Made by a program: the position numbers and the translations under genes. Shown in pieces: positions 1 through 64,000 of a stretch of 64,000 nucleotides of DNA. The stretch comes from Oxalobacteraceae bacterium (GTDB taxonomy: Bacteria > Pseudomonadota > Gammaproteobacteria > Burkholderiales > Burkholderiaceae_D): positions 186,001-250,000 of the forward strand of contig JABTBR010000001.1 in assembly GCA_013284265.1 (NCBI GenBank), read 5' to 3'. The first letter of the stretch is position 1. Each line of letters opens with the position of its first letter. The notes under the pieces are model-generated. The model was given only the letters and a program-made list of their open reading frames with translations, did not search any database and was not told the DNA's origin.

Positions 1-738
1 GCCTTTGCTGCGGCGGTAGTCGATGACGCCGGCCAGTTCGATGATGCGGGCCTGGTGGTCGCTGCATTTGCCGCCGCTGTCGCGGCTGCGGCACAATTCG
101 TATTCCAGCTGTTCGGGCGTGCTCACCCGGACCACCGTGCCGCCTTTGCCGCCCGTCACGGCGCGTCCATAGCCTTGCGGCTTGCTGGCGTCATAGTCCT
201 TCGGCAGATACAGGTTCAGACGGAACAGCACCTTGCTGTCCGCGTCGCTGGCGCTCCAGATCGGCGCCGCCGGGCCATCCTGCGGGAAGCCGGACGGCAG
301 CCCGGCAGTCTTCACCACGGCCGCTTTCCAGCTGGCGTCATTGAAGCCGACGCTGGTCCAGTCGCCATGTTCATCGCGCGGCGCGGCGCCTGGCCACGCC
401 AGGGTTCTCCATTGCGTGCCGCTGCCGGTGCGGCCGAATTGCCCGCTGAGCTGGGCCAGGACAAAGGGCGCCGCGCTGCTGCCGCGCGTGGCGTTCAGGG
501 CGATGACGTTGTCGCCCGCCACCAGCGCCGCGTCGACCGCCACGCGGATGCCGGCGCTGGCGGCGCGCCCCACATAGCGTCCGTTCACATAGGCTTCAAT
601 CACATCGGCGCCTTGTGCCAGCAAGGCGCCTTGGATGGAGCTCGCCGCTGTGGCGGGCATTGAATGGATGATGAGCGCGGCGGCTGCCACGAACAGACCT
701 GCCCGCCGCAGCGACGGCGGCATGGAAAAATGCTTCAT
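1..738 (-). CDS. pectate lyase, N-terminal part (runs off window)
   Basis: The frame is open from the ATG at 738 to the left edge (246 codons, no stop). Residues 1-35 or so look like a Sec signal peptide (MKHFSMPP, then an Ala-rich core ending near MPATAAS), so the enzyme is exported. The middle part resembles a jelly-roll-like N-terminal domain. From about residue 190 the reading GYGRAVTGGKGGTVVRVSTPEQL, followed by RIIELAGVIDYR, is the typical opening of the polysaccharide lyase family 1 (pectate lyase) beta-helix, which cleaves polygalacturonate by beta-elimination. The Ca-binding and catalytic residues lie outside the window. Divergent from the GntR gene. An alternative is another parallel beta-helix carbohydrate enzyme. 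Confidence is good for the fold and moderate for the substrate. Confidence 0.75.
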   Translation of the reverse strand, partial: MKHFSMPPSLRRAGLFVAAAALIIHSMPATAASSIQGALLAQGADVIEAYVNGRYVGRAASAGIRVAVDAALVAGDNVIALNATRGSSAAPFVLAQLSGQFGRTGSGTQWRTLAWPGAAPRDEHGDWTSVGFNDASWKAAVVKTAGLPSGFPQDGPAAPIWSASDADSKVLFRLNLYLPKDYDASKPQGYGRAVTGGKGGTVVRVSTPEQLEYELCRSRDSGGKCSDHQARIIELAGVIDYRRSKG

Positions 739-970
739 TGCGATGTGTCCCCTGTAGTGTGTGTGTCGTTATTTTTTCGAGCCAGGATAGCTGGCGCGTT
801 CATACAGTAGGCGTGGCCGTTTTCCGCCACCAATGAATTTTCAATCGTGCGCGATCACAAAACAGATATCGATATGCGTGGCCACAAGTTCTGAATTCCG
901 CATATGAAAGCGCGTTTTGATTCGTTCCCAAGCGGGAATGCCGTCGATAGACTTGCCTTCATTCGTACAT

Positions 971-988
971 AACCTGTTATGACAGGTT
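971..988. promoter_or_regulatory. perfect inverted repeat, probable operator of the GntR regulator
   Basis: AACCTGT (971-977), TATG, ACAGGTT (982-988) is a perfect 7-4-7 palindrome immediately upstream of the GntR gene. GntR/UTRA regulators bind palindromes of this size and commonly repress their own operon. The ATG at 979 lies inside this palindrome, which argues against it being the gene start. Confidence 0.6.
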
Positions 989-1005
989 TGGAAGGCAAGG
1001 CACCC

Positions 1006-1749
1006 ATGAAAAATTTTCGCACCGTCGAGTTGTCCCCGATTCCGCTCTACACCCAGGTCAAGGAAAACCTGCGTGAGCGCATCCTGGACGGCAGCTATCC
1101 GGCCCACGCCAAGCTGCCGGCCGAGAGCGAACTGTCCACCATCTTTGGCGTGAGCCGCATCACGGTGCGCCAGGCGCTGAACGATCTGCAGAAGGAAGGC
1201 GTGATCTTCAAGATTCCCGGCAAGGGCAGCTTCGTCTCCAAGCCGAAGGCCTTTCAGCAACTGACCCAGCTCGAAGGCTTCGGCGAAGCGATGACGCGCA
1301 TGGGCTATGAAATCTACAACCAGGTGATCAGCCACAAGACCATTGCCGCGCCGCCCCAGGTGGCGCAGCAGCTCAAGCTGGCGCAGGGCGAGGACGTGGC
1401 CGAGATCAAGCGCGTGCGCTTTCTGAACCGCGAACCGGTGTCGCTGGAGCTGACCTATCTGGCGCCGGAACTGGGCGAGCGCCTGCTGCGCGAAGACCTG
1501 GCCAGCCGCGATATTTTCCTGATCCTGGAAAACGACTTTGGCATCGCTCTTGGCCACGCCGACCTGCAGATCGACGCCATCCTCACCGACGACAGCCTGG
1601 CGCTGGCGCTGCGGGTGGAGCAGGGCAGCGCGGCCCTGCGCATCGAACGCCTGACCCATGCGGCCGATGGCCAGCCGCTCGATTTTGAATACCTCTACTT
1701 CCGTGGCGACGCTTTTCAGTATCGCCTGCAAATCGCCCGCCGAAATTAA
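1006..1749 (+). CDS. GntR family transcriptional regulator (HutC/UTRA type)
   Basis: A 247-residue regulator with an N-terminal winged helix (IPLYTQVKENLRERI, LPAESELSTIFGVSRITVRQAL, GKGSFV, about residues 8-75) and a C-terminal UTRA ligand-binding domain (about 85-240; EDVAEIKRVRF, EPVSLELTYL, ERLTHAADGQPLDFE). It would bind DNA as a dimer and release it on binding a small effector. The start at 1006 is chosen because AAGG precedes it by 5 bases and the upstream in-frame ATG at 979 falls in the operator palindrome. The stop is 13 bases before the flavoprotein start, so it heads the operon and very likely controls it. The effector is unknown. Confidence 0.9.
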   Translation: MKNFRTVELSPIPLYTQVKENLRERILDGSYPAHAKLPAESELSTIFGVSRITVRQALNDLQKEGVIFKIPGKGSFVSKPKAFQQLTQLEGFGEAMTRMGYEIYNQVISHKTIAAPPQVAQQLKLAQGEDVAEIKRVRFLNREPVSLELTYLAPELGERLLREDLASRDIFLILENDFGIALGHADLQIDAILTDDSLALALRVEQGSAALRIERLTHAADGQPLDFEYLYFRGDAFQYRLQIARRN

Positions 1750-1762
1750 TAAAGGAATTTTC

Positions 1763-3526
1763 ATGCAAACCCATATCCAGACTGTCGATGTACTGGTGAT
1801 CGGCGGCGGCACCGCCGGACCGATGGCGGCCGCCAAGGCCAAGGAAGCCAATCCCGCGCTGCGCGTGCTGCTGCTGGAAAAAGCCCACGTCAAGCGCAGC
1901 GGCGCGATTTCCATGGGCATGGACGGCCTGAATAACGCCGTGGTGCCCGGCTTCGCCACGCCGGAACAGTATGTGAAGGAGATCACCACCGCCAACGACG
2001 GCATCGTCAACCAGAAGACCGTGATGGCCTATGCGGAGAACAGCTTCGGCATGATCGAGGAGCTGGACCGCTGGGGAATCAAGTTCGAAAAAGACGAAAC
2101 CGGCGACTACGCGATGCGCAAGGTACACCACATGGGGACCTATGTGCTGCCGATGCCGGAAGGGCACGACATCAAGAAGGTACTGTACCGCCGCCTGAAG
2201 CGCCAGCGCGTCGAGATCAGCAACCGCCTGGTGGCCACGCGCCTGCTGACGGCGGCCGACGGCAGCATCGCCGGCGCCATGGCCTTCGATTGCCGCACCG
2301 CGGACTTCCATGTGATCCGTGCCAAGACCGTGGTGCTGGCCACCGGCGCGGCCGGGCGCCTGGGCTTGCCGACTTCCGGCTACCTGTTCGGCACCTACGA
2401 GAATCCGACCAATGCGGGCGATGGCTACAGCATGGCCTACCACGCGGGCGCTGAACTGTCGGGCATCGAATGCTTCCAGATCAACCCGCTGATCAAGGAC
2501 TACAACGGCCCGGCCTGCGCCTATGTGACCGGCCCCTTCGGCGGCTTCACCACCAATAACAAGGGCGAACGCTTCATCGAGTGCGACTACTGGAGCGGCC
2601 AGATGATGCAGGAGTTCTACAACGAACTGCAGGGCGGGAATGGCCCGGTCTTCCTCAAGCTCGATCACCTGGCCGAGGAAACCATCAGCACCATCGAAAC
2701 GATTTTGCACACCAACGAACGTCCCAGCCGCGGGCGTTTCCACGAAGGACGCGGCACCAATTACCGCGAGCAGATGGTCGAGATGCACATCTCCGAAATC
2801 GGCCTGTGCAGCGGCCACTCGGCCTCCGGCGTGTGGGTCGACGAACATGCGCGCACCACGGTGGCCGGCCTGTACGCGGCGGGGGACCTGGCCTGCGTGC
2901 CGCATAACTACATGCTCGGCGCCTTCGTGTACGGCAAGCTGGCCGGCGAGGATGCGGCCCGGCGCTGCGCCACCATCGAACTGGCGGAGCTGGACGAGGC
3001 CCAGGTGGCGGCCGAACGCGAACGGGTGTGGGCACCCTTGAGCGTCAAGGATGGTTTGCCGCCGGCGCAGGTGGAGTACAAGCTGCGGCGCATGGTCAAC
3101 GACTATCTGCAGCCGCCCAAGGTGACGAAAAAGATGGAAATCGGCCTGACCCGCTTTGAAGCGATCCGCGCCGACCTCGACCGGATTTCTGCGGCCGGCC
3201 CGCATGAGCTGATGCGCGCGATGGAAGTGCATTTCATCCGCGACTGCGCCGAAATGGCGGCGCGCGCCTCGCTGTACCGCACCGAGAGCCGCTGGGGTCT
3301 GTACCACAACCGGGTCGACCATCCCGAGCGCAACGATGCGGACTGGCTGTGCCATGTGCAGCTGCAAAAGCAGGATGGCGCCATGAGCTGCTTCAAGCGC
3401 CCGCTGGAACCTTACATCGTCAGCCTGGATGAGCAGGAAAAACAGGCTTACCAAAGTCTCCGCATCAAGAAGGACGCGGATCAAGCACAACACAGGGAAG
3501 CCGGCGCCGAAGCCGTTCCCGCCTGA
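1763..3526 (+). CDS. AprA-like FAD-dependent oxidoreductase (fumarate reductase/adenylylsulfate reductase alpha family)
   Basis: A 587-residue flavoprotein. The N-terminus has the Rossmann FAD motif VIGGGTAGPMAAAKA, then LLEKAHVKRSGAISMGMDGLN, which matches the ERSGAVAQG-type segment of AprA better than SdhA/FrdA. Further family marks are VLATGAAGRLG, GGFTTNNKGERFIE and a C-terminal helical domain (RMVNDYLQPPKV; AEMAARASLYRTESRWGLYHNR). The start at 1763 follows AAAGGA; upstream in-frame codons overlap the regulator. It is directly followed by a two-cluster ferredoxin, as aprA and aprB pair, then by an ABC importer. No ATP sulfurylase or dsr genes are in the window, so dissimilatory sulfate metabolism is not implied. 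Probable role: two-electron redox step on an imported sulfur or organic compound. Substrate not known. Confidence 0.8.
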   Translation: MQTHIQTVDVLVIGGGTAGPMAAAKAKEANPALRVLLLEKAHVKRSGAISMGMDGLNNAVVPGFATPEQYVKEITTANDGIVNQKTVMAYAENSFGMIEELDRWGIKFEKDETGDYAMRKVHHMGTYVLPMPEGHDIKKVLYRRLKRQRVEISNRLVATRLLTAADGSIAGAMAFDCRTADFHVIRAKTVVLATGAAGRLGLPTSGYLFGTYENPTNAGDGYSMAYHAGAELSGIECFQINPLIKDYNGPACAYVTGPFGGFTTNNKGERFIECDYWSGQMMQEFYNELQGGNGPVFLKLDHLAEETISTIETILHTNERPSRGRFHEGRGTNYREQMVEMHISEIGLCSGHSASGVWVDEHARTTVAGLYAAGDLACVPHNYMLGAFVYGKLAGEDAARRCATIELAELDEAQVAAERERVWAPLSVKDGLPPAQVEYKLRRMVNDYLQPPKVTKKMEIGLTRFEAIRADLDRISAAGPHELMRAMEVHFIRDCAEMAARASLYRTESRWGLYHNRVDHPERNDADWLCHVQLQKQDGAMSCFKRPLEPYIVSLDEQEKQAYQSLRIKKDADQAQHREAGAEAVPA

Positions 3527-3537
3527 AGGAGAGCAGC

Positions 3538-3771
3538 ATGCCGATAGCATTCAACCCCACCAGCGTCCCCGTGCGCGTGGACGACGATTTATGCATCGCC
3601 CACAAGGGCTGCACCGTCTGCGTGGACGTGTGCCCGCTCGATGTGCTGGCGATCGATCTCAGCAAGGGCAAGGCCTTCATGAAGTTCGATGAATGCTGGT
3701 ACTGCATGCCCTGCGAGAAGGATTGCCCGACCGGCGCCATCACCGTTGATATTCCCTACCTGCTGCGCTGA
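3538..3771 (+). CDS. AprB-like small 4Fe-4S ferredoxin
   Basis: A 77-residue protein with two cluster motifs: CIAHKGCTVCVDVCP (C-x5-C-x2-C-x3-CP, about residues 18-32) and CWYCMPCEKDCP (C-x2-C-x2-C-x3-CP, about 52-63), enough for two [4Fe-4S] clusters. It lacks the long C-terminal tail of canonical AprB. GGAGAG lies just upstream of the ATG, 11 bases after the flavoprotein stop. It is likely the electron-transfer partner or small subunit of the flavoprotein, cytoplasmic. The electron donor or acceptor beyond it is not evident. Confidence 0.88.
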   Translation: MPIAFNPTSVPVRVDDDLCIAHKGCTVCVDVCPLDVLAIDLSKGKAFMKFDECWYCMPCEKDCPTGAITVDIPYLLR

Positions 3772-3803
3772 GCCAGCGCCCACCACTGAGATTGGAGAGA
3801 ACC

Positions 3804-5207
3804 ATGACCCTGCCCCCTAAACTGCTTGCCCTGCTGTTCAGTACCCTCGCCGTGGGCGCGGCCCAGGCCGAAACCATCCGCATCGCCATCGGCACCCAGG
3901 ACACCACCATCAACTGCGCCACCGGCGGGCTGCTGATCCGCGAGCTGAAGCTACTGGAAAAATACCTGCCGCGCGACGGCAAGTACAAGGATGCCCAGTA
4001 CGAGATCGAATGGAAGAACTTCACCTCCGGCGCGCCGCTGACCAATGAAATGGTGGCCGGCAAGCTCGACCTGGGTTCGATGGCCGACTTCCCCGGCTCC
4101 TTCAACGGCGCCGCATTTGAAAAGGCTGGCAAGAAAAGCCTGTTCATCACCGTGCTGTCGGGCAGTACCCAAGGCAGCGGCAACGGCATCGTCGTGCCCA
4201 AGGCGTCCGCCGTGCAGTCGCTGGCTGAACTGAAGGGCAAGACCATCTCGGTGCCGTTCGCATCGACCGCCCACGGCATGCTGCTGCGCGCCATCAAGGC
4301 ACAGGGCTGGGACCCGGAGAAGGACGTCACCATCGTCACCCAGGCGCCGGAAGTGGCCGGCTCCGCGCTGCAGAGCAACAAGATCGATGCGCATGCCGAC
4401 TTCGTGCCCTTCGCCGAACTGTTCCCGCACCGTGGCTTCGCCCGCAAGATCTTCGACGGTTCGCAGGCCAAGGCACCCACCTTGCACGGCAGCCTGGTCG
4501 ATTCGGACTATGCCAAAAAATATCCGGAGATCGTGACCGCCTTCCTGCGCGCGGCCATTGAAGCGGATCGCCTGATCGCCGCCGAGCCGGAAAAATACAG
4601 TGAGCTGATCGCCAAGGTCACCGGCATCGAAGCGGAAGTGAACTATCTGTTCCATGGCCCGCTGGGCTTGCAGACGCGCGACTTCAGCTGGAAGCCGGAG
4701 TACCGTCAGGCCGTCAAGACCTCGATCGACACGCTGCGCCTGATGAAGCGTACCGATAACGATCTGGATGTGAACACCTTCATCGACGACCGCTATATAC
4801 GCGCCGCCTTTAAACAGGCCGGCCAGGATTACGACGCGAAGCTGAAGAACTACGCCAGGCTGCCGCTGGCTGCCAAGGATGCGGCGACCGGCAAGGCGAT
4901 CGGCGATTTTTCGAAGGTGGTGCAGGTGTGGGTGGAGGGCGAGCCGCTGGTGCGCCACTATGCCGGCGCCGAGAGCGCGTTCGGTGCGCTGCGCAAGCTG
5001 GAGCAGGATGGCAAGAAGGTGCGGGTGGTGTATGCGCATGACCGCAGCAGCGGGATCAAGCTGTTTGCCAGCGATGCCTGGTTCGTCAGCGCCAAGAACG
5101 ATACCAGCGCCTTCCTGACCCGCGAAGCGGCCGATGCTTGGGCCAAGGCGCATGGCGGCAAGGTGGTCGATTACAAGGCCGCGCGTAGCGCCGTGGCCGG
5201 CGTCTGA
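3804..5207 (+). CDS. ABC transporter substrate-binding protein (SsuA/TauA-like) with NosL-like C-terminal domain
   Basis: A 467-residue periplasmic protein with signal peptide MTLPPKLLALLFSTLAVGAAQA. Residues about 23-350 are a type-2 periplasmic binding fold of the nitrate/sulfonate/taurine class (IRIAIGTQDTTINCATGG; VAGKLDLGSMADFPGS; LAELKGKTISVPFAST; SNKIDAHADFVPFAELFP). The family is usually 300-340 residues; here about 100 extra residues (about 370-467) resemble the C-terminal half of NosL: RVVYAHDRSSG, DAWFVSA, AFLTREAADAWAKAHGGKVVDY. The typical NosL copper-ligand Cys is not seen. ATG 3804 with GGAGAG upstream is preferred over the TTG at 3792. It delivers substrate to the permease/ATPase downstream, after an intervening palindromic repeat. 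Confidence 0.82.
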   Translation: MTLPPKLLALLFSTLAVGAAQAETIRIAIGTQDTTINCATGGLLIRELKLLEKYLPRDGKYKDAQYEIEWKNFTSGAPLTNEMVAGKLDLGSMADFPGSFNGAAFEKAGKKSLFITVLSGSTQGSGNGIVVPKASAVQSLAELKGKTISVPFASTAHGMLLRAIKAQGWDPEKDVTIVTQAPEVAGSALQSNKIDAHADFVPFAELFPHRGFARKIFDGSQAKAPTLHGSLVDSDYAKKYPEIVTAFLRAAIEADRLIAAEPEKYSELIAKVTGIEAEVNYLFHGPLGLQTRDFSWKPEYRQAVKTSIDTLRLMKRTDNDLDVNTFIDDRYIRAAFKQAGQDYDAKLKNYARLPLAAKDAATGKAIGDFSKVVQVWVEGEPLVRHYAGAESAFGALRKLEQDGKKVRVVYAHDRSSGIKLFASDAWFVSAKNDTSAFLTREAADAWAKAHGGKVVDYKAARSAVAGV

Positions 5208-5262
5208 ACAGCAAGCGGGCCGGGGTGAAGGCTTGCTGCCAGCGAGCCGCTGGAAGCAAGCC

Positions 5263-5330
5263 AAACCCGCGGCAAAGAGCCGGGGTCTGACCCGCCGGGT
5301 CAGACCCCAGGGTTCAGCCGTGGGTTTTAA
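5263..5330. repeat. palindromic repeat, copy 1 (GGGGTCTGACCC family)
   Basis: About 68 bases: an outer AAACCC...GGGTTTT pair and an inner GGGGTCTGACCC / GGGTCAGACCCC stem. One end is of the GGCAAAGAGCC type, the other of the AGGGTTCAGCC type. It lies inside the transporter operon, between binding protein and permease, so the RNA hairpin may alter downstream expression or mRNA stability. Confidence 0.85.
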
Positions 5331-5369
5331 AGAGGGCGCCGGCCCGCATATCGTGAATAGGATGCAAAT

Positions 5370-6242
5370 ATGAGCAGTACTCCTTCCACCGTCGCCAGCG
5401 AGCCTGCGCAAGCTGCCTTGCCCGAGCCGGTGCGTGCCGGCGCAAGCAACAGCACTGCCTCACCAGGCAAGGCCGCCCGCTGGACCCGCCGCATCGTCTC
5501 GCTGGCACTCTGCCTGCTGGCCTGGCACTGGGCCGCTACGCAGCATCTGAATCTCGGCCTGGTCACCTTCCAGAACGTGCCGCCGCCGGCCGAAGTGGCC
5601 AGCGCCGGCTGGGCGCTGCTGCAGTCGCCTTTGCTGCTGACCCATCTGAAGGCCAGCCTGCTGCGGGTGTTCTGCGGCTTCCTGCTGGCCGGCGTGGCCG
5701 GCATCGGCCTGGGCCTGCTGGTGGGCCGCTCGCGCTGGCTGGAAGACCTGTTGATGCCGCCGCTGGAAATGCTGCGTCCGATCCCGGCCGTGGCCTGGAT
5801 ACCGCTGGCGATCTTGATGTTCCCGTCGTCCGAGCTGTCGATGATCTTCATCACCTTCACCGGCGCGCTGTTCCCTATCCTGCTCAACACCGTGCACGGC
5901 GTGGAGAACATCGACCCGCGCCTGATCGCCTCGGCGCGCAGCCTGGGGGGCGGCCAGCGCGCCATCTTCACCGAAGTGATCTTGCCGGGCGCCGCGCCCA
6001 GCATCGTCACCGGCCTGTCGATCGGCATGGGCACGGCCTGGTTTTGCCTGGTGACGGCGGAAATGATCTCCGGCCAGTTCGGCATCGGCTACTACACCTG
6101 GGCCTCGTACACGATCCAGAATTACGCCGAGATCGTGGTCGGCATGCTGGCCATCGGCCTGCTCGGCATGGGGAGCAGCAGTTTGGTAAAACGCATCGGC
6201 CAGGCATGGATGCCGTGGCATATACAGGAGGGCAAGGCATGA
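5370..6242 (+). CDS. ABC transporter permease (SsuC/TauC family)
   Basis: A 290-residue inner-membrane protein with about six hydrophobic segments after a polar N-terminal tail of some 35 residues. The binding-protein-dependent transport EAA-like loop is present (ARSLGGGQRAIFTEVILPGAAPSIVTGLSIGMGTAW). MLRPIPAVAWIPLAIL is typical of the nitrate/sulfonate/taurine permeases. It forms the transmembrane channel with the ATPase that follows; the genes overlap by four bases (ATGA at 6239), indicating translational coupling. Confidence 0.9.
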   Translation: MSSTPSTVASEPAQAALPEPVRAGASNSTASPGKAARWTRRIVSLALCLLAWHWAATQHLNLGLVTFQNVPPPAEVASAGWALLQSPLLLTHLKASLLRVFCGFLLAGVAGIGLGLLVGRSRWLEDLLMPPLEMLRPIPAVAWIPLAILMFPSSELSMIFITFTGALFPILLNTVHGVENIDPRLIASARSLGGGQRAIFTEVILPGAAPSIVTGLSIGMGTAWFCLVTAEMISGQFGIGYYTWASYTIQNYAEIVVGMLAIGLLGMGSSSLVKRIGQAWMPWHIQEGKA

Positions 6243-7105
6243 GCAAGGTGGCGCAGGGACAAACTCAGGGACAAAAGCAAGGCCAGATCGCCATCGAGCA
6301 TCTGCATTTGCGGGTGGGGCAGGGCGCGCAGGCTTTCGAAGCGGTACAGGATATCTCGCTGACGGTGGCGCCGGGCGAATTCGTCTGCCTGCTGGGGCCT
6401 TCCGGCTGCGGCAAGTCGACCTTGCTGGGCGCGCTGGCCGGCCATCTGCTGCCCAGCCGGGGCAGCATCAAGGTCGACGGCAAAACCGTCGACGGTCCGC
6501 ATGCGGAACGTGGGCTGGTATTCCAGCACCACACCCTGTTCCCGTGGAAGAAGGTGGTCGACAACGTCGCCTTCGGCCTGAAGATGCAGGGCGTGGCCAA
6601 GGCCGAACGCCAGCGCCGCGCGCTCGAACTGCTGGAGCTGGTGGGCCTGAGCGAGTTCGCCGGGCACTATCCGGCCCAACTGTCGGGCGGCATGAAGCAG
6701 CGGGTGGAGATCGCGCGGGTGCTGATCAACCATCCGCGCGTGATGCTGATGGACGAACCCTTCGGCGCGCTCGATGCACAGACCCGGCTGATGATGCAGC
6801 AGCTGCTGCTGAAACTGTGGGAGCAGATCAAGACCAGCATCGTCTTCATCACCCACGATATCGACGAGGCGCTGTTCCTGGCCGACCGCATCCTGGTGAT
6901 GAGCCCACGTCCTGGCCGCATCATCGAAGAGATTACGCTGGACTTCGCGCGGCCGCGCAACGCCGACCTGGTGACGTCGGCGCGCTTCACCCAGCTCAAA
7001 CGCCACTGCCTGGCGCTGCTGCACCCGTCCGGTCCGGGGTTGCCGCTGGAACGACTCAGTCCCTTGGGTGCCGCGCCCGAGCGACGCCTGCAATTTGCCA
7101 TCTAA
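6239..7105 (+). CDS. ABC transporter ATP-binding protein (SsuB/TauB family)
   Basis: A 288-residue cytoplasmic ATPase. Walker A GPSGCGKST, Q-loop VFQHHTLFPWKKV, signature LSGGMKQRVEIARVL, Walker B VMLMDEPFGALD and switch His in FITHDIDEAL are all present. The MSPRPGRI segment is typical of nitrate/sulfonate/taurine ATPases. The start at 6239 overlaps the permease stop; an upstream extension of the frame is inside the permease gene and is discounted. It powers import of the ligand bound by the preceding binding protein. Confidence 0.93.
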   Translation: MSKVAQGQTQGQKQGQIAIEHLHLRVGQGAQAFEAVQDISLTVAPGEFVCLLGPSGCGKSTLLGALAGHLLPSRGSIKVDGKTVDGPHAERGLVFQHHTLFPWKKVVDNVAFGLKMQGVAKAERQRRALELLELVGLSEFAGHYPAQLSGGMKQRVEIARVLINHPRVMLMDEPFGALDAQTRLMMQQLLLKLWEQIKTSIVFITHDIDEALFLADRILVMSPRPGRIIEEITLDFARPRNADLVTSARFTQLKRHCLALLHPSGPGLPLERLSPLGAAPERRLQFAI

Positions 7106-7112
7106 GGACACT

Positions 7113-8075
7113 ATGAGCACCATTTTTGAAGACGACGATTTGAAGGATATCCATAGCCGCCTGGCGGACCGGGACAGCACCGTGCGCCGTATCGCCTTGC
7201 TGGAGCTGGCCGACTGGGCCGGCGACGAGCACGCGCCGCTATTCGTCGCGGCCCTGCGCGACCCGGCCCCGGAAGTGCGTGCCGAAGCCGCGCGCGCGCT
7301 GGAAGCGTTTGAAAGCACCGACGGCGTGGCCGGCCTGGTGCAGCTGCTCAGCGATGCCGACGAGACCGTGCGCCAGAGCGCCGCGCACAGCCTGAGCGAA
7401 TTGAAGGACCCTGCATCGGCCGCCGAATTGCTGCCGCATGCCGCCAACGCCAGCGCCTTTGTGCGCATCGCCGTGCTGCGCGCCTTGCGTGAATTGCGCG
7501 TGGCGGGCAGCTTCACGCCGGCACTGGCGGCACTGGACGATGCCGATGCCGCGGTACGGCGCGAAGCGGTTGCCGTGCTGGGCTATCTGAAGCAGGACGG
7601 CGCGCTGGCCGCGTTGACCAATCTGGTCAGCCATGATCCGGACGCCGAGGTACGCCGCGCCGCCGTCGGGGCGCTCGGTTTCGCCACCAGCGCGGACGCC
7701 TTGCCGGCGCTGCTCGATGGCCTGCGCGACCCCGCCTGGCAGGTGCGCGAAGAGGCGGCCACCACGCTCGGCAAGCTGGGACTGGCGCAGGCCGCGCTGG
7801 CGCTGATTTCGGCGCTGGAAGACGCGTACTGGCAGGTGCGCCTGCGCGCGGCGCGCAGCCTGGGACGGTTGCGCCACGCGGCAGCCTTGCCCGCGCTGGT
7901 GCTGACCTTGCGGCATCCGATCAGCAATCTGCGCAAGGAAGCGGCGCTGGCGCTGGGCGAGATCGGCGGCGCCGCGGCGCTGCCTGCGCTGGAGCAGCTT
8001 GAGCACGATGCCGATCCGGAAGTGCGCAAGGCCGTGCGGCTGGCGCTGAGCCAGATCCGCGCGGCGAACGCATAG
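7113..8075 (+). CDS. HEAT-repeat protein (PBS-lyase-like repeats)
   Basis: A 320-residue protein made almost wholly of about ten alpha-helical repeats of roughly 31 residues (for example DPAPEVRAEAARALEAF, DADETVRQSAAHSLSEL, DPDAEVRRAAVGALGF, DPAWQVREEAATTLGKLG, DPEVRKAVRLALSQI). No signal peptide, so cytoplasmic. HEAT repeats serve as protein-binding scaffolds. Seven bases separate it from the ATPase stop, so it belongs to the operon. Its repeated company with a Fe-S/flavoprotein pair and DUF971 suggests a maturation or assembly role for the redox enzyme; that role is inference. ATG 7113 follows AAGGA. Confidence 0.85.
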   Translation: MSTIFEDDDLKDIHSRLADRDSTVRRIALLELADWAGDEHAPLFVAALRDPAPEVRAEAARALEAFESTDGVAGLVQLLSDADETVRQSAAHSLSELKDPASAAELLPHAANASAFVRIAVLRALRELRVAGSFTPALAALDDADAAVRREAVAVLGYLKQDGALAALTNLVSHDPDAEVRRAAVGALGFATSADALPALLDGLRDPAWQVREEAATTLGKLGLAQAALALISALEDAYWQVRLRAARSLGRLRHAAALPALVLTLRHPISNLRKEAALALGEIGGAAALPALEQLEHDADPEVRKAVRLALSQIRAANA

Positions 8076-8085
8076 GGGAGGGCAG

Positions 8086-8439
8086 ATGCAGCCGCTACAG
8101 ATCAATAACGACAAAGCCGCCGGCTGGCTGACCATTGAATGGGCCGATGGCCGCAGCCAGCGGCTGCGCCACGCCGGGTTGCGGGCGCTGTGCAAATGCA
8201 CGCTATGCCAGTCGCAGCGTTTGCGCGGCGCAGCGGATGCGGCCGCGTCCTGTGCGTCCGCGCAGCAGGACGGCGTTCGTGTCGTCGAGCTGCACCTGGT
8301 GGGCGCCTATGGCCTGCAACTGGTGTTCAGCGACGGCCACGAGAAAGGCATCTACCCCTGGGTCTATCTGCGCCTGCAGGGCGGATTCGGCGTGGACGAA
8401 ACTTCGCAATCGCTTGCGGGAACCGCCACGCCGGTTTGA
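8086..8439 (+). CDS. DUF971 domain protein (gamma-butyrobetaine hydroxylase N-terminal-like)
   Basis: A 117-residue protein with the DUF971 pattern: ADGRSQRLRHAGLRALCKCTLCQS near residues 18-46, ELHLVGAYGLQLVFSDGHEKGIYPWVYL near 69-96. The Cys cluster C-K-C-T-L-C parallels the zinc-binding Cys motif of the family. DUF971 also forms the C-terminal domain of HCF101-type Fe-S carriers, so a link to Fe-S maturation of the operon's ferredoxin is plausible (inference). Last gene of the cluster; convergent with the next gene. Confidence 0.85.
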   Translation: MQPLQINNDKAAGWLTIEWADGRSQRLRHAGLRALCKCTLCQSQRLRGAADAAASCASAQQDGVRVVELHLVGAYGLQLVFSDGHEKGIYPWVYLRLQGGFGVDETSQSLAGTATPV

Positions 8440-8460
8440 TCACCTACCTTGCGCTAGCGC

Positions 8461-9252
8461 TTATTCCAGACCGTATTTGGCCATGATTTTTTTCCAGGCC
8501 GGATCGGTTTGGGCGCCGCTGACGACGGCATCGATCTCCTTGGACAGCGCAGTGTCGGCGTTGGCGCTAAAGATGGCGCGCTCGAAGCGGGCATGCGGTT
8601 TGGTCGACAGGTACAGGGTGGTGCGCACCGGGCTTTGCTCGCCCAATTGCTTGAGCAGATAGCGGTAAGTTATCATCGGCATGATGGTGACGTCGGCCTT
8701 GCCGGAGGCGACCTTGCGCAGATTGGACAATTCCTCGTTGGCGTTTTCGCGCTGGATGTCCTTGCCGAAACGCTCCTCAAAGCCCTGATATTTATTGCCG
8801 CCTACGCCGGCGAACTTCGTGCCTTTCAAGGAATCGGGATCGACGTATTCGATTTTTTTGGTGTTCAGCGAAATGACCGCGTTCGCATCGTTGAACAGGC
8901 CGGGACTCCAGTGGTATTTTTTCTTGTCCGGGTCGGCCACGAAGTTAGGCGTGAGGAACATCACCACGCCTTTAAAATTGGCATCCTTGTCCAGTGTCTG
9001 GTTCAGTTTTTCGCGCGGCAGATTGGTCAGCGTGAAGTTGTATTTGCCTTTGAGTTTTTCGTTCAGATAGCCCACCAGGTCGGCGGCCAGGCCGCCATTT
9101 TCCACCACGAAGGGCACGGCCTGGTATGAATTGTATGCGGGAAGCGATTCGACCGCGCCGGCCGGCGCCAGCGCCGTCAGCATCAGCGCCGCGACGCACA
9201 GCGCGCCCTTGCTAGCGTATTGCATGTGACCGAAACAAATGCGCGTCTTCAT
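8461..9252 (-). CDS. periplasmic solute-binding protein (amino-acid type, SBP family 3)
   Basis: A 263-residue protein with a signal peptide (hydrophobic stretch ASKGALCVAALMLTALAPAGA) and a family-3 binding fold: LPAYNSYQAVPFVVENGGLAADLVGYLNEKL, TNLPREKLNQTL, DVTIMPMITYRYLL, DPAWKKIMAKYGL. The start at 9252 has a strong AAAGGAGG seven bases upstream. No transporter genes are adjacent, so it may be an orphan sensor or receptor rather than part of an importer. Ligand unknown. Confidence 0.8.
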   Translation of the reverse strand: MKTRICFGHMQYASKGALCVAALMLTALAPAGAVESLPAYNSYQAVPFVVENGGLAADLVGYLNEKLKGKYNFTLTNLPREKLNQTLDKDANFKGVVMFLTPNFVADPDKKKYHWSPGLFNDANAVISLNTKKIEYVDPDSLKGTKFAGVGGNKYQGFEERFGKDIQRENANEELSNLRKVASGKADVTIMPMITYRYLLKQLGEQSPVRTTLYLSTKPHARFERAIFSANADTALSKEIDAVVSGAQTDPAWKKIMAKYGLE

Positions 9253-9499
9253 GTCGCCTCCTTTGTTGTGGTGCAGCTGCGGGGCCGCGGTGCGGCGTGC
9301 AGCAGCGATTCTAGCGCAGACATGCGCACGCGGCCATCGTGCCGGCGCGGTTGTGGAAGCGCCGCGACGCATGCGCATGGGAAAGCGGCTTTGATTAGTG
9401 AAACAGTAAAGTTTTTGCCCAAGCTGTGATTCAATGGCTGTATTGTCCGGGCGCTTGTCGCGTCGGGACCCGGCCGATTCAAAGGTGGGAGGTGGGGCA

Positions 9500-11425
9500 A
9501 TGCAATCGAAACCTGTCAGCACGCGCCAACTGGTCTGCCTGCTCAGCTGCTGTGCTTTCGCCCTGCCGCAGGCACGGGCCGAGGCGGCGTCGGACGAGAT
9601 GCTCGACCTGTCGCTGGAACAGCTCAGCAATATCATCATCACCTCGGTCTCGCGCCAGGAAGAAAAACTCAGCGATGCGGCGGCGGCCATCTTCATTATC
9701 AACGCCGGCGACATCCGCCGCAGCGGCGCCCGCTCGATTCCCGAGGCGTTGCGGCTGGCTCCCAATCTGCAAGTGGCCAGGGTCGATGCGCGCAACTATG
9801 CGGTCACGGCGCGCGGCTTCAACAGTCCCTTCGAAAACAAGTTGCTGATGCTGATCGACGGGCGCACCGTCTACTCGCCGCTGTTTTCCGGCGTGTTCTG
9901 GGATGTGCAGGATCTGCTGATGGAAGACATTGAGCGTATCGAGGTGATCAGCGGGCCGGGGGCCACCATCTGGGGCGCGAACGCGGTCAACGGCGTCATC
10001 AATGTGATCACCCGTTCCGCGCGCGATACCCTGGGCGGCCTGCTGGCCGGCAGCGCCGGCAGCCACGAGCGCGATGGCCAGCTGCGCTATGGCGCGGCGC
10101 TGAGCCCGGAGATGCACTACCGCGTGTACGGCAAGTACAGCGAGGCCGACGCCACCGAGAATATCGCCGGACTCGATACCCATACCGGCTGGCGCCGCCG
10201 CCAGGCCGGCTTCCGCGGCGACTGGCGCAGCAATGGCGACGCCATCACCGTGTCCGGCGATGCTTACCAGGGCGCGCTGGGCCAGGCGAACACGGTCGAT
10301 ATTCGCGTGTCCGGCGCCAATCTGCAAAGTAAATTCAGCCGCAAGCTGGCCCAGGATGCCGAGCTGAGCCTGCATGTGATCCTGGACCATACCGAGCGCA
10401 ATCAGCCGAATGCCTATGTCGACCGTCTCGATTCCGTCGAGCTGCTGGCCCAGCATGGACTGACGTTCTGGCAGACCCACAAACTGATCTGGGGCCTTGG
10501 CTACCGGCTGGCCAAGGATACCGTGGTCAACGGGCCGCAGTTCGGCTTCCTGCCTGGCGAGATGAATATGCATTGGGGCAATGTGTTCGCCCAGGACGAG
10601 ATCGCGCTGCGCCCGGAGCTGCGTCTGACGGCCGGGCTGAAGATGGAGCACAATAATTACACCGGCGTCGAGTACCTGCCCAATCTGCGGCTGGCCTGGC
10701 ATCCGGCGCCGCAGCAGTTGCTGTGGACCAGCTTGTCGCGCACGGTACGCGCGCCCTCGCGCATCGACCGCGATCTGTTCGCGCCCAGCACGCCGCTGAT
10801 TATCGCCGGCAAGCCCTTCTTCGTGATCGGCGGCGGTCCGCAATTCGAATCGGAGGTGGCGCGGGTGGCGGAGCTGGGCTACCGCGCCCAGCCGCGCAGC
10901 GACCTGAACTTCTCGGTGACCGCCTATTACAGCGCCTATGACAAGCTGCGCACGCTGGAGCCGCATCCGGGCAGCGCCTCGCTGTTCAGCAATTTTGGCA
11001 AGGGAACGGCGCGCGGGGTGGAATTGTGGGGGACCTGGCAAGTCACGCCGGCCTGGCGGTTGAACGCCGGTGGCGTGCTGCAAAGCGTGCAGACCAGTCT
11101 GCGCCCTGAAAGCCGGGACGCGGGCGCCTTTGCCGGTCTGGCCACCAACGACCCGAACCGGCATTGGACCTTGCGTTCCTCCTTCGATATCTCCGAACGC
11201 AGCCAGCTGGACCTGACGCTGCGTTACACCAGCGCGCTGCCCAAGCCGGTGGTGCCGGCGTATTACGAGCTCGATATGCAATGGCTGTGGCAGCTGCGCC
11301 CCGATATCGACCTGGCCCTGATCGGACAGAACCTGCTGCACGCCTCGCACCCGGAATTCAATGCGGCGCCGGGACGCAGTGTGTTCGAGCGTAGCGCCAT
11401 GCTGCGCCTGAGTAAAAGGTTTTGA
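9500..11425 (+). CDS. TonB-dependent outer-membrane receptor
   Basis: A 641-residue protein with a signal peptide (QLVCLLSCCAFALPQARA), a short DLSLEQLSNIIITSVSRQEEKLSDAAAAIFII TonB-box/plug entry, and a plug domain with IPEALRLAPNLQVARVDARNYAVTARGF, LMLIDGRTVYSPLF and the typical IERIEVISGPGATIWGANAVNGVINVITR. The remainder is beta-barrel strands ending in an aromatic residue (LSKRF). It would import a large or scarce ligand with energy from TonB/ExbBD. The start at 9500 follows GGGAGG. The barrel looks like the class annotated as ferrienterochelin/colicin receptors. A GH30-like lipoprotein follows at 23 bases. Confidence 0.92.
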   Translation: MQSKPVSTRQLVCLLSCCAFALPQARAEAASDEMLDLSLEQLSNIIITSVSRQEEKLSDAAAAIFIINAGDIRRSGARSIPEALRLAPNLQVARVDARNYAVTARGFNSPFENKLLMLIDGRTVYSPLFSGVFWDVQDLLMEDIERIEVISGPGATIWGANAVNGVINVITRSARDTLGGLLAGSAGSHERDGQLRYGAALSPEMHYRVYGKYSEADATENIAGLDTHTGWRRRQAGFRGDWRSNGDAITVSGDAYQGALGQANTVDIRVSGANLQSKFSRKLAQDAELSLHVILDHTERNQPNAYVDRLDSVELLAQHGLTFWQTHKLIWGLGYRLAKDTVVNGPQFGFLPGEMNMHWGNVFAQDEIALRPELRLTAGLKMEHNNYTGVEYLPNLRLAWHPAPQQLLWTSLSRTVRAPSRIDRDLFAPSTPLIIAGKPFFVIGGGPQFESEVARVAELGYRAQPRSDLNFSVTAYYSAYDKLRTLEPHPGSASLFSNFGKGTARGVELWGTWQVTPAWRLNAGGVLQSVQTSLRPESRDAGAFAGLATNDPNRHWTLRSSFDISERSQLDLTLRYTSALPKPVVPAYYELDMQWLWQLRPDIDLALIGQNLLHASHPEFNAAPGRSVFERSAMLRLSKRF

Positions 11426-11448
11426 AGGGTGACGCTGCGGGAGCATGG

Positions 11449-13161
11449 ATGAGGCTAAGTCTGGCGCGCCGCTGGCGGGCGCTGGCCATGCTGGCCGCTG
11501 GCACAGCGCTGGCAGGCTGCGGCATGTTCGGCGGCAAGGTGGCCGGCAAGGCCGCTGCCGCGCCGAAGGCGCCACCCGCCAACAGTGTTGCCAAGGCCGC
11601 CAGCAGTGCGGCGGCGCCCAAGGCCGCCGCCGCGCCGGTCGCGGTGCAGGCATGGATCACCAGTGGCGACCGCAGCCTGTTGCTGGCAAAGGCGGTCGAC
11701 GCCCGTTTCGGCCCGCTGGAACTGCTGCCGCAGCCGTATGCGGCCGACCATTTCGGCGCATCGCCTTCCGGCCCGGCGCGCTATGGCGCCGCCGAGGACG
11801 GCGCCGCCATCATCGACCTGGACCCGGCGCAGCGGTTTCAAAGCATGCTGGGCTTCGGGGTATTGTTAAGCGATACCTCGGCCTGGCTGTTGCAGGAAAA
11901 ACTGACCGAGCCCCAACGCAAGGAATTGCTGGCCGAACTGTTTGCGCCGGTACCGGAACCGGCCCCGGCGGCGCCCGCGCCGGCGCGGCTGCAGCTGAGT
12001 TTATTGCGTGTCGGGATAGGCGCATCCGAATTCTCGCGCGAACACTACAGCCTGGACGACCAGCCTGCCGGCCAGTTCGACCCCGCGCTGGCCGGCTTTT
12101 CCATCGACATGCAGCGGCCCGCCTTGCTGCCGGTGCTGAAGGCGGCGCTGGCGCAGAATCCCGAGCTACACCTGCAGGCCAGCGCGTGGAGCGCGCCGGC
12201 CTGGATGAAGGAGGGCGACAGCCTGCTCAAGGGCAGCCTGCGCGCCGATGCCGGCGAGGTGTATGCACGCTATCTGCAACGGTTTCTCGATGTGTACCGC
12301 GACGAGGGCATCACGGTCCATGCGCTGAGCCTGCAAAGCGCGCCGGGCAGCGCCGCGCCCGCCGCTGCCGCCGCCGCCGCCGCGCCGGCACCTGCCGCGG
12401 CCGCCATCGTGCAGGCCGCCGATTTCCCTTCGATGCCATTCGATCCGGCCGCACGCGCCGCCTTTATCGGCACGCAGCTCGGTCCGCTGCTGCGCCAGCA
12501 TGGCCACGCCACCGCCATTCTCGAGGGCGAGTACAACTGGGATCAAGCGGGTGCCGCGCAAGCCGTGCTGGGCAATCCGCTGGCCGCGCCGTATATCGCC
12601 GCGCTCGCCTGGCATTGCTACGGGGGCCAGGTGACGGCACAGGAAACCCTGCACGCGGCCTTTCCCGCCCAGGGCCACTGGATCAGCGACTGCTCCGGCG
12701 GCCAGTGGGCGCCCAGTTGGCGCGATGGCTTGCTGCACATCGCCGGCAAGGTGATCGTGGACGGTGCGCGCCACTGGGCACGCGCCATTGTGCTGGGTAA
12801 TCTGGCGCTGGACGAGCAGGGCGGTCCGCATCTGGGCGGCTGCCGCAATTGCCGCGGCCTGCTGACTATCCCCTTGGACGGCGGGGCGCCGCTGCGCAAC
12901 GTGGAGTATTACGCACTGGGCCACGCCAGCCGCTTCGTGCAGCCGGGCGCGCTGCGGATCGCCTCCAACAGCCGCCAGCAGGGCGTGGATCATGTCGCCT
13001 TTGCCAATCCGGATGGATCGCTGGTGCTGATCGCGGTGAACCCGGCTGACAGCCCGCGCGGCATCGCCGTGCGCCTGGGAAACCAGGGATTTCGCTACCG
13101 CCTGCCCGGCGCCAGCGTGGCGACCTTCCGCTGGAGCCCAGGCGCGCCAATTGGCCCTTGA
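11449..13161 (+). CDS. GH30-like lipoprotein, predicted catalytically inactive
   Basis: A 570-residue protein with lipobox ALAGCG near residue 23, so a membrane-anchored lipoprotein. The body follows GH30 (glucosylceramidase/beta-1,6-glucanase): FQSMLGFGVLLSDTSAWLL, LSLLRVGIGASEFS, ASAWSAPAWMKEG, DFPSMPFDPAARAAFIGTQLGPLL, AWHCYGG, C-terminal beta domain with VLIAVNPAD. The expected acid/base motif NEP reads S297-A298-P here and is followed by an Ala/Pro-rich insertion; the nucleophile motif TECSGG reads SDCSGG with Asp414. Both catalytic Glu are therefore missing. It follows a TonB receptor closely and may bind rather than cut a glycan. ATG 11449 is preferred because it directly precedes the lipoprotein signal. 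Confidence 0.8.
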   Translation: MRLSLARRWRALAMLAAGTALAGCGMFGGKVAGKAAAAPKAPPANSVAKAASSAAAPKAAAAPVAVQAWITSGDRSLLLAKAVDARFGPLELLPQPYAADHFGASPSGPARYGAAEDGAAIIDLDPAQRFQSMLGFGVLLSDTSAWLLQEKLTEPQRKELLAELFAPVPEPAPAAPAPARLQLSLLRVGIGASEFSREHYSLDDQPAGQFDPALAGFSIDMQRPALLPVLKAALAQNPELHLQASAWSAPAWMKEGDSLLKGSLRADAGEVYARYLQRFLDVYRDEGITVHALSLQSAPGSAAPAAAAAAAAPAPAAAAIVQAADFPSMPFDPAARAAFIGTQLGPLLRQHGHATAILEGEYNWDQAGAAQAVLGNPLAAPYIAALAWHCYGGQVTAQETLHAAFPAQGHWISDCSGGQWAPSWRDGLLHIAGKVIVDGARHWARAIVLGNLALDEQGGPHLGGCRNCRGLLTIPLDGGAPLRNVEYYALGHASRFVQPGALRIASNSRQQGVDHVAFANPDGSLVLIAVNPADSPRGIAVRLGNQGFRYRLPGASVATFRWSPGAPIGP

Positions 13162-13226
13162 TTAACGCTGGTTCAGCACAATCTGTCTATGGCAAACATG
13201 TTCGTCTTGCAATAGGAGGATCTGCC

Positions 13227-13418
13227 ATGACAGCGACCGAGCCGCAACACCACGCCAGCCAGCCGGGTATTCCGCCCGCGCTGCGCGCCCACATCACGCC
13301 GGAACCGGATGAGCCGCCGCCCAAGCCGGAAAAAGACCCGCCGCCACATGAACAGCCGCTGCCCGAGCAGGCCCCGATCGAGGAGCCTACGCCGCCTGCA
13401 CCACCGATCAAGACCTGA
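13227..13418 (+). CDS. small proline-rich hypothetical protein
   Basis: A 63-residue acidic, Pro-rich protein (EPDEPPPKPEKDPPPHEQPLPEQ). A clear AGGAGG lies six bases before ATG 13227, supporting expression. No signal peptide or known domain. Probably disordered. Function not recognised. Confidence 0.6.
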   Translation: MTATEPQHHASQPGIPPALRAHITPEPDEPPPKPEKDPPPHEQPLPEQAPIEEPTPPAPPIKT

Positions 13419-13444
13419 GTTGCCGCGCCGCCAAGGCGACCGGT

Positions 13445-13624
13445 TCAGGGCGCCGGCGCCGGGGGGCTGTGTTGCCGGCTGGTGCAGGGCGGCAGGGCTG
13501 GTACGCTTTTGATCATTTCCTCGGTCTCGCGTTCGCCTGCGGTTTTTTCGCCGCTGCCGATGTCGGCTTCGTCGTCGAAGTGGCCGATGGTCGCGGTGAC
13601 GGAACGGGTGGTGGGCTGATGCAT
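13445..13624 (-). CDS. small hypothetical protein
   Basis: A 59-residue frame starting MHQPTTRSVTATIGHFDDEADIG with GGAGG five bases upstream. It is polar and Pro-rich at the C-terminus, with no transmembrane segment. It is convergent with the Pro-rich gene at 13227. The evidence is the ribosome binding site and codon-like composition only. Confidence 0.4.
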   Translation of the reverse strand: MHQPTTRSVTATIGHFDDEADIGSGEKTAGERETEEMIKSVPALPPCTSRQHSPPAPAP

Positions 13625-13850
13625 GAAGGCCTCCGTGGGTAAGCTTGCAGGTTCGGCCATGCTATCAGTGGAAAGCGCGTCACGGCGCACAACAGTGGCG
13701 CAGCAAAGAGGCAAGCTGAGCAAAATTGCACGGCGCAAGCGTTGCTGGATGGCTACATATTTTGTTGTTTGTGTCAGCGGTCACACGGACGAAACAGAAG
13801 AGTTTCTATAATTTAGTCATGTGATCGTCGTTTGTTTTTCGGAGGCCAAG

Positions 13851-13994
13851 ATGGGCAATTCCTTACATAACAAAATTTACCTCGGACGCCGCAGCGTGGC
13901 CTTGCTTCAGAACCGTCGCCTGCAGGCTTTCCTGTGCATCGCCGCCTTCGCCAGCATCGGCCTGGCCTGGCTCGCGATCCGAGCGTTGAGCTAA
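13851..13994 (+). CDS. small single-pass membrane protein
   Basis: A 47-residue frame: GGAGG ends six bases before ATG 13851. The sequence has a basic N-terminal part (NKIYLGRRSVALLQNRRLQ) followed by one hydrophobic helix (AFLCIAAFASIGLAWLAI). It is flanked by AT-rich DNA upstream (attttgttgtttgtgtcag) that can hold a promoter. No homologue recognised. Confidence 0.55.
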   Translation: MGNSLHNKIYLGRRSVALLQNRRLQAFLCIAAFASIGLAWLAIRALS

Positions 13995-14106
13995 TTGCCT
14001 GCTCCTATTTTTCGTCGCAGTACCCTGGTGCAACACCGCGCCGGGGACAGCATTACCTTGCCCTGACCCCGGCGGGCGCGTACCATGGCGTCCGAAGCTG
14101 TCACTT

Positions 14107-14490
14107 ATGGATAAATTGGTAATGAAGAACGAGAAATTAACGCAAGACGAATACGATGCACTGAACGAAGTAGCGCGCGGCCTCAAGGGTGAGCGCGTCA
14201 GTGCCTGCGTGGGCCGCAACACCAAGCGCCTGTGCGGCATCAAGCTGCTGACGATCGCCAAGAATGGCCGCATTTCGCTGACCGAACAGGGCCAGCAAGC
14301 CATTTTCCTGCGCCGCTGCATCCTCGGCCTGCGCGCCGTCGCCGCCGATCCGGCCAGCGCGCTCGACACCGACGTGGCCAACTTCCTCGGCAAAAAAGCC
14401 CACATCCTCCCGCGCGAGGGCAATGCCGGCTACGACATCACCGACAAGGGCCGCGAATCGCTGGCCGATATCGAAAGCCAGGGCCGTTAA
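14107..14490 (+). CDS. hypothetical protein
   Basis: A 127-residue soluble protein with no signal peptide or membrane segment. It contains repeated short beta-hairpin-like pieces (GRISLTEQGQQAIFLRRCI; NAGYDITDKGRESLADI) that resemble winged-helix wings. The ATG at 14107 or 14122 could be the start; neither has a strong ribosome binding site. Function not recognised; a DNA-binding role is only a guess. Confidence 0.6.
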   Translation: MDKLVMKNEKLTQDEYDALNEVARGLKGERVSACVGRNTKRLCGIKLLTIAKNGRISLTEQGQQAIFLRRCILGLRAVAADPASALDTDVANFLGKKAHILPREGNAGYDITDKGRESLADIESQGR

Positions 14491-14541
14491 TTCAGCCCAC
14501 GGCAGGCCAGCGCCATGCTGGCCGCCTCGAATGCGGCTGAG

Positions 14542-14976
14542 TCAATCCACATTGCTTTGGTAAATATCCGGGAAGTAGCGTTCCATCAGCGATTGCGGCT
14601 TGAGCGGCGGGGTGAAGCCGAACTGGGCGTACATGCCGTGCGCGTCAGCCGTGGCCAGCGTGAAGCGGCGCAGACCTTGCAGTTCGGGATGGGCCAGCAC
14701 TTCCTGCATCAGCAGCTTGCCATAGCCTTTCCCCTGGTGCTCAGGCAGCACAAATACATCGACCAGATTGGCAAACGTCGCGTAGTCGGTGATCACCCGC
14801 GCGAAGGCGACCTGGGCGTCACCGAGATAGCCGCCAAAGCACAGCGAATGGCCGATGGCGCGCTCGACGGTGTCCAGCGTGATGCCTTTGGCCCAGCCCG
14901 ACTCCTTGGACAGATAACGGTGGATCAGCGGAACGTCGAGTTCCGCCAGCTCGGTGCTGATGGTGAAAGCAGGCAT
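14542..14976 (-). CDS. GNAT family N-acetyltransferase
   Basis: A 144-residue GNAT enzyme with the acetyl-CoA binding A motif VDVFVLPEHQGKGYGKLLMQEVL, motif D region FARVITDYATFANL and a C-terminal LATADAHGMYAQFGF typical of the family. Of the type found as single-gene acetyltransferases (substrate unknown). ATG 14976 is chosen as AAGGAG lies seven bases upstream; a longer in-frame extension to 15012 lacks such a site. Confidence 0.88.
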   Translation of the reverse strand: MPAFTISTELAELDVPLIHRYLSKESGWAKGITLDTVERAIGHSLCFGGYLGDAQVAFARVITDYATFANLVDVFVLPEHQGKGYGKLLMQEVLAHPELQGLRRFTLATADAHGMYAQFGFTPPLKPQSLMERYFPDIYQSNVD

Positions 14977-15104
14977 GGAAATGCTCCTTGGAAGAACGCC
15001 GATGCCTGTCACTTTACCACTGGCAGAGCTCGTCGTGCATAGCTGGCCAGGCGATTGATGGCGGCTCGTTCCGGCAAAGGCCGGAGTGCGCCGCTCATGC
15101 GGAT

Positions 15105-15761
15105 TTACACCAGCGCTACCTTGGCTTTTGAGACCCGCCGGGCGACGCCCAGCGCGGCCAGCCCGCCGATCAGCAGCAAGACGGTGGTGGGCTCAGGAAC
15201 CGGCGTCAAAGGAATGGCCGAGTTGAACCGCAGCGAACCGTACAGGCTGGTGCCGGTCTGGTTCTGGGTTTCGTCAAACTGGCGGAAATCGACGGCGAAG
15301 CGATCGATATTGCCATTCTGGCCATATGCGATATCGAGTACATTGAACCATCCGGAAGACTGATTGTTGCCGCGTCCGTTGCCGGAAATGTCCATGCCAG
15401 GTTTGGTCGGCGAGTTGAACGGAAAGCGGGTGGCATTGTTATACAGTCCTACATGCAGCGGCTGCCCGTCATTGCTGTTGTCCGAAGGATTGAAGGTCGG
15501 GGCCGCAAAATCGAAGTTCCAGTAATGACCGTCGTCGTAGGTGATGTGGACGCCCTGGTCGAAGTTGATGCCGCCAAAGAAAATCCCGTCGATTCCGTGA
15601 ACCCAGCTTGCTACTGGGGCGCCAACGGCGCCGCCCACCCAGCTTCCAGGCGTGCTATTGAAATACACGCTGGCGGTGGTCGCAATATTTGCCGAGGCGG
15701 GGGTGGCAAAGACTGCCAGCGTGAGGGCGAACGGTGCTAACAATCGTGAGAGCGTAGTCAT
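15105..15761 (-). CDS. PEP-CTERM sorting domain protein
   Basis: A 218-residue exported protein: signal peptide MTTLSRLLAPFALTLAVFATPASA, a beta-rich Asn/Gly/Ser-rich body, and at the C-terminus the PEP-CTERM tripartite signal VPEPTTVLLLIGGLAALGVARRV. Exosortase/EpsH systems recognise this signal and process such proteins, often linked to exopolysaccharide and biofilm. No exosortase is in the window. The body resembles no recognised enzyme. Confidence 0.88.
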   Translation of the reverse strand: MTTLSRLLAPFALTLAVFATPASANIATTASVYFNSTPGSWVGGAVGAPVASWVHGIDGIFFGGINFDQGVHITYDDGHYWNFDFAAPTFNPSDNSNDGQPLHVGLYNNATRFPFNSPTKPGMDISGNGRGNNQSSGWFNVLDIAYGQNGNIDRFAVDFRQFDETQNQTGTSLYGSLRFNSAIPLTPVPEPTTVLLLIGGLAALGVARRVSKAKVALV

Positions 15762-15954
15762 GTCTGTTCCTTGTCTGCGTTGCGTTGAGGGAATGCCGCC
15801 GCCTGCCGCGGCAAGTGCTGATTATTGCGATTGCCAGGCGCATCCGAGTTGATGGATGTTAAAAGGATAATTAAAAATATAGCAATATTATTCTCGCGCG
15901 GCGTGGCACCCTGCGCAACGAGGGCCAGTAAGGGCAACGGGGAATGGGTCGGTG

Positions 15955-16359
15955 TTATTTAATCGCTGTGGCCTGCGACCAGACCACCTGCCAGACGTCG
16001 CCGCGCAGCTCATAGGCATCGGTATGCCAGTAGCGCGCGCTGGGAACATGGTAGGCGCCAAAGACCAGTTCCAGCTCGGCCTGATAGCGCAGCAGCGCTA
16101 CGCGCGGATGCACGCGCACTTCCATCTCCTCAGGCTGCCACTTCAGATAGGCGATGTGGCCGCCCGTGATCGCGCCCAGATAGTCTTCCTTCGACAGCGC
16201 CTTGCCGATCGGGGTGATCAGCTGGAAGTCGGGGGCGTGCAGCGGCCGCGCCACGGCCATATCGCCTTCGACCAAGGCCTGCAGCCGGGTGCGTTCGATG
16301 GCGCGGATTTGTTCTGCAATGGCGTCGCGGGCGGTTTGGAGATTTAACTGATCTGGCAT
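15955..16359 (-). CDS. SnoaL-like/DUF4440 protein (NTF2 fold)
   Basis: About 134 residues (MPDQLNLQTARDAI). It has the DUF4440 layout: N-terminal helix AIRAIERTRLQALVEGDMAVARPLHAPDFQLITPIGKALSKEDYL and strands with VRVHPRVALLRYQAELEL, HTDAYELRGDVWQVVWSQAT. NTF2-fold proteins of this class are small cytoplasmic enzymes or ligand-binding proteins; no specific function is evident. The start could also be the ATG at 16371; neither has a strong ribosome site. Confidence 0.75.
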   Translation of the reverse strand: MPDQLNLQTARDAIAEQIRAIERTRLQALVEGDMAVARPLHAPDFQLITPIGKALSKEDYLGAITGGHIAYLKWQPEEMEVRVHPRVALLRYQAELELVFGAYHVPSARYWHTDAYELRGDVWQVVWSQATAIK

Positions 16360-16463
16360 GAGCGCTTTCATCAACGGTGGGGGAGCGACTCCATGGTAGC
16401 CGATCACCCGCTGTCAAAAATGCACGCTTTGTCACTCCCGCGCGTGACGCCGATTGCGTCCGC

Positions 16464-17870
16464 TTACTTTATCCCTGGCTGGAAGCCGTCGGCACTGATG
16501 TCCAGCTCGGTCACCTCGCCATATTGCGCGGCAATCGCGCGGATTGCCTCGGCCTTGCCCACCAGCACGGTTTGCAGGTTCTTGCGCGGGAAGTGCTTGT
16601 CCACCAATTGCCTGGCGCGTTCCGGCGTCAGGCTGTCCACATCGCGCATGAAGTTGTCGATCTGCGCGCGCCCCACATTCGACGCGTACATATCGCCCAG
16701 CAGACCGGCCAGTTGCTCTCCCGTTTCAAAGCGCGGCGGGAACTGGCCTTTGACGTAGGCCTTGGCCGATTCCAGCGTGGCCTTGTCGATGCCCTTGGTC
16801 CACAGGCGCTCATAGGTTTTATGCGTCAGCGCCAGCGCTGCTTCGGTCTTGGGCAGGGCGGTGAAGCTGGACACGGCGAAGGTGCCGGTCTGGGCCAGTG
16901 TGCCGAACTCGCTGCGGGCGCCGTAGGTCAGGCCGGAATTGACGCGCAGTTCGTCGTTCAGCCAGGAGGTGAAGCGCCCGCCCAGGATGGTGTTGAGCAC
17001 TTGCAGCGGCACATAGTCCGGGTCGTTGCGGGCGATGCCGGCGCCGCCGATGACGAAGGTGGTTTCGATCGCGTCCGGCTTGTTGACCAGCCAGACGCGC
17101 GCCTTGGCGGCGCTGACCTTGCCGTTGTCCTGCGGCTGCGGCGCGGGACCGCTGGCCTGCCAGGCGCCGAACAGCGATTCGATCTGCTTGCGCATCTCGG
17201 CGGCCTGGAAGTCGCCCACGACGACGATGGCGGCATTGTCGGGACGGTAGTAGCGCTGATGGAACTGGCGCACATCGTCCTGCTTGAGCGCGCCCAGGCT
17301 GCCGACGGTGCCGGCCGCCGGGCTGCCATACGGCGTGGCGCCGAACAGCATGGCGCGGTAATAGCTGGCCACCACATTGCGCGGGCTTTCCTTGGCTTGT
17401 TTGAGGCCGTTGACCTTGCGTTCGCGCAGCTTGTTCAGCTCGGCATTGTCAAAGCTGGGCTGCTGGACGATTTCGGCGAACAGCGGCAGCAGGGTGGCGG
17501 CGTCGGCGCGGGCGAAATTGGCTTGCACGGTGCTTTGTTCGGTGCCGGCACCGCCGGCCAGGCGGGCGCCGCGGAAGTCGAAGCTGGCGTCGATGTCGGC
17601 CTTGGCGTGCTGGCGGCTGCCCAGCAGCAGGGCGTCGCCGGTCAGGTTCGACAGGCCGGGCTGGCTGGCGTCGTTGACGGCGCCGGCCTTGATGACGGCA
17701 CGGATCGAGATCAGCGGTACCTCATGGCGCTCCATCAGGTAGACGGTCAGGCCGTTGGGCAGGCGTGCCGTTTCAAACGCTGGCAGGCGGTATTCGGCGG
17801 CCTGGGCCGTGCCGGCAGCGAGCGCGGCGATGGCGGCGGCGCCGGCGGTCTTGCTAAACAGGGATTTCAT
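16464..17870 (-). CDS. M16 family peptidase-like protein, non-catalytic partner
   Basis: A 468-residue periplasmic protein with signal peptide (MKSLFSKTAGAAAIAALAAGTAQA). It has the M16 two-half fold (FETARLPNGLTVYLMERHEVPLISIRAVIKAGAVND; VDVRQFHQRYYRPDNAAIVVVGDF-like segment). Where active M16 enzymes have HxxEH, this protein reads GLSNLTGDALLLGS, so zinc cannot be bound in the usual way. It starts four bases after the stop of the catalytic paralogue and probably forms a heterodimer with it, like the alpha/beta pairs of processing-peptidase-type enzymes. C-terminus is rich in Arg/Lys and family-typical. Confidence 0.88.
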   Translation of the reverse strand: MKSLFSKTAGAAAIAALAAGTAQAAEYRLPAFETARLPNGLTVYLMERHEVPLISIRAVIKAGAVNDASQPGLSNLTGDALLLGSRQHAKADIDASFDFRGARLAGGAGTEQSTVQANFARADAATLLPLFAEIVQQPSFDNAELNKLRERKVNGLKQAKESPRNVVASYYRAMLFGATPYGSPAAGTVGSLGALKQDDVRQFHQRYYRPDNAAIVVVGDFQAAEMRKQIESLFGAWQASGPAPQPQDNGKVSAAKARVWLVNKPDAIETTFVIGGAGIARNDPDYVPLQVLNTILGGRFTSWLNDELRVNSGLTYGARSEFGTLAQTGTFAVSSFTALPKTEAALALTHKTYERLWTKGIDKATLESAKAYVKGQFPPRFETGEQLAGLLGDMYASNVGRAQIDNFMRDVDSLTPERARQLVDKHFPRKNLQTVLVGKAEAIRAIAAQYGEVTELDISADGFQPGIK

Positions 17871-17874
17871 GCGC

Positions 17875-19194
17875 TCATTCCTCCTTGGCGTCGAGCACGC
17901 CCACGGTGCGCTGCGATTTTTTCAGGTATTTGACGGCCACGGCCTGGATGTCGGCCGGGGTGATTTTTTCATACGCGGCGGGCGCGTCGTAGAGCTTGCG
18001 GTAGTCGCCGAAGAACACTTCGTAGTTGCCCAGCATCTGGGCCTTGCCGTTGATGGTCTCCTGCATACGGTACAGGTTCAGCAGCTTCTGGTTCTTGACC
18101 TTCTGCAGTTCCTGCGCATCGACACCGCCGGCGATCAGCTTGTCGACTTCGGCCAGCAGGGCTTGCTCCAGCGTGGCGGGCGCGACCTTGGCGGCGGCCA
18201 CGGCAAACAGATACAGCAGGCCGGGATCGAAGCCGTCGGTACTGTCGGCACCGACCTGGGTGGCCAGTTGCTGCTCGACCAGGGCCTTGTACAGGCGCGA
18301 GGTCTTGCCGTCGGTCAGCAGGCTTTGCAGCACGTCGAGCGCGTAGTGGTCGGCGTGGTTCATCGGCGGGGCCTTGTAGCCTATCATCAGATTGGCCGAG
18401 GTGGCCGAGGGCTTGGTCACGAACAGGCGCCGTTCGCCGCTCTGTTCCGGCTCCACCGTGCGCACAGCCGGCGGCACGGCGCGCTTGGGAATCGCGCCGA
18501 AATATTTGCTCGCCAGTTGGCGCACCTGGTCCGCCTTGACGTCGCCGACGATCACGGCCACCGCATTGTTCGGCGCGTAATAGGTCTGGAAGTAGCGCTC
18601 CAGGTCCTGCTGGGTCCAGGCCTTGATGTCGGACTCGTGCCCGATCACCGGCCAGGAATAGGGATGGGCGCTGAAGGCGACGCTGTTGAGTTCTTCCTGC
18701 AGCACGCGCACGTTCGAGTTCTCCAGGCCGGTGCTGCGCTCGGACAGCACCACGCCGCGCTCGCTGTCGACCATTTTCGGGTCGATGCTCAGGTGGGCGA
18801 TGCGGTCGCTTTCCAGCTGGAACACGGTTTCCAGCGAGGCGGCCGGGAACCAGTCCTGGTACACCGTGACATCGCTATTGGTATAGGCATTGTTGGAGCC
18901 GCCTTTGGCTTCCATGGTGCGGTCGAACATCTTGGGGCCGTAGTGTTTCGAGCCGTTGAACATCATGTGCTCGAAGAAGTGCGACAGGCCGGTGGTGCCG
19001 GGCGCTTCATTGCGCGAGCCGACCTTCCAGAAGGTGTACATATTCGCGTTGGGGATGCTGCTGCTTTCGAGCACGATGAACTTCATGCCGTTGGGCAGGG
19101 TGAAGGTCGTCACCGGCGGGGCGGTGGCGGCGATGGCCGCCTGGGCGGTGGCGATGCCGAGCACGATGCTGGCGGCCAGGACTTTCCACTTCAT
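17875..19194 (-). CDS. M16 family zinc metallopeptidase, catalytic subunit
   Basis: A 439-residue exported protein with signal peptide MKWKVLAASIVLGIATAQAAIA. The inverse zinc motif HxxEH is intact (GLSHFFEHMMFNGSKHYG), with downstream Glu candidates in the segment FQLESDRIAHL about 70 residues later. ATG 19194 follows AAAGGAAG. It is first in a two-gene operon with the non-catalytic partner. Bacterial M16B enzymes degrade peptides in the periplasm; the natural substrate is unknown. Confidence 0.92.
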   Translation of the reverse strand: MKWKVLAASIVLGIATAQAAIAATAPPVTTFTLPNGMKFIVLESSSIPNANMYTFWKVGSRNEAPGTTGLSHFFEHMMFNGSKHYGPKMFDRTMEAKGGSNNAYTNSDVTVYQDWFPAASLETVFQLESDRIAHLSIDPKMVDSERGVVLSERSTGLENSNVRVLQEELNSVAFSAHPYSWPVIGHESDIKAWTQQDLERYFQTYYAPNNAVAVIVGDVKADQVRQLASKYFGAIPKRAVPPAVRTVEPEQSGERRLFVTKPSATSANLMIGYKAPPMNHADHYALDVLQSLLTDGKTSRLYKALVEQQLATQVGADSTDGFDPGLLYLFAVAAAKVAPATLEQALLAEVDKLIAGGVDAQELQKVKNQKLLNLYRMQETINGKAQMLGNYEVFFGDYRKLYDAPAAYEKITPADIQAVAVKYLKKSQRTVGVLDAKEE

Positions 19195-19330
19195 GAGGCT
19201 TCCTTTCACACGGGATCAAAGCGAAAAGGATACGGTATCTGCCTGTGGAAAGCATTCTTTTCCGCTAAGCGTTGCCCAGCCCGGCTGAAGCGGATAGCAT
19301 GGTGTAACTCTACAAGCAATGGAAGCCGAT

Positions 19331-19819
19331 ATGGAAACACCAATGAACTGGGTGGCGCACGAACTGTCGATGACGGTGCTGATGACCCCCGATATGGCCA
19401 ATTTTTCCGGCAACGTCCACGGCGGCACCATCCTGAAGTATCTCGACAGCGTGGCCTATGCCTGCGCCAGCCGCTATTCGGGCAGTTATGTGGTGACCTT
19501 GTCGGTCGACCAGGTGATGTTCCTGCAGCCTATCCATGTGGGCGAGCTGGTCACTTTCCTGGCCTCGATCAACTATACGGGACGCACTTCGATGGAAGTG
19601 GGGATACGGGTGGTGACGGAAAACATCCAGCAGCGCATGGTGCGCCATGCCAATAGCTGCTACTTCACGATGGTGGCGGTCGATGCCAACCGCAAGCCGG
19701 TGGCCGTGCCGCCGCTGGTGCCGGTGACGGAAGAGCAGAAGTCACGCTTTGAAAAGGCGCAGCTGCGCAAGCAGTCGCGCGAGATGGTGCATGGCGCGAA
19801 GAAGAAAGCTGGGTGTTAA
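19331..19819 (+). CDS. acyl-CoA thioesterase (YciA-like hotdog fold)
   Basis: A 162-residue protein of the hotdog family: DMANFSGNVHGGTILKYLDSVAYACASRYSGSYVVTLSVDQVMFLQPIHVGELVTFLASINYTGRTSMEVG-like blocks with the conserved GNVHGG and Asp in LDSVAY. It hydrolyses acyl-CoA to free acid and CoA. The start at 19331 follows GGAAG; ATG 19319 is an alternative that adds four residues. Divergent from the M16 operon. Basic C-terminal tail (KAQLRKQSREMVHGAKKK). Confidence 0.88.
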   Translation: METPMNWVAHELSMTVLMTPDMANFSGNVHGGTILKYLDSVAYACASRYSGSYVVTLSVDQVMFLQPIHVGELVTFLASINYTGRTSMEVGIRVVTENIQQRMVRHANSCYFTMVAVDANRKPVAVPPLVPVTEEQKSRFEKAQLRKQSREMVHGAKKKAGC

Positions 19820-19836
19820 ATAGCGGTAGCGGCACG

Positions 19837-20040
19837 CTAGTTGCGGCGCTTGTGCGGATACACCAGCGTGCGCACCGCCACCTCGGGCGGTACCTTCATC
19901 GCTGACAGGAATTCGGCGGCCTGCTGCAGGCCCACGTCGGGCATGGCGGCAATGGCCTGGTCGATCACGTCGCGCGTCTTGTGATCGTGGCGCGGATGCT
20001 GCTGGTCGTGGCGGTGCTTGATGTCGCGGATGTTCATCAT
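19837..20040 (-). CDS. small hypothetical protein (His/Lys-rich)
   Basis: About 67 residues (MMNIRDIKHRHDQQHPRHDHKTRDVIDQAIAAMPDVG...). GGAAAG precedes the twin ATGs. The N-terminal half is rich in His and Arg, the C-terminal half resembles a short helical domain ending YPHKRRN. It lies 30 bases downstream of the CHASE-GGDEF-EAL gene and is probably co-transcribed with it. Function unknown. Confidence 0.6.
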   Translation of the reverse strand: MMNIRDIKHRHDQQHPRHDHKTRDVIDQAIAAMPDVGLQQAAEFLSAMKVPPEVAVRTLVYPHKRRN

Positions 20041-20070
20041 AAAGCCGCTTTCCGGGAATTCACCCAACGG

Positions 20071-22932
20071 TCAGACAAAGGCGGTCGACGGTGCCAGTTG
20101 CTTGCCATCGCGTAGCATCAGCTCGAAAGCGTCCGCTTCCACCGGCCGGCTGAAATAATAGCCCTGCATCTGGTCGCAGCCATTGCGCCACAGGTAATGC
20201 AATTGCTGCTCCGATTCTACCCCTTCGGCAATCACGCGCAACTTCAGATTGTGGGCCAGGGCGATGATGGAGGCGACGATGGCCGATTCGTCGGTGTCGC
20301 CGCTGATGTCGGAGACGAAGGAGCGGTCGATCTTGAGCACGTCGATGGGGAATTTGCGCAGGTAGGACAGGCTGGAATAGCCGGTGCCGAAATCGTCGAT
20401 CGACAGCGTCAGTCCCAGTTTTTTCAGATTGTGCAGCAACTCCACGGCCAGCGCCACGTCGTTCATGAACAGGCTCTCGGTCAGTTCGATTTCCAGGCAG
20501 GCCGCGGGCAGGCCGGTCTGTTCCAGCACCCGGGCGATCGAGGCGATCAGGTCGGGCTCGCTGAACTGGCGCGGCGACAGGTTGACGGCCATGCGCAGCG
20601 GGCCGTAGCCGGCGTCCATCCAGGCCTTGTTCTGGGCGCAGGCGGTGGCCATGACCCAGGCGCCGATCGAGACGATCAGGCCGGTTTCCTCGGCCAGGCC
20701 GATGAAGCGGTTTGGCGCCACCACCCCCAGTTCCGGATGCTGCCAACGGATCAGCGCTTCCATGCCGACGATGCGGCCGCTGTCGAGGTCCACCTGGGGC
20801 TGGTAGTGCAGCACGAACTCGTCGCGCTCCAGCGCATGGCGCAGCGCACTGTCGATGCGCACCCGCTCCTGCGCTTCGTCGTTCATGGCCGGCTGGTAGA
20901 ACTGGGTATTGTTGCGGCCCAGCTTCTTGGCGCGGTACATGGCGATGTCGGCATGCTCGATCAGGTGCTGGGCCGGGGTGCCGTCGGCCGCGTAGACGGC
21001 CACGCCGATGCTGCAGGTGACAAAGAATTCCTTGCCTTCCAGTAGTACCGGCTGGGCCACGGCGCGCATGATGCGCTCGGTCACCTCGGTCGACAGCAGC
21101 GCGTCCGGGTATTCGGTCAGGATGGCGACGAATTCGTCGCCCGACAGGCGCGCCACGGTGTCGCTTTCGCGCACACTCGCTTCGAGCCGGCTGGCCACGG
21201 TCTTGAGCAGCAGGTCGCCGGCCTTGTGGCCCAGACTGTCGTTGACGAATTTAAAGCGGTCCAGGTCGATCAGCATCACCCACAGCGAATGGCCGCTGCG
21301 GTTGGCATAGGCGGCGGCCTGCTGCAGCCGGTCCTGCAGCAGCACCCGGTTGGGCAGGCCGGTCAGCACGTCGTGGTGGGCGATGTGATGGATGCGCTGC
21401 TCGGACAGCTTGCGCTCGGTGATCTCGGTGCCGGTGCCGCGGTAGCCGCGGAACAGGCCCTGGGCGTCGTAGACCGGCTCGCCATTGGTGCTGAACCAGC
21501 GCGTCACGCCATCCTCGCCGACCAGCGAGTACTCCAGGTCGGTGAAGGGCAGGTGGGCTTCGAGCGTGGCGATATGCTCGCGGCCCCATTTGGCGCTGCG
21601 CATCTCGGCATTGTTGTCCCAGCGCGTCTTGCCCAGGAAGCGTTCGCGCGGCAGGTGGCCCTTGTCGAAGAAACCGTCGGTGATATTGGTGAAGCGAAAT
21701 TGCGCATCCTGTTCCCAGTACCAGTCCGAGGACAGCGCCAGCAGGCGGCGGAAGCGGTGCTCGCTTTCCTGCAGCGCCTGTTCGGTGCGCTTGCGCGCGG
21801 CCACGTCCTCGTTCAGTCTGGCATTGCTCTCCTGCAGGTCGCGGGTGCGCGTCTCGACCAGTAATTGCACCCGGCGCGAGCGCTGCGTCAGCGAATGGAC
21901 GAAGGCGCTGGTGAGCAGGGCGAACAGCAGGCCGCCGACCAGGGTGGAACTGGAGCCGAGGTGGCTGGACAGGAAGGGGCCGGGCAGTGGCGTGGCCTGC
22001 ACATGCCAGGGCTTGCCGGCGGCCAGGAAGGTGCGCGTGAAGGCGGCGTGCTCGTCGGCGCCGAGCCAGCGCGGCAGCCAGCGCCGGCCATCGCGCGCGG
22101 CCGGCGGCTCGCCCAGGCTGTAGATCAGGTTGTCGGGCAGCAGTTCGTCGCCGGTATAGACGCGCAGCGCCAGATCCTTGTCGTCGAGCAGGCCGCCGCT
22201 CTGCAACACCTTCTGGATCAGGTCGGTCGAGCGTATCACCGCGCCGGTGTTGCCGATCCAGGCGGCGCGGCGCTGGTCCGGCGTGGCCGTGGGCGCGCCG
22301 TTGCGGTAGACCGGGATCATCAGCACAAAGCCTTTCTGGCTGCGCGTTTCCTGCGCCAGCCGCAGCAGCGGGGTGGCGGTGGCCTGGCCGCTGGCCACGG
22401 CCATATTGATGGCGTGGTACATGGGCGCGATCGAGGCCACGTCGAGGCCGAAGGCGGCCTCGTTGCCGGCCAGCGGTTCCAGATAGTCGACCAGCACGTG
22501 CAGCGGCCGCGCCCGCGCGGGCACCGGCTTGCCCTGGTCCATTTCGTGGATCAGAAAGCCGGGGAACTGGGCGCGCAGCCCGGCTTCATAGGCCGGACGC
22601 TGGGCCGGCGTGAGCACGCGATGGAAATTGAAGGCCTGGATGAAGGGGTAGCGCTGCAGCAAGGGCAGGGTGAAGCTGCGGAACTGGGCGCGCTCGATGA
22701 CGCCGAAGGTCTTGAACAGGTCATTGGCGATGGTCACCACCTCGACCGCGTCGTCGAGGCCGCGGCGGATCGCGTCGGCGCGCAGGTCGGCGCGCTGCCG
22801 GAAGCTCAGTTCCAGCTTTTCGTGCTCGAGTTCGCTGACGGCGGCAAACAGCAGCATCGTCACCGACAGCCCCGCAGCCAGTGTCAGCGCCGCGGCGGAC
22901 GACAATGGGGACAGCGTGCGGCGCAGCGACAT
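20071..22932 (-). CDS. CHASE-PAS-GGDEF-EAL cyclic-di-GMP signalling protein
   Basis: A 953-residue inner-membrane protein. An N-terminal membrane segment (AAALTLAAGLSVTMLLFAAV) and a second near residues 325-345 bracket a periplasmic CHASE sensor (FIQAFNFHRVLTPAQRPAYE; PMYHAINMAVASGQATATP). Then come a coiled segment, a PAS domain (HRFRRLLALSSDWYWEQDAQFRF), a GGDEF domain with active-site variant SGDEF (ARLSGDEFVAIL) and an EAL domain with EALIRW, ELTESL, IDDFGTGYSSL and a following D-K pair (LKIDRSFV). SGDEF variants can be active. The EAL residues needed for phosphodiesterase action are present, so net c-di-GMP breakdown is likely. Ligand unknown. Confidence 0.92.
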   Translation of the reverse strand: MSLRRTLSPLSSAAALTLAAGLSVTMLLFAAVSELEHEKLELSFRQRADLRADAIRRGLDDAVEVVTIANDLFKTFGVIERAQFRSFTLPLLQRYPFIQAFNFHRVLTPAQRPAYEAGLRAQFPGFLIHEMDQGKPVPARARPLHVLVDYLEPLAGNEAAFGLDVASIAPMYHAINMAVASGQATATPLLRLAQETRSQKGFVLMIPVYRNGAPTATPDQRRAAWIGNTGAVIRSTDLIQKVLQSGGLLDDKDLALRVYTGDELLPDNLIYSLGEPPAARDGRRWLPRWLGADEHAAFTRTFLAAGKPWHVQATPLPGPFLSSHLGSSSTLVGGLLFALLTSAFVHSLTQRSRRVQLLVETRTRDLQESNARLNEDVAARKRTEQALQESEHRFRRLLALSSDWYWEQDAQFRFTNITDGFFDKGHLPRERFLGKTRWDNNAEMRSAKWGREHIATLEAHLPFTDLEYSLVGEDGVTRWFSTNGEPVYDAQGLFRGYRGTGTEITERKLSEQRIHHIAHHDVLTGLPNRVLLQDRLQQAAAYANRSGHSLWVMLIDLDRFKFVNDSLGHKAGDLLLKTVASRLEASVRESDTVARLSGDEFVAILTEYPDALLSTEVTERIMRAVAQPVLLEGKEFFVTCSIGVAVYAADGTPAQHLIEHADIAMYRAKKLGRNNTQFYQPAMNDEAQERVRIDSALRHALERDEFVLHYQPQVDLDSGRIVGMEALIRWQHPELGVVAPNRFIGLAEETGLIVSIGAWVMATACAQNKAWMDAGYGPLRMAVNLSPRQFSEPDLIASIARVLEQTGLPAACLEIELTESLFMNDVALAVELLHNLKKLGLTLSIDDFGTGYSSLSYLRKFPIDVLKIDRSFVSDISGDTDESAIVASIIALAHNLKLRVIAEGVESEQQLHYLWRNGCDQMQGYYFSRPVEADAFELMLRDGKQLAPSTAFV

Positions 22933-23062
22933 TGCCTTTCCTTCCGAGCTGATAGTGGCTTGCCTAGTGTGTCACAAAACTGTGTCGTTGGGGCAATTTT
23001 TAGGCGGGCGCGGGGGGCGATTTCACCACAGTTCAGCAGGGAAATATTGCCATGCGGGGCGG

Positions 23063-23824
23063 CTATTGCCAGCGCAGCCGCCATACCACCCAGTGCGCCA
23101 GCAAGTGGTTCAGCGGCGCCAGCAGGCGCAGGCCGCGGCTGCGCGCCACCTTGCGCTGCATCGCCAGCGCCGGCGAGGGTGCGCCATCCTTGACGGCGAA
23201 CACGATGCGGTTGTTGCCGCACATGCCGCGGAACCAGCACAGCCGGCTCTGGAAGGTGCGCCGCAGCCGCCCCAGCATGGCCGGGTAGTGCGGATCGTAG
23301 CTGAACAGATTGGCCACCAGCACGCCGCCGGGACGCAGGGCGGCGCGGCAGTCGGCATAGAAGCCGGCCGAGGACAGGGCCGACGGCAGGCCGTCCTCGT
23401 CGAAGCCATCGACCAGCAGCACGTCGGCGCTGGCGGCCAGCCGGGGCATGTAGAGGGCGGCGTCGGCCTCGATCACGCGCAGGCGCGCATCGTCGGGCGG
23501 GATGGCGAACTGCTCGCGCAGGGCGATCACGTCGGCGCGTAGTTCGAGCACGGTGATGCGGCTGTGCGGCAGGTAGCGGTGGCAGAACTTGACCAGCGAA
23601 CCGCCGCCCAGGCCGACCATGACGATGTGCTCGGGGCGCGGCTGGAACAGGGTGAAGCACATCATCGCGCGGGCGTAGCTGAGCACCAGATCGTTGGGGC
23701 GCGACAGGCGCATCTCGCTTTGCACCATGCCCGGATGGAATTCGAGCGAACGCAGGTCGCCACGGGTGTGCACTTGCGGGCTGGCGGAAGTGGGGGCGGA
23801 GGCGGGGGCGGAGGGCGGACGCAT
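23063..23824 (-). CDS. spermidine synthase-like (SpeE-fold) protein
   Basis: About 253 residues with the Rossmann methyltransferase/polyamine synthase fold: HIVMVGLGGGSLVKFCHRYLPHSRITVLELRADVIALREQF, DVLLVDGFDEDGLP, CRAALRPGGVLVANLFS. This family is annotated as spermine/spermidine synthase domain proteins, but the canonical aminopropyl-acceptor residues are not obvious, so enzymatic role is uncertain. The start is unclear: ATG 23824 is used; ATG 23881 and a longer start are in frame, none with a good ribosome site. Confidence 0.75.
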   Translation of the reverse strand: MRPPSAPASAPTSASPQVHTRGDLRSLEFHPGMVQSEMRLSRPNDLVLSYARAMMCFTLFQPRPEHIVMVGLGGGSLVKFCHRYLPHSRITVLELRADVIALREQFAIPPDDARLRVIEADAALYMPRLAASADVLLVDGFDEDGLPSALSSAGFYADCRAALRPGGVLVANLFSYDPHYPAMLGRLRRTFQSRLCWFRGMCGNNRIVFAVKDGAPSPALAMQRKVARSRGLRLLAPLNHLLAHWVVWRLRWQ

Positions 23825-24087
23825 GGGCGATGGCAGTTGTTGGCGAGCGCAGGTTTCTGTTAAGCTGGGGCAATATCGCATGCCCGCCCCAGGCCGGTAC
23901 GGCTGAACCACGCCAAGGCGGTGCGCCAAGGCGGGGCGCCGGCCGAGTGTAGCATGGCCTGGCGGACTGTTGCGTCGGCGCGCAAGGGCTGGCGCCAGGG
24001 CGCATTGCGTTTACAGACATGACAATTGTAGGTACATTGGCAGCAGCGCAGGCCAGTCCCGCTGGCGGCCCCCATGGAGAGCACACG

Positions 24088-24363
24088 ATGTTTTTAGATC
24101 ACCCTACGATTACCGCCACCAACAGCTTTACCGAGCCGGACCGGATCGAACGCCTGACCCGGGTCTATGGTTATGTGATGGCGCTGGCCGATGCGGCCGG
24201 CGACAGCCATCTGGTGGAAAAGTTCACCCAGTTGCATGACCACAAGGGTACCTTGATCGTGTTCTGGCACGACGCGCCGACCGAGACCGAAAAAAGCTAT
24301 TTCGTGCAAGCCTGGTCGAGCAAGATCGGCGACGGCAGCAGCAACGTCGAACACGAGATCTGA
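24088..24363 (+). CDS. conserved-looking hypothetical protein
   Basis: A 91-residue soluble, acidic protein (MFLDHPTITATNSFTEPDRIERLTRVYGYVMALADAAGDSHLVEKFTQLHDHKG...). GGAGAG seven bases before ATG 24088 supports the start. No domain recognised. It could be a small ligand-binding or accessory protein. Confidence 0.6.
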   Translation: MFLDHPTITATNSFTEPDRIERLTRVYGYVMALADAAGDSHLVEKFTQLHDHKGTLIVFWHDAPTETEKSYFVQAWSSKIGDGSSNVEHEI

Positions 24364-24467
24364 TGCGCCGCGCCGCCGGATCCGGGTGCGCCGCCTGCCG
24401 GCCGTTCGGGCCGGCGCCGCGGTTTCCCCCATCCCTGCCTGACGCTGCCGCGAGTTAGTGCCCTGAC

Positions 24468-25631
24468 ATGGATATCAAAACGCTGCTACTGGCGCTGGCG
24501 CTGGGCAATCTGAGCCTGGTGGCGGCGCTGTTCTTCGCCGAATCGGACAGCCGCAAGCCGCGCCTGCTCACCACCTGGGCCATGGCCAAGCAATGCCAGG
24601 CGGCCGGCTGGCTGCTGCTGTATCTGCGCGGCCTGCTGCCCGAGATGCTCACCATCGGCCTGGCCAACTGCCTGCTGTTTACCGGCTATGCGCTGGACGC
24701 GGCCGCGCTGTGGCAGGCCTCGGGCCGGCTGGTGTGGCGGCGCTTCCTGCTGCCGCCGCTGGCGCTGGCCTGCCTGCTGTTCATCGGCGTCTGGCTGGGC
24801 GAGCTGGAGGCGCCGCTGCGGGTGGCGCTGGGCAGCCTGACCGTGGCCGGCTTCCTGCTGGCCGGGGTGGCGGCGCTGGCGCGTGGCTGGCGCACGGCGC
24901 CGATGCTGCGCCGCTTCCTGCTGGCCAGCACGCTGGCCCTGAGCCTGGCGGTGGCCGCGCGCGGCGTGCTGACCGTGCTGCTGCCCGAGGGCTGGGACTG
25001 GATCAGCGCGAACATGATACAGACCGGCGCCATCGCCGCCCTGTATCTGCTGATGCTGCTCAATGGCTTCGGCTACCTGCTGCTGGCGCGCGAGCGCCTG
25101 CAGGGTGAGCTGGACCGCCTCGAAGTGATCGATACCCTGACCGATGTGCCGAACCGGCGCGGCTTCTACCAGGCGCTCAATCCCTGGATGGCACTGGCGC
25201 GCCGTCCCGGCATGCCGACCGCGCTGATCGTGCTCAATCTGGACCAGTTCAAGCGCGTCAACGACAACTACGGCCATCCGGTCGGCGACACGGTGCTCAA
25301 GACCATGGTCGAGGTGTGCCAGAAGCAGTTGCGCGACAGCGATCTGATGGGCCGCCTGGGCGGCGCCGAATTCGCCATCCAGCTGCCGCGCACCACGCTG
25401 AGCGATGCGCTGATGGTGGCCGAACGGATACGCCTGGCCGTGGCCGCGCTGCCGGTCAAGACCGAACGCGCCGTCATCAACCTGACCGCCAGCCTGGGGG
25501 TGACCACCATCCGCGCCGAAGACAGCATGGTCAGCCTGTTCAAGCGCGCCGACGAGGCGCTGCAGGAGGCCAAACAGGGAGGCCGCAACCGGGTGGCAGA
25601 GGCGCAGGGCGCCAGCGTGCTGGAAGCCTGA
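24468..25631 (+). CDS. membrane GGDEF-domain protein with degenerate GGAEF motif
   Basis: A 387-residue protein. Residues 1-200 form about six to seven hydrophobic helices, a membrane input domain. Residues about 215-380 are a GGDEF domain (DTLTDVPNRRGFYQAL; LIVLNLDQFKRVNDNYGHPVGD; DLMGRLGGAEFAIQLP; LTASLGVTTI). The signature reads GGAEF, so the metal-binding Asp at the third position is Ala. Diguanylate cyclase activity is doubtful; it may be a c-di-GMP/GTP-binding receptor or protein-protein adaptor. No strong ribosome site at 24468; ATG is the only nearby in-frame choice. Confidence 0.85.
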   Translation: MDIKTLLLALALGNLSLVAALFFAESDSRKPRLLTTWAMAKQCQAAGWLLLYLRGLLPEMLTIGLANCLLFTGYALDAAALWQASGRLVWRRFLLPPLALACLLFIGVWLGELEAPLRVALGSLTVAGFLLAGVAALARGWRTAPMLRRFLLASTLALSLAVAARGVLTVLLPEGWDWISANMIQTGAIAALYLLMLLNGFGYLLLARERLQGELDRLEVIDTLTDVPNRRGFYQALNPWMALARRPGMPTALIVLNLDQFKRVNDNYGHPVGDTVLKTMVEVCQKQLRDSDLMGRLGGAEFAIQLPRTTLSDALMVAERIRLAVAALPVKTERAVINLTASLGVTTIRAEDSMVSLFKRADEALQEAKQGGRNRVAEAQGASVLEA

Positions 25632-25802
25632 ACAGGCCGGGCGTGCCGCCGGCGGGTGGCCGCGGTGTTGCTGGCGTGGCGCGCTGCGCGCCGCGCGCGG
25701 GGTAAAGTCATCAGGACGTCATAATGGGCGCTTACTGTGTTAGGATTTTTCTAATCAAATGCACCTGAAGCCTTCGTGCTCGTTTTCACATTAGAGGCTT
25801 GT

Positions 25803-27260
25803 ATGTACGCAGCAGTAGATCTGGGTTCCAACAGTTTTCGTCTTCATATCGGCAAACACGACGGCGATGCGATCCGCGTGTTGAAAAGCATGCGCGAGCC
25901 GATCCGCCTGGCCGCCGGCCTTGACGCCACCGGCAACCTGACCGAAGCGGCCATGCAGGCGGCACTGGCCTGCCTGAAGCAGTTCCGCACCGCCCTCAAT
26001 GCCTATGAGCTCGACGCCGTGCGCGTCGTGGCCACCTCCGCGATGCGGGTGGCGCGCAATTCGGCCGCCTTCCTGCCGGCCGCCGAACAGGCGATCGGCT
26101 ACCCGATCGAGATCATCTCCGGCGAAGAAGAGGGCCGCCTGATCTACATGGGCGTGGCCAACGCCCTGAACCAGCCCACCGAACGGCGCCTGGTGATCGA
26201 CATCGGCGGCGGCTCCACCGAATTGATACTGGGGCGCGGCCAGGATATCGAGCGGGTCGAATCCTTCAGCCTGGGCACGGTCAAGCAAAGCCTGTCCTTC
26301 TTCGTCAACGGCCGCATCGATGCGCCATCGTTCGAGGCCGCCATCCTGTCGGCGCGCAGCCACCTGGAGGATGCCGCGCCGCCTTACCATCCGCAGCACT
26401 GGAAGCAGGCCTATGGTTCCTCGGGCACGATCCGCACCATCGCCGATATCATCGCCAAGAACAATCTGGGCAAGGGCGACCTGTCGGCTGCCAGCCTGGA
26501 CGCGCTGCGGCTGCGCTTCATCCAGATCGGCCATGTCAGCAAGATCGACATGCCGGGCCTGCGTCCGGATCGCGCCTCGACCATCATCGGCGGGCTGGCG
26601 ATCCTGATCGCGCTGGTGCACGAGCTGGGCATCCCGGCCATGCAGCCGGTGGAGGCTGGCCTGCGCATGGGTGTGATGTGGGATCTGTACCTGCGCTCGA
26701 CCAAGCGTGACCGGCGCGAACAGTCGGTGCAGGGCTTCCAGCAAAAATTCCACGTCGACGAGGCGCGCGCCCAGCGCGTGGCCGAGGATGCGCTGACGCT
26801 GTACGCCCAGCTCAAGCCCGCCACCGACAGTTTCAACCGTTATCTGTACTGGAGCGCGCTGCTGCACGAAGTGGGGCTGGCGGTGTCCCAGACCGGCTAT
26901 CACAAGCATGCGGCGTATATGATCGAGAATGCCGACCTGCCGGGCTTCACCACGCGCGAGCAGAAGACCATGAGCCGGATGATCGTGGCCCAGAAAGGCA
27001 ATCTGCGCAAGGTGGGCGAGGCGCTGACCGATCCCGATTTCGCCAAGGCCGTGGTGGCCTTGCGGCTGGCGATACTGTTCATGCATTCGCGCATAGAGCT
27101 GGAATCGGGGGGGCTGCGCCTGCGCATGAAAAACCGCATCGAGCTTGAAATTCGCCGCGATCTGGTCAGCGACCATCCGACGGTGTCGTTCTGGATTGAG
27201 AAAGAGCAGGAGTTCTGGGATGATGTAGGGATTGATTTTAGTGTGAAGGCCATCGGCTAG
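25803..27260 (+). CDS. ppx: exopolyphosphatase / Ppx-GppA phosphatase
   Basis: A 485-residue cytoplasmic enzyme of the ASKHA-fold Ppx/GppA family. YAAVDLGSNSFRLHIG is the P1 loop, VATSAMRVARN, IEIISGEEEGRLIY and VIDIGGGSTELILG the family motifs, YGSSGTIRTIA the P2/adenosine part, followed by an HD-like C-terminal domain (ALLHEVGLAVSQTGYHKHAAYMI). It cleaves terminal phosphate from polyphosphate and/or pppGpp. ATG 25803 starts at the universal YAAVDLG motif; longer frames are not needed. No ppk is adjacent. Confidence 0.93.
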   Translation: MYAAVDLGSNSFRLHIGKHDGDAIRVLKSMREPIRLAAGLDATGNLTEAAMQAALACLKQFRTALNAYELDAVRVVATSAMRVARNSAAFLPAAEQAIGYPIEIISGEEEGRLIYMGVANALNQPTERRLVIDIGGGSTELILGRGQDIERVESFSLGTVKQSLSFFVNGRIDAPSFEAAILSARSHLEDAAPPYHPQHWKQAYGSSGTIRTIADIIAKNNLGKGDLSAASLDALRLRFIQIGHVSKIDMPGLRPDRASTIIGGLAILIALVHELGIPAMQPVEAGLRMGVMWDLYLRSTKRDRREQSVQGFQQKFHVDEARAQRVAEDALTLYAQLKPATDSFNRYLYWSALLHEVGLAVSQTGYHKHAAYMIENADLPGFTTREQKTMSRMIVAQKGNLRKVGEALTDPDFAKAVVALRLAILFMHSRIELESGGLRLRMKNRIELEIRRDLVSDHPTVSFWIEKEQEFWDDVGIDFSVKAIG

Positions 27261-27263
27261 CTT

Positions 27264-27368
27264 AAAACCCACGGCGCACCCCTGGGGTCTGACCCCAGGG
27301 TCCGGAGAGGGGCTTCGCCCCGCCGGTCCCGGCGGGACCGGCCCCCGGCTCTTTGCCCTGGGTTTTAG
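27264..27368. repeat. palindromic repeat, copy 2 (GGGGTCTGACCC family, long variant)
   Basis: About 105 bases, starting AAAACCCACGG and ending CCTGGGTTTTAG. Here the central stem is split by an extra GC-rich hairpin (GGGGCTTCGCCCC, CCGGTCCCGGCGGGACCGG). It sits between the ppx stop and the next operon and may terminate ppx transcription. Confidence 0.8.
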
Positions 27369-27409
27369 ACACGGCAGGCGGCCCGCCAACGCGCGAAGGA
27401 GACAAGCGT

Positions 27410-28225
27410 ATGAGTGGCTGGAGCGGGAACAGTATCAGGAGCGCCCTGCGGCGCAGCGGGTGTTCTTGCGTCTGCGCGATCGCGCTGGCCGCACCAGTCA
27501 TCGCCGCCCCCGCGCCTCCGGCGCGCGAAGTCGTCTCCCTCTGCTTCGAGCGCCAGGACGTTCTGCCCTGGCGCACCGAGAGCGGCGGCGGCCTGAATTT
27601 CATCCTGCTGCACGCGGTGGAGGAAAAACTCGGCGTCCATTTCGACTTCCAGAGCGTGCCCTGGAAACGCTGCCTGGCCAATCTGCAGGCCAACAGCGTC
27701 GATGGCGCCTTCGCCGTCAGCTACAAGGCGGACCGGCGCGAGCTGGGCGAATACCCGGGCGGCCAGCAGGTCGATGCCAGCAAGCGCATGCACATCGACC
27801 GCTATGTGCTGTTGCGCCGTAAGGGCAGCAAGGCCGACTGGGACGGCAAGAACTTCCACAACATCGAGGGCGCGATCGGCTTTCAGCTTGGCTATTCGGT
27901 GGGCGACCTGCTGCGCAACCATAATGTGGAAGTGGACGAGGGCAGCCAGCGCGCCGACGAACTGGCGCGCAAGCTGCTGGCCGGACGGCTGGCGGCGGCC
28001 GCGCTGGGCGGCAGCGATGCCCACGGCATCATGCGCAGCCCGCTCGGCGCCCAGCTCGAAGAGCTGCCGGTGCCGCTGATTGAAAAACCCTATTTCCTGA
28101 TCCTGTCGCACGCCCTGGTGGCGGCCAAGCCGCAGCTGGCCGAGCGGATCTGGCGCGCCATCGAGCAGGTGCGCAACAGCCCCGCCTATAAAAAAGCCGA
28201 ACAGGCCGAAGGAGCCGGCCATTGA
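27410..28225 (+). CDS. periplasmic substrate-binding protein (SBP family 3), input to adjacent kinase
   Basis: A 271-residue exported protein (signal VCAIALAAPVIAAPA). Binding-fold hallmarks: VVSLCFERQDVLPWRTESGGGLNFILLHAVEEKLGVHFDFQSVPWKRCLANLQANSVDGAF-AVSYKADRRELG blocks and a C-terminal KPYFLILS-HALVA segment. GAAGGAGA precedes ATG 27410. No transporter is near; the next gene is a histidine kinase whose start overlaps this stop, so it most likely senses a ligand for that kinase. Ligand unknown. Confidence 0.8.
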   Translation: MSGWSGNSIRSALRRSGCSCVCAIALAAPVIAAPAPPAREVVSLCFERQDVLPWRTESGGGLNFILLHAVEEKLGVHFDFQSVPWKRCLANLQANSVDGAFAVSYKADRRELGEYPGGQQVDASKRMHIDRYVLLRRKGSKADWDGKNFHNIEGAIGFQLGYSVGDLLRNHNVEVDEGSQRADELARKLLAGRLAAAALGGSDAHGIMRSPLGAQLEELPVPLIEKPYFLILSHALVAAKPQLAERIWRAIEQVRNSPAYKKAEQAEGAGH

Positions 28226-31200
28226 CGCCGGCGCGGACCAGGGCGGCGCCGCGCTGAGCGGCGGCCTGCCAGCGCGCGCGCTGCGGGCCTGGCGCCAGGA
28301 TATCCTGCTGCGCCTGGCCGCCGGTATTTTCCTGGCGGTGGCCCTGTCGACGGCGGTGTACACCACCTACGTGATGCAGGCCATGCGCAGCGAGGCCGAA
28401 CAGCATCTGCAGGAGCGCGCCGAGCGGCTGGCGGCGGTGCTGTCGCAGGCGCTGGCAAGGCCACTGTTCGACATCAACAGCGCCGCCGTGGCCAGCGTGG
28501 TGGACGCGGCCGGCGCTACGCCCGAAGTGTTGCTGCTGCGCGTGCTGGCGCCCACCGGCAATGAGCTGGCCAGCTTCGTCGCCCCCACCAGCGAGCCCAG
28601 TGCGGCGATCCGCGTGCGCCGCGACATCGTGTTCAACGACGCGCGCCAGATTTACCCGGTCGGCACCATCGAGCTGGCGTTCTCGCGCCAGCAGATCGAC
28701 ACCGACCTGCGCCGCCAGATCGTCAACACGGTATCGGCCAATCTGCTGCTGGCGCTGGCGATCGTGGTATCGATCTTCCTGGTCGGACGCAAGGCCATGC
28801 GGCCGTTTTCCGACATCCAGCGCGCACTTGAACGCCTGAGCCACGGCGAAACCGATATCCGCCTGTCCGGCATCGGCCGCAGCGACCAGGTGGGGCGCCT
28901 GTCGGAGGCGGTGCGCAGCTTCCGCGACACGCTGACGCGGCTGCGCCACGCCGAGACCGAACTGCGCGAACTCAATGAGGGCCTGGAAAAGAAAATCGAG
29001 GCCCGTACCCATGAGCTGACCCACAGCATGGAGCTGGCGCGCGACAGCCAGGATAAATTGCAGGCCATTGTCGATACCGCGCTCGATGCGGTGGTGCGCA
29101 TGGATCTGCGCGGGCGCATCGTCGGCTGGAACCGCCAGGCCGAGGCGATCTTCGGCTGGTCCCGGGAAGAGGCGCTTGGTCTGCCGCTTGACAACACCAT
29201 CATCCCCCAGCGTTTCCGCTACGACCACCGGCGCGGCATGCAGCGCTATATCGCCAGCGGCCAGGGTGCGGTACTCGACACCCGTATCGAGATCTACGGC
29301 CTGCGGCGCGACGGCAGCGAGTTCCCGATCGAGCTGGCCATCACCCAGGTCAAGGCGGCCGACCAGAGCGGTTTCGAGTTTTGCGCCTTCATCCGCGACA
29401 TCAGCGAACGGCGCGAGCGCGAACAGAAGCTGGTCGCGGCGAACGTGATGGCGGAGGCGGCCAACGTGGCCAAATCGGAATTCCTGGCCAATATGAGCCA
29501 CGAGATCCGCACCCCGATGAGCGCTGTCATCGGCATGGCTTATCTGACCTTGCGCACCGAACTGACGCCCAAGCAGCACGACTATGTCAGCAAGATCCAC
29601 CGCGCGGCGCTGTCGCTGCTGGGGATCATCAATGACATCCTGGATTTTTCCAAGATCGAGGCGGGCCGGCTGGACGTGGAACAGGTGCCCTTCGTGCTCG
29701 ACGATGTGCTGGCCCATGTGGCCAGCGTGACGGCCCAGCGCGCGGCCGACAAGCAGCTCGAATACCTGCTGCGGGTGCCGCCGGCGGTGCCGCGCGCGCT
29801 GGTGGGCGATCCGCTGCGGCTGGGCCAGGTGCTGATCAATCTGGTCAACAATGCGATCAAGTTTACCGCCAGCGGCGAGCTCGAACTGTGCTGCGAACCG
29901 CAGCCCGGCGCGGCGGCGGGGGCGGCGCGTCTGCGTTTCAGCGTGCGTGACACCGGCATCGGCATCAGCGAGGAACAGCAGGGCAAATTGTTCCGCGCCT
30001 TCAGCCAGGCCAATGGCTCGACTTCGCGCCAGTACGGCGGCACCGGGCTGGGACTGTCGATCTCGCAGCAGCTGGTGCAGCTGATGGGCGGGAATATCGA
30101 GCTGCACAGTGTGCCGGATCAAGGTTCGGTATTCCAGTTCGAGCTGGAATTCGCCCTGGCGCCCCAGGCCGGGCCGCAGCTGCCCGCTGCGCTGCCGCCC
30201 GCGCTGCAGCAGGCACGCCTGCTGCTGGTGGACGACCATCCGCTGGCGCTGGCGATCCTGCATGAAGCCTTGCAAGCGCTGCCCCTGATGATAGACACGA
30301 TAGGCAGCGGCGGCGGCGCGCTGGCCATGATCGCGTCGGCCGACGCGGCCGGCAAGCCTTACCGGATGGTGTTGAGCGACTGGCAGATGCCGGGCATGGA
30401 CGGCCTGGAGCTGGCACGCCGGGTCAGGCTGGCCCATTATCAGCACCGGGCGCCCGAAATGGTGCTGGTGACCGCCTTCGGACGCGAGGAAGTGCAGCGC
30501 GAGGCCGATGCGGCCGGCATCGCCGGCTTCCTGTTCAAGCCGATCGGACAGGCCGCGCTGGCCGATGCGCTCAGCGCCATCGTCGCCCCGGTGCGGCGCC
30601 CTGCGGACGTCGGCGCCTCGGCATCGCAGCAGCAGCGCTATGCCGCGCGCGTGCTGCTGGTGGAAGACAATCCGGTGAATCAGGAGATCGCCGCCGAACT
30701 GATGGCGGTACAGGGCATCAGCGTGGACATCGCCAGCAATGGCGAGGAAGCCTTGCGCCTGCTGCGTGCGGCCGGGCCGCAGGAATACGGACTGGTGCTG
30801 ATGGACCTGGAAATGCCGCATATGGATGGCCACGCCGCCACCGCGGCGCTGCGCCAGGAACCGCGCTTCGCCGACCTGCCGGTGGTGGCGATGACGGCCC
30901 ATGCGCTGGCCGATGTGCGCGAGCGCTGCATCGCGCAGGGGATGCAGGACTATCTGACCAAGCCGATCGACCCCGATCGCCTGTATGCGGTGCTGGCGCG
31001 CCTGCTCGGCCATGCCATGCCGGCCGATACGCCGGGCCCGCGCGCCGTCCAGGGCGGCGCCCAGCCCGGCGCGGCGCCTTTGCCGCGGCTGCCGGGGCTA
31101 GACAGCTTGACGGGGCTGCGCAATGTGGCCGGCAATACGGCCCTGTATTTGCGCCTGCTGGAGCGTTTCCGCAGCGGCCAGCAGGACTGTGTTCAGCAGC

Positions 31201-31712
31201 TGCGCGCCGAACTGGCGCACGGCGATGCGGCGCTGGCCTGCAAGCGGGCGCATACTGTGCGCGGCGTGGCGGGCAATATCGGCGCCGGCGCGGTGGAAGA
31301 GGCGGCGCGCCGGGTCGAGGAAGCCTTGCTGGCCCGCGCCGATGCCGATCCGGCCCAGGCGGGCTTGTTCGACGCCGCCGCCGACAGCGCGCTGCACGAG
31401 GCGCTCGACGCGCTGGAGACGGCGCTGCAAACCCTGCTGGCAGGCCTGGAGACGCAGGCTGCCGCGGGTGTCGGCGACGCCGTGCCGGCGCCCGATGGCG
31501 CGGCGGTGCGCACCGCGCTGTCGCAGCTGGGCGCCTTGCTGTCCGATTTCAGCGGCGACAGCCCCGATTATTTCGACAGCGTGCGCAGCCATCTGGCCGC
31601 GATACTGCCGCCCGCGACGATGGACCGGCTGGCCGGCCACCTGTCCCGTTATGAGTTCGATGCGGCCAGCCATCTGCTGTCCGCCGCCATGCAAGAACTG
31701 GAGCTGCCATGA
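28221..31712 (+). CDS. hybrid sensor histidine kinase (HAMP-PAS-HisKA-HATPase-REC-REC-HPt), probable AUU start
   Basis: If initiated at ATT 28221 the protein has 1163 residues. Order: one membrane helix (LLRLAAGIFLAVALSTAVYTTYVM), a periplasmic sensor, second helix near 165-190, HAMP, coiled coil, PAS (VRMDLRGRIVGWNRQAEAIFGW), HisKA (NMSHEIRTPMSAVIGMAYL, His near 427), HATPase (DTGIGI, GGTGLGLSIS), REC1 (Asp near 720, LSDWQMPGMDG), REC2 (Asp near 862, LVLMDLEMPHMDG), HPt (KRAHTVRG, His near 1011). Without ATT, the only near in-frame options are CTG 28254 and a GTG at 28338 that would cut the first helix. AAGGAG sits six bases before ATT. Phosphorelay to the HD-GYP regulator that overlaps its stop. 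Confidence 0.92.
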   Translation: MDAGADQGGAALSGGLPARALRAWRQDILLRLAAGIFLAVALSTAVYTTYVMQAMRSEAEQHLQERAERLAAVLSQALARPLFDINSAAVASVVDAAGATPEVLLLRVLAPTGNELASFVAPTSEPSAAIRVRRDIVFNDARQIYPVGTIELAFSRQQIDTDLRRQIVNTVSANLLLALAIVVSIFLVGRKAMRPFSDIQRALERLSHGETDIRLSGIGRSDQVGRLSEAVRSFRDTLTRLRHAETELRELNEGLEKKIEARTHELTHSMELARDSQDKLQAIVDTALDAVVRMDLRGRIVGWNRQAEAIFGWSREEALGLPLDNTIIPQRFRYDHRRGMQRYIASGQGAVLDTRIEIYGLRRDGSEFPIELAITQVKAADQSGFEFCAFIRDISERREREQKLVAANVMAEAANVAKSEFLANMSHEIRTPMSAVIGMAYLTLRTELTPKQHDYVSKIHRAALSLLGIINDILDFSKIEAGRLDVEQVPFVLDDVLAHVASVTAQRAADKQLEYLLRVPPAVPRALVGDPLRLGQVLINLVNNAIKFTASGELELCCEPQPGAAAGAARLRFSVRDTGIGISEEQQGKLFRAFSQANGSTSRQYGGTGLGLSISQQLVQLMGGNIELHSVPDQGSVFQFELEFALAPQAGPQLPAALPPALQQARLLLVDDHPLALAILHEALQALPLMIDTIGSGGGALAMIASADAAGKPYRMVLSDWQMPGMDGLELARRVRLAHYQHRAPEMVLVTAFGREEVQREADAAGIAGFLFKPIGQAALADALSAIVAPVRRPADVGASASQQQRYAARVLLVEDNPVNQEIAAELMAVQGISVDIASNGEEALRLLRAAGPQEYGLVLMDLEMPHMDGHAATAALRQEPRFADLPVVAMTAHALADVRERCIAQGMQDYLTKPIDPDRLYAVLARLLGHAMPADTPGPRAVQGGAQPGAAPLPRLPGLDSLTGLRNVAGNTALYLRLLERFRSGQQDCVQQLRAELAHGDAALACKRAHTVRGVAGNIGAGAVEEAARRVEEALLARADADPAQAGLFDAAADSALHEALDALETALQTLLAGLETQAAAGVGDAVPAPDGAAVRTALSQLGALLSDFSGDSPDYFDSVRSHLAAILPPATMDRLAGHLSRYEFDAASHLLSAAMQELELP

Positions 31713-32815
31713 GCCTGCAAGCCGCTGTGCGCCCGACCATCCTGATTGTCGACGATACGCCCGACAACATCATGTTGCTATCGAGCCTGCTGAAGGAAAA
31801 ATACCACACCAAGGTGGCCAATAACGGCGCCACCGCCTTGCAGATTCTGGACAGCACGGTCGACGTCGACCTGATCCTGCTCGACGTGATGATGCCCGAT
31901 ATGGATGGTTACGAAACCTGCCGCCGCCTCAAGGCCAATCCCCGCACGCGCGACATCCCGCTGATCTTTCTCACCGCGCGCAACCAGACCGAGGACGAGG
32001 CGCTTGGCCTGAGCCTGGGCGCGGTGGATTTCTTGAGCAAACCGATCAATCCGGCGATCCTGTTCGCGCGCGTGAGCACCCATCTGCAATTGCAGCGCGC
32101 GCGCCAGGTGCTGCAGCAGCAGAACCTGGACCTGGAGCAACTGGTGGAGCGCCGTACCCGCGAACTGTCGCAGGTGCAGGACGCCACCATCATGGCGATG
32201 GCGCTGATGGCCGAAACGCGCGATAACGAGACCGGCAACCATATCCGCCGCACCCAGAACTATGTGGCCACGCTGGCGCGCCAGTTGCAGGATCACCCGC
32301 GCTTCGCCGGGGAATTGAGCGATCAGAATATCGCGCTGCTGTTCAAGTGCGCGCCCTTGCACGACATCGGCAAGGTGGGGATTCCCGACCGGATTCTGCT
32401 CAAGCCCGGCAGACTCGATCCGGAAGAATTCGAGATCATGAAGCAGCATGCCGCCTATGGCAGGGATATCATCCTGCAAGTGGAACAGCACATCGGCGGC
32501 AGCAATACCTTCCTGACCTATGCGCGCCAGATCGCCTGCTCGCATCAGGAAAAGTGGGATGGCAGCGGCTACCCGGACGGCCTGGCCGGCGACCAGATTC
32601 CGCTGGCCGCAAGGCTGATGGCGGTGGCCGATGTCTACGATGCGCTCATTTCCAGGCGGGTCTACAAGCCGGCCCTCAGCCACGAGCGTGCGCTGGAGAT
32701 CATGCGCGAGGGACGCGCCAGCCATTTCGATCCGGATGTGCTGGATGCCTTCCTGGTCATCGAGCAGCGCTTTGCCGCGATCGCGCAGGAATTCAGGGAT
32801 AGCGACGAGCGCTGA
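31709..32815 (+). CDS. response regulator with HD-GYP domain
   Basis: A 368-residue cytoplasmic protein. Receiver domain residues 1-125 with phospho-acceptor Asp59 (LILLDVMMPDMDG) and Lys in SKPI. A coiled linker (LQLQRARQVLQQQNLDLEQLVERRT) leads to an HD-GYP domain with HD of LHDIGKVGIPD (H218-D219), EKWDGSGYPDGL and the family's terminal helix. HD-GYP enzymes hydrolyse c-di-GMP to pGpG or GMP. The ATG overlaps the kinase stop (ATGA), so they are translationally coupled and form a two-component pair. Confidence 0.94.
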   Translation: MSLQAAVRPTILIVDDTPDNIMLLSSLLKEKYHTKVANNGATALQILDSTVDVDLILLDVMMPDMDGYETCRRLKANPRTRDIPLIFLTARNQTEDEALGLSLGAVDFLSKPINPAILFARVSTHLQLQRARQVLQQQNLDLEQLVERRTRELSQVQDATIMAMALMAETRDNETGNHIRRTQNYVATLARQLQDHPRFAGELSDQNIALLFKCAPLHDIGKVGIPDRILLKPGRLDPEEFEIMKQHAAYGRDIILQVEQHIGGSNTFLTYARQIACSHQEKWDGSGYPDGLAGDQIPLAARLMAVADVYDALISRRVYKPALSHERALEIMREGRASHFDPDVLDAFLVIEQRFAAIAQEFRDSDER

Positions 32816-32898
32816 AACGCTTGAATTGTGTTTGCTCAAGCACATTTTTAATAAATAGTATATATTGTTTATATTGTTGATTGAAAAATGGAGTAAAT

Positions 32899-33675
32899 AT
32901 GAGCAAGTCGACCCTGGCGAATGCCCCCGAATCCTCGAACGATAGCGTGAACGGCACGCCCGTCGCATCCAGTTCCGGCGCAGCTGCTGCGCCGGCAGCG
33001 GCCGTCAAAGCCAAACCAGCGGCCCGCAAGTCGGCAGCGGCGCCAGTGGCCGCGCGTCCTGCGCCGGCCAAGGCCGCCGTTGCTGCGAAGCCCGTCACCA
33101 AAGCCGTCAAGCCAGCAGTCAAGGCCGCAGCACCTAAGGCCGCCCCTAAGGCCGCCCCTAAGGCTGCCGTTAAAGCGGAAACCAAGCCTGCTGCGAAGCC
33201 AGCCGCGAAGGCTGCTGGCAAACCGGCGGTCAAGGCCGCAGTCAAGCCGGCGCCGAAGGCCGCCACCAAGCCGGCCGCGAAAGCAGCAGATAAACCGGCG
33301 CCAAAGGCAGCGGCGAAATCCGCCGTCAAGCCAGCCAAGGCCGTCAAGCCGGCCGCCAAGTCCGTCAAACCGGCCGCCAGGCCGGCAGTGAAAGTCGCCA
33401 AGGCCGCGCCGGCAAGGGCAGCCGCCAAGCCGCTGGAAGCCAAGGAAAAACTCAGCAAGACCAAGCTGGTACGCGACAGCTTTACCATGCCGGAGCTGGA
33501 ATACGCGGTCCTGGGCCAGGTGAAAAAGAACTGCCTGAAAGCCGGTTTCGAAATCAAGAAAAGCGAACTGCTGCGTATCGGCGTGGCCCTGATCAGCCAG
33601 ATCGATGTGGCGACCCTGAAAACCGTGCTCGCTGCCTTGCCGCAGCTCAAGACGGGACGTCCTAAAAACAGCTAA
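32899..33675 (+). CDS. histone H1-like Lys/Ala/Pro-rich protein
   Basis: A 258-residue protein. Residues about 20-185 are a low-complexity array of AAPK/KPAAK/AAVK units (KAAPKAAPKAAPKAAVKAE, KPAAKPAAKAAGKP), very basic, and the DNA repeats short units. The last 75 residues are a folded-looking basic domain (KEKLSKTKLVRDSFTMPELEYAVLGQVKKNCLKAGFEIKKSELLRIGVALISQID). This is the layout of bacterial histone-H1/AlgP-like nucleoid proteins. It follows AT-rich DNA (a likely promoter at about 32840-32880) and ends at a terminator. GGAG precedes ATG 32899. DNA-binding is inferred from composition. Confidence 0.85.
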   Translation: MSKSTLANAPESSNDSVNGTPVASSSGAAAAPAAAVKAKPAARKSAAAPVAARPAPAKAAVAAKPVTKAVKPAVKAAAPKAAPKAAPKAAVKAETKPAAKPAAKAAGKPAVKAAVKPAPKAATKPAAKAADKPAPKAAAKSAVKPAKAVKPAAKSVKPAARPAVKVAKAAPARAAAKPLEAKEKLSKTKLVRDSFTMPELEYAVLGQVKKNCLKAGFEIKKSELLRIGVALISQIDVATLKTVLAALPQLKTGRPKNS

Positions 33676-33722
33676 GCACTTCGGCTAAAACAGCGAGATG
33701 CCCCGTGATTGCGGGGCACAGG

Positions 33723-33757
33723 CCGGCGGCGGTGGAGTTTCCACGCCGCCGGTTTTT
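33723..33757 (+). terminator. Rho-independent terminator of the H1-like gene
   Basis: A GC-rich hairpin, arms CCGGCGGCG and CGCCGCCGG extended by TGGA/TCCA around a GTT loop, followed by TTTTTC. It lies 47 bases after the stop of the H1-like gene. Confidence 0.85.
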
Positions 33758-33864
33758 CTTTGGGATTGCAAAAAAACCACTGTCACGGAACGGACACTTG
33801 CTTGTCATTTTCCTGAAGTATTCGAACGGTACGCTTGCTTCGTCTCCCACTGAAAGGATGAAGC

Positions 33865-34632
33865 ATGCAACATTCGATCTTACAAGCAGACGTCCGCGCC
33901 ACTCCCGCCAAGCTCATGTTGAGCATGGCCAGTACGCCGGAAGAACTGCATGAAGTGCAGCGCTTGCGCTACAAGGTGTTCATCGAATCGATGGGTTTGA
34001 CGTCGCTCGCCAGCGAAGATGGACTGGACAGCGACGAGTTCGATGAGCATTGCGATCATCTGATCGTGCGCGACTCGAACACGCTCAAGGTGGTCGGCAC
34101 CTACCGCCTGCTGAGCGCTTCGCGTGCCCGCAAAATTGGCCGCGTCTATTCCGAGAATGAATTCGACCTGGGCCGTTTGAACAATCTGCGCGGCCGCATG
34201 GTCGAAGCGGGGCGCGCCTGCATCCACCCCGATTACCGTGGCGGTAGCGTGATCATGCTGCTGTGGTCCGGCCTGGCCGAGTACATGCGCCGCGAACGCT
34301 GCGACTTCCTGGCCGGTTGCGCCAGTATCAGCCTGGCCGATGGCGGGCACAATGCGGTGGCCGTGTACCAGTCGCTGTCGCGCGAGCACATGGCGCCATC
34401 CGAATACCGCGTCACGCCGCACCTGCCTTTCCCCATCCATAAACTGGCCGCCGCCCAAAAGCCGCAGATTCCGCCGCTGGTGAAGGGCTATCTGCGTTCT
34501 GGCGCCTGGATTTGCGGCGAACCGGCCTGGGATCCTGATTTCGAAAGCGCCGATTTGTTCCTGTTGCTGCCGCTGGCGAATCTGGATGCGCGCTATGCCC
34601 GCCACTATGGCGTGGCCGCCGAAGCGGCCTAA
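33865..34632 (+). CDS. olsB: ornithine-lipid/acyl N-acyltransferase (OlsB-like GNAT)
   Basis: A 255-residue protein of the OlsB/hemolysin-related acyltransferase family: EVQRLRYKVFIESMGLTSLASEDGLDSDEFDEHCDHLIVRD at the N-terminus, then RMVEAGRACIHPDYRGGSVIMLLWSGLAEYMRRERCDFLAGCASI. OlsB transfers 3-hydroxyacyl groups from ACP to ornithine, first step of ornithine lipid synthesis. No olsA acyltransferase is adjacent, so the symbol is tentative; other GNAT acyl-ACP enzymes share the fold. Cytoplasmic or membrane-peripheral. Confidence 0.72.
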   Translation: MQHSILQADVRATPAKLMLSMASTPEELHEVQRLRYKVFIESMGLTSLASEDGLDSDEFDEHCDHLIVRDSNTLKVVGTYRLLSASRARKIGRVYSENEFDLGRLNNLRGRMVEAGRACIHPDYRGGSVIMLLWSGLAEYMRRERCDFLAGCASISLADGGHNAVAVYQSLSREHMAPSEYRVTPHLPFPIHKLAAAQKPQIPPLVKGYLRSGAWICGEPAWDPDFESADLFLLLPLANLDARYARHYGVAAEAA

Positions 34633-34674
34633 AAAAGGCGCGCAGGACGGGGCGGTTGCCGTCTGTATTCCCTG

Positions 34675-34706
34675 ACACCGGCGGCGGCTGTACCTGCCGC
34701 CGGTGT
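34675..34706. repeat. hairpin between olsB-like gene and fdhD
   Basis: Arms ACACCGGCGGC (34675-34685) and GCCGCCGGTGT (34696-34706) form a perfect 11-base stem with a 10-base loop. A T-run does not follow directly; it could act as a weak terminator or leader structure. Confidence 0.5.
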
Positions 34707-34748
34707 GCTATTGTCCCTATCATGCAGGGGACAGGAATAGCACAGGGA

Positions 34749-35558
34749 ATGGAAATGGAGTCTGAGCTCGATACGCAGCGCGCCGGTTTTCAGCAGCGCG
34801 CCATCGTGCGCCATCGCGGCGCCGCGCAAACGCCGTCCAGCGACCGGGTGATCGAAGAGATGCCGGTGGCGCTGGTCTTCAACGGGATTTCGCAGGCGGT
34901 GATGATGGCCACGCCGCGCGATCTGGAAGCCTTTGCGGTGGGTTTTGCGCTCAGCGAAGGCATCGTCGCCGAGCGTGCCGACATTTTCGATATCGAGCTG
35001 CGCCAGCATGAGGCCAGCGCCGAGGTGGAGCTGACGATTGCGCAGGGCGCGTTTTCCCGGCTCAAGGAGCAGCGCCGCAGCATGGCGGGCCGCAGCGGCT
35101 GCGGCGTGTGTGGCATCGACAGTCTGGAACTGCTCGATCTGCATCCGCCGCGCAATGTGAAAGTAAAGCTGCCCGAGCCGCTGGCGCCCGCCATCGCACG
35201 CGCCGTGCGCGGGTTCGAGCGGCATCAGGTTCTGATGCAGGCTACCGGTGGCGCCCACGCGGCGGCGTGGTGCCGGCTCGATGGCGAGATCGTTTGCGTG
35301 TTCGAGGATGTGGGGCGGCACAATGGCCTGGATAAGCTGATAGGCCACCTGGCTTTGCAAGGTGTCGACATGCGCGAAGGTTTCGTGTTCATGTCCAGCC
35401 GTGCCAGCTACGAGCTGGCACGCAAGGCCGCGCGCATGGGCATTTCCATGCTCGCTACCATATCCGCACCGAGTACCCTGGCCATCGATGTGGCCGGACG
35501 GGCTGGGTTGAAACTGGTGAGTTTTTGCCGGCAGGATGGTTGTGTTGAATACTGCTGA
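34749..35558 (+). CDS. fdhD: formate dehydrogenase accessory sulfurtransferase FdhD
   Basis: A 269-residue protein with FdhD hallmarks: DRVIEEMPVALVFNGIS, RDLEAFAVGFALSEGIV, the CxxC of GRSGCGVCGID, TGGAHAAAWC, VCVFEDVGRHNGLDKLIGHL, FVFMSSRASYELARKAARMGISML. It transfers sulfur to the molybdenum cofactor of formate dehydrogenase. The start at 34749 follows CAGGGA; ATGs at 34722 and 34755 are alternatives. It is convergent with the FdhF-like gene. Confidence 0.93.
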   Translation: MEMESELDTQRAGFQQRAIVRHRGAAQTPSSDRVIEEMPVALVFNGISQAVMMATPRDLEAFAVGFALSEGIVAERADIFDIELRQHEASAEVELTIAQGAFSRLKEQRRSMAGRSGCGVCGIDSLELLDLHPPRNVKVKLPEPLAPAIARAVRGFERHQVLMQATGGAHAAAWCRLDGEIVCVFEDVGRHNGLDKLIGHLALQGVDMREGFVFMSSRASYELARKAARMGISMLATISAPSTLAIDVAGRAGLKLVSFCRQDGCVEYC

Positions 35559-35601
35559 ACGCAAAGCCACGCCGTTTAGTATGCGAGCCGTTAGCTGCGG
35601 C

Positions 35602-35670
35602 TAAAACCCACGGCGTAAAACTGGGGTCTGACCCGGCGGGTCAGACCCCAGGGTTACGCCGTGGGTTTTA
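35602..35670. repeat. palindromic repeat, copy 3 (most symmetric copy)
   Basis: TAAAACCCACGGCGTAA at one end and TTACGCCGTGGGTTTTA at the other enclose CTGGGGTCTGACCC / GGGTCAGACCCCAG around GGC. The whole element is nearly a perfect palindrome of 69 bases. It lies between the convergent fdhD and fdhF-like genes, where it may end both transcripts. Confidence 0.88.
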
Positions 35671-35709
35671 AAGGATACCCGGGCGCGCTTGCTTTCAAGC
35701 CTTTTAGCC

Positions 35710-38016
35710 TTACGCCGCCGACGGATACAACAGCACCGGAATCGATTTCGACGTCGGCGTTCCCGCCCCATCGGCTGTGCTGGCCAGCGGAATCAGGGCA
35801 TTCGTCTCCGGGAAGTAGGCCCCCAGGCAGCCGCGTGGAATGTCGTACTCCACCAGCATGAACTTGTCGGCGCGCCGCTCCACATCGTCGTCCCACACGC
35901 TCAGCACATCGACCCACTGGCCCGCCTGCAGCTTCAGCATCGCCAGATCGGCCTGGTTGATAAAGATCACCCGGCGCATACCGAACACGCCGCGATAGCG
36001 GTCGTCCATGCCGTAGATGGTGGTGTTGTACTGGTCGTGCGAGCGCGCCGTCATCATCGTCATCAGGCGCTGGCCGTATTTGGCGCGGGCGCGGTGGATG
36101 GGCGTATCGGTATCGACGGCACGCACCAGGAACTGGGCCCGCCCGCTGGCGGTGCGCCACTCGCGTCCGCGCGAAGCCACTTTCAGGTGGAAGCCGCCCG
36201 GCTTGGCCACGCGCTTGTTGAAGTCGTAGAAGTCGTCGAACACCCGCTCGATCGCGTCACGGATGCGCGCATAGTCGGCCGCATACCAGTTCCAGTCTAT
36301 CGCCGTACTGCCCAGGGTCGCCGCCGCCATGCGCGCCACGATCGCCGTTTCCGACAGCAGCCCGGGCGAGGCGGGCGTGTTCATGCCGTAGGACAGGTGC
36401 ACCATGCTCATCGAATCTTCCACCGTCACGCCCTGCGCCACGCCTTGCTGCAAATCGATCTCGGTGCGGCCCAGCGTGGGCAGCAGCAGGGCGTCCCTGC
36501 CGTGGATCAGATGGCTGCGATTGAGCTTGGTGGCCACATGCACGGTCAGCTCGCAGGCGCGCAAGGCATCGAAGGTGATCGGCGTGTCCGGTGTGGCCAT
36601 CGCAAAATTGCCGCCCATGCCGAAGAAGACCTTGACGTCGCCCCTGAGCATCGCCGCGATGGTGTCGACCACATCGTAGCCGTGCTCGCGCGGCGGCTCG
36701 AAGCCGAATACCTTTTGCAGGCGGTCGAGGAAGGCGGGCGTGGGTTTCTCCTCGATGCCCATGGTGCGGTCGCCCTGTACATTCGAGTGGCCGCGCACCG
36801 GGCACAGACCGGCGCCGATGCGGCCGATATTCCCGCGCATCATCATCAGATTCGACAGCATCTGGATCGTGGCCACCGCGCCCTTGTGCTGGGTCAGGCC
36901 CATGCCCCAGGTGGCGATGACTTTCTTGCCCTTGACGTAGACCTGCGCCAGTTCCTCGATGCGCTCGCGCGGCACGCCCGACTCGGCCACCAGCTGGCCC
37001 CAGTCCTGCGCGCGCAGATCGGCGGCGAAGGCGTCGAAGCCGCTGGTGTGGGTGTCGATGAAGTCCAGATCGAGCACCCGTTCGCTGCCCATTTGCTGCG
37101 CCAGGTCGTTCAGTTCCACCGTGCGCTTGGCCAGCGCCTTGATCAGCGCAAAGTCGCCGCCCAGCGTGGGCTGGATGAACAGGGAACTGATCGCCGTGCT
37201 GGAATTGGTCAGCATTTCCAGCGGATGCGAAGGGCTGGTGAAACGCTCCAGTCCACGCTCGCGCAGCGGGTTGATCGACACGATGGTCGCGCCGCGTTTG
37301 GCGCAGTCGCGCAGTTCGCCCAGCATGCGCGGGTGGTTGGTGGCCGGATTCTGGCCGAAGATCAGCAGGGTGTCGGCATGTTCGAAGTCTTCCAGCGTGA
37401 CCGTGCCTTTGCCCGTGCCCACGGTGCCCGGCAGGCCGCGGCTGGTGGGCTCGTGGCACATATTCGAGCAGTCCGGGAAGTTGTTGGTGCCGTAGGCGCG
37501 CACGAACAGCTGGAACAGGAAGGCGGCCTCGTTGCCGGTGCGGCCGGAGGTGTAGAAGGCGGCCTGATTGGGGTCCGGCAGCGCGTTCAGATGGCGCGCG
37601 ATCAAGGCAAACGCCGCATCCCATTCGATCGGCTGATAGGTGTCGGTGGCGTGGTGGTAGACCATCGGATCGATCAGGCGACCATGCTGTTCCAGTTCGT
37701 AATCGGATTGCTGGAGCAGGGCGGCGACTGTGTGCCGGGCGAAGAAGGCGGGCGGCACGCGCTTGCTGGTGGCCTCGGCGGCGACGGCCTTGACGCCGTT
37801 CTCGCAGAATTCGAAGGTGGAAGCGTGTTCGCGATCCGGCCAGGCGCAGCCGGGGCAGTCGAAGCCGTCCGGCTGGTTCTGCGCCAGCAGGGTCTTGTAA
37901 TTGCCGCCGCTGACCTTTTCCCGCACCAGATTGATCGCCACCTGCTTCAACGCGCCCCAGCCCGCCGCCGCATGGGTGTAGGGTTCGATGCGGCCTTCCG
38001 GTTTGCTGTCGTTCAT
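35710..38016 (-). CDS. FdhF/YdeP-like molybdopterin oxidoreductase (formate dehydrogenase H-like)
   Basis: A 768-residue cytoplasmic molybdoenzyme. N-terminal PDGFDCPGCAWPD gives two Cys but no full 4Fe-4S site, typical of the YdeP/FdhF-like subgroup. Then molybdopterin domains: GRTGNEAAFLFQLFVRAYGTNNFPDCSNMCHEPTSRGLPG (Cys ligand to Mo candidate), LIFGQNPATNHPRMLGEL, GMGLTQHKGAV, GRIGAGLCPVRGHSNVQGDRTMG, and a molydop-binding C-terminus ARSHDQYNTTIYGMDDRYRG. Selenocysteine is not used. Convergent fdhD is the fitting sulfurtransferase. Reaction on formate is likely, not certain. Confidence 0.87.
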   Translation of the reverse strand: MNDSKPEGRIEPYTHAAAGWGALKQVAINLVREKVSGGNYKTLLAQNQPDGFDCPGCAWPDREHASTFEFCENGVKAVAAEATSKRVPPAFFARHTVAALLQQSDYELEQHGRLIDPMVYHHATDTYQPIEWDAAFALIARHLNALPDPNQAAFYTSGRTGNEAAFLFQLFVRAYGTNNFPDCSNMCHEPTSRGLPGTVGTGKGTVTLEDFEHADTLLIFGQNPATNHPRMLGELRDCAKRGATIVSINPLRERGLERFTSPSHPLEMLTNSSTAISSLFIQPTLGGDFALIKALAKRTVELNDLAQQMGSERVLDLDFIDTHTSGFDAFAADLRAQDWGQLVAESGVPRERIEELAQVYVKGKKVIATWGMGLTQHKGAVATIQMLSNLMMMRGNIGRIGAGLCPVRGHSNVQGDRTMGIEEKPTPAFLDRLQKVFGFEPPREHGYDVVDTIAAMLRGDVKVFFGMGGNFAMATPDTPITFDALRACELTVHVATKLNRSHLIHGRDALLLPTLGRTEIDLQQGVAQGVTVEDSMSMVHLSYGMNTPASPGLLSETAIVARMAAATLGSTAIDWNWYAADYARIRDAIERVFDDFYDFNKRVAKPGGFHLKVASRGREWRTASGRAQFLVRAVDTDTPIHRARAKYGQRLMTMMTARSHDQYNTTIYGMDDRYRGVFGMRRVIFINQADLAMLKLQAGQWVDVLSVWDDDVERRADKFMLVEYDIPRGCLGAYFPETNALIPLASTADGAGTPTSKSIPVLLYPSAA

Positions 38017-38272
38017 GCTGCTGTCTCCTGCTGCTGGTCTGTATCAAAATCTGCCATGGCGGCCATGCTCTAGCCTTACCCCAAGCTTAATGCGCCGGCG
38101 CCGCAGGATGCGAGCACAATGGCGGGCCGCGCCTGGGAGTACAGTGCAGGGTCACAGCAGTATAGACGTATATTGTCTTTTTGAAAACTGCGGCAATTTG
38201 ACCATAATCGCCAGCGTGCCTTATGGAATAATGTGCCTTTCCCATGCACGAACAGATTACGGAGCGCCTCTC

Positions 38273-39706
38273 TTGACCCTGTACCAAACGCTGGCGGCGG
38301 AGATTCAAGGTCTGATCGAGCGCGGCGTGATGCTGGCGGGCGAGAAGATTCCCTCCGTGCGCCAGACCAGCCAGCACCGCAAGGTCAGCATCACCACCGT
38401 GATCCGCGCCTATCTGCAGCTGGAAAGCCAGGGCCTGATCGAAAGCCGGCCCCAGTCGGGCTACTTTGTGCGGGCGCGCAGCGGCGTGGCGGCAGCGGTG
38501 CCGCTGTCCCATGCGCCGCCTATCGTGCTCTCGTCGGAGGTCGACGTGAGCCGCCTGGTGCTCAACACCTTGCGTTCGATCCGCGCCAACGGCGCCGTGC
38601 CCTTAGGTTCGCCGTATCCCGACCCCGCGCCGTTTCCCTGGCCGCGAATCAACCAGTATGCCAGCAGCCTGGCGCGCCGCCATACGCAATGGACCGTGCT
38701 CGACGATCTGCCGCCCGGCAATCCCGAGCTGATACGCCAGATCGCGCGGCGCCATCTGGACAATGGACTGGCCGTCGATCCGGGCGAAATCATCGTCACC
38801 GTCGGCGCCACCGAGGCGATTAATCTGTGCCTGCAGGCCGTGGCCAGGCCGGGCGATACCATCGCCGTCGAGTCGCCCACCTACTACGCGATGCTGCACG
38901 CGATCGAGCGCATGGGCATGCGCGCGCTGGAGGTGCCCACCGATGCGCGCACCGGCATCGACATCGATGCGCTGGCGCGCCTGATCGGGGAGCAGCCGAT
39001 CGCCGCCTGCATGGTCATGCCGAATTTTCAGAACCCGCTGGGCTTCCAGATGCCGGACGAGCGCAAGCGCGCACTGGTGGAACTGCTGGCGCGCCACGAG
39101 ATTCCGGTGATCGAGAACGATGTCTACAACGAGCTGTATTTTGGCGATGCCCATCCCGGCGCGCTGAAGAACTACGACAGCAAGGGCCTGGTGCTGCACT
39201 GTGCGTCCTTCTCCAAGAGCCTGACGGCGGCTTACCGCATCGGCTGGGCGCTGCCCGGGCGCTACACGGCGCAGGTGGAAAAGCTCAAGTTTCTCAATAC
39301 GCTGACCACGGCATCGTTGCCGCAGATGGCGATCGCAGAGTATCTGCAGAACGATGGCTATGACTACCATCTGCGCAAGGTGCGCAAGCTGTATGCGCAG
39401 CAGGCCGCGATCATGGCGTCGGCGGTGAAGCGCTTCTTCCCGGCAGCTTGCCGCGTGTCCGAGCCGCGGGGCGGCTATGTGCTGTGGGTGGAGCTGCCCA
39501 AGCAGGTCGACGCGATGCGGCTGTACGCGCTGGCACTGGAGCAGCACATCACGGTGGGGCCGGGCACCATGTTCTCGGCGCGCAATAGCTACAGCAATTT
39601 TATCCGGCTCAATTACAGCTATCCGTGGACGACGGAAGTGGAAGCGGCAATCCGCACGCTGGGCAAGCTGGTGGCGCAGCTGGCGCAGGCAGGGGAGGGG
39701 AGGTAA
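38273..39706 (+). CDS. MocR/PdxR-type transcriptional regulator (GntR + aminotransferase)
   Basis: A 477-residue fusion: N-terminal GntR winged helix (LYQTLAAEIQGLIERGVMLAGEKIPSVRQTSQHRKVSITTVIRAYLQLESQGLIESRPQSGYFV) and a class-I PLP aminotransferase-like domain (LPPGNPELIRQIARRHLDNGLAVDPGEIIVTVGATEAINLCL; SKSLTAAYRIGW with the PLP-lysine; NFIRLNYSYP). A TTG start with GGAG eight bases upstream at 38261 is chosen; ATG 38231 is an in-frame alternative. Divergent from the molybdoenzyme by about 250 bases, so these may be co-regulated. Confidence 0.9.
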   Translation: MTLYQTLAAEIQGLIERGVMLAGEKIPSVRQTSQHRKVSITTVIRAYLQLESQGLIESRPQSGYFVRARSGVAAAVPLSHAPPIVLSSEVDVSRLVLNTLRSIRANGAVPLGSPYPDPAPFPWPRINQYASSLARRHTQWTVLDDLPPGNPELIRQIARRHLDNGLAVDPGEIIVTVGATEAINLCLQAVARPGDTIAVESPTYYAMLHAIERMGMRALEVPTDARTGIDIDALARLIGEQPIAACMVMPNFQNPLGFQMPDERKRALVELLARHEIPVIENDVYNELYFGDAHPGALKNYDSKGLVLHCASFSKSLTAAYRIGWALPGRYTAQVEKLKFLNTLTTASLPQMAIAEYLQNDGYDYHLRKVRKLYAQQAAIMASAVKRFFPAACRVSEPRGGYVLWVELPKQVDAMRLYALALEQHITVGPGTMFSARNSYSNFIRLNYSYPWTTEVEAAIRTLGKLVAQLAQAGEGR

Positions 39707-40003
39707 ATGGAAAGCAGACAGACAGAAATTTCATCCAGTGGAGCGGACGGTGCGCCGGACGATGAAGCCTTGGCGCAACTGCTGGAAGTGCTGGTCTGCC
39801 TTGCCCGGATCGAGTCCGAGCGGCCCGGCAAACCCTGCTCACTGGCCAAGCTGAGCAAACAATCTGCGAGACCGATGAGCATCTTGCGCCGTCAGCTGAC
39901 GACGCTTGCCGACGCGGCCTGGGTCGTCGTTACGATGGACGAACAAGGTGGTGGCAGCGCCGCCCTGACGCCTGCCGGTGCCGCGTTGATCGCGCATGTT
40001 TGA
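39707..40003 (+). CDS. small winged-helix-like protein
   Basis: A 98-residue protein starting where the MocR gene stops. LLEVLVCLARIESERPGKPCSLAKLSKQSARPMSILRRQLTTLADAAWVVVTM and ALTPAGAALI look like a winged-helix fold of the MarR/ArsR type. It may be cotranscribed with mocR. Function not known. Confidence 0.6.
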   Translation: MESRQTEISSSGADGAPDDEALAQLLEVLVCLARIESERPGKPCSLAKLSKQSARPMSILRRQLTTLADAAWVVVTMDEQGGGSAALTPAGAALIAHV

Positions 40004-40030
40004 ACATGGAAGGCATGGGAGCGGCCGGCA

Positions 40031-41329
40031 TCACTGGCGGGTGCAGACAGAGCGGAATCCCTTGCCATAGTAGAGGATCAACTTGTCTCCCTTGAGGTAT
40101 TCGACCTGGATCAAAGGCGCGTTGAAAGGCTTGATCTCGATACGGTCGCCAACGGGCCGCCAGCGGCCTTGCGAAGTCTGTCCCTGCTTACGCATCTCCA
40201 TTTGGCCATTGGGCTCAAAGTCAACGTTGTACACGGTTCCCAGCACCGTATCGTGGCAACTCCAACGGCCCGGCAACTCCGCCGTGGCGCGCGCTTCCGG
40301 ATCGGCCACATCGGTTTTCGGTTCTGTTTTTGGGCCCGTCAATTTGGAAATAATGCCGTTCCCCTGGCTTGATTGCATCTTGTCTATCCACTCGGCAGGG
40401 GCCGCGAAGTTGAGGTTCTGCCCATTATTGACCTGGAAGGTCACGATGCCAACCAGATTGCCATGCAGATCGAACAAGCCGCCACCGCTGGACCCGGGCG
40501 ACACCGGCGCGGTGGTCTGGATCAGCGTGCCATCGTCAACCTTACGCAGCGAGGATACGATGCCTTCGCTGATCGTCAGGTCCAGGCCCTTGGGCGCGCC
40601 TATCGCCACCACTTTTTGGCCGGTCCGCAAGTTCTGCGACGAGCCGACAGTCACCGGCTCTGCCTTCAGTCCGGGTACATCGAGCCGGCACAAGTCATGC
40701 GCCGAATCGGCCAGCGTCAATGTGGCGGCATAGGCTGCCTCGCCCGACTTGACTTGCAGCAGCGCGCCGCCTTCGGCCACATGGCAATTCGTGATGACGG
40801 TGTTGGCCGCGATCACCACGCCACTGCCCAGGCCAAGCGGACGGCCGCTGGCCGAACTAATGTTAATGCGAACGATGCTGGGGGCAAGCTGCTGGAATAA
40901 ATCTTCGCTGCTCAAATCGGCGGCCAGCGGCGCCTGGGCGGATTCTGTCGGAATGGCAGGAATAGCTTCCGGCTGGACCGCTGCGCTTGGCGCAGGCAGG
41001 GCGTGAACCTTTGCCCGGCTGAACCACCAGCCCGAGCCGACGCCCACAATGAGCGCCAGGGCGACGCCGGCACGCCAGTCCAGGGACAATTTGCGGGCCG
41101 CCGCCTGCGGCGCCGGTTTGGCTTGCCGCGCGGCGGCGAGTGTAGCGTCATACATTTCCCGTTTAACCGGGTTGGACAACACCGCGTATGCCTCCTTGGC
41201 GATGATTAAGGCATTGCGATCGAAAGGCTGGTCCGCCATTGCCGCCTGGCGTTGCGCATAGGCGGCGGCAATCTGGGCTGCGGTGGCGTCGGGGGCGACG
41301 CCAAAAACATCGTACAGCGTCTTCTTCAT
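40031..41329 (-). CDS. J-like domain fused to trypsin-like serine protease
   Basis: A 432-residue protein. Residues 1-65 resemble a J domain (TLYDVFGVAPDATAAQIAAAYAQRQAAM; AKEAYAVLSNPVKREMYDATL) but the HPD tripeptide is absent (ADQPFDRNA instead), so DnaK stimulation is unlikely. Residues 88-105 are a membrane helix (AGVALALIVGVGSGWWFS), placing the C-terminal part in the periplasm. Residues about 145-320 are a DegP/trypsin fold with His183 (NCHVAEGG), Asp212 (SAHDLCRLD) and Ser281 (SPGSSGGGLFD). The last 80 residues (RWSCHDTVLGTVYNVDF...) are a separate beta-rich domain. Substrate unknown. Divergent from neighbours. Confidence 0.85.
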   Translation of the reverse strand: MKKTLYDVFGVAPDATAAQIAAAYAQRQAAMADQPFDRNALIIAKEAYAVLSNPVKREMYDATLAAARQAKPAPQAAARKLSLDWRAGVALALIVGVGSGWWFSRAKVHALPAPSAAVQPEAIPAIPTESAQAPLAADLSSEDLFQQLAPSIVRINISSASGRPLGLGSGVVIAANTVITNCHVAEGGALLQVKSGEAAYAATLTLADSAHDLCRLDVPGLKAEPVTVGSSQNLRTGQKVVAIGAPKGLDLTISEGIVSSLRKVDDGTLIQTTAPVSPGSSGGGLFDLHGNLVGIVTFQVNNGQNLNFAAPAEWIDKMQSSQGNGIISKLTGPKTEPKTDVADPEARATAELPGRWSCHDTVLGTVYNVDFEPNGQMEMRKQGQTSQGRWRPVGDRIEIKPFNAPLIQVEYLKGDKLILYYGKGFRSVCTRQ

Positions 41330-41426
41330 GCAATGCTCTTTTGCTAAAAAGTAACAATCATAGCAAATTATGGAGAAACAGCCGAATCAGACGCCGCCGG
41401 CGTTCCCTGTGCTTGGTGTCGCACTT

Positions 41427-42644
41427 TTACGGGCCCTTGTTTGAACCGCGCCACAGCACTCCAGATGCCACCAGCACGACGACGGCCGCCGCAAAATAGG
41501 GGGCGCCGGCAAACAGCCCATATAGCCAGGCACTGGCCAAAGGGCCAAAGGTGCGCGCGATTGCTTGTTGCGCCTGGTTCGCGCCCTGAATTTCGCCTTG
41601 TCTGCCCTCGGGCGCGGCATTGGCGACCAAGGCGCTGGCGCAAGGCTGAAACAAGCCATCGCCAAACGTGAACAGCGCGATCCCGCAGATCAATAGCGGC
41701 AGCGCTGGCAGCACGGCGAGGAAGGCCAGAGCGACCAGGCCGATGCCATTGAAGACCAGCCCCGCACTCGCCACGCGCCGTTCGCCAAAGCGCGGCTGCA
41801 GCCGTGGCGCGACCAGCCCCTGGCTAATGATGTCCATCACGCCCACGCCGGCCAATACAAAGCCGATCGCAGCGGGGTCGAAGTCCAGCAGATCCTTCAG
41901 CATCACCGCCAGATTGGACTGAAGTACCGTGCTACCGAACGCAAAGCAGAAAACCACCGCAAATAGCGTTCGGAGACGACGCTCTTTCAGCGCGGCCAAC
42001 AGTTGACCGAAGGCGTTGAACTGGCCCCATCGCATGCGCTTGCTGCGTTTCTCGGGAGGATGGCTCTCCGGCATGCAGAAATGCACCAGAACCGCATTGA
42101 GCAGGGCCAGGCCCGCCGCGCCGTAGAGGGGAGTCGAAAGTGAAAGCTGTCCGAGCAGGCCCCCTAGCATCGGGCCAAACATGAAACCCAGGCCACCGGC
42201 GGCGCCGAGCATGCCAAATGCCGCGCCGCGTTCGCCAGCGGCATGGGTATCGGCCACATAGGCATACAAAGCCGAAATGCTCCCGGCCGTAAGGCCTTCG
42301 ACCAGGCGGCCCAGCACCAATACCCACAGCGCGCCGCCGAGGCCGAAAACGGCGAAGCCGATGGCGAAACCGATCAGCGATAGCAGGATAATCGGACGCC
42401 TGCCAAAACGATCACTCATCGCGCCAAGCACCGGCGCCGCGACGAACGAACACAAGGCATACAGTGCGAGGATGGACGAGACCCAGAACGCCACATCCGA
42501 CGCGGGAACATAACGCGCCACCGAAAATGGCAGCACGGGAATGATCAGCGTAAAGCCGGCGAAATTGAGGAAGACGGACATCGCGACGATGCCGCCGCGG
42601 CTGGTGATGCGCGATAAAAGTGTAAGGGGGTGAGAGACTTGCAC
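41427..42644 (-). CDS. MFS exporter (TetA-like drug:H+ antiporter family)
   Basis: A 405-residue inner-membrane protein with about 12 helices. MFS motif A in GAMSDRFGRRPIILLSL, and LGRLVEGLTAGSISALYAYVADTHAAGERGAAFG is typical of the 12-helix TetA/NorA-type drug exporters. The GTG start at 42644 has AGGAG six bases before it; a longer TTG-initiated frame to 42710 would start inside a hairpin. It would expel a lipophilic or cationic compound; which one is unknown. Confidence 0.9.
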   Translation of the reverse strand: MQVSHPLTLLSRITSRGGIVAMSVFLNFAGFTLIIPVLPFSVARYVPASDVAFWVSSILALYALCSFVAAPVLGAMSDRFGRRPIILLSLIGFAIGFAVFGLGGALWVLVLGRLVEGLTAGSISALYAYVADTHAAGERGAAFGMLGAAGGLGFMFGPMLGGLLGQLSLSTPLYGAAGLALLNAVLVHFCMPESHPPEKRSKRMRWGQFNAFGQLLAALKERRLRTLFAVVFCFAFGSTVLQSNLAVMLKDLLDFDPAAIGFVLAGVGVMDIISQGLVAPRLQPRFGERRVASAGLVFNGIGLVALAFLAVLPALPLLICGIALFTFGDGLFQPCASALVANAAPEGRQGEIQGANQAQQAIARTFGPLASAWLYGLFAGAPYFAAAVVVLVASGVLWRGSNKGP

Positions 42645-42689
42645 GAACTGCTCCTGATGCGTGTTCGACCGGAGCGGTTCGTCGGGATT

Positions 42690-42749
42690 GAGAACCACAC
42701 GGACGAACAACGTAACGCCCGTAAGCGTGGTTGTTCGTCGAGGGTTCTC
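42690..42749. promoter_or_regulatory. imperfect inverted repeat in the leader of the MFS gene
   Basis: GAGAACC-ACAC-GGACGAACAAC (42690-42711) pairs with GTTGTTCGTC-GA-GGGTTCTC (42730-42749), a long hairpin 46 bases upstream of the GTG. A further GACGAACC lies between hairpin and gene. Possible attenuator or operator; regulation inferred only. Confidence 0.5.
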
Positions 42750-42860
42750 TTGCGCGAGGCAAGGAACAGAGCTTTCGTTTTCGAAAGGATTTGGGCCTAC
42801 CTATGACCAAATCTGCCTTTTCCGACCTGCGTATTTTAGTGCAAGCATGCGGGCAATGCC

Positions 42861-42888
42861 AAAAAAAACGCCACAGCGTGGCGTTTTT
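42861..42888. terminator. bidirectional Rho-independent terminator
   Basis: AAAAAAAACGCCAC-AGC-GTGGCGTTTTT, stem ACGCCAC/GTGGCGT with A-run and T-run on both sides, so usable from both strands. It lies downstream of the PEP-CTERM gene (minus strand, ends at 42906) and upstream of the MFS leader. Confidence 0.88.
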
Positions 42889-42905
42889 CTTTGTTCACCC
42901 GTTGA

Positions 42906-43469
42906 TCAGGCAGCTGCTTGTTTTCTGCGGCGTGCGGCCACGCCAAGCAGGCCGAGTCCGGCGAACAGCATGGCGTAGGTGTCGGCTTCAGGGACGGCGG
43001 CCACGCGTACCACCAGTTGGTCGGCGAAGCTACGGGCGCCAGACGTGCCAGCCCACGGTGCGTAGAGCTGGCCATTGCCATCTTGCCAGTCGCAGTGGCT
43101 GTAGGTGCTGCTGAAATAGGGCGTGGCGCAGGCGGCCGCGCCGGTCAGGGCGCTGTTGGTGGCGGCGAAGTAGGCGCCGCTGACCGGGTCGCTACCATGG
43201 AAGGGAACGTTGGCGCCGGCGAAGACGAAGTCGGTGGCCAGTGGCGCGGATGCCAGTTCAGCCTCGGTCGGCAGGCGCCAGCCGAATTGCGCCTGGTAGG
43301 ACAGATCCAGGCCGTCAGCTGCCGGCAGCGGGAACGCCCAGGCCCAGTCCAGATTGTTGAAGGTGATGTAGGCGTTGCTGGCGACTGGCGCGTTGAGCAA
43401 CGCTGCTTGGGCGGAGCCGATGGCGGCGCACATGGCGAGCGCGATGCTGAGACGTTTAACGGAAATCAT
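42906..43469 (-). CDS. PEP-CTERM sorting domain protein
   Basis: A 187-residue exported protein: signal RLSIALAMCAAIGSAQA, body with WGRLP-like/LPTEAELASAPLATDFVF beta-rich segments of the DUF1566-like kind, and the C-terminal signal VPEADTYAMLFAGLGLLGVAARRRKQ (PEP-CTERM: motif, helix, basic tail). GAGGGA precedes ATG 43469. The second such protein in the window; a secreted or surface function is expected. Confidence 0.85.
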   Translation of the reverse strand: MISVKRLSIALAMCAAIGSAQAALLNAPVASNAYITFNNLDWAWAFPLPAADGLDLSYQAQFGWRLPTEAELASAPLATDFVFAGANVPFHGSDPVSGAYFAATNSALTGAAACATPYFSSTYSHCDWQDGNGQLYAPWAGTSGARSFADQLVVRVAAVPEADTYAMLFAGLGLLGVAARRRKQAAA

Positions 43470-43630
43470 GTATCCCTCATATATTGTTATGGAGCAAATA
43501 AAAATTGCCACAGTAATAATATCTTATTGATTCAATAATGACAATTGTTAACTGTTTTTTGGTTGTGTAAATACTACGCTCACGGTTTTACTGCCCGAGC
43601 AGGGCTGTCAGACGCACGCATGGTCACCAG

Positions 43631-43664
43631 GTCTCCGGCTGCCCGCGGCGCCGGAGACTTTTTT
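43631..43664 (+). terminator. Rho-independent-like terminator hairpin
   Basis: GTCTCCGGC (43631-43639) and GCCGGAGAC (43650-43658) form a 9-base stem, followed by six Ts. Correct orientation is plus strand, although the neighbouring genes read minus; in the minus direction it lies just downstream of the VOC gene stop without a T-run. Confidence 0.6.
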
Positions 43665-43673
43665 GAACCTGGC

Positions 43674-44147
43674 TTAGCCGCGCACCGCCGCCGCGATCCG
43701 GGCGACATCGATCTTGCGCATCTCCATCATCGCGCCGAATGCGCGCTTGGCGACATCGCCGCCCTGGGCCATCGCGTCGGTCAGCACGCGCGGCGTGATC
43801 TGCCACGACAGGCCCCATTTATCCTTGCACCAGCCGCAAGCGCTCTCCGTGCCGCCGTTGTTGACGATCGCGTTCCAGTAGCGGTCGGTCTCGGCCTGGT
43901 CGTCGGTGGCGATCTGGAACGAAAATGCCTCGCTGTGTTTGAAGGTATCGCCGCCATTGAGGCCGATGCAGGGAATGCCGCATACCGTGAATTCGACCGT
44001 CAGAACGCTGCCAGCCTTACCGCCGGGGAAATCGGTCGGCGCACGGAACACCGCGCCCACCGCGCTGTCGGGAAAGGTGCTGGCGTAAAAATTCGCGGCT
44101 TCTTCCGCGTCATGGTTGTACCACAGGCAGAGCGTATTCTTTTTCAT
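43674..44147 (-). CDS. VOC family protein (PhnB/3-demethylubiquinone methyltransferase-like)
   Basis: A 157-residue single-domain vicinal-oxygen-chelate protein: TLCLWYNHDAEEAANFYASTFPDSAVG, VEFTVCGIPCIGLNGGDTFKHSEAFSFQIATDDQAETDRYWNAIV, GWCKDKWGLSWQITPRVL. The family is annotated PhnB-like/3-dmu-9_3-mt and is related to glyoxalase. GAGGAGA precedes ATG 44147. Substrate unknown, cytoplasmic. Confidence 0.88.
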   Translation of the reverse strand: MKKNTLCLWYNHDAEEAANFYASTFPDSAVGAVFRAPTDFPGGKAGSVLTVEFTVCGIPCIGLNGGDTFKHSEAFSFQIATDDQAETDRYWNAIVNNGGTESACGWCKDKWGLSWQITPRVLTDAMAQGGDVAKRAFGAMMEMRKIDVARIAAAVRG

Positions 44148-44350
44148 TGTCAGTCTCCTCAATTTGTCAGTGAGTAAGGGGGAATCCGCACGCCGCGGAT
44201 CGCTACACTGCACAGTCTAGGGCCATTCCAGCGTGTTTTTTATTCTAGCATTTTTATAAAAATTCTAAATTTCCCTAATGATAACAATGGCTTATTGATT
44301 CCCTGCGGATATCGCTTGCCTAAACCCGGGCGGTTCTTTTACACTGACTG

Positions 44351-44382
44351 TACCGATCGGTAAAATGCAATCCAATCGGTAC
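44351..44382. promoter_or_regulatory. probable TetR operators upstream of the DUF1348 gene
   Basis: TACCGATCGGTA (44351-44362) is a perfect 12-base palindrome; a second half AATCGGTAC follows at 44374-44382. They lie 27-58 bases before the DUF1348 start and next to a TetR-family gene, which probably represses this promoter. Confidence 0.6.
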
Positions 44383-44408
44383 AACCTCTATTTCAACAAG
44401 GTGATCCC

Positions 44409-44879
44409 ATGAGCAACCGTCCTCCGCTGCCCCCGTTTACACAAGAAACCGCGATCCAGAAGGTCCGCATGGCCGAAGATGGCTGGAATGGCCGCAACCC
44501 TGAAAAAGTCGCGTTGGCCTATACCGAAGACTGCCTGTGGCGCAACCGCGCCGAGTTCGTGCAGGGCCGCGCGGCCATCGCGGAACTGCTCACGCGCAAG
44601 TGGACGCGTGAGCAGGATTACCGCCTGAACAAGGAGCTGTGGACCCATGAGGGCAATCGCATCGCGGTGAGATTCGCCTATGAGTACCATGACGATTCCG
44701 GCCAGTGGTTCCGCGCCTACGGCAACGAGAATTGGGAGTTCGCCGCCGACGGTTTGATGGCGCGCCGCCTGGCCAGCATCAACGAGGCGCCCATCGCCGC
44801 CGCCGAGCGCAAGTTCCACTGGGATCTGAACGGGCCGCGTCCGGCCGACCATCCCGGCTTGAGCCACTTCGGTTTTTAA
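44409..44879 (+). CDS. DUF1348 family protein (NTF2-like fold)
   Basis: A 156-residue protein recognisable as DUF1348: [90 protein letters not shown] blocks. The family is small, cytoplasmic and linked in other bacteria with TetR regulators and stress responses; activity not known. Downstream TetR gene is 12 bases away in the same direction. Confidence 0.88.
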
Positions 44880-44891
44880 CTGGAGCCTGCG

Positions 44892-45446
44892 ATGGCCAGA
44901 GTAATCGCCGAACGCAGCGACGTGGTGCCGCAACTGGCGGAGGTGTTCCGCGCCTATGGTTTCGAAGGCGCCAGCCTGGCGCGCATCACGGCCGGCACGG
45001 GGCTGGGCAAGGGCAGCATCTACCACTTCTTCCCCGGCGGGAAGGACGAAATGGCCGATGCGGTACTCGAACATATCGGGCTGTGGTTCCGCGAGCACGT
45101 GTTCGTGCCGCTGCGCGAAGACCCTGTTGCAGCGGCGGGCATAGGCGCGATGTTCGATGCGGTGGCGCGGTATTTCCTGTCGGGCCGCAAGGTTTGCCTG
45201 GTGGGGGTGTTCGCGCTGGGCGGTGAGCGCGACCGGTTCGCGGCCAGGGTGGGACGCTATTTCCAGGACTGGATCGCGGCGCTGGCGCAGGCGCTGGAGC
45301 GGGGCGGGCGCGATGGCGCAACGGCGCTGGCGCTGGCCGAAGATGCGGTGGGGGCGATCCAGGGTGCGCTGGTATTGGCGCGCGCGGCCGATAACACGGA
45401 CGTGTTTATGCGCACGCTGGAACGATGGCGCGGCAGACTGGCTTGA
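44892..45446 (+). CDS. TetR/AcrR family transcriptional regulator
   Basis: A 184-residue regulator with an N-terminal TetR helix-turn-helix (VPQLAEVFRAYGFEGASLARITAGTGLGKGSIYHFFPGGKDEMADAVL) and an all-helical ligand domain. It forms an operon with the DUF1348 gene and lies downstream of the palindrome at 44351, so it likely controls the pair. Ligand unknown. Confidence 0.92.
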   Translation: MARVIAERSDVVPQLAEVFRAYGFEGASLARITAGTGLGKGSIYHFFPGGKDEMADAVLEHIGLWFREHVFVPLREDPVAAAGIGAMFDAVARYFLSGRKVCLVGVFALGGERDRFAARVGRYFQDWIAALAQALERGGRDGATALALAEDAVGAIQGALVLARAADNTDVFMRTLERWRGRLA

Positions 45447-45626
45447 TATACAAAGGAGGAATGGCAGTGCAGGGCAAGGCTGGGAGGATCAAGCCGTTCA
45501 GCGGGGTGTGGGCTGGACGTTCTTGACTGGGCGGGATCAGCGTGGATTACTGCCGCTAATCTGGGCGCTAAGGGGGCGCCGGATACCGCATGCCGGCGCC
45601 TGGCATTGCAAGTTCAGCTGGGCTGC

Positions 45627-45914
45627 TCAGTGCATTGAGGCGGTCGACAAATCTTTCAGCTCGCGGATACTCAGATCCGATTTTTCATGCATACGCAGCA
45701 GGATCGTGGCACCGACTGCAAGCTTTCGGTGTCGGATCTTGCTGATGATCGGTGGCTGAACTTCCAGCACCCGGCACAATTCTGCGTCATTCTTCAGATT
45801 CATCTTTTCGATGAGTGTGTCGAGCAGCTTGTTCGGGACAAAGCTGGAAGGTTCCAGTGCGCGTGCCCGATTCATAGCTTCGATCAATTCCAACTTCTTC
45901 TGCCGTACGTTCAT
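45627..45914 (-). CDS. small helix-turn-helix protein (XRE-like)
   Basis: A 95-residue protein with a likely Cro/CI-type HTH in residues about 40-75 (MNLKNDAELCRVLEVQPPIISKIRHRKLAVGATILLRMHEKSDLSIREL). AAAGGAGGAG precedes ATG 45914. It sits at the edge of an AT-rich stretch. Function unknown; DNA-binding is inferred from the fold pattern. Confidence 0.65.
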   Translation of the reverse strand: MNVRQKKLELIEAMNRARALEPSSFVPNKLLDTLIEKMNLKNDAELCRVLEVQPPIISKIRHRKLAVGATILLRMHEKSDLSIRELKDLSTASMH

Positions 45915-46289
45915 CTCTGCTCCTCCTTTGCTAAAAACGTGGATGATAGGTTGGCGTCTCCTGGCTGGCCCTCGTCACCGCATTCTGGCTTCAAATGTGG
46001 CAAACGCCTCAACATTATTGATAACCAAGCAAGTTAATTCAATCATACTACGTTGTGAAAAAAATGTGAGGGTTTGATAAAAGAATTAGCTTGTTTATTG
46101 CTCAAACGGGTTGACGTTTGTTGTTTCTTGAGTTTCCGTTTTGGTAAAGCAGTCACTATTGGGGCGCAAGGCCACCAAAAAAGCCGATTTTTGGCCGAAT
46201 AGGGGCCAAGCAGCCAAGCCAGCGTAACTTAGCGGCAGGTCAATTGATTGTTAGGCTACACACATAAAATGGCGGCCTGATCAAGATTG
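45915..46289. other. 375-base AT-richer intergenic region
   Basis: No credible gene seen. It holds a hairpin with arms near 46170-46181 and 46188-46196 (GGCCACCAAAAA.../TTTTTGGCC), which could terminate the transporter operon ending at 46290, and promoter-like AT-rich stretches (about 46060-46110) for the HTH gene. Base composition is clearly lower in GC than the flanks. Confidence 0.5.
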
Positions 46290-46958
46290 TCAGTCCAGTG
46301 TGGTTTCGCGCAGGCCGGTTTTGCTCAGGATGAGCACTTTGTCCGCCATCGCGGCGGCGGCCAGCGAATGGGTCACCATGACGGCGCAGGCGCCGGTGGC
46401 TTTGATTTCGGTCCGCAGCAGCGTCAGGATGCTGTGCGCGGTGTCGGGATCGAGGTTGCCGGTCGGTTCGTCGGCCAGCACCAGCGCGGGCCGGTGCACC
46501 AGCGCGCGGGCAATGGCCACGCGCTGCATTTCGCCGCCGGACAGCTGGCGCGGGAAGTCCTCGTCGCGCCCGCCCAGGCCCACCGCCGCCAGCATCTGGC
46601 TGGCGCGTTCCTGCGACTGGCCATTCAAGAGCAGCGGCAGCGCCACGTTCTGCAGCAGCGTCAGATGCGGCAGCACGTGAAAGGCCTGGAAGATGAAACC
46701 CATGCGCGTGCGCCGCAGCCGGGTGGCGGCATCGTCGTCCAGGCCGGACATGGCGATGCCATCGACCAGTATCGGCGCGCCCTCGGCGCTGGCGTCCGGG
46801 CTGTCCAGACCCGCGATCAGATTGAGCAGGGTGGATTTACCCACGCCGGAGTCGCCCATGATGGCGACGAACTCGCCCGCCTTGAACCGCCACGACAGAT
46901 TGGCCAGTACCGGACGGCCGGCGGCATAGGATTTGGACAACTGGCGCAGTTCGAGCAT
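46290..46958 (-). CDS. ABC transporter ATP-binding protein (LolD/MacB-type), orphan
   Basis: A 222-residue ATPase: Walker [10 protein letters not shown], signature [16 protein letters not shown], Walker [13 protein letters not shown], switch His VTHS. This is the LolD/MacB/FtsE subclass (short, DEPTGNLD), not the phosphonate/selenate class. No FtsX/LolC-like permease is adjacent. It is 24 bases downstream of the second PhnE-type permease and reads the same way, so it may belong to that operon, giving it two ATPases. Confidence 0.9.
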
Positions 46959-46982
46959 GGGGAATCCGGGAAAGAGTAAGAG

Positions 46983-47813
46983 CTAGCGCGTCAGCGCGCG
47001 GCGCAGCGCGAAGCTGAGCGCGTCGACCACGGCCACCAGCAGCAGCATGCCAAGGATGACGGTGGCGGCGGGACGCATCTGGAACAGCGACAGGTGGTAT
47101 TTGAGCATCTGTCCCAGGCCGCCGGCGCCGACCACGCCCAGAATGGCGGCGGCGCGGATATTGTTCTCCCAGCGGTACAGGGTATAGGACAGCATCTGCG
47201 GCAAGGCTTGCGGCAGCGTGGCATAGAAGAAGGCCGCCATTGGCGCGGCGCCATTGGTGCGCAGGCTTTGCTCGGGCAGCGGCGCGGTGTTTTCCAGCGC
47301 GTCGGCGAACAGGCGGCCCAGCACGCCGCTGGTGTGCGCGGCCAGGGCCAGCGTGCCGGCGAACGGTCCCAGTCCGGCGGCGATCAGCAGGATCGAAGCC
47401 CACACCAGCTCCGGTACCGAGCGCAGGGCATTGAGCAGCACGCGCACCAGCGCGCGCGGGGCGCGCCCGAAGCGTCCGGCAGCGGGCAGTGCCAGCAGCA
47501 TGCCGGCGGCCACCGCCAGCAGGGTGCCGAGGACGGACATCGACAGCGTCTCCAAGGTGGCCCAGCCGGTCTTGACCAGGAAGGGCGTGCTCAATTCCGG
47601 CGGCGCGAAGCCGGCCAGGAACTCGCCCATGCTGCGCAGCGCATCGACGGTGAAGAAGGCCGACCATTGCAGCGGCAGCGTGGCGAAGCTGGCCGCGACG
47701 AGCAGCAGCAACAGCAGCGCCATGATGGGCATGGCCCAGGAGCGCGCGGGCGGCAAGGGCATGGTGGCGCTGGCGCCCGGGTTCATGTTCGTGCTGGAGT
47801 TGGCAGGCTTCAT
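46983..47813 (-). CDS. PhnE-type ABC transporter permease 2 (phosphonate/selenate family)
   Basis: A 276-residue inner-membrane protein with about six helices. ENTAPLPEQSLRTNGAAPMAAFFYATLPQALPQMLSYTLYRWENNIRAAAILGVVGAGGLGQ is the PhnE/PtxC-type permease motif. The ATG overlaps the stop of the first permease by four bases. It forms the channel with the partner permease of the same operon. Confidence 0.88.
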   Translation of the reverse strand: MKPANSSTNMNPGASATMPLPPARSWAMPIMALLLLLLVAASFATLPLQWSAFFTVDALRSMGEFLAGFAPPELSTPFLVKTGWATLETLSMSVLGTLLAVAAGMLLALPAAGRFGRAPRALVRVLLNALRSVPELVWASILLIAAGLGPFAGTLALAAHTSGVLGRLFADALENTAPLPEQSLRTNGAAPMAAFFYATLPQALPQMLSYTLYRWENNIRAAAILGVVGAGGLGQMLKYHLSLFQMRPAATVILGMLLLVAVVDALSFALRRALTR

Positions 47814-48655
47814 CCGAGACGCTTTCGCAATTGACGCGAGACGGCGTCGGCGCCGGCCACCAGCAGCATGAATACCAGCAGCATCGAGGATACCTCGCCG
47901 CCGGACAGCATCTTCATCGATTCATCCATGCGCTGGCCCAGGCCACCTGCGCCCACAAAACCCATCACCACCGAGCCGCGAATCGCGCACTCCCAGCGGT
48001 ACACGGTGTAGGACACCAGCTCCGCCGCCGCTTCCGGCAAGACGCCATATAACAATGCCGTCAGGCGGCTGCTGCCGTTGGCCAGCAGCGCATTGCTGGC
48101 CTGGGCATCGGTCGACTCCAGGATTTCGGCATAGACCTTGCCCAGCATGCCGCAGTAGGTGAGGGCGATGGCCATCACGCCGGCCGCCGGCCCCAGTCCG
48201 ACGATGCGCACCAGCAGCAGCGCCCACACCAGTTCCGGCACACTGCGCAGCAGCACCAGCAGCCAGCGCACCACCTGCCGGACCAGCGCCGTGATGGGGC
48301 GCATGCGGCCCGTACCCAGGCGCGAGATCGACATTTTTTCGGTGATCAGCAGCGTGGCCGGAATCGCGCCAAGCAAGGCGAGTGTCAGGCCGGCGGTGGC
48401 AATGGCGATGGTTTGCCAGGTTTCGCGCAGCAGCATCAGCAGAAATTCGGGCGAGTGCGCGGGCGGCACGAAGCTGGCCAGGAAGCGCCCGGTGGCGTTC
48501 AGGCTTTGCCAGTCGAACAGGATCGATGGCTTGAATTCGCTGGCCACCATCATCGGCCATAGCAGGGCCAGACCCAGCACCGCCAGCGTGACGCGGCCGC
48601 GCCAGGCGGGATCGGGATGCGGGCCTTCGGTCGAAGGAAGGGTATTGGACAGCAT
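47810..48655 (-). CDS. PhnE-type ABC transporter permease 1 (phosphonate/selenate family)
   Basis: A 281-residue permease with helices and the motif ESTDAQASNALLANGSSRLTALLYGVLPEAAAELVSYTVYRWECAIRGSVVMGFVGAGGLGQRMDE. It is paralogous to the following gene. The start 48655 lies five bases beyond the ATPase stop; longer in-frame extension is within that ATPase gene and is discounted. Confidence 0.88.
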   Translation of the reverse strand: MLSNTLPSTEGPHPDPAWRGRVTLAVLGLALLWPMMVASEFKPSILFDWQSLNATGRFLASFVPPAHSPEFLLMLLRETWQTIAIATAGLTLALLGAIPATLLITEKMSISRLGTGRMRPITALVRQVVRWLLVLLRSVPELVWALLLVRIVGLGPAAGVMAIALTYCGMLGKVYAEILESTDAQASNALLANGSSRLTALLYGVLPEAAAELVSYTVYRWECAIRGSVVMGFVGAGGLGQRMDESMKMLSGGEVSSMLLVFMLLVAGADAVSRQLRKRLG

Positions 48656-48660
48656 CGGCG

Positions 48661-49524
48661 TCAGAAGCAGGCGCCGGACAGGGCCAGCTTGTCCATGCCG
48701 GCATCGGGCGGGGATGCACTCGCTTGCGGGCGTTCGCCCTGATACAGCTCGGCCACCATGGCTTCGCTGACCTGGCCGCGCGGCAGGTCGAAGACGATGC
48801 GGCCGTCGCGCAGCGCGACGATGCGCGGGAAATGGCTCAGCGCCAGATCCACCTGGTGCAGGCTGCAGATCAGGGTGGCGCCGCGCGCGGACGCTTCCTG
48901 GTGCAGCGTCTGCAAGGTCAGTTCGGACAGGGCCGGGTCGAGCGCGGACAGTGGTTCGTCCACCAGCAGGGCCTGTGCGTTCGACAGCAGCAGGCGCGCC
49001 AGGCCGCAGCGCTGGCGTTCGCCGCCGGACAGGCGGTCGACGCGGGAATAGAGTTTGTCGCCGAGGTTGAAACGCTGCAGCGCGGCGAAGGCGGCGGCCG
49101 GATCGGCCGGACGCAGCAGCGACAGCAAGGCGCGCCACAGCGACCAGTGCGGCAGGCGTGCGGCCAGCACGGCGGTGACCACGCGCTGGCGCGGCGGCAG
49201 CGGCGGCGTTTGCGGCGCCAGGAACAGGCGCGCACGCAACTGGTGGCGCGCCGCCTGGGCCAGCGACCAGGGTGCGATGCCAAACATCTGGAATAGTCCG
49301 TCGGCGGGGCGGTGCGCGCAGGCCAGCGTGGCCAGCAGCGTGGTCTTGCCCGCGCCCGATGGACCGATGATGGCCAGCTGCTCGCCCTGTGCGATATTCA
49401 GACTGATGCCTTGCAGGGCCGGCGCGGCGCTGCCGCTCAGATGGCGCACCGTCAGGTCCCGCAGAACATAGGTGGGCGCCGCGGGATCGCCCGCGGCGCC
49501 AGGTTTCATGCTATTACCGGACAT
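48661..49524 (-). CDS. PhnC-type ABC transporter ATP-binding protein (phosphonate/selenate family)
   Basis: A 287-residue ATPase: Walker A GPSGAGKTT, signature RLSGGERQRCGLARLL, Walker B ALLVDEPLSALD, switch SLHQVDLALSHFPRIVAL. PhnC-like. It starts three bases after the binding-protein stop. Its Q-loop and helical region are slightly divergent (RLFLAPQTPPLPPRQRVVTAVLAARL), as in the TIGR-type putative selenate systems. Confidence 0.88.
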   Translation of the reverse strand: MSGNSMKPGAAGDPAAPTYVLRDLTVRHLSGSAAPALQGISLNIAQGEQLAIIGPSGAGKTTLLATLACAHRPADGLFQMFGIAPWSLAQAARHQLRARLFLAPQTPPLPPRQRVVTAVLAARLPHWSLWRALLSLLRPADPAAAFAALQRFNLGDKLYSRVDRLSGGERQRCGLARLLLSNAQALLVDEPLSALDPALSELTLQTLHQEASARGATLICSLHQVDLALSHFPRIVALRDGRIVFDLPRGQVSEAMVAELYQGERPQASASPPDAGMDKLALSGACF

Positions 49525-49527
49525 TGA

Positions 49528-50409
49528 TTACTTCAGCAGGCCTGCGTTGTGGGCCGCCGCTTCGATGGCGGTGTAGTTCTCGGCCTTGGTGGGGATGAAT
49601 TTGGAAGCGCGCTGCAAGTCCAGGATCACCTTGTCCTGCGGGTTTTTCGGGTCGAGCGCCAGGAAGGCATCGGTGATCTTTTTCTTCAGGTCGGCGTTCA
49701 TATCGCTGCGCACGCTCCAGTTGTAATCGTAGTAGCCGGGCGTGGTGTAGAACACCCGTACCACGGCCGGATCGACCTTTTTCTCGCCGATCAGTTTTTC
49801 CCACACCGAGATATTCAGTGCGCCGGCATCGACCTTGCCGCCCGCGACGGCGGCCACGGTGGCGTCGTGCGCGCCGGAGAAGGCGATGCGTTTCAGGTCG
49901 GTGTCCGGATTGATCTTGGCGGCCAGCAGGAAGGAGCGCGGCATCAGGTGGCCCGAGGTGGACGATTCGGAACCGAAGCTCAGGGTGCGGCCTTTCAGGT
50001 CGTCGAGCTTGTTGATGTCCTTATTGGTGGTGATGAACACGGAACGGAATTTTTCATCCTCGGCGCGCTGCACCAGCGGGGTGATCTGATTCTTGCTGCG
50101 GTCCTTGGCCTGCACGAAAGTGAAGCCGCCGAACCATACCATTTCGACTTTCTTGTTGATCAGCGCTTCCACCGAGGCCGCGTAATCGGTCACGGGCGTG
50201 AATTCCACCTTCATGCCGGTTTTCTTTTCCAGGTATTCGCCCAGCGGCTTGAATTTGCGCTGCAACTCGGTCGGCGCCTCGTCCGGAATGGCGGACACCC
50301 GCAGTACGCCGGCGTTCTGGGCTTGCGCCGTGGCGGCGCCAAACAACAGGGCGGCGCTGCAGCCGGCAGCGATCAGCGATTGGAAAGTGCGCAGGGCGAT
50401 GGTTTTCAT
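49528..50409 (-). CDS. PhnD-family substrate-binding protein, putative selenate/phosphonate transporter
   Basis: A 293-residue periplasmic protein with signal peptide (ALRTFQSLIAAGCSAALLFGAATAQA). It opens with VLRVSAIPDEAPTELQRKFKPLGEYLEKKTGMKVEFTPVTDYAASVEALINKKVEMVWFGGFTFVQA, matching the PhnD-like family that is annotated as putative selenate-binding protein. No phosphonate catabolic genes are near, but egtDB lies divergent and selD is 10 kb away. This genomic company supports selenium, yet the ligand is inference; phosphonate or phosphite are alternatives. First gene of the transporter operon. Confidence 0.82.
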   Translation of the reverse strand: MKTIALRTFQSLIAAGCSAALLFGAATAQAQNAGVLRVSAIPDEAPTELQRKFKPLGEYLEKKTGMKVEFTPVTDYAASVEALINKKVEMVWFGGFTFVQAKDRSKNQITPLVQRAEDEKFRSVFITTNKDINKLDDLKGRTLSFGSESSTSGHLMPRSFLLAAKINPDTDLKRIAFSGAHDATVAAVAGGKVDAGALNISVWEKLIGEKKVDPAVVRVFYTTPGYYDYNWSVRSDMNADLKKKITDAFLALDPKNPQDKVILDLQRASKFIPTKAENYTAIEAAAHNAGLLK

Positions 50410-50514
50410 GCGGGAAGTAACCTTTTTTGTAAGGAAGGGGTCGAAGGGCGTGACCCGGGAATCGGGTGCGCACCGCTCGCAAGCCGCACGTCCCAACTTT
50501 AATATTCAGCTATC

Positions 50515-50530
50515 ATAACAAAAATGTTAT
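50515..50530. promoter_or_regulatory. inverted repeat between the divergent transporter and egtDB operons
   Basis: ATAACA-AAAA-TGTTAT, six-base arms with four-base spacer, in the 203-base divergent promoter region. It could be the binding site of a shared regulator. Confidence 0.4.
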
Positions 50531-50612
50531 CGGCGGCAGCGACCGGCAGGGCCGGCGTGGGCGCGGCGATGACAATGGATTGTTACCCTCCACACTCAGA
50601 CAGGGCAAACTT

Positions 50613-51626
50613 ATGCAGATGTCCCGCTCCTCGGCGATCCATGTCGTGTCGCCCGAAAGTAGCAGAACCCTCAGCCGTCCCCTGCGCCAGCCTGCCCATG
50701 GCAGCGCCAGCGTCCTGGCCGAAATCTCCGCCGGCCTGCTCGCCAAGGCCGCCCACAGTTCCCCCAAATTCCTCTACGACAGCCTCGGTTCCAAGCTGTT
50801 CGAAGCCATTTGCGAGCTGCCGGAATACTACCCCACCCGTACCGAGGCGGCCATCTTCGCCCGCCACGGCGCGGACATGGCGGCGGCCATCGGCACCGGC
50901 AGCGCGATGATCGACCTGGGCGCGGGCAACTGCGCCAAGGCCGCCAGCCTGTTCCCGCTGCTGCAGCCGGCCCAGTATGTGCCGGTGGATATTTCGCGCG
51001 ACTTTCTGACTGAAGCTGTGGGGCGCCTGCAACAGCGCTTCCCGCACATCGAGATGACGGCGCTGGGGCTGGATTTTTCCAATGGCTTCGACCTGCCCGC
51101 CAGCGTGCGCGCGGCGCGGCGGCTGTTCTTCTATCCCGGTTCATCGATCGGCAATTTTTCGCCGGAACAGGCCACCGCCTTCCTGCGCGGCCTGCGCGCC
51201 AATGCCGGCGTTGACGGCGGCCTGCTGATCGGCGTGGACCTGATCAAGGATTCCACCACGCTCGACGCCGCCTATGACGACGCGCTCGGCGTGACCGGCG
51301 CCTTCAATCTGAATCTGCTGCGCCATCTGAACCATCTGATCGGTGCCGATTTCGACGTGAGCCAATGGCAGCACCGCGCCTTCTTCAACGAGCAGGCCAG
51401 CCGCATCGAGATGTACCTGGAAGCGCGCAGCGGCCTGACCGTGCGCTGGGACGGCGGCGAGCGCTATTTCGCGCGCGGCGAGCGTATCCATACCGAAGAC
51501 AGCTACAAATATACCCAGGCCAGCTTCACTGGCTTGCTCGAGCAGGCCGGCTTCGCCACCACCCGCGTGTGGACCGACGATGCGGGCTGGTTCGCCGTGA
51601 TCCACGCCAAGGCCATCCGCGATTGA
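50613..51626 (+). CDS. egtD: L-histidine N(alpha)-methyltransferase EgtD
   Basis: A 337-residue SAM-dependent enzyme. SPKFLYDSLGSKLFEAICELPEYYPTRTEAAIF, MIDLGAGNCAKAASLF and YVPVDIS are the EgtD/DUF2260-type motifs; FFYPGSSIGNFSPEQA and LLIGVDLIKDSTTLDAAYDDALGVTGAFNLNLLRHLN follow. It trimethylates histidine to hercynine, first step of ergothioneine and selenoneine synthesis. The start at 50613 is preferred over a longer in-frame extension with no ribosome site. It is followed by egtB. Confidence 0.92.
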   Translation: MQMSRSSAIHVVSPESSRTLSRPLRQPAHGSASVLAEISAGLLAKAAHSSPKFLYDSLGSKLFEAICELPEYYPTRTEAAIFARHGADMAAAIGTGSAMIDLGAGNCAKAASLFPLLQPAQYVPVDISRDFLTEAVGRLQQRFPHIEMTALGLDFSNGFDLPASVRAARRLFFYPGSSIGNFSPEQATAFLRGLRANAGVDGGLLIGVDLIKDSTTLDAAYDDALGVTGAFNLNLLRHLNHLIGADFDVSQWQHRAFFNEQASRIEMYLEARSGLTVRWDGGERYFARGERIHTEDSYKYTQASFTGLLEQAGFATTRVWTDDAGWFAVIHAKAIRD

Positions 51627-51633
51627 GGCGCCC

Positions 51634-52884
51634 ATGCAGATGAACGATACCGGCGTGTGGAACGCCCGCTACAGCGCCGTGCGCCAGCGCTCGCTGGCAC
51701 TGGCCGCCACGCTGACGGACGAGGATTGCGGCGCCCAGTCGATGCCCGACGCGAGCCCGATCAAATGGCATCTGGCCCACACCACCTGGTTCTTCGAGAC
51801 CTTTATTCTCGAAAAAATGGAGGCTGATTTTGCGCCTTTCCATCCAGCCTTCCGGGTGCTGTTCAATTCCTATTACAACGGCATCGGCCAGAAGCACCCG
51901 CGTGCGCAGCGCGGCCTGTTGACGCGGCCCGCGATGGCGCAGGTGCGCGCCTACCGCGCCAATGTGGATGAACGCATCGGCCGCCTGATCGGCAGCCCGC
52001 TGGAGGCTGGCGCACGCGAGCAACTGGCGATGCTGGTCACTTTGGGGCTGCAGCACGAACAGCAGCATCAGGAGCTGATGCTGACCGACGTCAAGCATCT
52101 GCTGGGGCAGAGCGCGCTGCTGCCGGCGTATCTGGACGCGCCGCTGGCGCCAGCCGCCGATCTGGGTGACAGCGGCTGGATCGGCTTCGATGGCGGCCTG
52201 ACCGATATCGGCTATGACGGCGACGGTTTTTGCTTCGACAACGAACTGCCGCGCCATCGCCAGTATGTGGCGCCGTTCGCGCTCGCCTCGCGGCTGGTGA
52301 GCAATGGCGAATATCTGGACTTCATCAACGCGGGCGGCTATTTCAATGCCTCGCTGTGGCTGGCCGAGGGCTGGGACTGGGTCTGCAGCCAGAACCTGCG
52401 TTGTCCTATGTACTGGCAGCAGGGCGAGGGCGGCGAATGGCTGGAGTTCACGCTGCATGGCGCCCAGCCGCTGGACCCGAACCGGCCCGCCACGCATCTC
52501 TCCCTGTTCGAAGCGGATGCTTATGCGAATTGGGCCGGCGCCCGTTTGCCGACCGAGGCGGAATGGGAATTCGCGGCGCGGGCCGCGGCGGTGGAATGCG
52601 GCGAGCTGCATCCGGCCGGTGCCGGCGCGCAGGCGGGACTGGTGCAGATGTTTGGCCATTGCTGGCAGTGGACCAGCAGCAGCTACGCGCCGTATCCGGG
52701 ATATCAAACGGCGCCGGGTGCGCTGGGCGAGTACAACGGCAAGTTCATGCTGAACCAGTATGTGTTGCGTGGCTCGTCCTGCGCCACGCCGCCGGGACAT
52801 GCGCGCGCCAGCTACCGCAACTTCTTCCCGGCCGGTGCACGCTGGCAGTTCACCGGCATCCGGCTGGCGCGGCAGATCGCTTGA
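51634..52884 (+). CDS. egtB: ergothioneine biosynthesis protein EgtB
   Basis: A 416-residue non-haem iron sulfoxide synthase. DinB-like N-terminal domain with SPIKWHLAHTTWFFETFILEKME (His49) and LQHEQQHQELMLTD (His141, His145, Glu147), giving the three-histidine iron site. FGE-sulfatase-like domain from about residue 190 (LASRLVSNGEYLDFINAGGYF, ARLPTEAEWEFAAR, GHCWQWTSSSYAPYPGY, VLRGSSCATPPGHARASYRNFFPAGARWQFTGIRLAR). It couples hercynine to a thiol with O2. Starts eight bases after egtD. Confidence 0.93.
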   Translation: MQMNDTGVWNARYSAVRQRSLALAATLTDEDCGAQSMPDASPIKWHLAHTTWFFETFILEKMEADFAPFHPAFRVLFNSYYNGIGQKHPRAQRGLLTRPAMAQVRAYRANVDERIGRLIGSPLEAGAREQLAMLVTLGLQHEQQHQELMLTDVKHLLGQSALLPAYLDAPLAPAADLGDSGWIGFDGGLTDIGYDGDGFCFDNELPRHRQYVAPFALASRLVSNGEYLDFINAGGYFNASLWLAEGWDWVCSQNLRCPMYWQQGEGGEWLEFTLHGAQPLDPNRPATHLSLFEADAYANWAGARLPTEAEWEFAARAAAVECGELHPAGAGAQAGLVQMFGHCWQWTSSSYAPYPGYQTAPGALGEYNGKFMLNQYVLRGSSCATPPGHARASYRNFFPAGARWQFTGIRLARQIA

Positions 52885-52935
52885 ACGTGCCGCTGCGCTT
52901 CTAGATCTGATGGTAAGGGGCCGGCGCCTTTATGT

Positions 52936-53001
52936 AAACCCACGGCAAAGAGCGGGGGTCTGACCCGGCGGGTCAGACCCCAGGGTTACGCCGTGGGTTT
53001 T
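52936..53001. repeat. palindromic repeat, copy 4
   Basis: Begins AAACCCACGGCAAAGAGC and ends GGGTTACGCCGTGGGTTTT, with GGGGTCTGACCC / GGGTCAGACCCC inside. Lies between the convergent egtB and lnt-like genes. Confidence 0.86.
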
Positions 53002-53023
53002 GACATGCGCCGCCGGCCCGCAA

Positions 53024-54550
53024 CTAGTCTGTGTACGCTTCCAGCGCCGCCTTGCGCCGCTGTGCGATCTTCTTCTGTCGTCCCGACACCGTCAGCGCCG
53101 CGCTGACGGCCACGCACAGCCAGCCGAAGCCATCGCCGATGCGGGTGTACAGCGTGGCGACCGGCGCCGCCACGTTGGCCTTGGCCAGCAGCGTGGTTCC
53201 CGGCATGGACGCGCTGCTGGCGCTGGCCAGCACGCGGCCGTAGGCGTCGCTCACCGTCAGCAATCCTTCGCGCGCGCTGCGCACCACCATGTAGCCATTT
53301 TCCACGCCGCGCATGACCGTCATGCCGGCCGTCATGGCGGCGTCCAGTCGGAAGTCCCAGGCCGGCACCAGCATCACACTCGCGCCGCGTTCCCCATACT
53401 CGCGCCCCAGTTCACCGAAATGCATATCCTTGCAGATGGCCAGGCCGTAGCTGTGTCCGGCGATTCCTTGCAGTGCGTAGTCGCTGCCAGCCTGGTAGTG
53501 GCGTTCGGGCGGCGCCAGGTGATGCTTCTGGTAGTTCTGCACCTGCGTGCCGTCGGGGGCGAACAGCCAGGCGCGGTTCTGCAGCGTACCGCCGTTTTCC
53601 AGACCGACGCCCAGCGCGATCCATACTTTCAGGCGCGCCGCCAGCGCACCGAAGACCCTGCGCAGGCGGTCTGCCTGGGCCGGTGCCAGCACGGCGATTT
53701 TCTCGGGCAGCACAATCACTTGCGCTCCACGCGCGGCCAGTGCGGCGGCGTGGTCGCTGTACTGGCGCCAGATCGCCTCGGCCTGCGCGGCCGGCATGGC
53801 GGGGAAGATCAGGTCGTCGATCGCCACCAGGCCGAAGGTGGTGGCCGGGCTGGCCGGGCTGGTGATAGGCAACGCGCCGTTGGAAGGTTCGGCCGCCGCG
53901 GGCGCGCCCAGTTGCAGGCGCAGCGCGCCATAGCCCAGGCCAGCGACGACGATCAGGGTGGTGGCGGCGTAGGCACGCCCGGCCTGCGGCATCCGTCCGC
54001 GATAGCTGAGCGCGAGCGCCAGCGCCGAGGCCGGCAGCGACAGCAGGAACAGCAGGCCGCTCAGACCGAACACGGTGCTCACTTGCAGCGCAGGGAGGAA
54101 ATCAGCCTGGGTATAGGCCAGGCTGCCCCAGTTGCCGTCGGGGAGCAGGGCCAGCATCAGCGTATCGACGCCGGTGTGGAACAGCGGATAGGCGAACACC
54201 GTCCACCAACTGCCGTAGCGCAGGATCACGCGGCGCGCGCCCATCACCACGATCAGCATCAGCAGGGTACGCGCCAGCAGCACGGCGAGCACCAGGGGCG
54301 CGGGCATCAGCAGCGAGAAATAGGGGATGTTGACGGACAGGCCGATCAGCGCGGCCAGCGCCACGCTCCAGCGCGCCGTGCCCACGCCGGAACGCAGCGC
54401 CAGTAGCAGCATGGGCACGGGAGCGATCCAGGCCAGCCACCAGACCGGATGCAAGCCCAGCACGCAGGCCAGCGCCACGCCGGCGCCGCCGGCGGCGGCC
54501 AGGCGTTGCCAGAGGGGCAGTTCAAGAGGGGCGGGGCGAACGGCAGGCAT
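53024..54550 (-). CDS. apolipoprotein N-acyltransferase-like membrane protein (nitrilase superfamily)
   Basis: About 508 residues. Residues 1-230 form six to seven membrane helices, residues 250-480 a nitrilase-like domain. Catalytic candidates are Glu in VIVLPEKIAVL, Lys in NYQKHHLAPPER and Cys in GLAICKDMHFGELGREYGERGA. Classical Lnt has CYE at the last site; here it is CKD, so this is a divergent paralogue, not proven as Lnt. Start at 54550 follows AAAGGA at good spacing; ATG 54556 is an alternative. Convergent with egtB, copies 4 and 5 of the repeat flank it. Confidence 0.8.
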   Translation of the reverse strand: MPAVRPAPLELPLWQRLAAAGGAGVALACVLGLHPVWWLAWIAPVPMLLLALRSGVGTARWSVALAALIGLSVNIPYFSLLMPAPLVLAVLLARTLLMLIVVMGARRVILRYGSWWTVFAYPLFHTGVDTLMLALLPDGNWGSLAYTQADFLPALQVSTVFGLSGLLFLLSLPASALALALSYRGRMPQAGRAYAATTLIVVAGLGYGALRLQLGAPAAAEPSNGALPITSPASPATTFGLVAIDDLIFPAMPAAQAEAIWRQYSDHAAALAARGAQVIVLPEKIAVLAPAQADRLRRVFGALAARLKVWIALGVGLENGGTLQNRAWLFAPDGTQVQNYQKHHLAPPERHYQAGSDYALQGIAGHSYGLAICKDMHFGELGREYGERGASVMLVPAWDFRLDAAMTAGMTVMRGVENGYMVVRSAREGLLTVSDAYGRVLASASSASMPGTTLLAKANVAAPVATLYTRIGDGFGWLCVAVSAALTVSGRQKKIAQRRKAALEAYTD

Positions 54551-54684
54551 TGACATCCTTTTCCGGTAAGCGGGTAGCGCATTCTAGTGCAAGCACCCGC
54601 GCGATTGCCGGAAAAGCATACTTATTTTGTAATGTTGCGGCGCTTGAGCAACGGTGGGAGGCGTAGGGGCCGATGCGCTTTTTA

Positions 54685-54748
54685 GAACCCAAGGCGTAAC
54701 CCTGGGGTCTGACCCGGCGGGTCAGACCCCGGCTCTTTGCCGTGGGTT
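54685..54748. repeat. palindromic repeat, copy 5
   Basis: Begins GAACCCAAGGCGTAACCCTGGGG and ends CCCCGGCTCTTTGCCGTGGGTT; orientation is opposite to copies 1, 4 and 7. Lies between the lnt-like and chemoreceptor genes. Confidence 0.85.
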
Positions 54749-54810
54749 GAAGGCAAAGCCAGCGGCTCGCCAGCCAAGTACTTTCGCGGCCATGGTACTT
54801 GCCGTGGGTG

Positions 54811-56415
54811 TTAACCAGCCAAACGGGGAACCGGGGCGTGCTTGCGGTGCTGCAGGCGCGGGTGGCTGGCTTCGCCATGGAGCCGGAACTGGCTGACCAG
54901 CTGCTCCAGTTCGCCCGCCTGCTCCTGCATGGCGGCGGCCGCGGCGGCGGCCTGTTCGACCAGCGCGGCGTTCTGCTGGGTGACATGGTCCATCTGCGAT
55001 ATGGCCACGTTGATCTGCTCGATGCCATTGGTCTGCTCGTTGTTGGCCTGCGAGATTTCGCCGACGATGTCGGTCACGCGGCGCACGCTGGCCACCACTT
55101 CATCCATGGTGCTGCCGGCCTGTTCGACCAGGCGGGCGCCGGTGTCGACCTTGTCGACCGAGTCGGCGATCAGCTCCTTGATTTCCTTGGCGGCGCTGGC
55201 CGAGCGCTGCGCCAGGTTGCGCACCTCGGAGGCGACCACGGCGAAGCCGCGCCCCTGTTCGCCGGCCCGTGCCGCCTCGACGGCGGCGTTGAGGGCCAGG
55301 ATATTGGTCTGGAAGGCGATGCCGTCGATGACGGCGATGATGTCGACGATGCGGCGCGAGGAATCGTTGATCGAACCCATGGTATCGATCACCTGCGACA
55401 CCACGCTGCCGCCGCGCTGGGCCACTTGCGAGGCCGACTGCGCCAGCACATTGGCCTGGCGCGCGTTGTCGGCGTTCTGCTTGACGGTGGAGGTAAGCTC
55501 TTCCATCGAGGAGGCGGTTTCTTCCAGCGCGCTGGCCTGCGCCTCGGTGCGCGACGACAGGTCCATATTGCCGCTGGCGATTTCGCTCGATGCGGTGGCG
55601 ATGGTGACGGTGCCATTGCGCACCTGGCCGACGATGCCGGCCAGATTGTCGTTCATGTCGCGCAGGGCATGCAGCAACTGGCCCGCTTCGTCGCGGTGGG
55701 CCGACTGGATATTGCTGGTCAGGTCGCCGGCGGCGACGGCGCGCGCCACTTTCAAGGCGTAGGAGATCGGGGTGGTGATCGAGTGCGTCACCCGCCAGGC
55801 AAAGGCGGCGCCGATCAGCAGGGCGGCGATGCCCAGGCCGGTGATCAGCTGGCCGGCAATGGAAATGTCATGCTTCACCAACTCGCCATTCTGGACGACG
55901 ATATTCCTTTGCAGGTCGCTCAATTCCTTGATGCTGGTCTGCAGCTTGTTCAGGCGCGGCAAGGTGTCCTTGCTCATCATGGCGGAGGCTTCGTCGCGCT
56001 GGCCGGCGGCGATCAGTTTGCTGACCTGGCTGAACGAGGCCACATACTGGCCGCGCTGCTCGCCGATGGCCGCCAGCATGGCCTTGCCTTCGGGTTTGTA
56101 GACCAGCTTATTGAGCGTTTCGAGCGCGGCGCCGATGATTTTTTTATTCGCGTCGACTTCGCCGTAGATGGCGGCGCTGCGGGCCGGATCGGCGATGAAC
56201 AGCTCCAGCACCAGCGCCGAATTGGCGCGCGTCGTGCTGCTGACGATGGCGGCGGCGTCGGCCTTGACCCAGTCCTTGTCGAGAATCGTGGTGTTGAGTT
56301 CGCCGATATTGCTCAGCCGTTGTAAGCCGACCACAATCAGGATCAGCATCAAGACTAACACCGCCCCAAAACCCAAGCCGAGACGAAGACCGATTTTCAG
56401 ATTCGAGATGTTCAT
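54811..56415 (-). CDS. methyl-accepting chemotaxis protein
   Basis: A 534-residue chemoreceptor: membrane helix ([14 protein letters not shown]) at 17-30, periplasmic 4HB_MCP-type sensor, second helix ([17 protein letters not shown], about 198-215), HAMP, and the cytoplasmic signalling domain with hairpin tip [54 protein letters not shown]. Methylation helices are present; no CheR pentapeptide is obvious at the C-terminus (HAPVPRLAG). GGAG precedes ATG 56415. Ligand unknown. Confidence 0.94.
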
Positions 56416-56538
56416 GCTGACGCTCCATAAGGGAATGGGCTACAAAATGCACAAATGCTGCGCTGCGGGAATAAGTATAGCGCCGATTCGGAAAATCAGT
56501 GACGTATGGAAACTACTAATTTGATGCGGACTAAGACA

Positions 56539-56567
56539 GGCACGGAAACCCGGCGGGTTTCCGTGCC
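56539..56567 (-). terminator. strong hairpin downstream of leuA
   Basis: GGCACGGAAACCC-GGC-GGGTTTCCGTGCC, a perfect 13-base stem with 3-base loop, 10 bases after the leuA stop in the minus direction. The T-run is short (TGTCTT), so termination is likely but not classical. Confidence 0.65.
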
Positions 56568-56576
56568 AGAGGGGAA

Positions 56577-58277
56577 TTACGCGGCGACGCTGGCGTTGCG
56601 GCCCGCTTCTGCGCTGGCGTTCTGGTTCAACTGGCGGTTCACGGCGCTGAGCACGGCCTTGAAGGAGGCGGTGACGATATTGCTGTCAATGGCTGCACCG
56701 AACAAGGTCGGGCCGTTGGCCAGGCGCAGTTCGACGTAGCAGGCGGCCTTGGCGTTGGCGCCGGAACCGATCGAATGCTCGTGGTAGTCCATCAGCTTGA
56801 TGTCCAGGCCGAGCGCATTGACGAAGGCGTCGATCGGGCCGTTGCCGCCGCCTTGCAGCGCGAGCGCGGACTGTCGGTGGGTCAGGGCGATGTCGATCTG
56901 CACCGGCTCGTCGCTGGTGGTGTCTTCCACCAGCTTGTGCGAAGCGTAGGCGTAAGGCGTGGTCTGCTCGAAGTACTCGCGGCTGAAGATCTCGTGGATG
57001 CCGTCGGCGGTGATTTCCAGGCCGGTGGCGTCGGCCACGGCTTGTACCGCACGCGAAAACTCGATCTGCAGGCGGCGCGGCAAGACCAGGCCGTAGTCCT
57101 GTTCCAGCAGATAGGCCATGCCGCCCTTGCCGGACTGGCTGTTGACGCGGATCACGGCGTCGTAGCTGCGGCCGAGGTCAGCCGGGTCGATCGGCAGGTA
57201 AGGGATTTCCCATGGCGCGCCTTCCTTCTGCTGGGCGAAGCCCTTCTTGATCGCATCCTGGTGCGAGCCGGAGAAGGCGGTGAAGACCAGGTCGCCCACA
57301 TAAGGGTGGCGCGGGTGGACCGGCAACTGGTTGCACTCTTCCACGCATTTGCGCACTTCGTCGATGTCCGAGAAGTCCAGGCCCGGATGCACGCCCTGGG
57401 TGTAGAGGTTCAGCGCGAGCGTGACCAGATCGACATTGCCGGTGCGTTCGCCATTGCCGAACAGGCAACCTTCGACGCGGTCGGCGCCGGCCATGACGGC
57501 CAGTTCGGCCGAGGCCACGGCGGTGCCGCGGTCATTGTGCGGGTGTACGCTGATGAGCAGCGAGTCGCGGCGCGCCAGCTTGCGCGACATCCATTCGATC
57601 TGGTCGGCGTAGACGTTGGGGGTGCTGCATTCCACCGTCGACGGCAGGTTGACGATCATCTTGCGTTCCGGGGTCGGTTCCCAGATCGCGCTGACGGCAT
57701 CGACGATGTGCTTGGAGAAGTCGAGTTCGGTGGTGGAGAACGATTCCGGCGTGTATTCGAACACCCATTCGGTTTGCGGATGCTGGGCTACCAGTTCCTT
57801 GACCAGGCGGGTGCCGCTGGTGGCGATATTGGTGATTTCCTCGCGCGACATGCCGAACACCACTTTGCGGAACACCGGGGCCACCGAGTTATACAGGTGC
57901 ACCATGGCGCGCTTGGCGCCGACAACGGAGTCGACGGTGCGGCGGATCAGCTCTTCGCGCGACTGGGTCAGTACGATGATGGTGACGTCGTCGGGGATGC
58001 GGTTTTCATCGATCAGGCTGCGCACGAAGTCGAAATCGGTCTGGGAAGCCGAAGGGAAGCCCACTTCGATCTCTTTCAAGCCTATCTTGACGAGCAACTC
58101 GAAGAAGCGCAGTTTCTTGTCGGCGCTCATGGGCTCGATCAGGGACTGGTTGCCGTCGCGCAAGTCGGTGCTCATCCAGATAGGCGGCTTGGTGATGATC
58201 TGGTTAGGCCACTGGCGGTCGGACAATTGCACGGCGGGGAAGGCGCGATACTTCGCTGCTGGGTTTTGCAACATCAT
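56577..58277 (-). CDS. leuA: 2-isopropylmalate synthase
   Basis: A 566-residue enzyme of the long LeuA form. Metal/catalytic motifs: [105 protein letters not shown], then a C-terminal LeuA dimerisation/regulatory domain that carries leucine feedback inhibition ([43 protein letters not shown]). It condenses acetyl-CoA and 2-oxoisovalerate, first step of leucine synthesis. Starts MML with AGGAG six bases upstream of 58277. A leader peptide with leucine codons lies upstream. Confidence 0.96.
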
Positions 58278-58364
58278 GGGGTGCTCCTGAGTCTTGAATA
58301 GGGGAATGCGGGTGCCCGTGCGGGCAAGACGATGTGGCGACTGGCTGCCGGGCGGCCACTTACA

Positions 58365-58502
58365 CTAGGCCTGGCAACCGGTCGGTAGCAATAGCAGCAG
58401 GCGTACCACGGCGCGCGTACCGAAAGACAATTCGGACGGTGCGGCCAGTGCGAACGAAGCGCCTGCGCGGAATGGGACGGAGGGTGCCGTAGTGAAGAAC
58501 AT
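58365..58502 (-). CDS. candidate leu operon leader peptide
   Basis: A 45-residue frame from ATG 58502 to TAG at 58365, preceded by AGGAAAG. The last residues read VVRLLLLLPTGCQA, five consecutive leucines coded CTG CTG CTA TTG CTA, including rare codons. It ends 87 bases before leuA. Leader RNA downstream holds the short hairpins CTTGCCCGCACGGGCA and GTGGC...GCCAC. This is the layout of ribosome-mediated leucine attenuation. Expression not proven. Confidence 0.6.
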   Translation of the reverse strand: MFFTTAPSVPFRAGASFALAAPSELSFGTRAVVRLLLLLPTGCQA

Positions 58503-58750
58503 CGGTGCAAACTTTCCTGGGGGGTAAGACGCGTGCGGCTTGTGGCCGGACGAAGCAGTGCGAACAAACGAATTTAAGCGCGTGCTAGTAGTAGCGACGC
58601 TAGCGATAGGGCGCGAGCGTGCGACAGCAGGGAAGTGGATAGGTGCAGACGGGTCATGACCTAAATGTAAGGGCTGGGGTACGGGCTTGTCAAGGATTTT
58701 GATGCGCTGCGGCAGGAATAGGCCAACTTGGGCGGGCCGGCAGCGCTGTT

Positions 58751-58817
58751 AGAACCCAAGGCGTAACCCTGGGGTCAGACCCGGCGGGTCTGACCCCGGC
58801 TCTTTGCCGTGGGTTTT
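58751..58817. repeat. palindromic repeat, copy 6
   Basis: Begins AGAACCCAAGGCGTAACCCT and ends GGCTCTTTGCCGTGGGTTTT, with GGGGTCAGACCC / GGGTCTGACCCC inside. Lies in the intergenic space between the leuA leader region and the crystallin gene. Confidence 0.86.
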
Positions 58818-58871
58818 TGCGAAAGCCGGCGGCCCCTGGACTCAGGGGGATGCCGCAGGCTTTAACGCAAA

Positions 58872-59675
58872 TTACTGGCGCGGTTCGCCGTTGCGGTTCA
58901 CGGCGATGGTGTTGCCCGGTGCGCTGGCCATCTGGATGCGGTGGTCGGTGCCACGGTAGCGGTAGGTCACGTCCCAATAAGCCGGGGTCTGGCTGGGGAC
59001 GTTTTCGCAGCGGCGCACGTCCTGGGAGGTGGTCTGGCCGCTGCGGCTGCCCATGTTCGAGCCGATGGCCGCGCCGGCGACGGCGCCGCCGGCGGTGGCC
59101 ACATCGCGCCCGGTGCCGCCGCCGACCTGGTGACCGAGGATGCCGCCGATGACGGCACCGGCGATGGCGCCGCCGACGCCGCTATTATTATGTTGCTGGG
59201 TCACCTGGCCGCGTTCGATCCAGCAGCGCTGCTCGTCGGCGCCCACCACGGCCCTGGCCGAGGTGACGGGCGCCTGGAACACGTTTTCGTTGGGACGGCG
59301 GCGGTATTCATAGTCGGCCACCGGCAGCGGTTCCGGCGCTTCGTTGTCATAGCGGTTGCGCCGTGCGGCCGGGCGTACCGAGGAAATGCGGTCGTTCATG
59401 CCCATGCGGCTGAGCGAATCGTAACTGCCTTTGCGCAGCACCATGCAGTTGCCGCGGAAGTTGGCGTCGTCGCACACTTCCCAGCGGCCCGACTCCACGA
59501 TCACCGAGGACGAGCGGTCATTGAAGCCGCCGCGCGAAAAGTCGCGGATCGGCTTGTTGGTGGTGACGGCGCGGCCGCGCCAGCCATCGTTTTCGTACAG
59601 GGTGATCTGGGCCAGCGCCTGGGCGCTGAGGGTAAGGGTGGCGATCGCCAGGGCGATTTTAATTGGTGTTGTCAT
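58872..59675 (-). CDS. beta/gamma-crystallin domain protein with glycine-zipper segment
   Basis: A 267-residue exported protein (signal MTTPIKIALAIATLTLSAQALA). Residues about 24-100 have two crystallin-like motifs: ITLYENDGWRGRAVTTNKPIRDFSRGGFNDRSSSVIVESGRWEVCDDANFRGNCMVLRKGSYDSLSRMGMNDRISSVRP, with the Ca-binding-type N/D-x-x-S-S blocks. A flexible Pro/Asn-rich linker follows, then the 17-kDa-antigen-like glycine zipper (VGGAIAGAVIGGILGHQVGGGTGRDVATAGGAVAGAAIGSNMG). Likely envelope stress/structural protein. GGAGG precedes ATG 59675. The fusion is uncommon. Confidence 0.85.
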   Translation of the reverse strand: MTTPIKIALAIATLTLSAQALAQITLYENDGWRGRAVTTNKPIRDFSRGGFNDRSSSVIVESGRWEVCDDANFRGNCMVLRKGSYDSLSRMGMNDRISSVRPAARRNRYDNEAPEPLPVADYEYRRRPNENVFQAPVTSARAVVGADEQRCWIERGQVTQQHNNSGVGGAIAGAVIGGILGHQVGGGTGRDVATAGGAVAGAAIGSNMGSRSGQTTSQDVRRCENVPSQTPAYWDVTYRYRGTDHRIQMASAPGNTIAVNRNGEPRQ

Positions 59676-59868
59676 GGAATCCTCCGGATATTGTTATTCG
59701 GCACTAGGTGCGCGGCTTGGGGTACCGGACCACAATGCCTTGTTCGGAGGAATCCTTCTGTACGGTTGGCAACATAGCGCCAACATCGCGGCACATCGCG
59801 CGAGCGTTCGAGCCGCTTCAACTGGCGCGATGGCGGCGGCGCGCTGTTGCCGCCATGTTCGTCGCGTT

Positions 59869-59934
59869 GACTGGCGCTATGCGTCGACCTGCACCCGGGC
59901 CGACTGGCGCTATGCGTCGACCTGCACCCGGGCC
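59869..59934. repeat. 33-base perfect tandem duplication at the 3' end of selD
   Basis: The unit from GACTGGCGCTATGCGTC to ...CACCCGGGCC occurs twice back to back (59869-59901 and 59902-59934). The right copy contains the last codons and stop of selD; the left copy lies just outside the gene. It looks like recent local slippage or a duplication. Confidence 0.92.
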
Positions 59935-60959
59935 GGACCGTCGGCCATGCGGCCGATGACGGCGGCGTCGGCGAAGCCTTCGCGCGCGAACAGGGCCAGC
60001 ACCGCGTCCGCGCTGGCGGCATCGCAGGAAACCAGCAGGCCGCCCGAGGTTTGCGGATCGGTCAGCAGGGTGTGCTGGGCCGGGCTGATGGCCGGGGCCA
60101 GCGTCACGTCCTTGCCGTAGGCATCCCAGTTGCGGCCGGAGGCGCCGGTGAAGTAGCCGTCGTGGGCCAGTTGTTCGACGCCGGGGAGCAGGGGAATGGC
60201 CGCCATGTCCAGCTGCGCCGTCAGCTTCGAGCCGCGCGCGATTTCCAGCAGGTGGCCCAGCAGGCCGAAACCGGTGACGTCGGTCAGCGCGTGGACCCCA
60301 TCGAGTTCCGACAGGGCCTTGCCCGGCTTGTTCAATTTGGTGGTGCTGGCGATCATGGCGGCATAGCCTTCCGGCCCCAGCACGTCCTTTTTCAGCGCGG
60401 CCGACAGCACGCCCACGCCCAGCGGTTTGCCCAGTATCAGCACGTCGCCGGCGCGCGCGTCGGCATTGCGCTTGACCCGGGACGGATGCACCAGGCCCAG
60501 CACCACCAGGCCGTAGATCGGTTCGACCGAATCGATGGTGTGGCCGCCGGCGATCGGGATGCCGGCCTCGGCGCAGATCGATTCGCCGCCGCGGATGATC
60601 TGGCCTATGGTCTCGAGCGGCAACTGATTGATCGGCATGCCGACCAGGGCCAGCGCCATGATGGGCGTGCCGCCCATTGCATACACGTCGGAGATGGCGT
60701 TGGTGGCGGCGATGCGGCCGAAGTCGAAGGGATCGTCGACGATGGGCATGAAGAAATCGGTGGTGGCGATCAGTGCCTGCTCGTCGTTGAGGCGGTAGAC
60801 GGCGGCGTCGTCGGCCGTCTCGATGCCGACCATCAGTTCCTTCGGCACCGGGAAGCCGGAGGAGTTCTTCAGGATCTCGGACAGCACGCCGGGGGCGATC
60901 TTGCAGCCGCAGCCGCCGCCGTGGGAAAAGGAAGTCAGTTTGACGGGGGCTGTGCTCAT
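59910..60959 (-). CDS. selD: selenide, water dikinase (SelD; SenC-like possible)
   Basis: A 349-residue enzyme that makes selenophosphate from selenide and ATP. TSFSHGGGCGCKIAPGVL contains the catalytic Cys17 and Lys20 (Cys here, not selenocysteine), followed by TTDFFMPIVDDPFDFGRIAATNAISDVYAMGGTPIMALALVGMP, ADARAGDVLILGKPLGVGVLSAALK and the C-terminal GLVSAD-like TSGGLLVSCDA. Divergent from the SenA-like gene with 52 bases between. It could serve selU/tRNA, selA or selenoneine (SenC). AAGGA precedes ATG 60959. Confidence 0.92.
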   Translation of the reverse strand: MSTAPVKLTSFSHGGGCGCKIAPGVLSEILKNSSGFPVPKELMVGIETADDAAVYRLNDEQALIATTDFFMPIVDDPFDFGRIAATNAISDVYAMGGTPIMALALVGMPINQLPLETIGQIIRGGESICAEAGIPIAGGHTIDSVEPIYGLVVLGLVHPSRVKRNADARAGDVLILGKPLGVGVLSAALKKDVLGPEGYAAMIASTTKLNKPGKALSELDGVHALTDVTGFGLLGHLLEIARGSKLTAQLDMAAIPLLPGVEQLAHDGYFTGASGRNWDAYGKDVTLAPAISPAQHTLLTDPQTSGGLLVSCDAASADAVLALFAREGFADAAVIGRMADGPARVQVDA

Positions 60960-61011
60960 GAGATGATCCTTGGTGATGGTAGGGGCGCGGGAAACTGGCT
61001 ACAATCATCGC

Positions 61012-62211
61012 ATGAGCCTACTCCCCGCTTCGTTCCGCCAGGCCCGGCCCATGCAATTGGCCGAAGCCTTCCAGCAATCGCGCGATTATACGCTGGCGCT
61101 GTTCGACTGCTATGCCGCCGCCGGCCTGGATGTGTCCGCGCGCGTGCCGCAGCTATTGACGCTGAACCCGCCGCTGTGGGAACTGGGCCGTATCGCCTGG
61201 TTCGCCGAATGGTTTGTGCTGCGCGAGGCGCCCACCAGCCACCCGGCGGACGCGCTCTACAACTCCTTGATCACCCAGGGCGATGACTGGTTCGACGCCA
61301 CCGTGGCGCACCGGGCCCGCTGGACGCTGGAGCTGCCCAGCACCGGCGCGCTGAAAACCTATTGCCACGAAGTGCTGGACCGGGTGCTCGACCGTCTGAC
61401 CCGCACCCCGAATGAAGATCACTACCTGTATCCGTTCCGGCTGGCGCTGGCCCATGAGGACATGCGTGCCGAGGCCATGCTGGCCGGATTGCAGACGCTG
61501 GGCCTGCCGGTGCCGCCGCAACTGACCCAGGACAATCAGCCCTTGCTGGCGCCGTCGGCGATCGGTTTTCCGGGCGGGCGCCTGCAACTGGGCAGTGCGC
61601 CCGACACCGGCTTCGCCTTCGATAATGAATATCTGGCGCACGGCTGCCTGGTGGCGCCGTTCAGCATCGACAGTACCCTGGTGACCAACGCCCAGTATGC
61701 CGATTTCGTCGGCGATGGCGGTTACGACAACCGCCAGTTCTGGAGCGCCGCCGGCAGCGACTGGATGATGCGCCAGGAACGCTCGGCGCCACGCTACTGG
61801 CAGCGCGATGGCGGCGAATGGCGCACCATGCGCTTCGGCCAGCTGTGCTCCCTGGGCGCGGCCGAACCGGTACGCCATATTAATCTGTACGAGGCCCAGG
61901 CTTATTGCGCCTGGGCCGGGCGCCGCCTGCCCACCGAAACGGAATGGGAATACGCTGCGCTGTCGGGCCATCCGGGCTTCCGCTGGGGCCATCTGTGGGA
62001 GTGGACCGCCTCGCCTTTCGATGCCTATCCGGGCTTTGTGGCGCAGGGCGACCTGGCCTATTCGGCGCCGCACTTCCTCACCCACCAGGTGCTGCGCGGC
62101 GCCTCCTTCGCCACGCCCTCGCGTTTTGGCTCGGCCAAATTCCGCCAGTTCCTGTTGCCCGAGCGCGACGAGCTGTTCGCCGGCCTGCGCACCTGCGCCT
62201 GGCAGCGCTAG
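61012..62211 (+). CDS. EgtB homologue of the SenA (selenoneine synthase) type, with altered iron ligands
   Basis: A 399-residue protein: DinB-like N-terminal domain and FGE-sulfatase-like C-terminal domain ([78 protein letters not shown]). The opening [20 protein letters not shown] is the SenA-type signature rather than WHLAHTTW of EgtB. At the iron-ligand positions, His of the WELGH motif is Arg60 (CGT) and the second His of HEDMH is Arg152 (CGT); only His148 and Glu154 remain. A divergent selD is adjacent. SenB was not found in the window. Start: no ribosome site; TACAAT at 61000-61005 lies 7 bases before ATG, so a leaderless mRNA is possible. Confidence 0.8.
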
Positions 62212-62362
62212 GGTGGCGCCAGGGCAGCGCTTTGGCGGCGTGGCTGGCCCGGCGACGCTCGCGCGGCCATGCGGCTGGCTCGCTGGGTCATGCTGTAACG
62301 GCAAGGGAAGGGTGTTGGTAAAGTTATACTGCTGGCCTACATCTTTACCGCTGCGAGCCAGA

Positions 62363-63715
62363 ATGCGTATCCCGTCCCACCCGATCAAATCCACCGGCCA
62401 GCGCGCCGCCCCCATGCTGAGCGGCGTGCTGACAGCGTTGGCACTGCTGTTTGTCAGTGGCTGCGGAGGCGGAGGCGGTGGCGGGAGCGCGAACGCCCAG
62501 GCCGGCATCGTCAGTCCCGCCGCGCTGGAGATTACCGTGCCGCAGGAGATCCGTAATCCAGTCGGCGGCAGCGCGCCGGACAATCTGCCGGTGTCCAAAA
62601 TGAGCGAGGCGGCCATTATTGGCAACGGCATCATGGTGCGTTCCGCGTCGGCCTCGAGCACGGAGGTGGACAAGCGCATGGTGCGTCCGGGCACCCGCCT
62701 GACCGTGCTCGATCAGCAGGGTAAATTTGTCTCCACGGTCGACTATGGATTGACCCTGGCCGAGGGCTATGCCGGCGACTGGGCGATGCTGCCCGCGCCC
62801 GGCGGCATGACACTGGTGCAGCTGGAGAAGGGTTCGAAGCTGCTGCAGTTCGATGCGGCGGGCAAGCTGCTGAGCGACGTGAATGGCGTCAATCTCTATA
62901 CGCCGGAGCCGCCCGCGAAACTGCAGGCGTCGATCTACCAGAGCGCGGCGGCGCTCGATGGCAATGGCTTCTGGCTGGCCACCACCTATGTCTTCCCGCA
63001 GGAGGACGGCACCAAAATGTACCGGCTGGTGCTGACCAAGTTCGATATGGCGGGCAAGCCGCTGACGCCGACCGGGATACTGTGGAACTCGAACAAGGCG
63101 CTCACGCCGCGCCTGGCCGCCAGCGGCGGGGCGGTGCTGGTGGCCTGGAATGACAGCGGCTCGCCGATGCTGGCCAATTGGGCCAAGGGCGCGGGAGCGC
63201 CGGCGCTACGCACGGTGAACGCAATGGGGAACTTCCTCGACCTGCGTCCGGTGGCGCTCGATGACGCGGGCAAGATGGCCATCCTGTGGAGTTCCAAGGC
63301 GGCCAATACGGGCAATCTGACCGGGGTGCTGATGAATGAGAATGGTACGCCGGTGCTTCCCGCCGGCGTTAGCAGTTGGGCAGCGGAGTCGATGTCATCG
63401 ACCTGGGGCGGCGCGCGCCATGGCGCCAGCTTCGACATGCAGCGCCTGGGTGGCAAGCTGCTGGTAGCCGACCTGATCGCCGACTTGCCGCAGCCTGGGC
63501 AGCCGGCCAACGATATTTTCGTGCTGGCCGACTACCGCTGGACCGACGCGGCTTTGTCGACCATTGAGCCGAAGGTGCTGACATTCAAGCGTCCATCCGG
63601 CAGCAAGGTGTTGACCGGGGCGCCGGCGCTGCGCCAGCTGGTGTTCGCCAACCATTCGGTGCTGCTGATTGGCGACGATACGCATCTGGAAGGTGCCGTC
63701 GTGACGCGCCGCTAG
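62363..63715 (+). CDS. lipoprotein of unknown function
   Basis: A 450-residue protein with a lipoprotein signal (VLTALALLFVSGC, Gly-rich spacer GGGGGGGS). The rest is repeated beta-strand-like units (GTRLTVLDQQGKFVSTVDYGLTLAEGYAGDWAMLPAPGGMTLVQL, GNGFWLATTYVFPQEDGTKMYRLVLTKFDMAGKPLTPTGILWNS, GGAVLVAWNDSGSPMLANWAKG, LLVADLIADLPQPGQPANDIFVLADYRW), resembling a beta-propeller. ATG 62363 starts the signal peptide; the longer frame upstream overlaps the SenA-like gene and is discounted. Confidence 0.75.
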   Translation: MRIPSHPIKSTGQRAAPMLSGVLTALALLFVSGCGGGGGGGSANAQAGIVSPAALEITVPQEIRNPVGGSAPDNLPVSKMSEAAIIGNGIMVRSASASSTEVDKRMVRPGTRLTVLDQQGKFVSTVDYGLTLAEGYAGDWAMLPAPGGMTLVQLEKGSKLLQFDAAGKLLSDVNGVNLYTPEPPAKLQASIYQSAAALDGNGFWLATTYVFPQEDGTKMYRLVLTKFDMAGKPLTPTGILWNSNKALTPRLAASGGAVLVAWNDSGSPMLANWAKGAGAPALRTVNAMGNFLDLRPVALDDAGKMAILWSSKAANTGNLTGVLMNENGTPVLPAGVSSWAAESMSSTWGGARHGASFDMQRLGGKLLVADLIADLPQPGQPANDIFVLADYRWTDAALSTIEPKVLTFKRPSGSKVLTGAPALRQLVFANHSVLLIGDDTHLEGAVVTRR

Positions 63716-63752
63716 TTGTGGGGCCAACTGAGCGGGCCGTTGGCAGCGGCTT

Positions 63753-63820
63753 GAACCCACGGCAAAGAGCCGGGGTCTGACCCGCCGGGTCAGACCCCAG
63801 GGTTAAGCCGTAGGTTTTAA
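63753..63820. repeat. palindromic repeat, copy 7
   Basis: Begins GAACCCACGGCAAAGAGCC and ends GGGTTAAGCCGTAGGTTTTAA, with GGGGTCTGACCC / GGGTCAGACCCC inside. Lies between the lipoprotein gene and the convergent malic-enzyme-like gene. Confidence 0.86.
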
Positions 63821-63851
63821 ATTGCTGCTGGCGGCCCACCTGGTAAAAAAC

Positions 63852-64000
63852 TCAGATCAGCGACTGCGCGAGCGCGCCGAGCTGCTCGGAGTACGCCGCT
63901 TCATCGAGTTCCTTGCGTGCCACGCCGCTGCGGAAGGCTGCGGTGGCGATCTGCGGGGTGACGCCGCGCAGCAGGCGCGGGTCCAGCAGGCCAGGCACCA
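63852..64000 (-). CDS. C-terminal end of a probable malic enzyme
   Basis: The partial frame (49 codons visible, runs off the right edge) ends VPGLLDPRLLRGVTPQIATAAFRSGVARKELDEAAYSEQLGALAQSLI. The DPRLL...IATAA..SGVA pattern resembles the end of the malic domain in NADP-malic enzymes (MaeB class, malate to pyruvate + CO2). Only this end is present, so the assignment is tentative. Confidence 0.45.
   Translation of the reverse strand, partial: VPGLLDPRLLRGVTPQIATAAFRSGVARKELDEAAYSEQLGALAQSLI

Follow-up and report, generated by a model that had tools for sequence, protein, structure and literature searches.

A SenA-like protein lacking iron-ligand histidines in an Oxalobacteraceae genome as a candidate for a recurrent pseudoenzyme state

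In pseudoenzymes in general, the fold is conserved and purifying selection persists, while the catalytic residues are gone. The protein described here is closest to three known systems, namely SenA (NCBIfam NF041186; PDB 8k5i, 8k5j, and 8ryz, from Variovorax paradoxus), the ergothioneine sulfoxide synthase EgtB (TIGR03440; PDB 4x8b), and the ovoselenol selenoxide synthase OvsA (PDB 8u41 and 8ux5), the last being named a selenoxide synthase in its PDB titles. According to the accessible part of PMC13426267, the iron ligands of EgtB are H51, H134, and H138, and the accessible parts of PMC10903977 and PMC13426267 describe Tyr377 of EgtB as essential for the native chemistry, C-S bond formation. 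In an EgtB-derived fluorinase, according to the same parts of these two papers, variants mutated at H51 or H134 contained less iron and no longer carried out fluorination or hydroxylation. Additionally, the title of PDB entry 8ux5 presents OvsA M401Y/Q430N/A431F as a hercynine-binding variant with selenoneine-biosynthetic activity.

The window analyzed in this study is a stretch of 64,000 nucleotides from the genome of an Oxalobacteraceae bacterium. It contains a senA-like gene whose reading frame starts with ATG at 61012, is free of internal stops, and closes with a stop codon ending at 62211. Residues were compared in a final alignment of 141 rows after duplicate removal, comprising 58 rows with a broken ligand triad, 78 rows with the intact His-His-His (HHH) triad, and five rows of a group designated O; the intact set was defined by HHH, so its triad is not itself a finding. 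The features of the window are as follows.

50466..51626, + strand: egtD-like ORF
51634..52884, + strand: egtB, with intact His triad and Asn (control paralogue)
59910..60959, - strand: selD (selenide, water dikinase), divergent neighbour
60960..61011, no strand: divergent spacer of 52 bp between selD and the senA-like gene
61012..62211, + strand: senA-like gene, 399 aa, with a helical N-terminal half and an FGE-like C-terminal half
61189..61191, + strand: codon 60, CGT, Arg at an iron-ligand His position (EgtB H51), by alignment
61297..61299, + strand: codon 96, Ala, with Ser in 78/78 intact-triad rows, by alignment
61453..61455, + strand: codon 148, CAT, His, the sole ligand left (EgtB H134), by alignment
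61465..61467, + strand: codon 152, CGT, Arg at an iron-ligand His position (EgtB H138), by alignment
62050..62052, + strand: codon 347, Asp, with Tyr in intact-triad rows (EgtB Tyr377), by alignment and the accessible parts of PMC10903977 and PMC13426267
62146..62148, + strand: codon 379, Gln, with Asn in intact-triad rows (OvsA Q430), by alignment

The window protein scored 470.4 bits against the NCBIfam SenA model (cut-off 420) and 270 bits against the EgtB model, under its cut-off of 360, and its best matches among PDB sequences were the two V. paradoxus SenA sequences. An AlphaFold2 model, computed from an input alignment of 41 sequences including the window protein, reached a pLDDT of 85.7 and a pTM of 0.85, and superposed on SenA 8k5j with Z 50.0 and an rmsd of 1.8 Å over 385 aligned residues. 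These results predict that the scaffold is intact, and the likeness to SenA extends over the full-length sequence, the predicted fold, the length, and the two-domain plan. EgtB has the same fold (Z 41) and homologous sites, but the window protein falls below the EgtB cut-off, and the window has an additional gene, at 51634-52884, for an intact EgtB. OvsA also shares the fold (Z 40) and carries Gln430 at the position of Gln379; however, its identity to the window protein is about 35%, and it has Tyr where the window protein has Asp347.

An earlier sequence-only reading had proposed that Arg60 and Arg152 replace ligand histidines, each through a codon one base away from the His codon CAT, while His148 and Glu154 remain. 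The codons and the alignment bear this out, including the presence of Glu154. That reading had also allowed for a shifted alignment of the DinB region, and none was seen, as the motifs WELG[R] and HEDM[R]AEA aligned without gaps to WELGH and HEAMH in the V. paradoxus SenA sequences (PDB 8k5i/8ryz) as well as to the corresponding stretches of EgtB 4x8b. Beyond what had been noted, the residue-347 column holds Tyr in 77 of the 78 intact-triad rows (the remainder being a gap), and the residue-379 column holds Asn in 76 of them (the remainder being gaps). Residue 379 lies opposite the hercynine-site Asn of EgtB, which we take to be Asn414. On the alignment, the losses in the window protein thus go beyond two iron ligands, since the equivalents of Tyr377 and Asn414 are gone as well. 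A sequencing, assembly, or alignment artefact might be suspected from two codons that are each a single base from CAT, but it can be practically dismissed, because relatives in other records show comparable changes, down to the very same Arg-His-Arg set in one case, further consistent changes occur at positions 96, 347, and 379, and no match to senB above the cut-off was found genome-wide.

In the window genome, which is listed as 100% complete, the best match to the senB model (TIGR04348) scored 45 bits (cut-off 300). Seventy-four genomes of the genus were compared, for which named records of the same loci belong to Duganella, Rugamonas, Pseudoduganella, and Massilia. SenA was found in 69 of them and was absent from G041, G042, G048, G059, and G070; therefore, the gene can be lost. 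senB exceeded the cut-off in 44 of the 74 genomes, and SenA had the HHH triad in every one of these 44. Among the 25 genomes with SenA and no detected senB, 20 had a broken triad, in ten residue combinations. A second species, L059 (Pseudoduganella namucuonensis in the named record L112), has the Arg-His-Arg set as well. Of the scenario by which the sequence-only reading would be refuted, relatives with the same Arg residues that are active through another ligand set, the comparison bears out the shared residues only, and the sets differ by lineage.

The remaining five of the 25 genomes constitute group O (L060, L062, L064, L068, and L069), in which the three His are kept, Asp or Glu occupies the position of the catalytic Tyr, and Leu, Tyr, or Phe that of the hercynine Asn; one genome of this group, G055, is only 60% complete. 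The proteins of group O might be iron enzymes that act on a new substrate. In one senB-bearing genome (G028), the SenA match (L073) falls into two overlapping pieces near the C-terminus, a possible frameshift. The cut-off of NF041186 accepts all 25 SenA proteins from senB-less genomes of the genus (at least 446 bits) as 'selenoneine synthase'.

The paralogous EgtB served as a control. Each of the 74 genomes contained a match scoring 373-403 bits, which is where the window's EgtB falls, and EgtB kept His-His-His-Asn in 21 of the 21 genomes read, the window's among them. The egtD-like ORF, so named presumptively from its N-terminal motif, and egtB are located 8-11 kb upstream of the senA-like gene. 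ORFs read by eye as a phosphonate/phosphite ABC transporter (ATPases, permeases, and a binding protein) are present at 46290-50496 on the minus strand.

The window locus adjoins selD, as do the loci of senB-bearing relatives. In all 14 senB-bearing loci of the genus with enough flank, selD and the divergent senA are separated by senB, and in all 25 senB-less loci selD faces senA without an intervening senB. A selU/mnmH-type gene is also present elsewhere in the window genome, and because such a gene occurs in 73 of the 74 genomes, selD has another use in this genus. In summary, the window protein departs from SenA at two of the three iron-ligand positions, at the catalytic Tyr, and at the hercynine Asn, and no senB was found in its genome; for these reasons, it should not make selenoneine.

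The wider family showed the same association. In a sample of 392 genomes, SenA (E <= 1e-122) was found in 197 and senB (E <= 1e-40) in 146, with 63 genomes having SenA and no senB; the triad was broken in 30 of the 36 SenA proteins read from these 63. Loci sampled from other genera added the sets HYC, HHQ, HHR, HCQ, HHY, and YHR, along with further examples of HYR and QHR, and broken triads were found in 58 distinct rows from several lineages. Among 134 rows, a count that leaves out seven second copies, 76 were HHH with senB, 51 broken without senB, seven HHH without senB, and none broken with senB. The senB status was coded by hand, genome-wide for rows with genome handles (G401 as senB-bearing although its two pieces score under the cut-off) and within about 6 kb on either side for named records. 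From 165 named-record loci, 80 were kept and scored; these were HHH wherever senB was within reach, and broken or of group O wherever it was absent. Exceptions are L173 (G378) and L180 (G384, 83% complete), which are HHH of a divergent type with no senB found in the genome; both are in the final alignment together with the other g33 rows, L171 and L172, all of them HHH.

Alternatively, the protein could be an iron enzyme that retains part of its activity with fewer ligands, namely two His joined by water or a different side chain. This would be compatible with those broken types that lose the H138 equivalent only (HHC, HHR, HHQ, and HHY), and the accessible part of PMC13426267 reports that one evolved EgtB remained active to some extent as its H138A/D/E variants. 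However, the window protein retains one His, has Asp for the catalytic Tyr, and lacks the equivalent of H51, for which the same part of that paper reports that D, E, and A mutants gave no fluorination or hydroxylation product. We therefore consider partial activity very improbable for the window protein.

In Janthinobacterium, 17 loci (L136-L162) encode SenA with Cys at position 152 and have no senB or selD within roughly 6 kb, although selD is present in 39 of 40 Janthinobacterium genomes. The altered senA starts 24-81 nt (232 nt in one locus) beyond the final sense codon of an ORF resembling phoR. PstB-, PhoB-, and PhoR-like ORFs, named by eye as a pst-pho run, were present in 17 of 17 loci and a PhoU-like ORF in 16. 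The arrangement hints at phosphate-linked expression in Janthinobacterium, but not in the window's genus.

Eight genomes of a single genus (g24) combine senB, an HHH SenA (read in all eight), and a broken SenA copy: G184 (L165/L186), G283 (L164/L187), G267 (L166/L188), G257 (L229/L189), G196 (L230/L190), G227 (L232/L194), G237 (L231/L195), and G130 (L234/L235). The HHH copy adjoins senB in six of them and is apart from it in G257 and G196. Seven of the eight broken copies are among the 58 rows, with the eighth, L235 (HYC), outside them. In these genomes, a broken SenA is thus kept even beside an intact one. The broken copy L195 is near ORFs read by eye as leuA, egtB, and egtD.

To count origins, a tree of the genus was built with the motif columns left out, and it required three changes between HHH and broken states. 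A single clade was rejected both for the 20 broken rows (AU p 0.003) and for all 25 senB-less rows (AU p 0.009), whereas a single origin of the 12-row B group alone was not (AU p 0.40); the groups were named after the tree had been seen, so these p-values are generous. The larger tree (138 rows remaining from 187 after duplicate removal in its first version) gave nine changes, four of them forced by starred branches, and eight changes when more columns were dropped. Three independent contrasts on supported branches placed the broken side without senB in nearly all pairings, with a sign-test p of 0.25, three contrasts being too few to reach significance in this test. The trees are unrooted and by themselves cannot separate ligand loss from gain; ligand loss is the more economical interpretation, given that EgtB carries the intact set too. 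By these sequence comparisons, the broken state is estimated to have arisen more than once, and a missing senB, changes at catalytic residues, a preserved scaffold, and an uninterrupted frame are found together in separate lineages. The placement of the window gene varied, and with it whether its loss would be shared with a seven-row sister group: it joined that group in the genus tree (support 91) and was apart from it in two larger trees (100/99 and AU p 0.27 in one of them). The neighbouring selD clusters the window with species that carry senB (SH-aLRT 93, not starred).

Change in the broken rows appears to be concentrated on the catalytic pocket. In columns conserved at 95% among the HHH rows, the broken rows deviated on average by 0.27 at eight non-ligand active-site columns and by 0.05 elsewhere (permutation p 0.002); at a 99% threshold, which leaves just three non-ligand columns, the values were 17% and 7% (p 0.14). 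The eight columns were picked after the alignment had been seen, from the accessible part of PMC13426267 plus two further positions. Of the 58 broken rows, 57 have lost Ser96, which is invariant in the 78 HHH rows, and so have all five rows of group O.

A neofunctionalised enzyme, with the iron pocket rebuilt to work metal-free or with another metal, perhaps through Glu149, Asp150, and Glu154 or the FGE-like half, might account for some of these patterns. Asp150, Glu154, Trp56, Trp63, His289, and Cys299 are kept in 58 of 58 broken rows and Glu149 in 57, certain replacements occur repeatedly (45 of 58 rows have Ala for Ser96, and at position 152 His has given way to Arg in 26 rows and Cys in 21), and Gln379 of the window protein equals the wild-type Gln430 of OvsA. 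Nevertheless, the retained residues are about equally conserved in HHH rows and may be structural, and the replacements at positions 60, 148, 152, 158, and 379 vary by lineage and form no single new set. We regard neofunctionalisation as unlikely, though the strongest of the alternatives. The sequence-only reading had suggested a neofunctionalised clade, and it is the single clade that fails, given its rejection for the 20 genus rows.

Selection was examined by pairwise dN/dS (NG86) in close pairs (>86% identity, dS 0.08-0.7). The 98 pairs of broken rows had a median of 0.109, compared with 0.123 for the 85 HHH pairs. Janthinobacterium contributed 80 of the 98 broken pairs (median 0.113), and the other 18 had a median of 0.107 (range 0.057-0.181). 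The pairs are non-independent, many of the Janthinobacterium pairs share branches, and filtering on identity shifts the values of every set downwards in the same way. These values suggest that the broken relatives as a group have been kept by purifying selection. The window protein has no close relative in the sample; its dN/dS against six relatives was 0.22-0.35 and its end branch is long (0.26-0.29), so that recent relaxation on the window branch is possible.

The gene could instead be a slowly decaying relic of senB loss with no present function, as the catalytic residues are altered in most senB-less rows read, five genomes of the genus have no SenA, and the window end branch is long. Against this, the close-pair dN/dS of broken rows is at most 0.18, inside the HHH range, and no internal stops occur in the SenA matches listed for the genus or in the sampled loci of other genera. 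The window gene is likewise stop-free, unlike neutral simulations from L042, in which 0.1 substitutions per site gave a mean of 3.8 stops and left 1.25% of 400 runs stop-free, 0.3 gave 9.1 stops, and no run of 400 was stop-free at 0.2 or more. A relic is thus improbable, and the early decay product offered by the sequence-only reading fits poorly with 58 broken homologues, a dN/dS of about 0.11, and stop-free matches.

Among the three options of that reading, a pseudoenzyme is the best supported. Taken together, the most likely product of the window gene is a SenA-fold protein without catalytic activity that selection has maintained since selenoneine synthesis disappeared, with less certainty for the window branch itself. 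More specifically, we favor, with moderate confidence, an iron-free SenA pseudoenzyme whose scaffold was kept for a second, non-catalytic role after the loss of senB. Under this explanation, loss of senB would leave the enzyme without its selenosugar substrate, selection on catalysis would end, and the folded scaffold would be retained to bind a partner, either another protein or a small molecule. As a weak first guess, this partner may be the ergothioneine branch (EgtB or hercynine), ranked first with low confidence because the window has an egtD-like ORF and egtB, and matches in the EgtB range occur in every genome of the genus. No conserved neighbour naming a function was found across the loci compared from the different lineages, as the neighbour is selD in the window's genus, while Janthinobacterium has a phoR-like gene there and another genus has leuA with egt-like genes. 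More tentatively, and with slightly less than even confidence, the second function may predate the loss of selenoneine, so that the pocket would drift and the scaffold be kept whenever senB is lost or an active copy exists elsewhere, and the state would have evolved several times in one family.

No description of a senB-less SenA, or of a pseudoenzyme of the SenA/EgtB/OvoA family, was found in a literature search of partial coverage, which took in the accessible parts of PMC10891094 and PMC10702425 and had the original SenA report outside it. The fold and the family are known, and the repeated SenA pseudoenzyme state is apparently undescribed in the literature searched.

These results have implications for annotation and for the biology of the family. 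The NCBIfam name 'selenoneine synthase' overstates the window protein, and automatic annotation is likely wrong for many SenA proteins from senB-less genomes of the genus; selenoneine synthesis read from senA alone would be overcalled, as 63 of the 197 SenA-bearing genomes in the family sample lack detected senB. If one enzyme has given rise to a pseudoenzyme state repeatedly, nature would in effect have run replicates of an experiment on the second functions that metabolic enzymes may hide.
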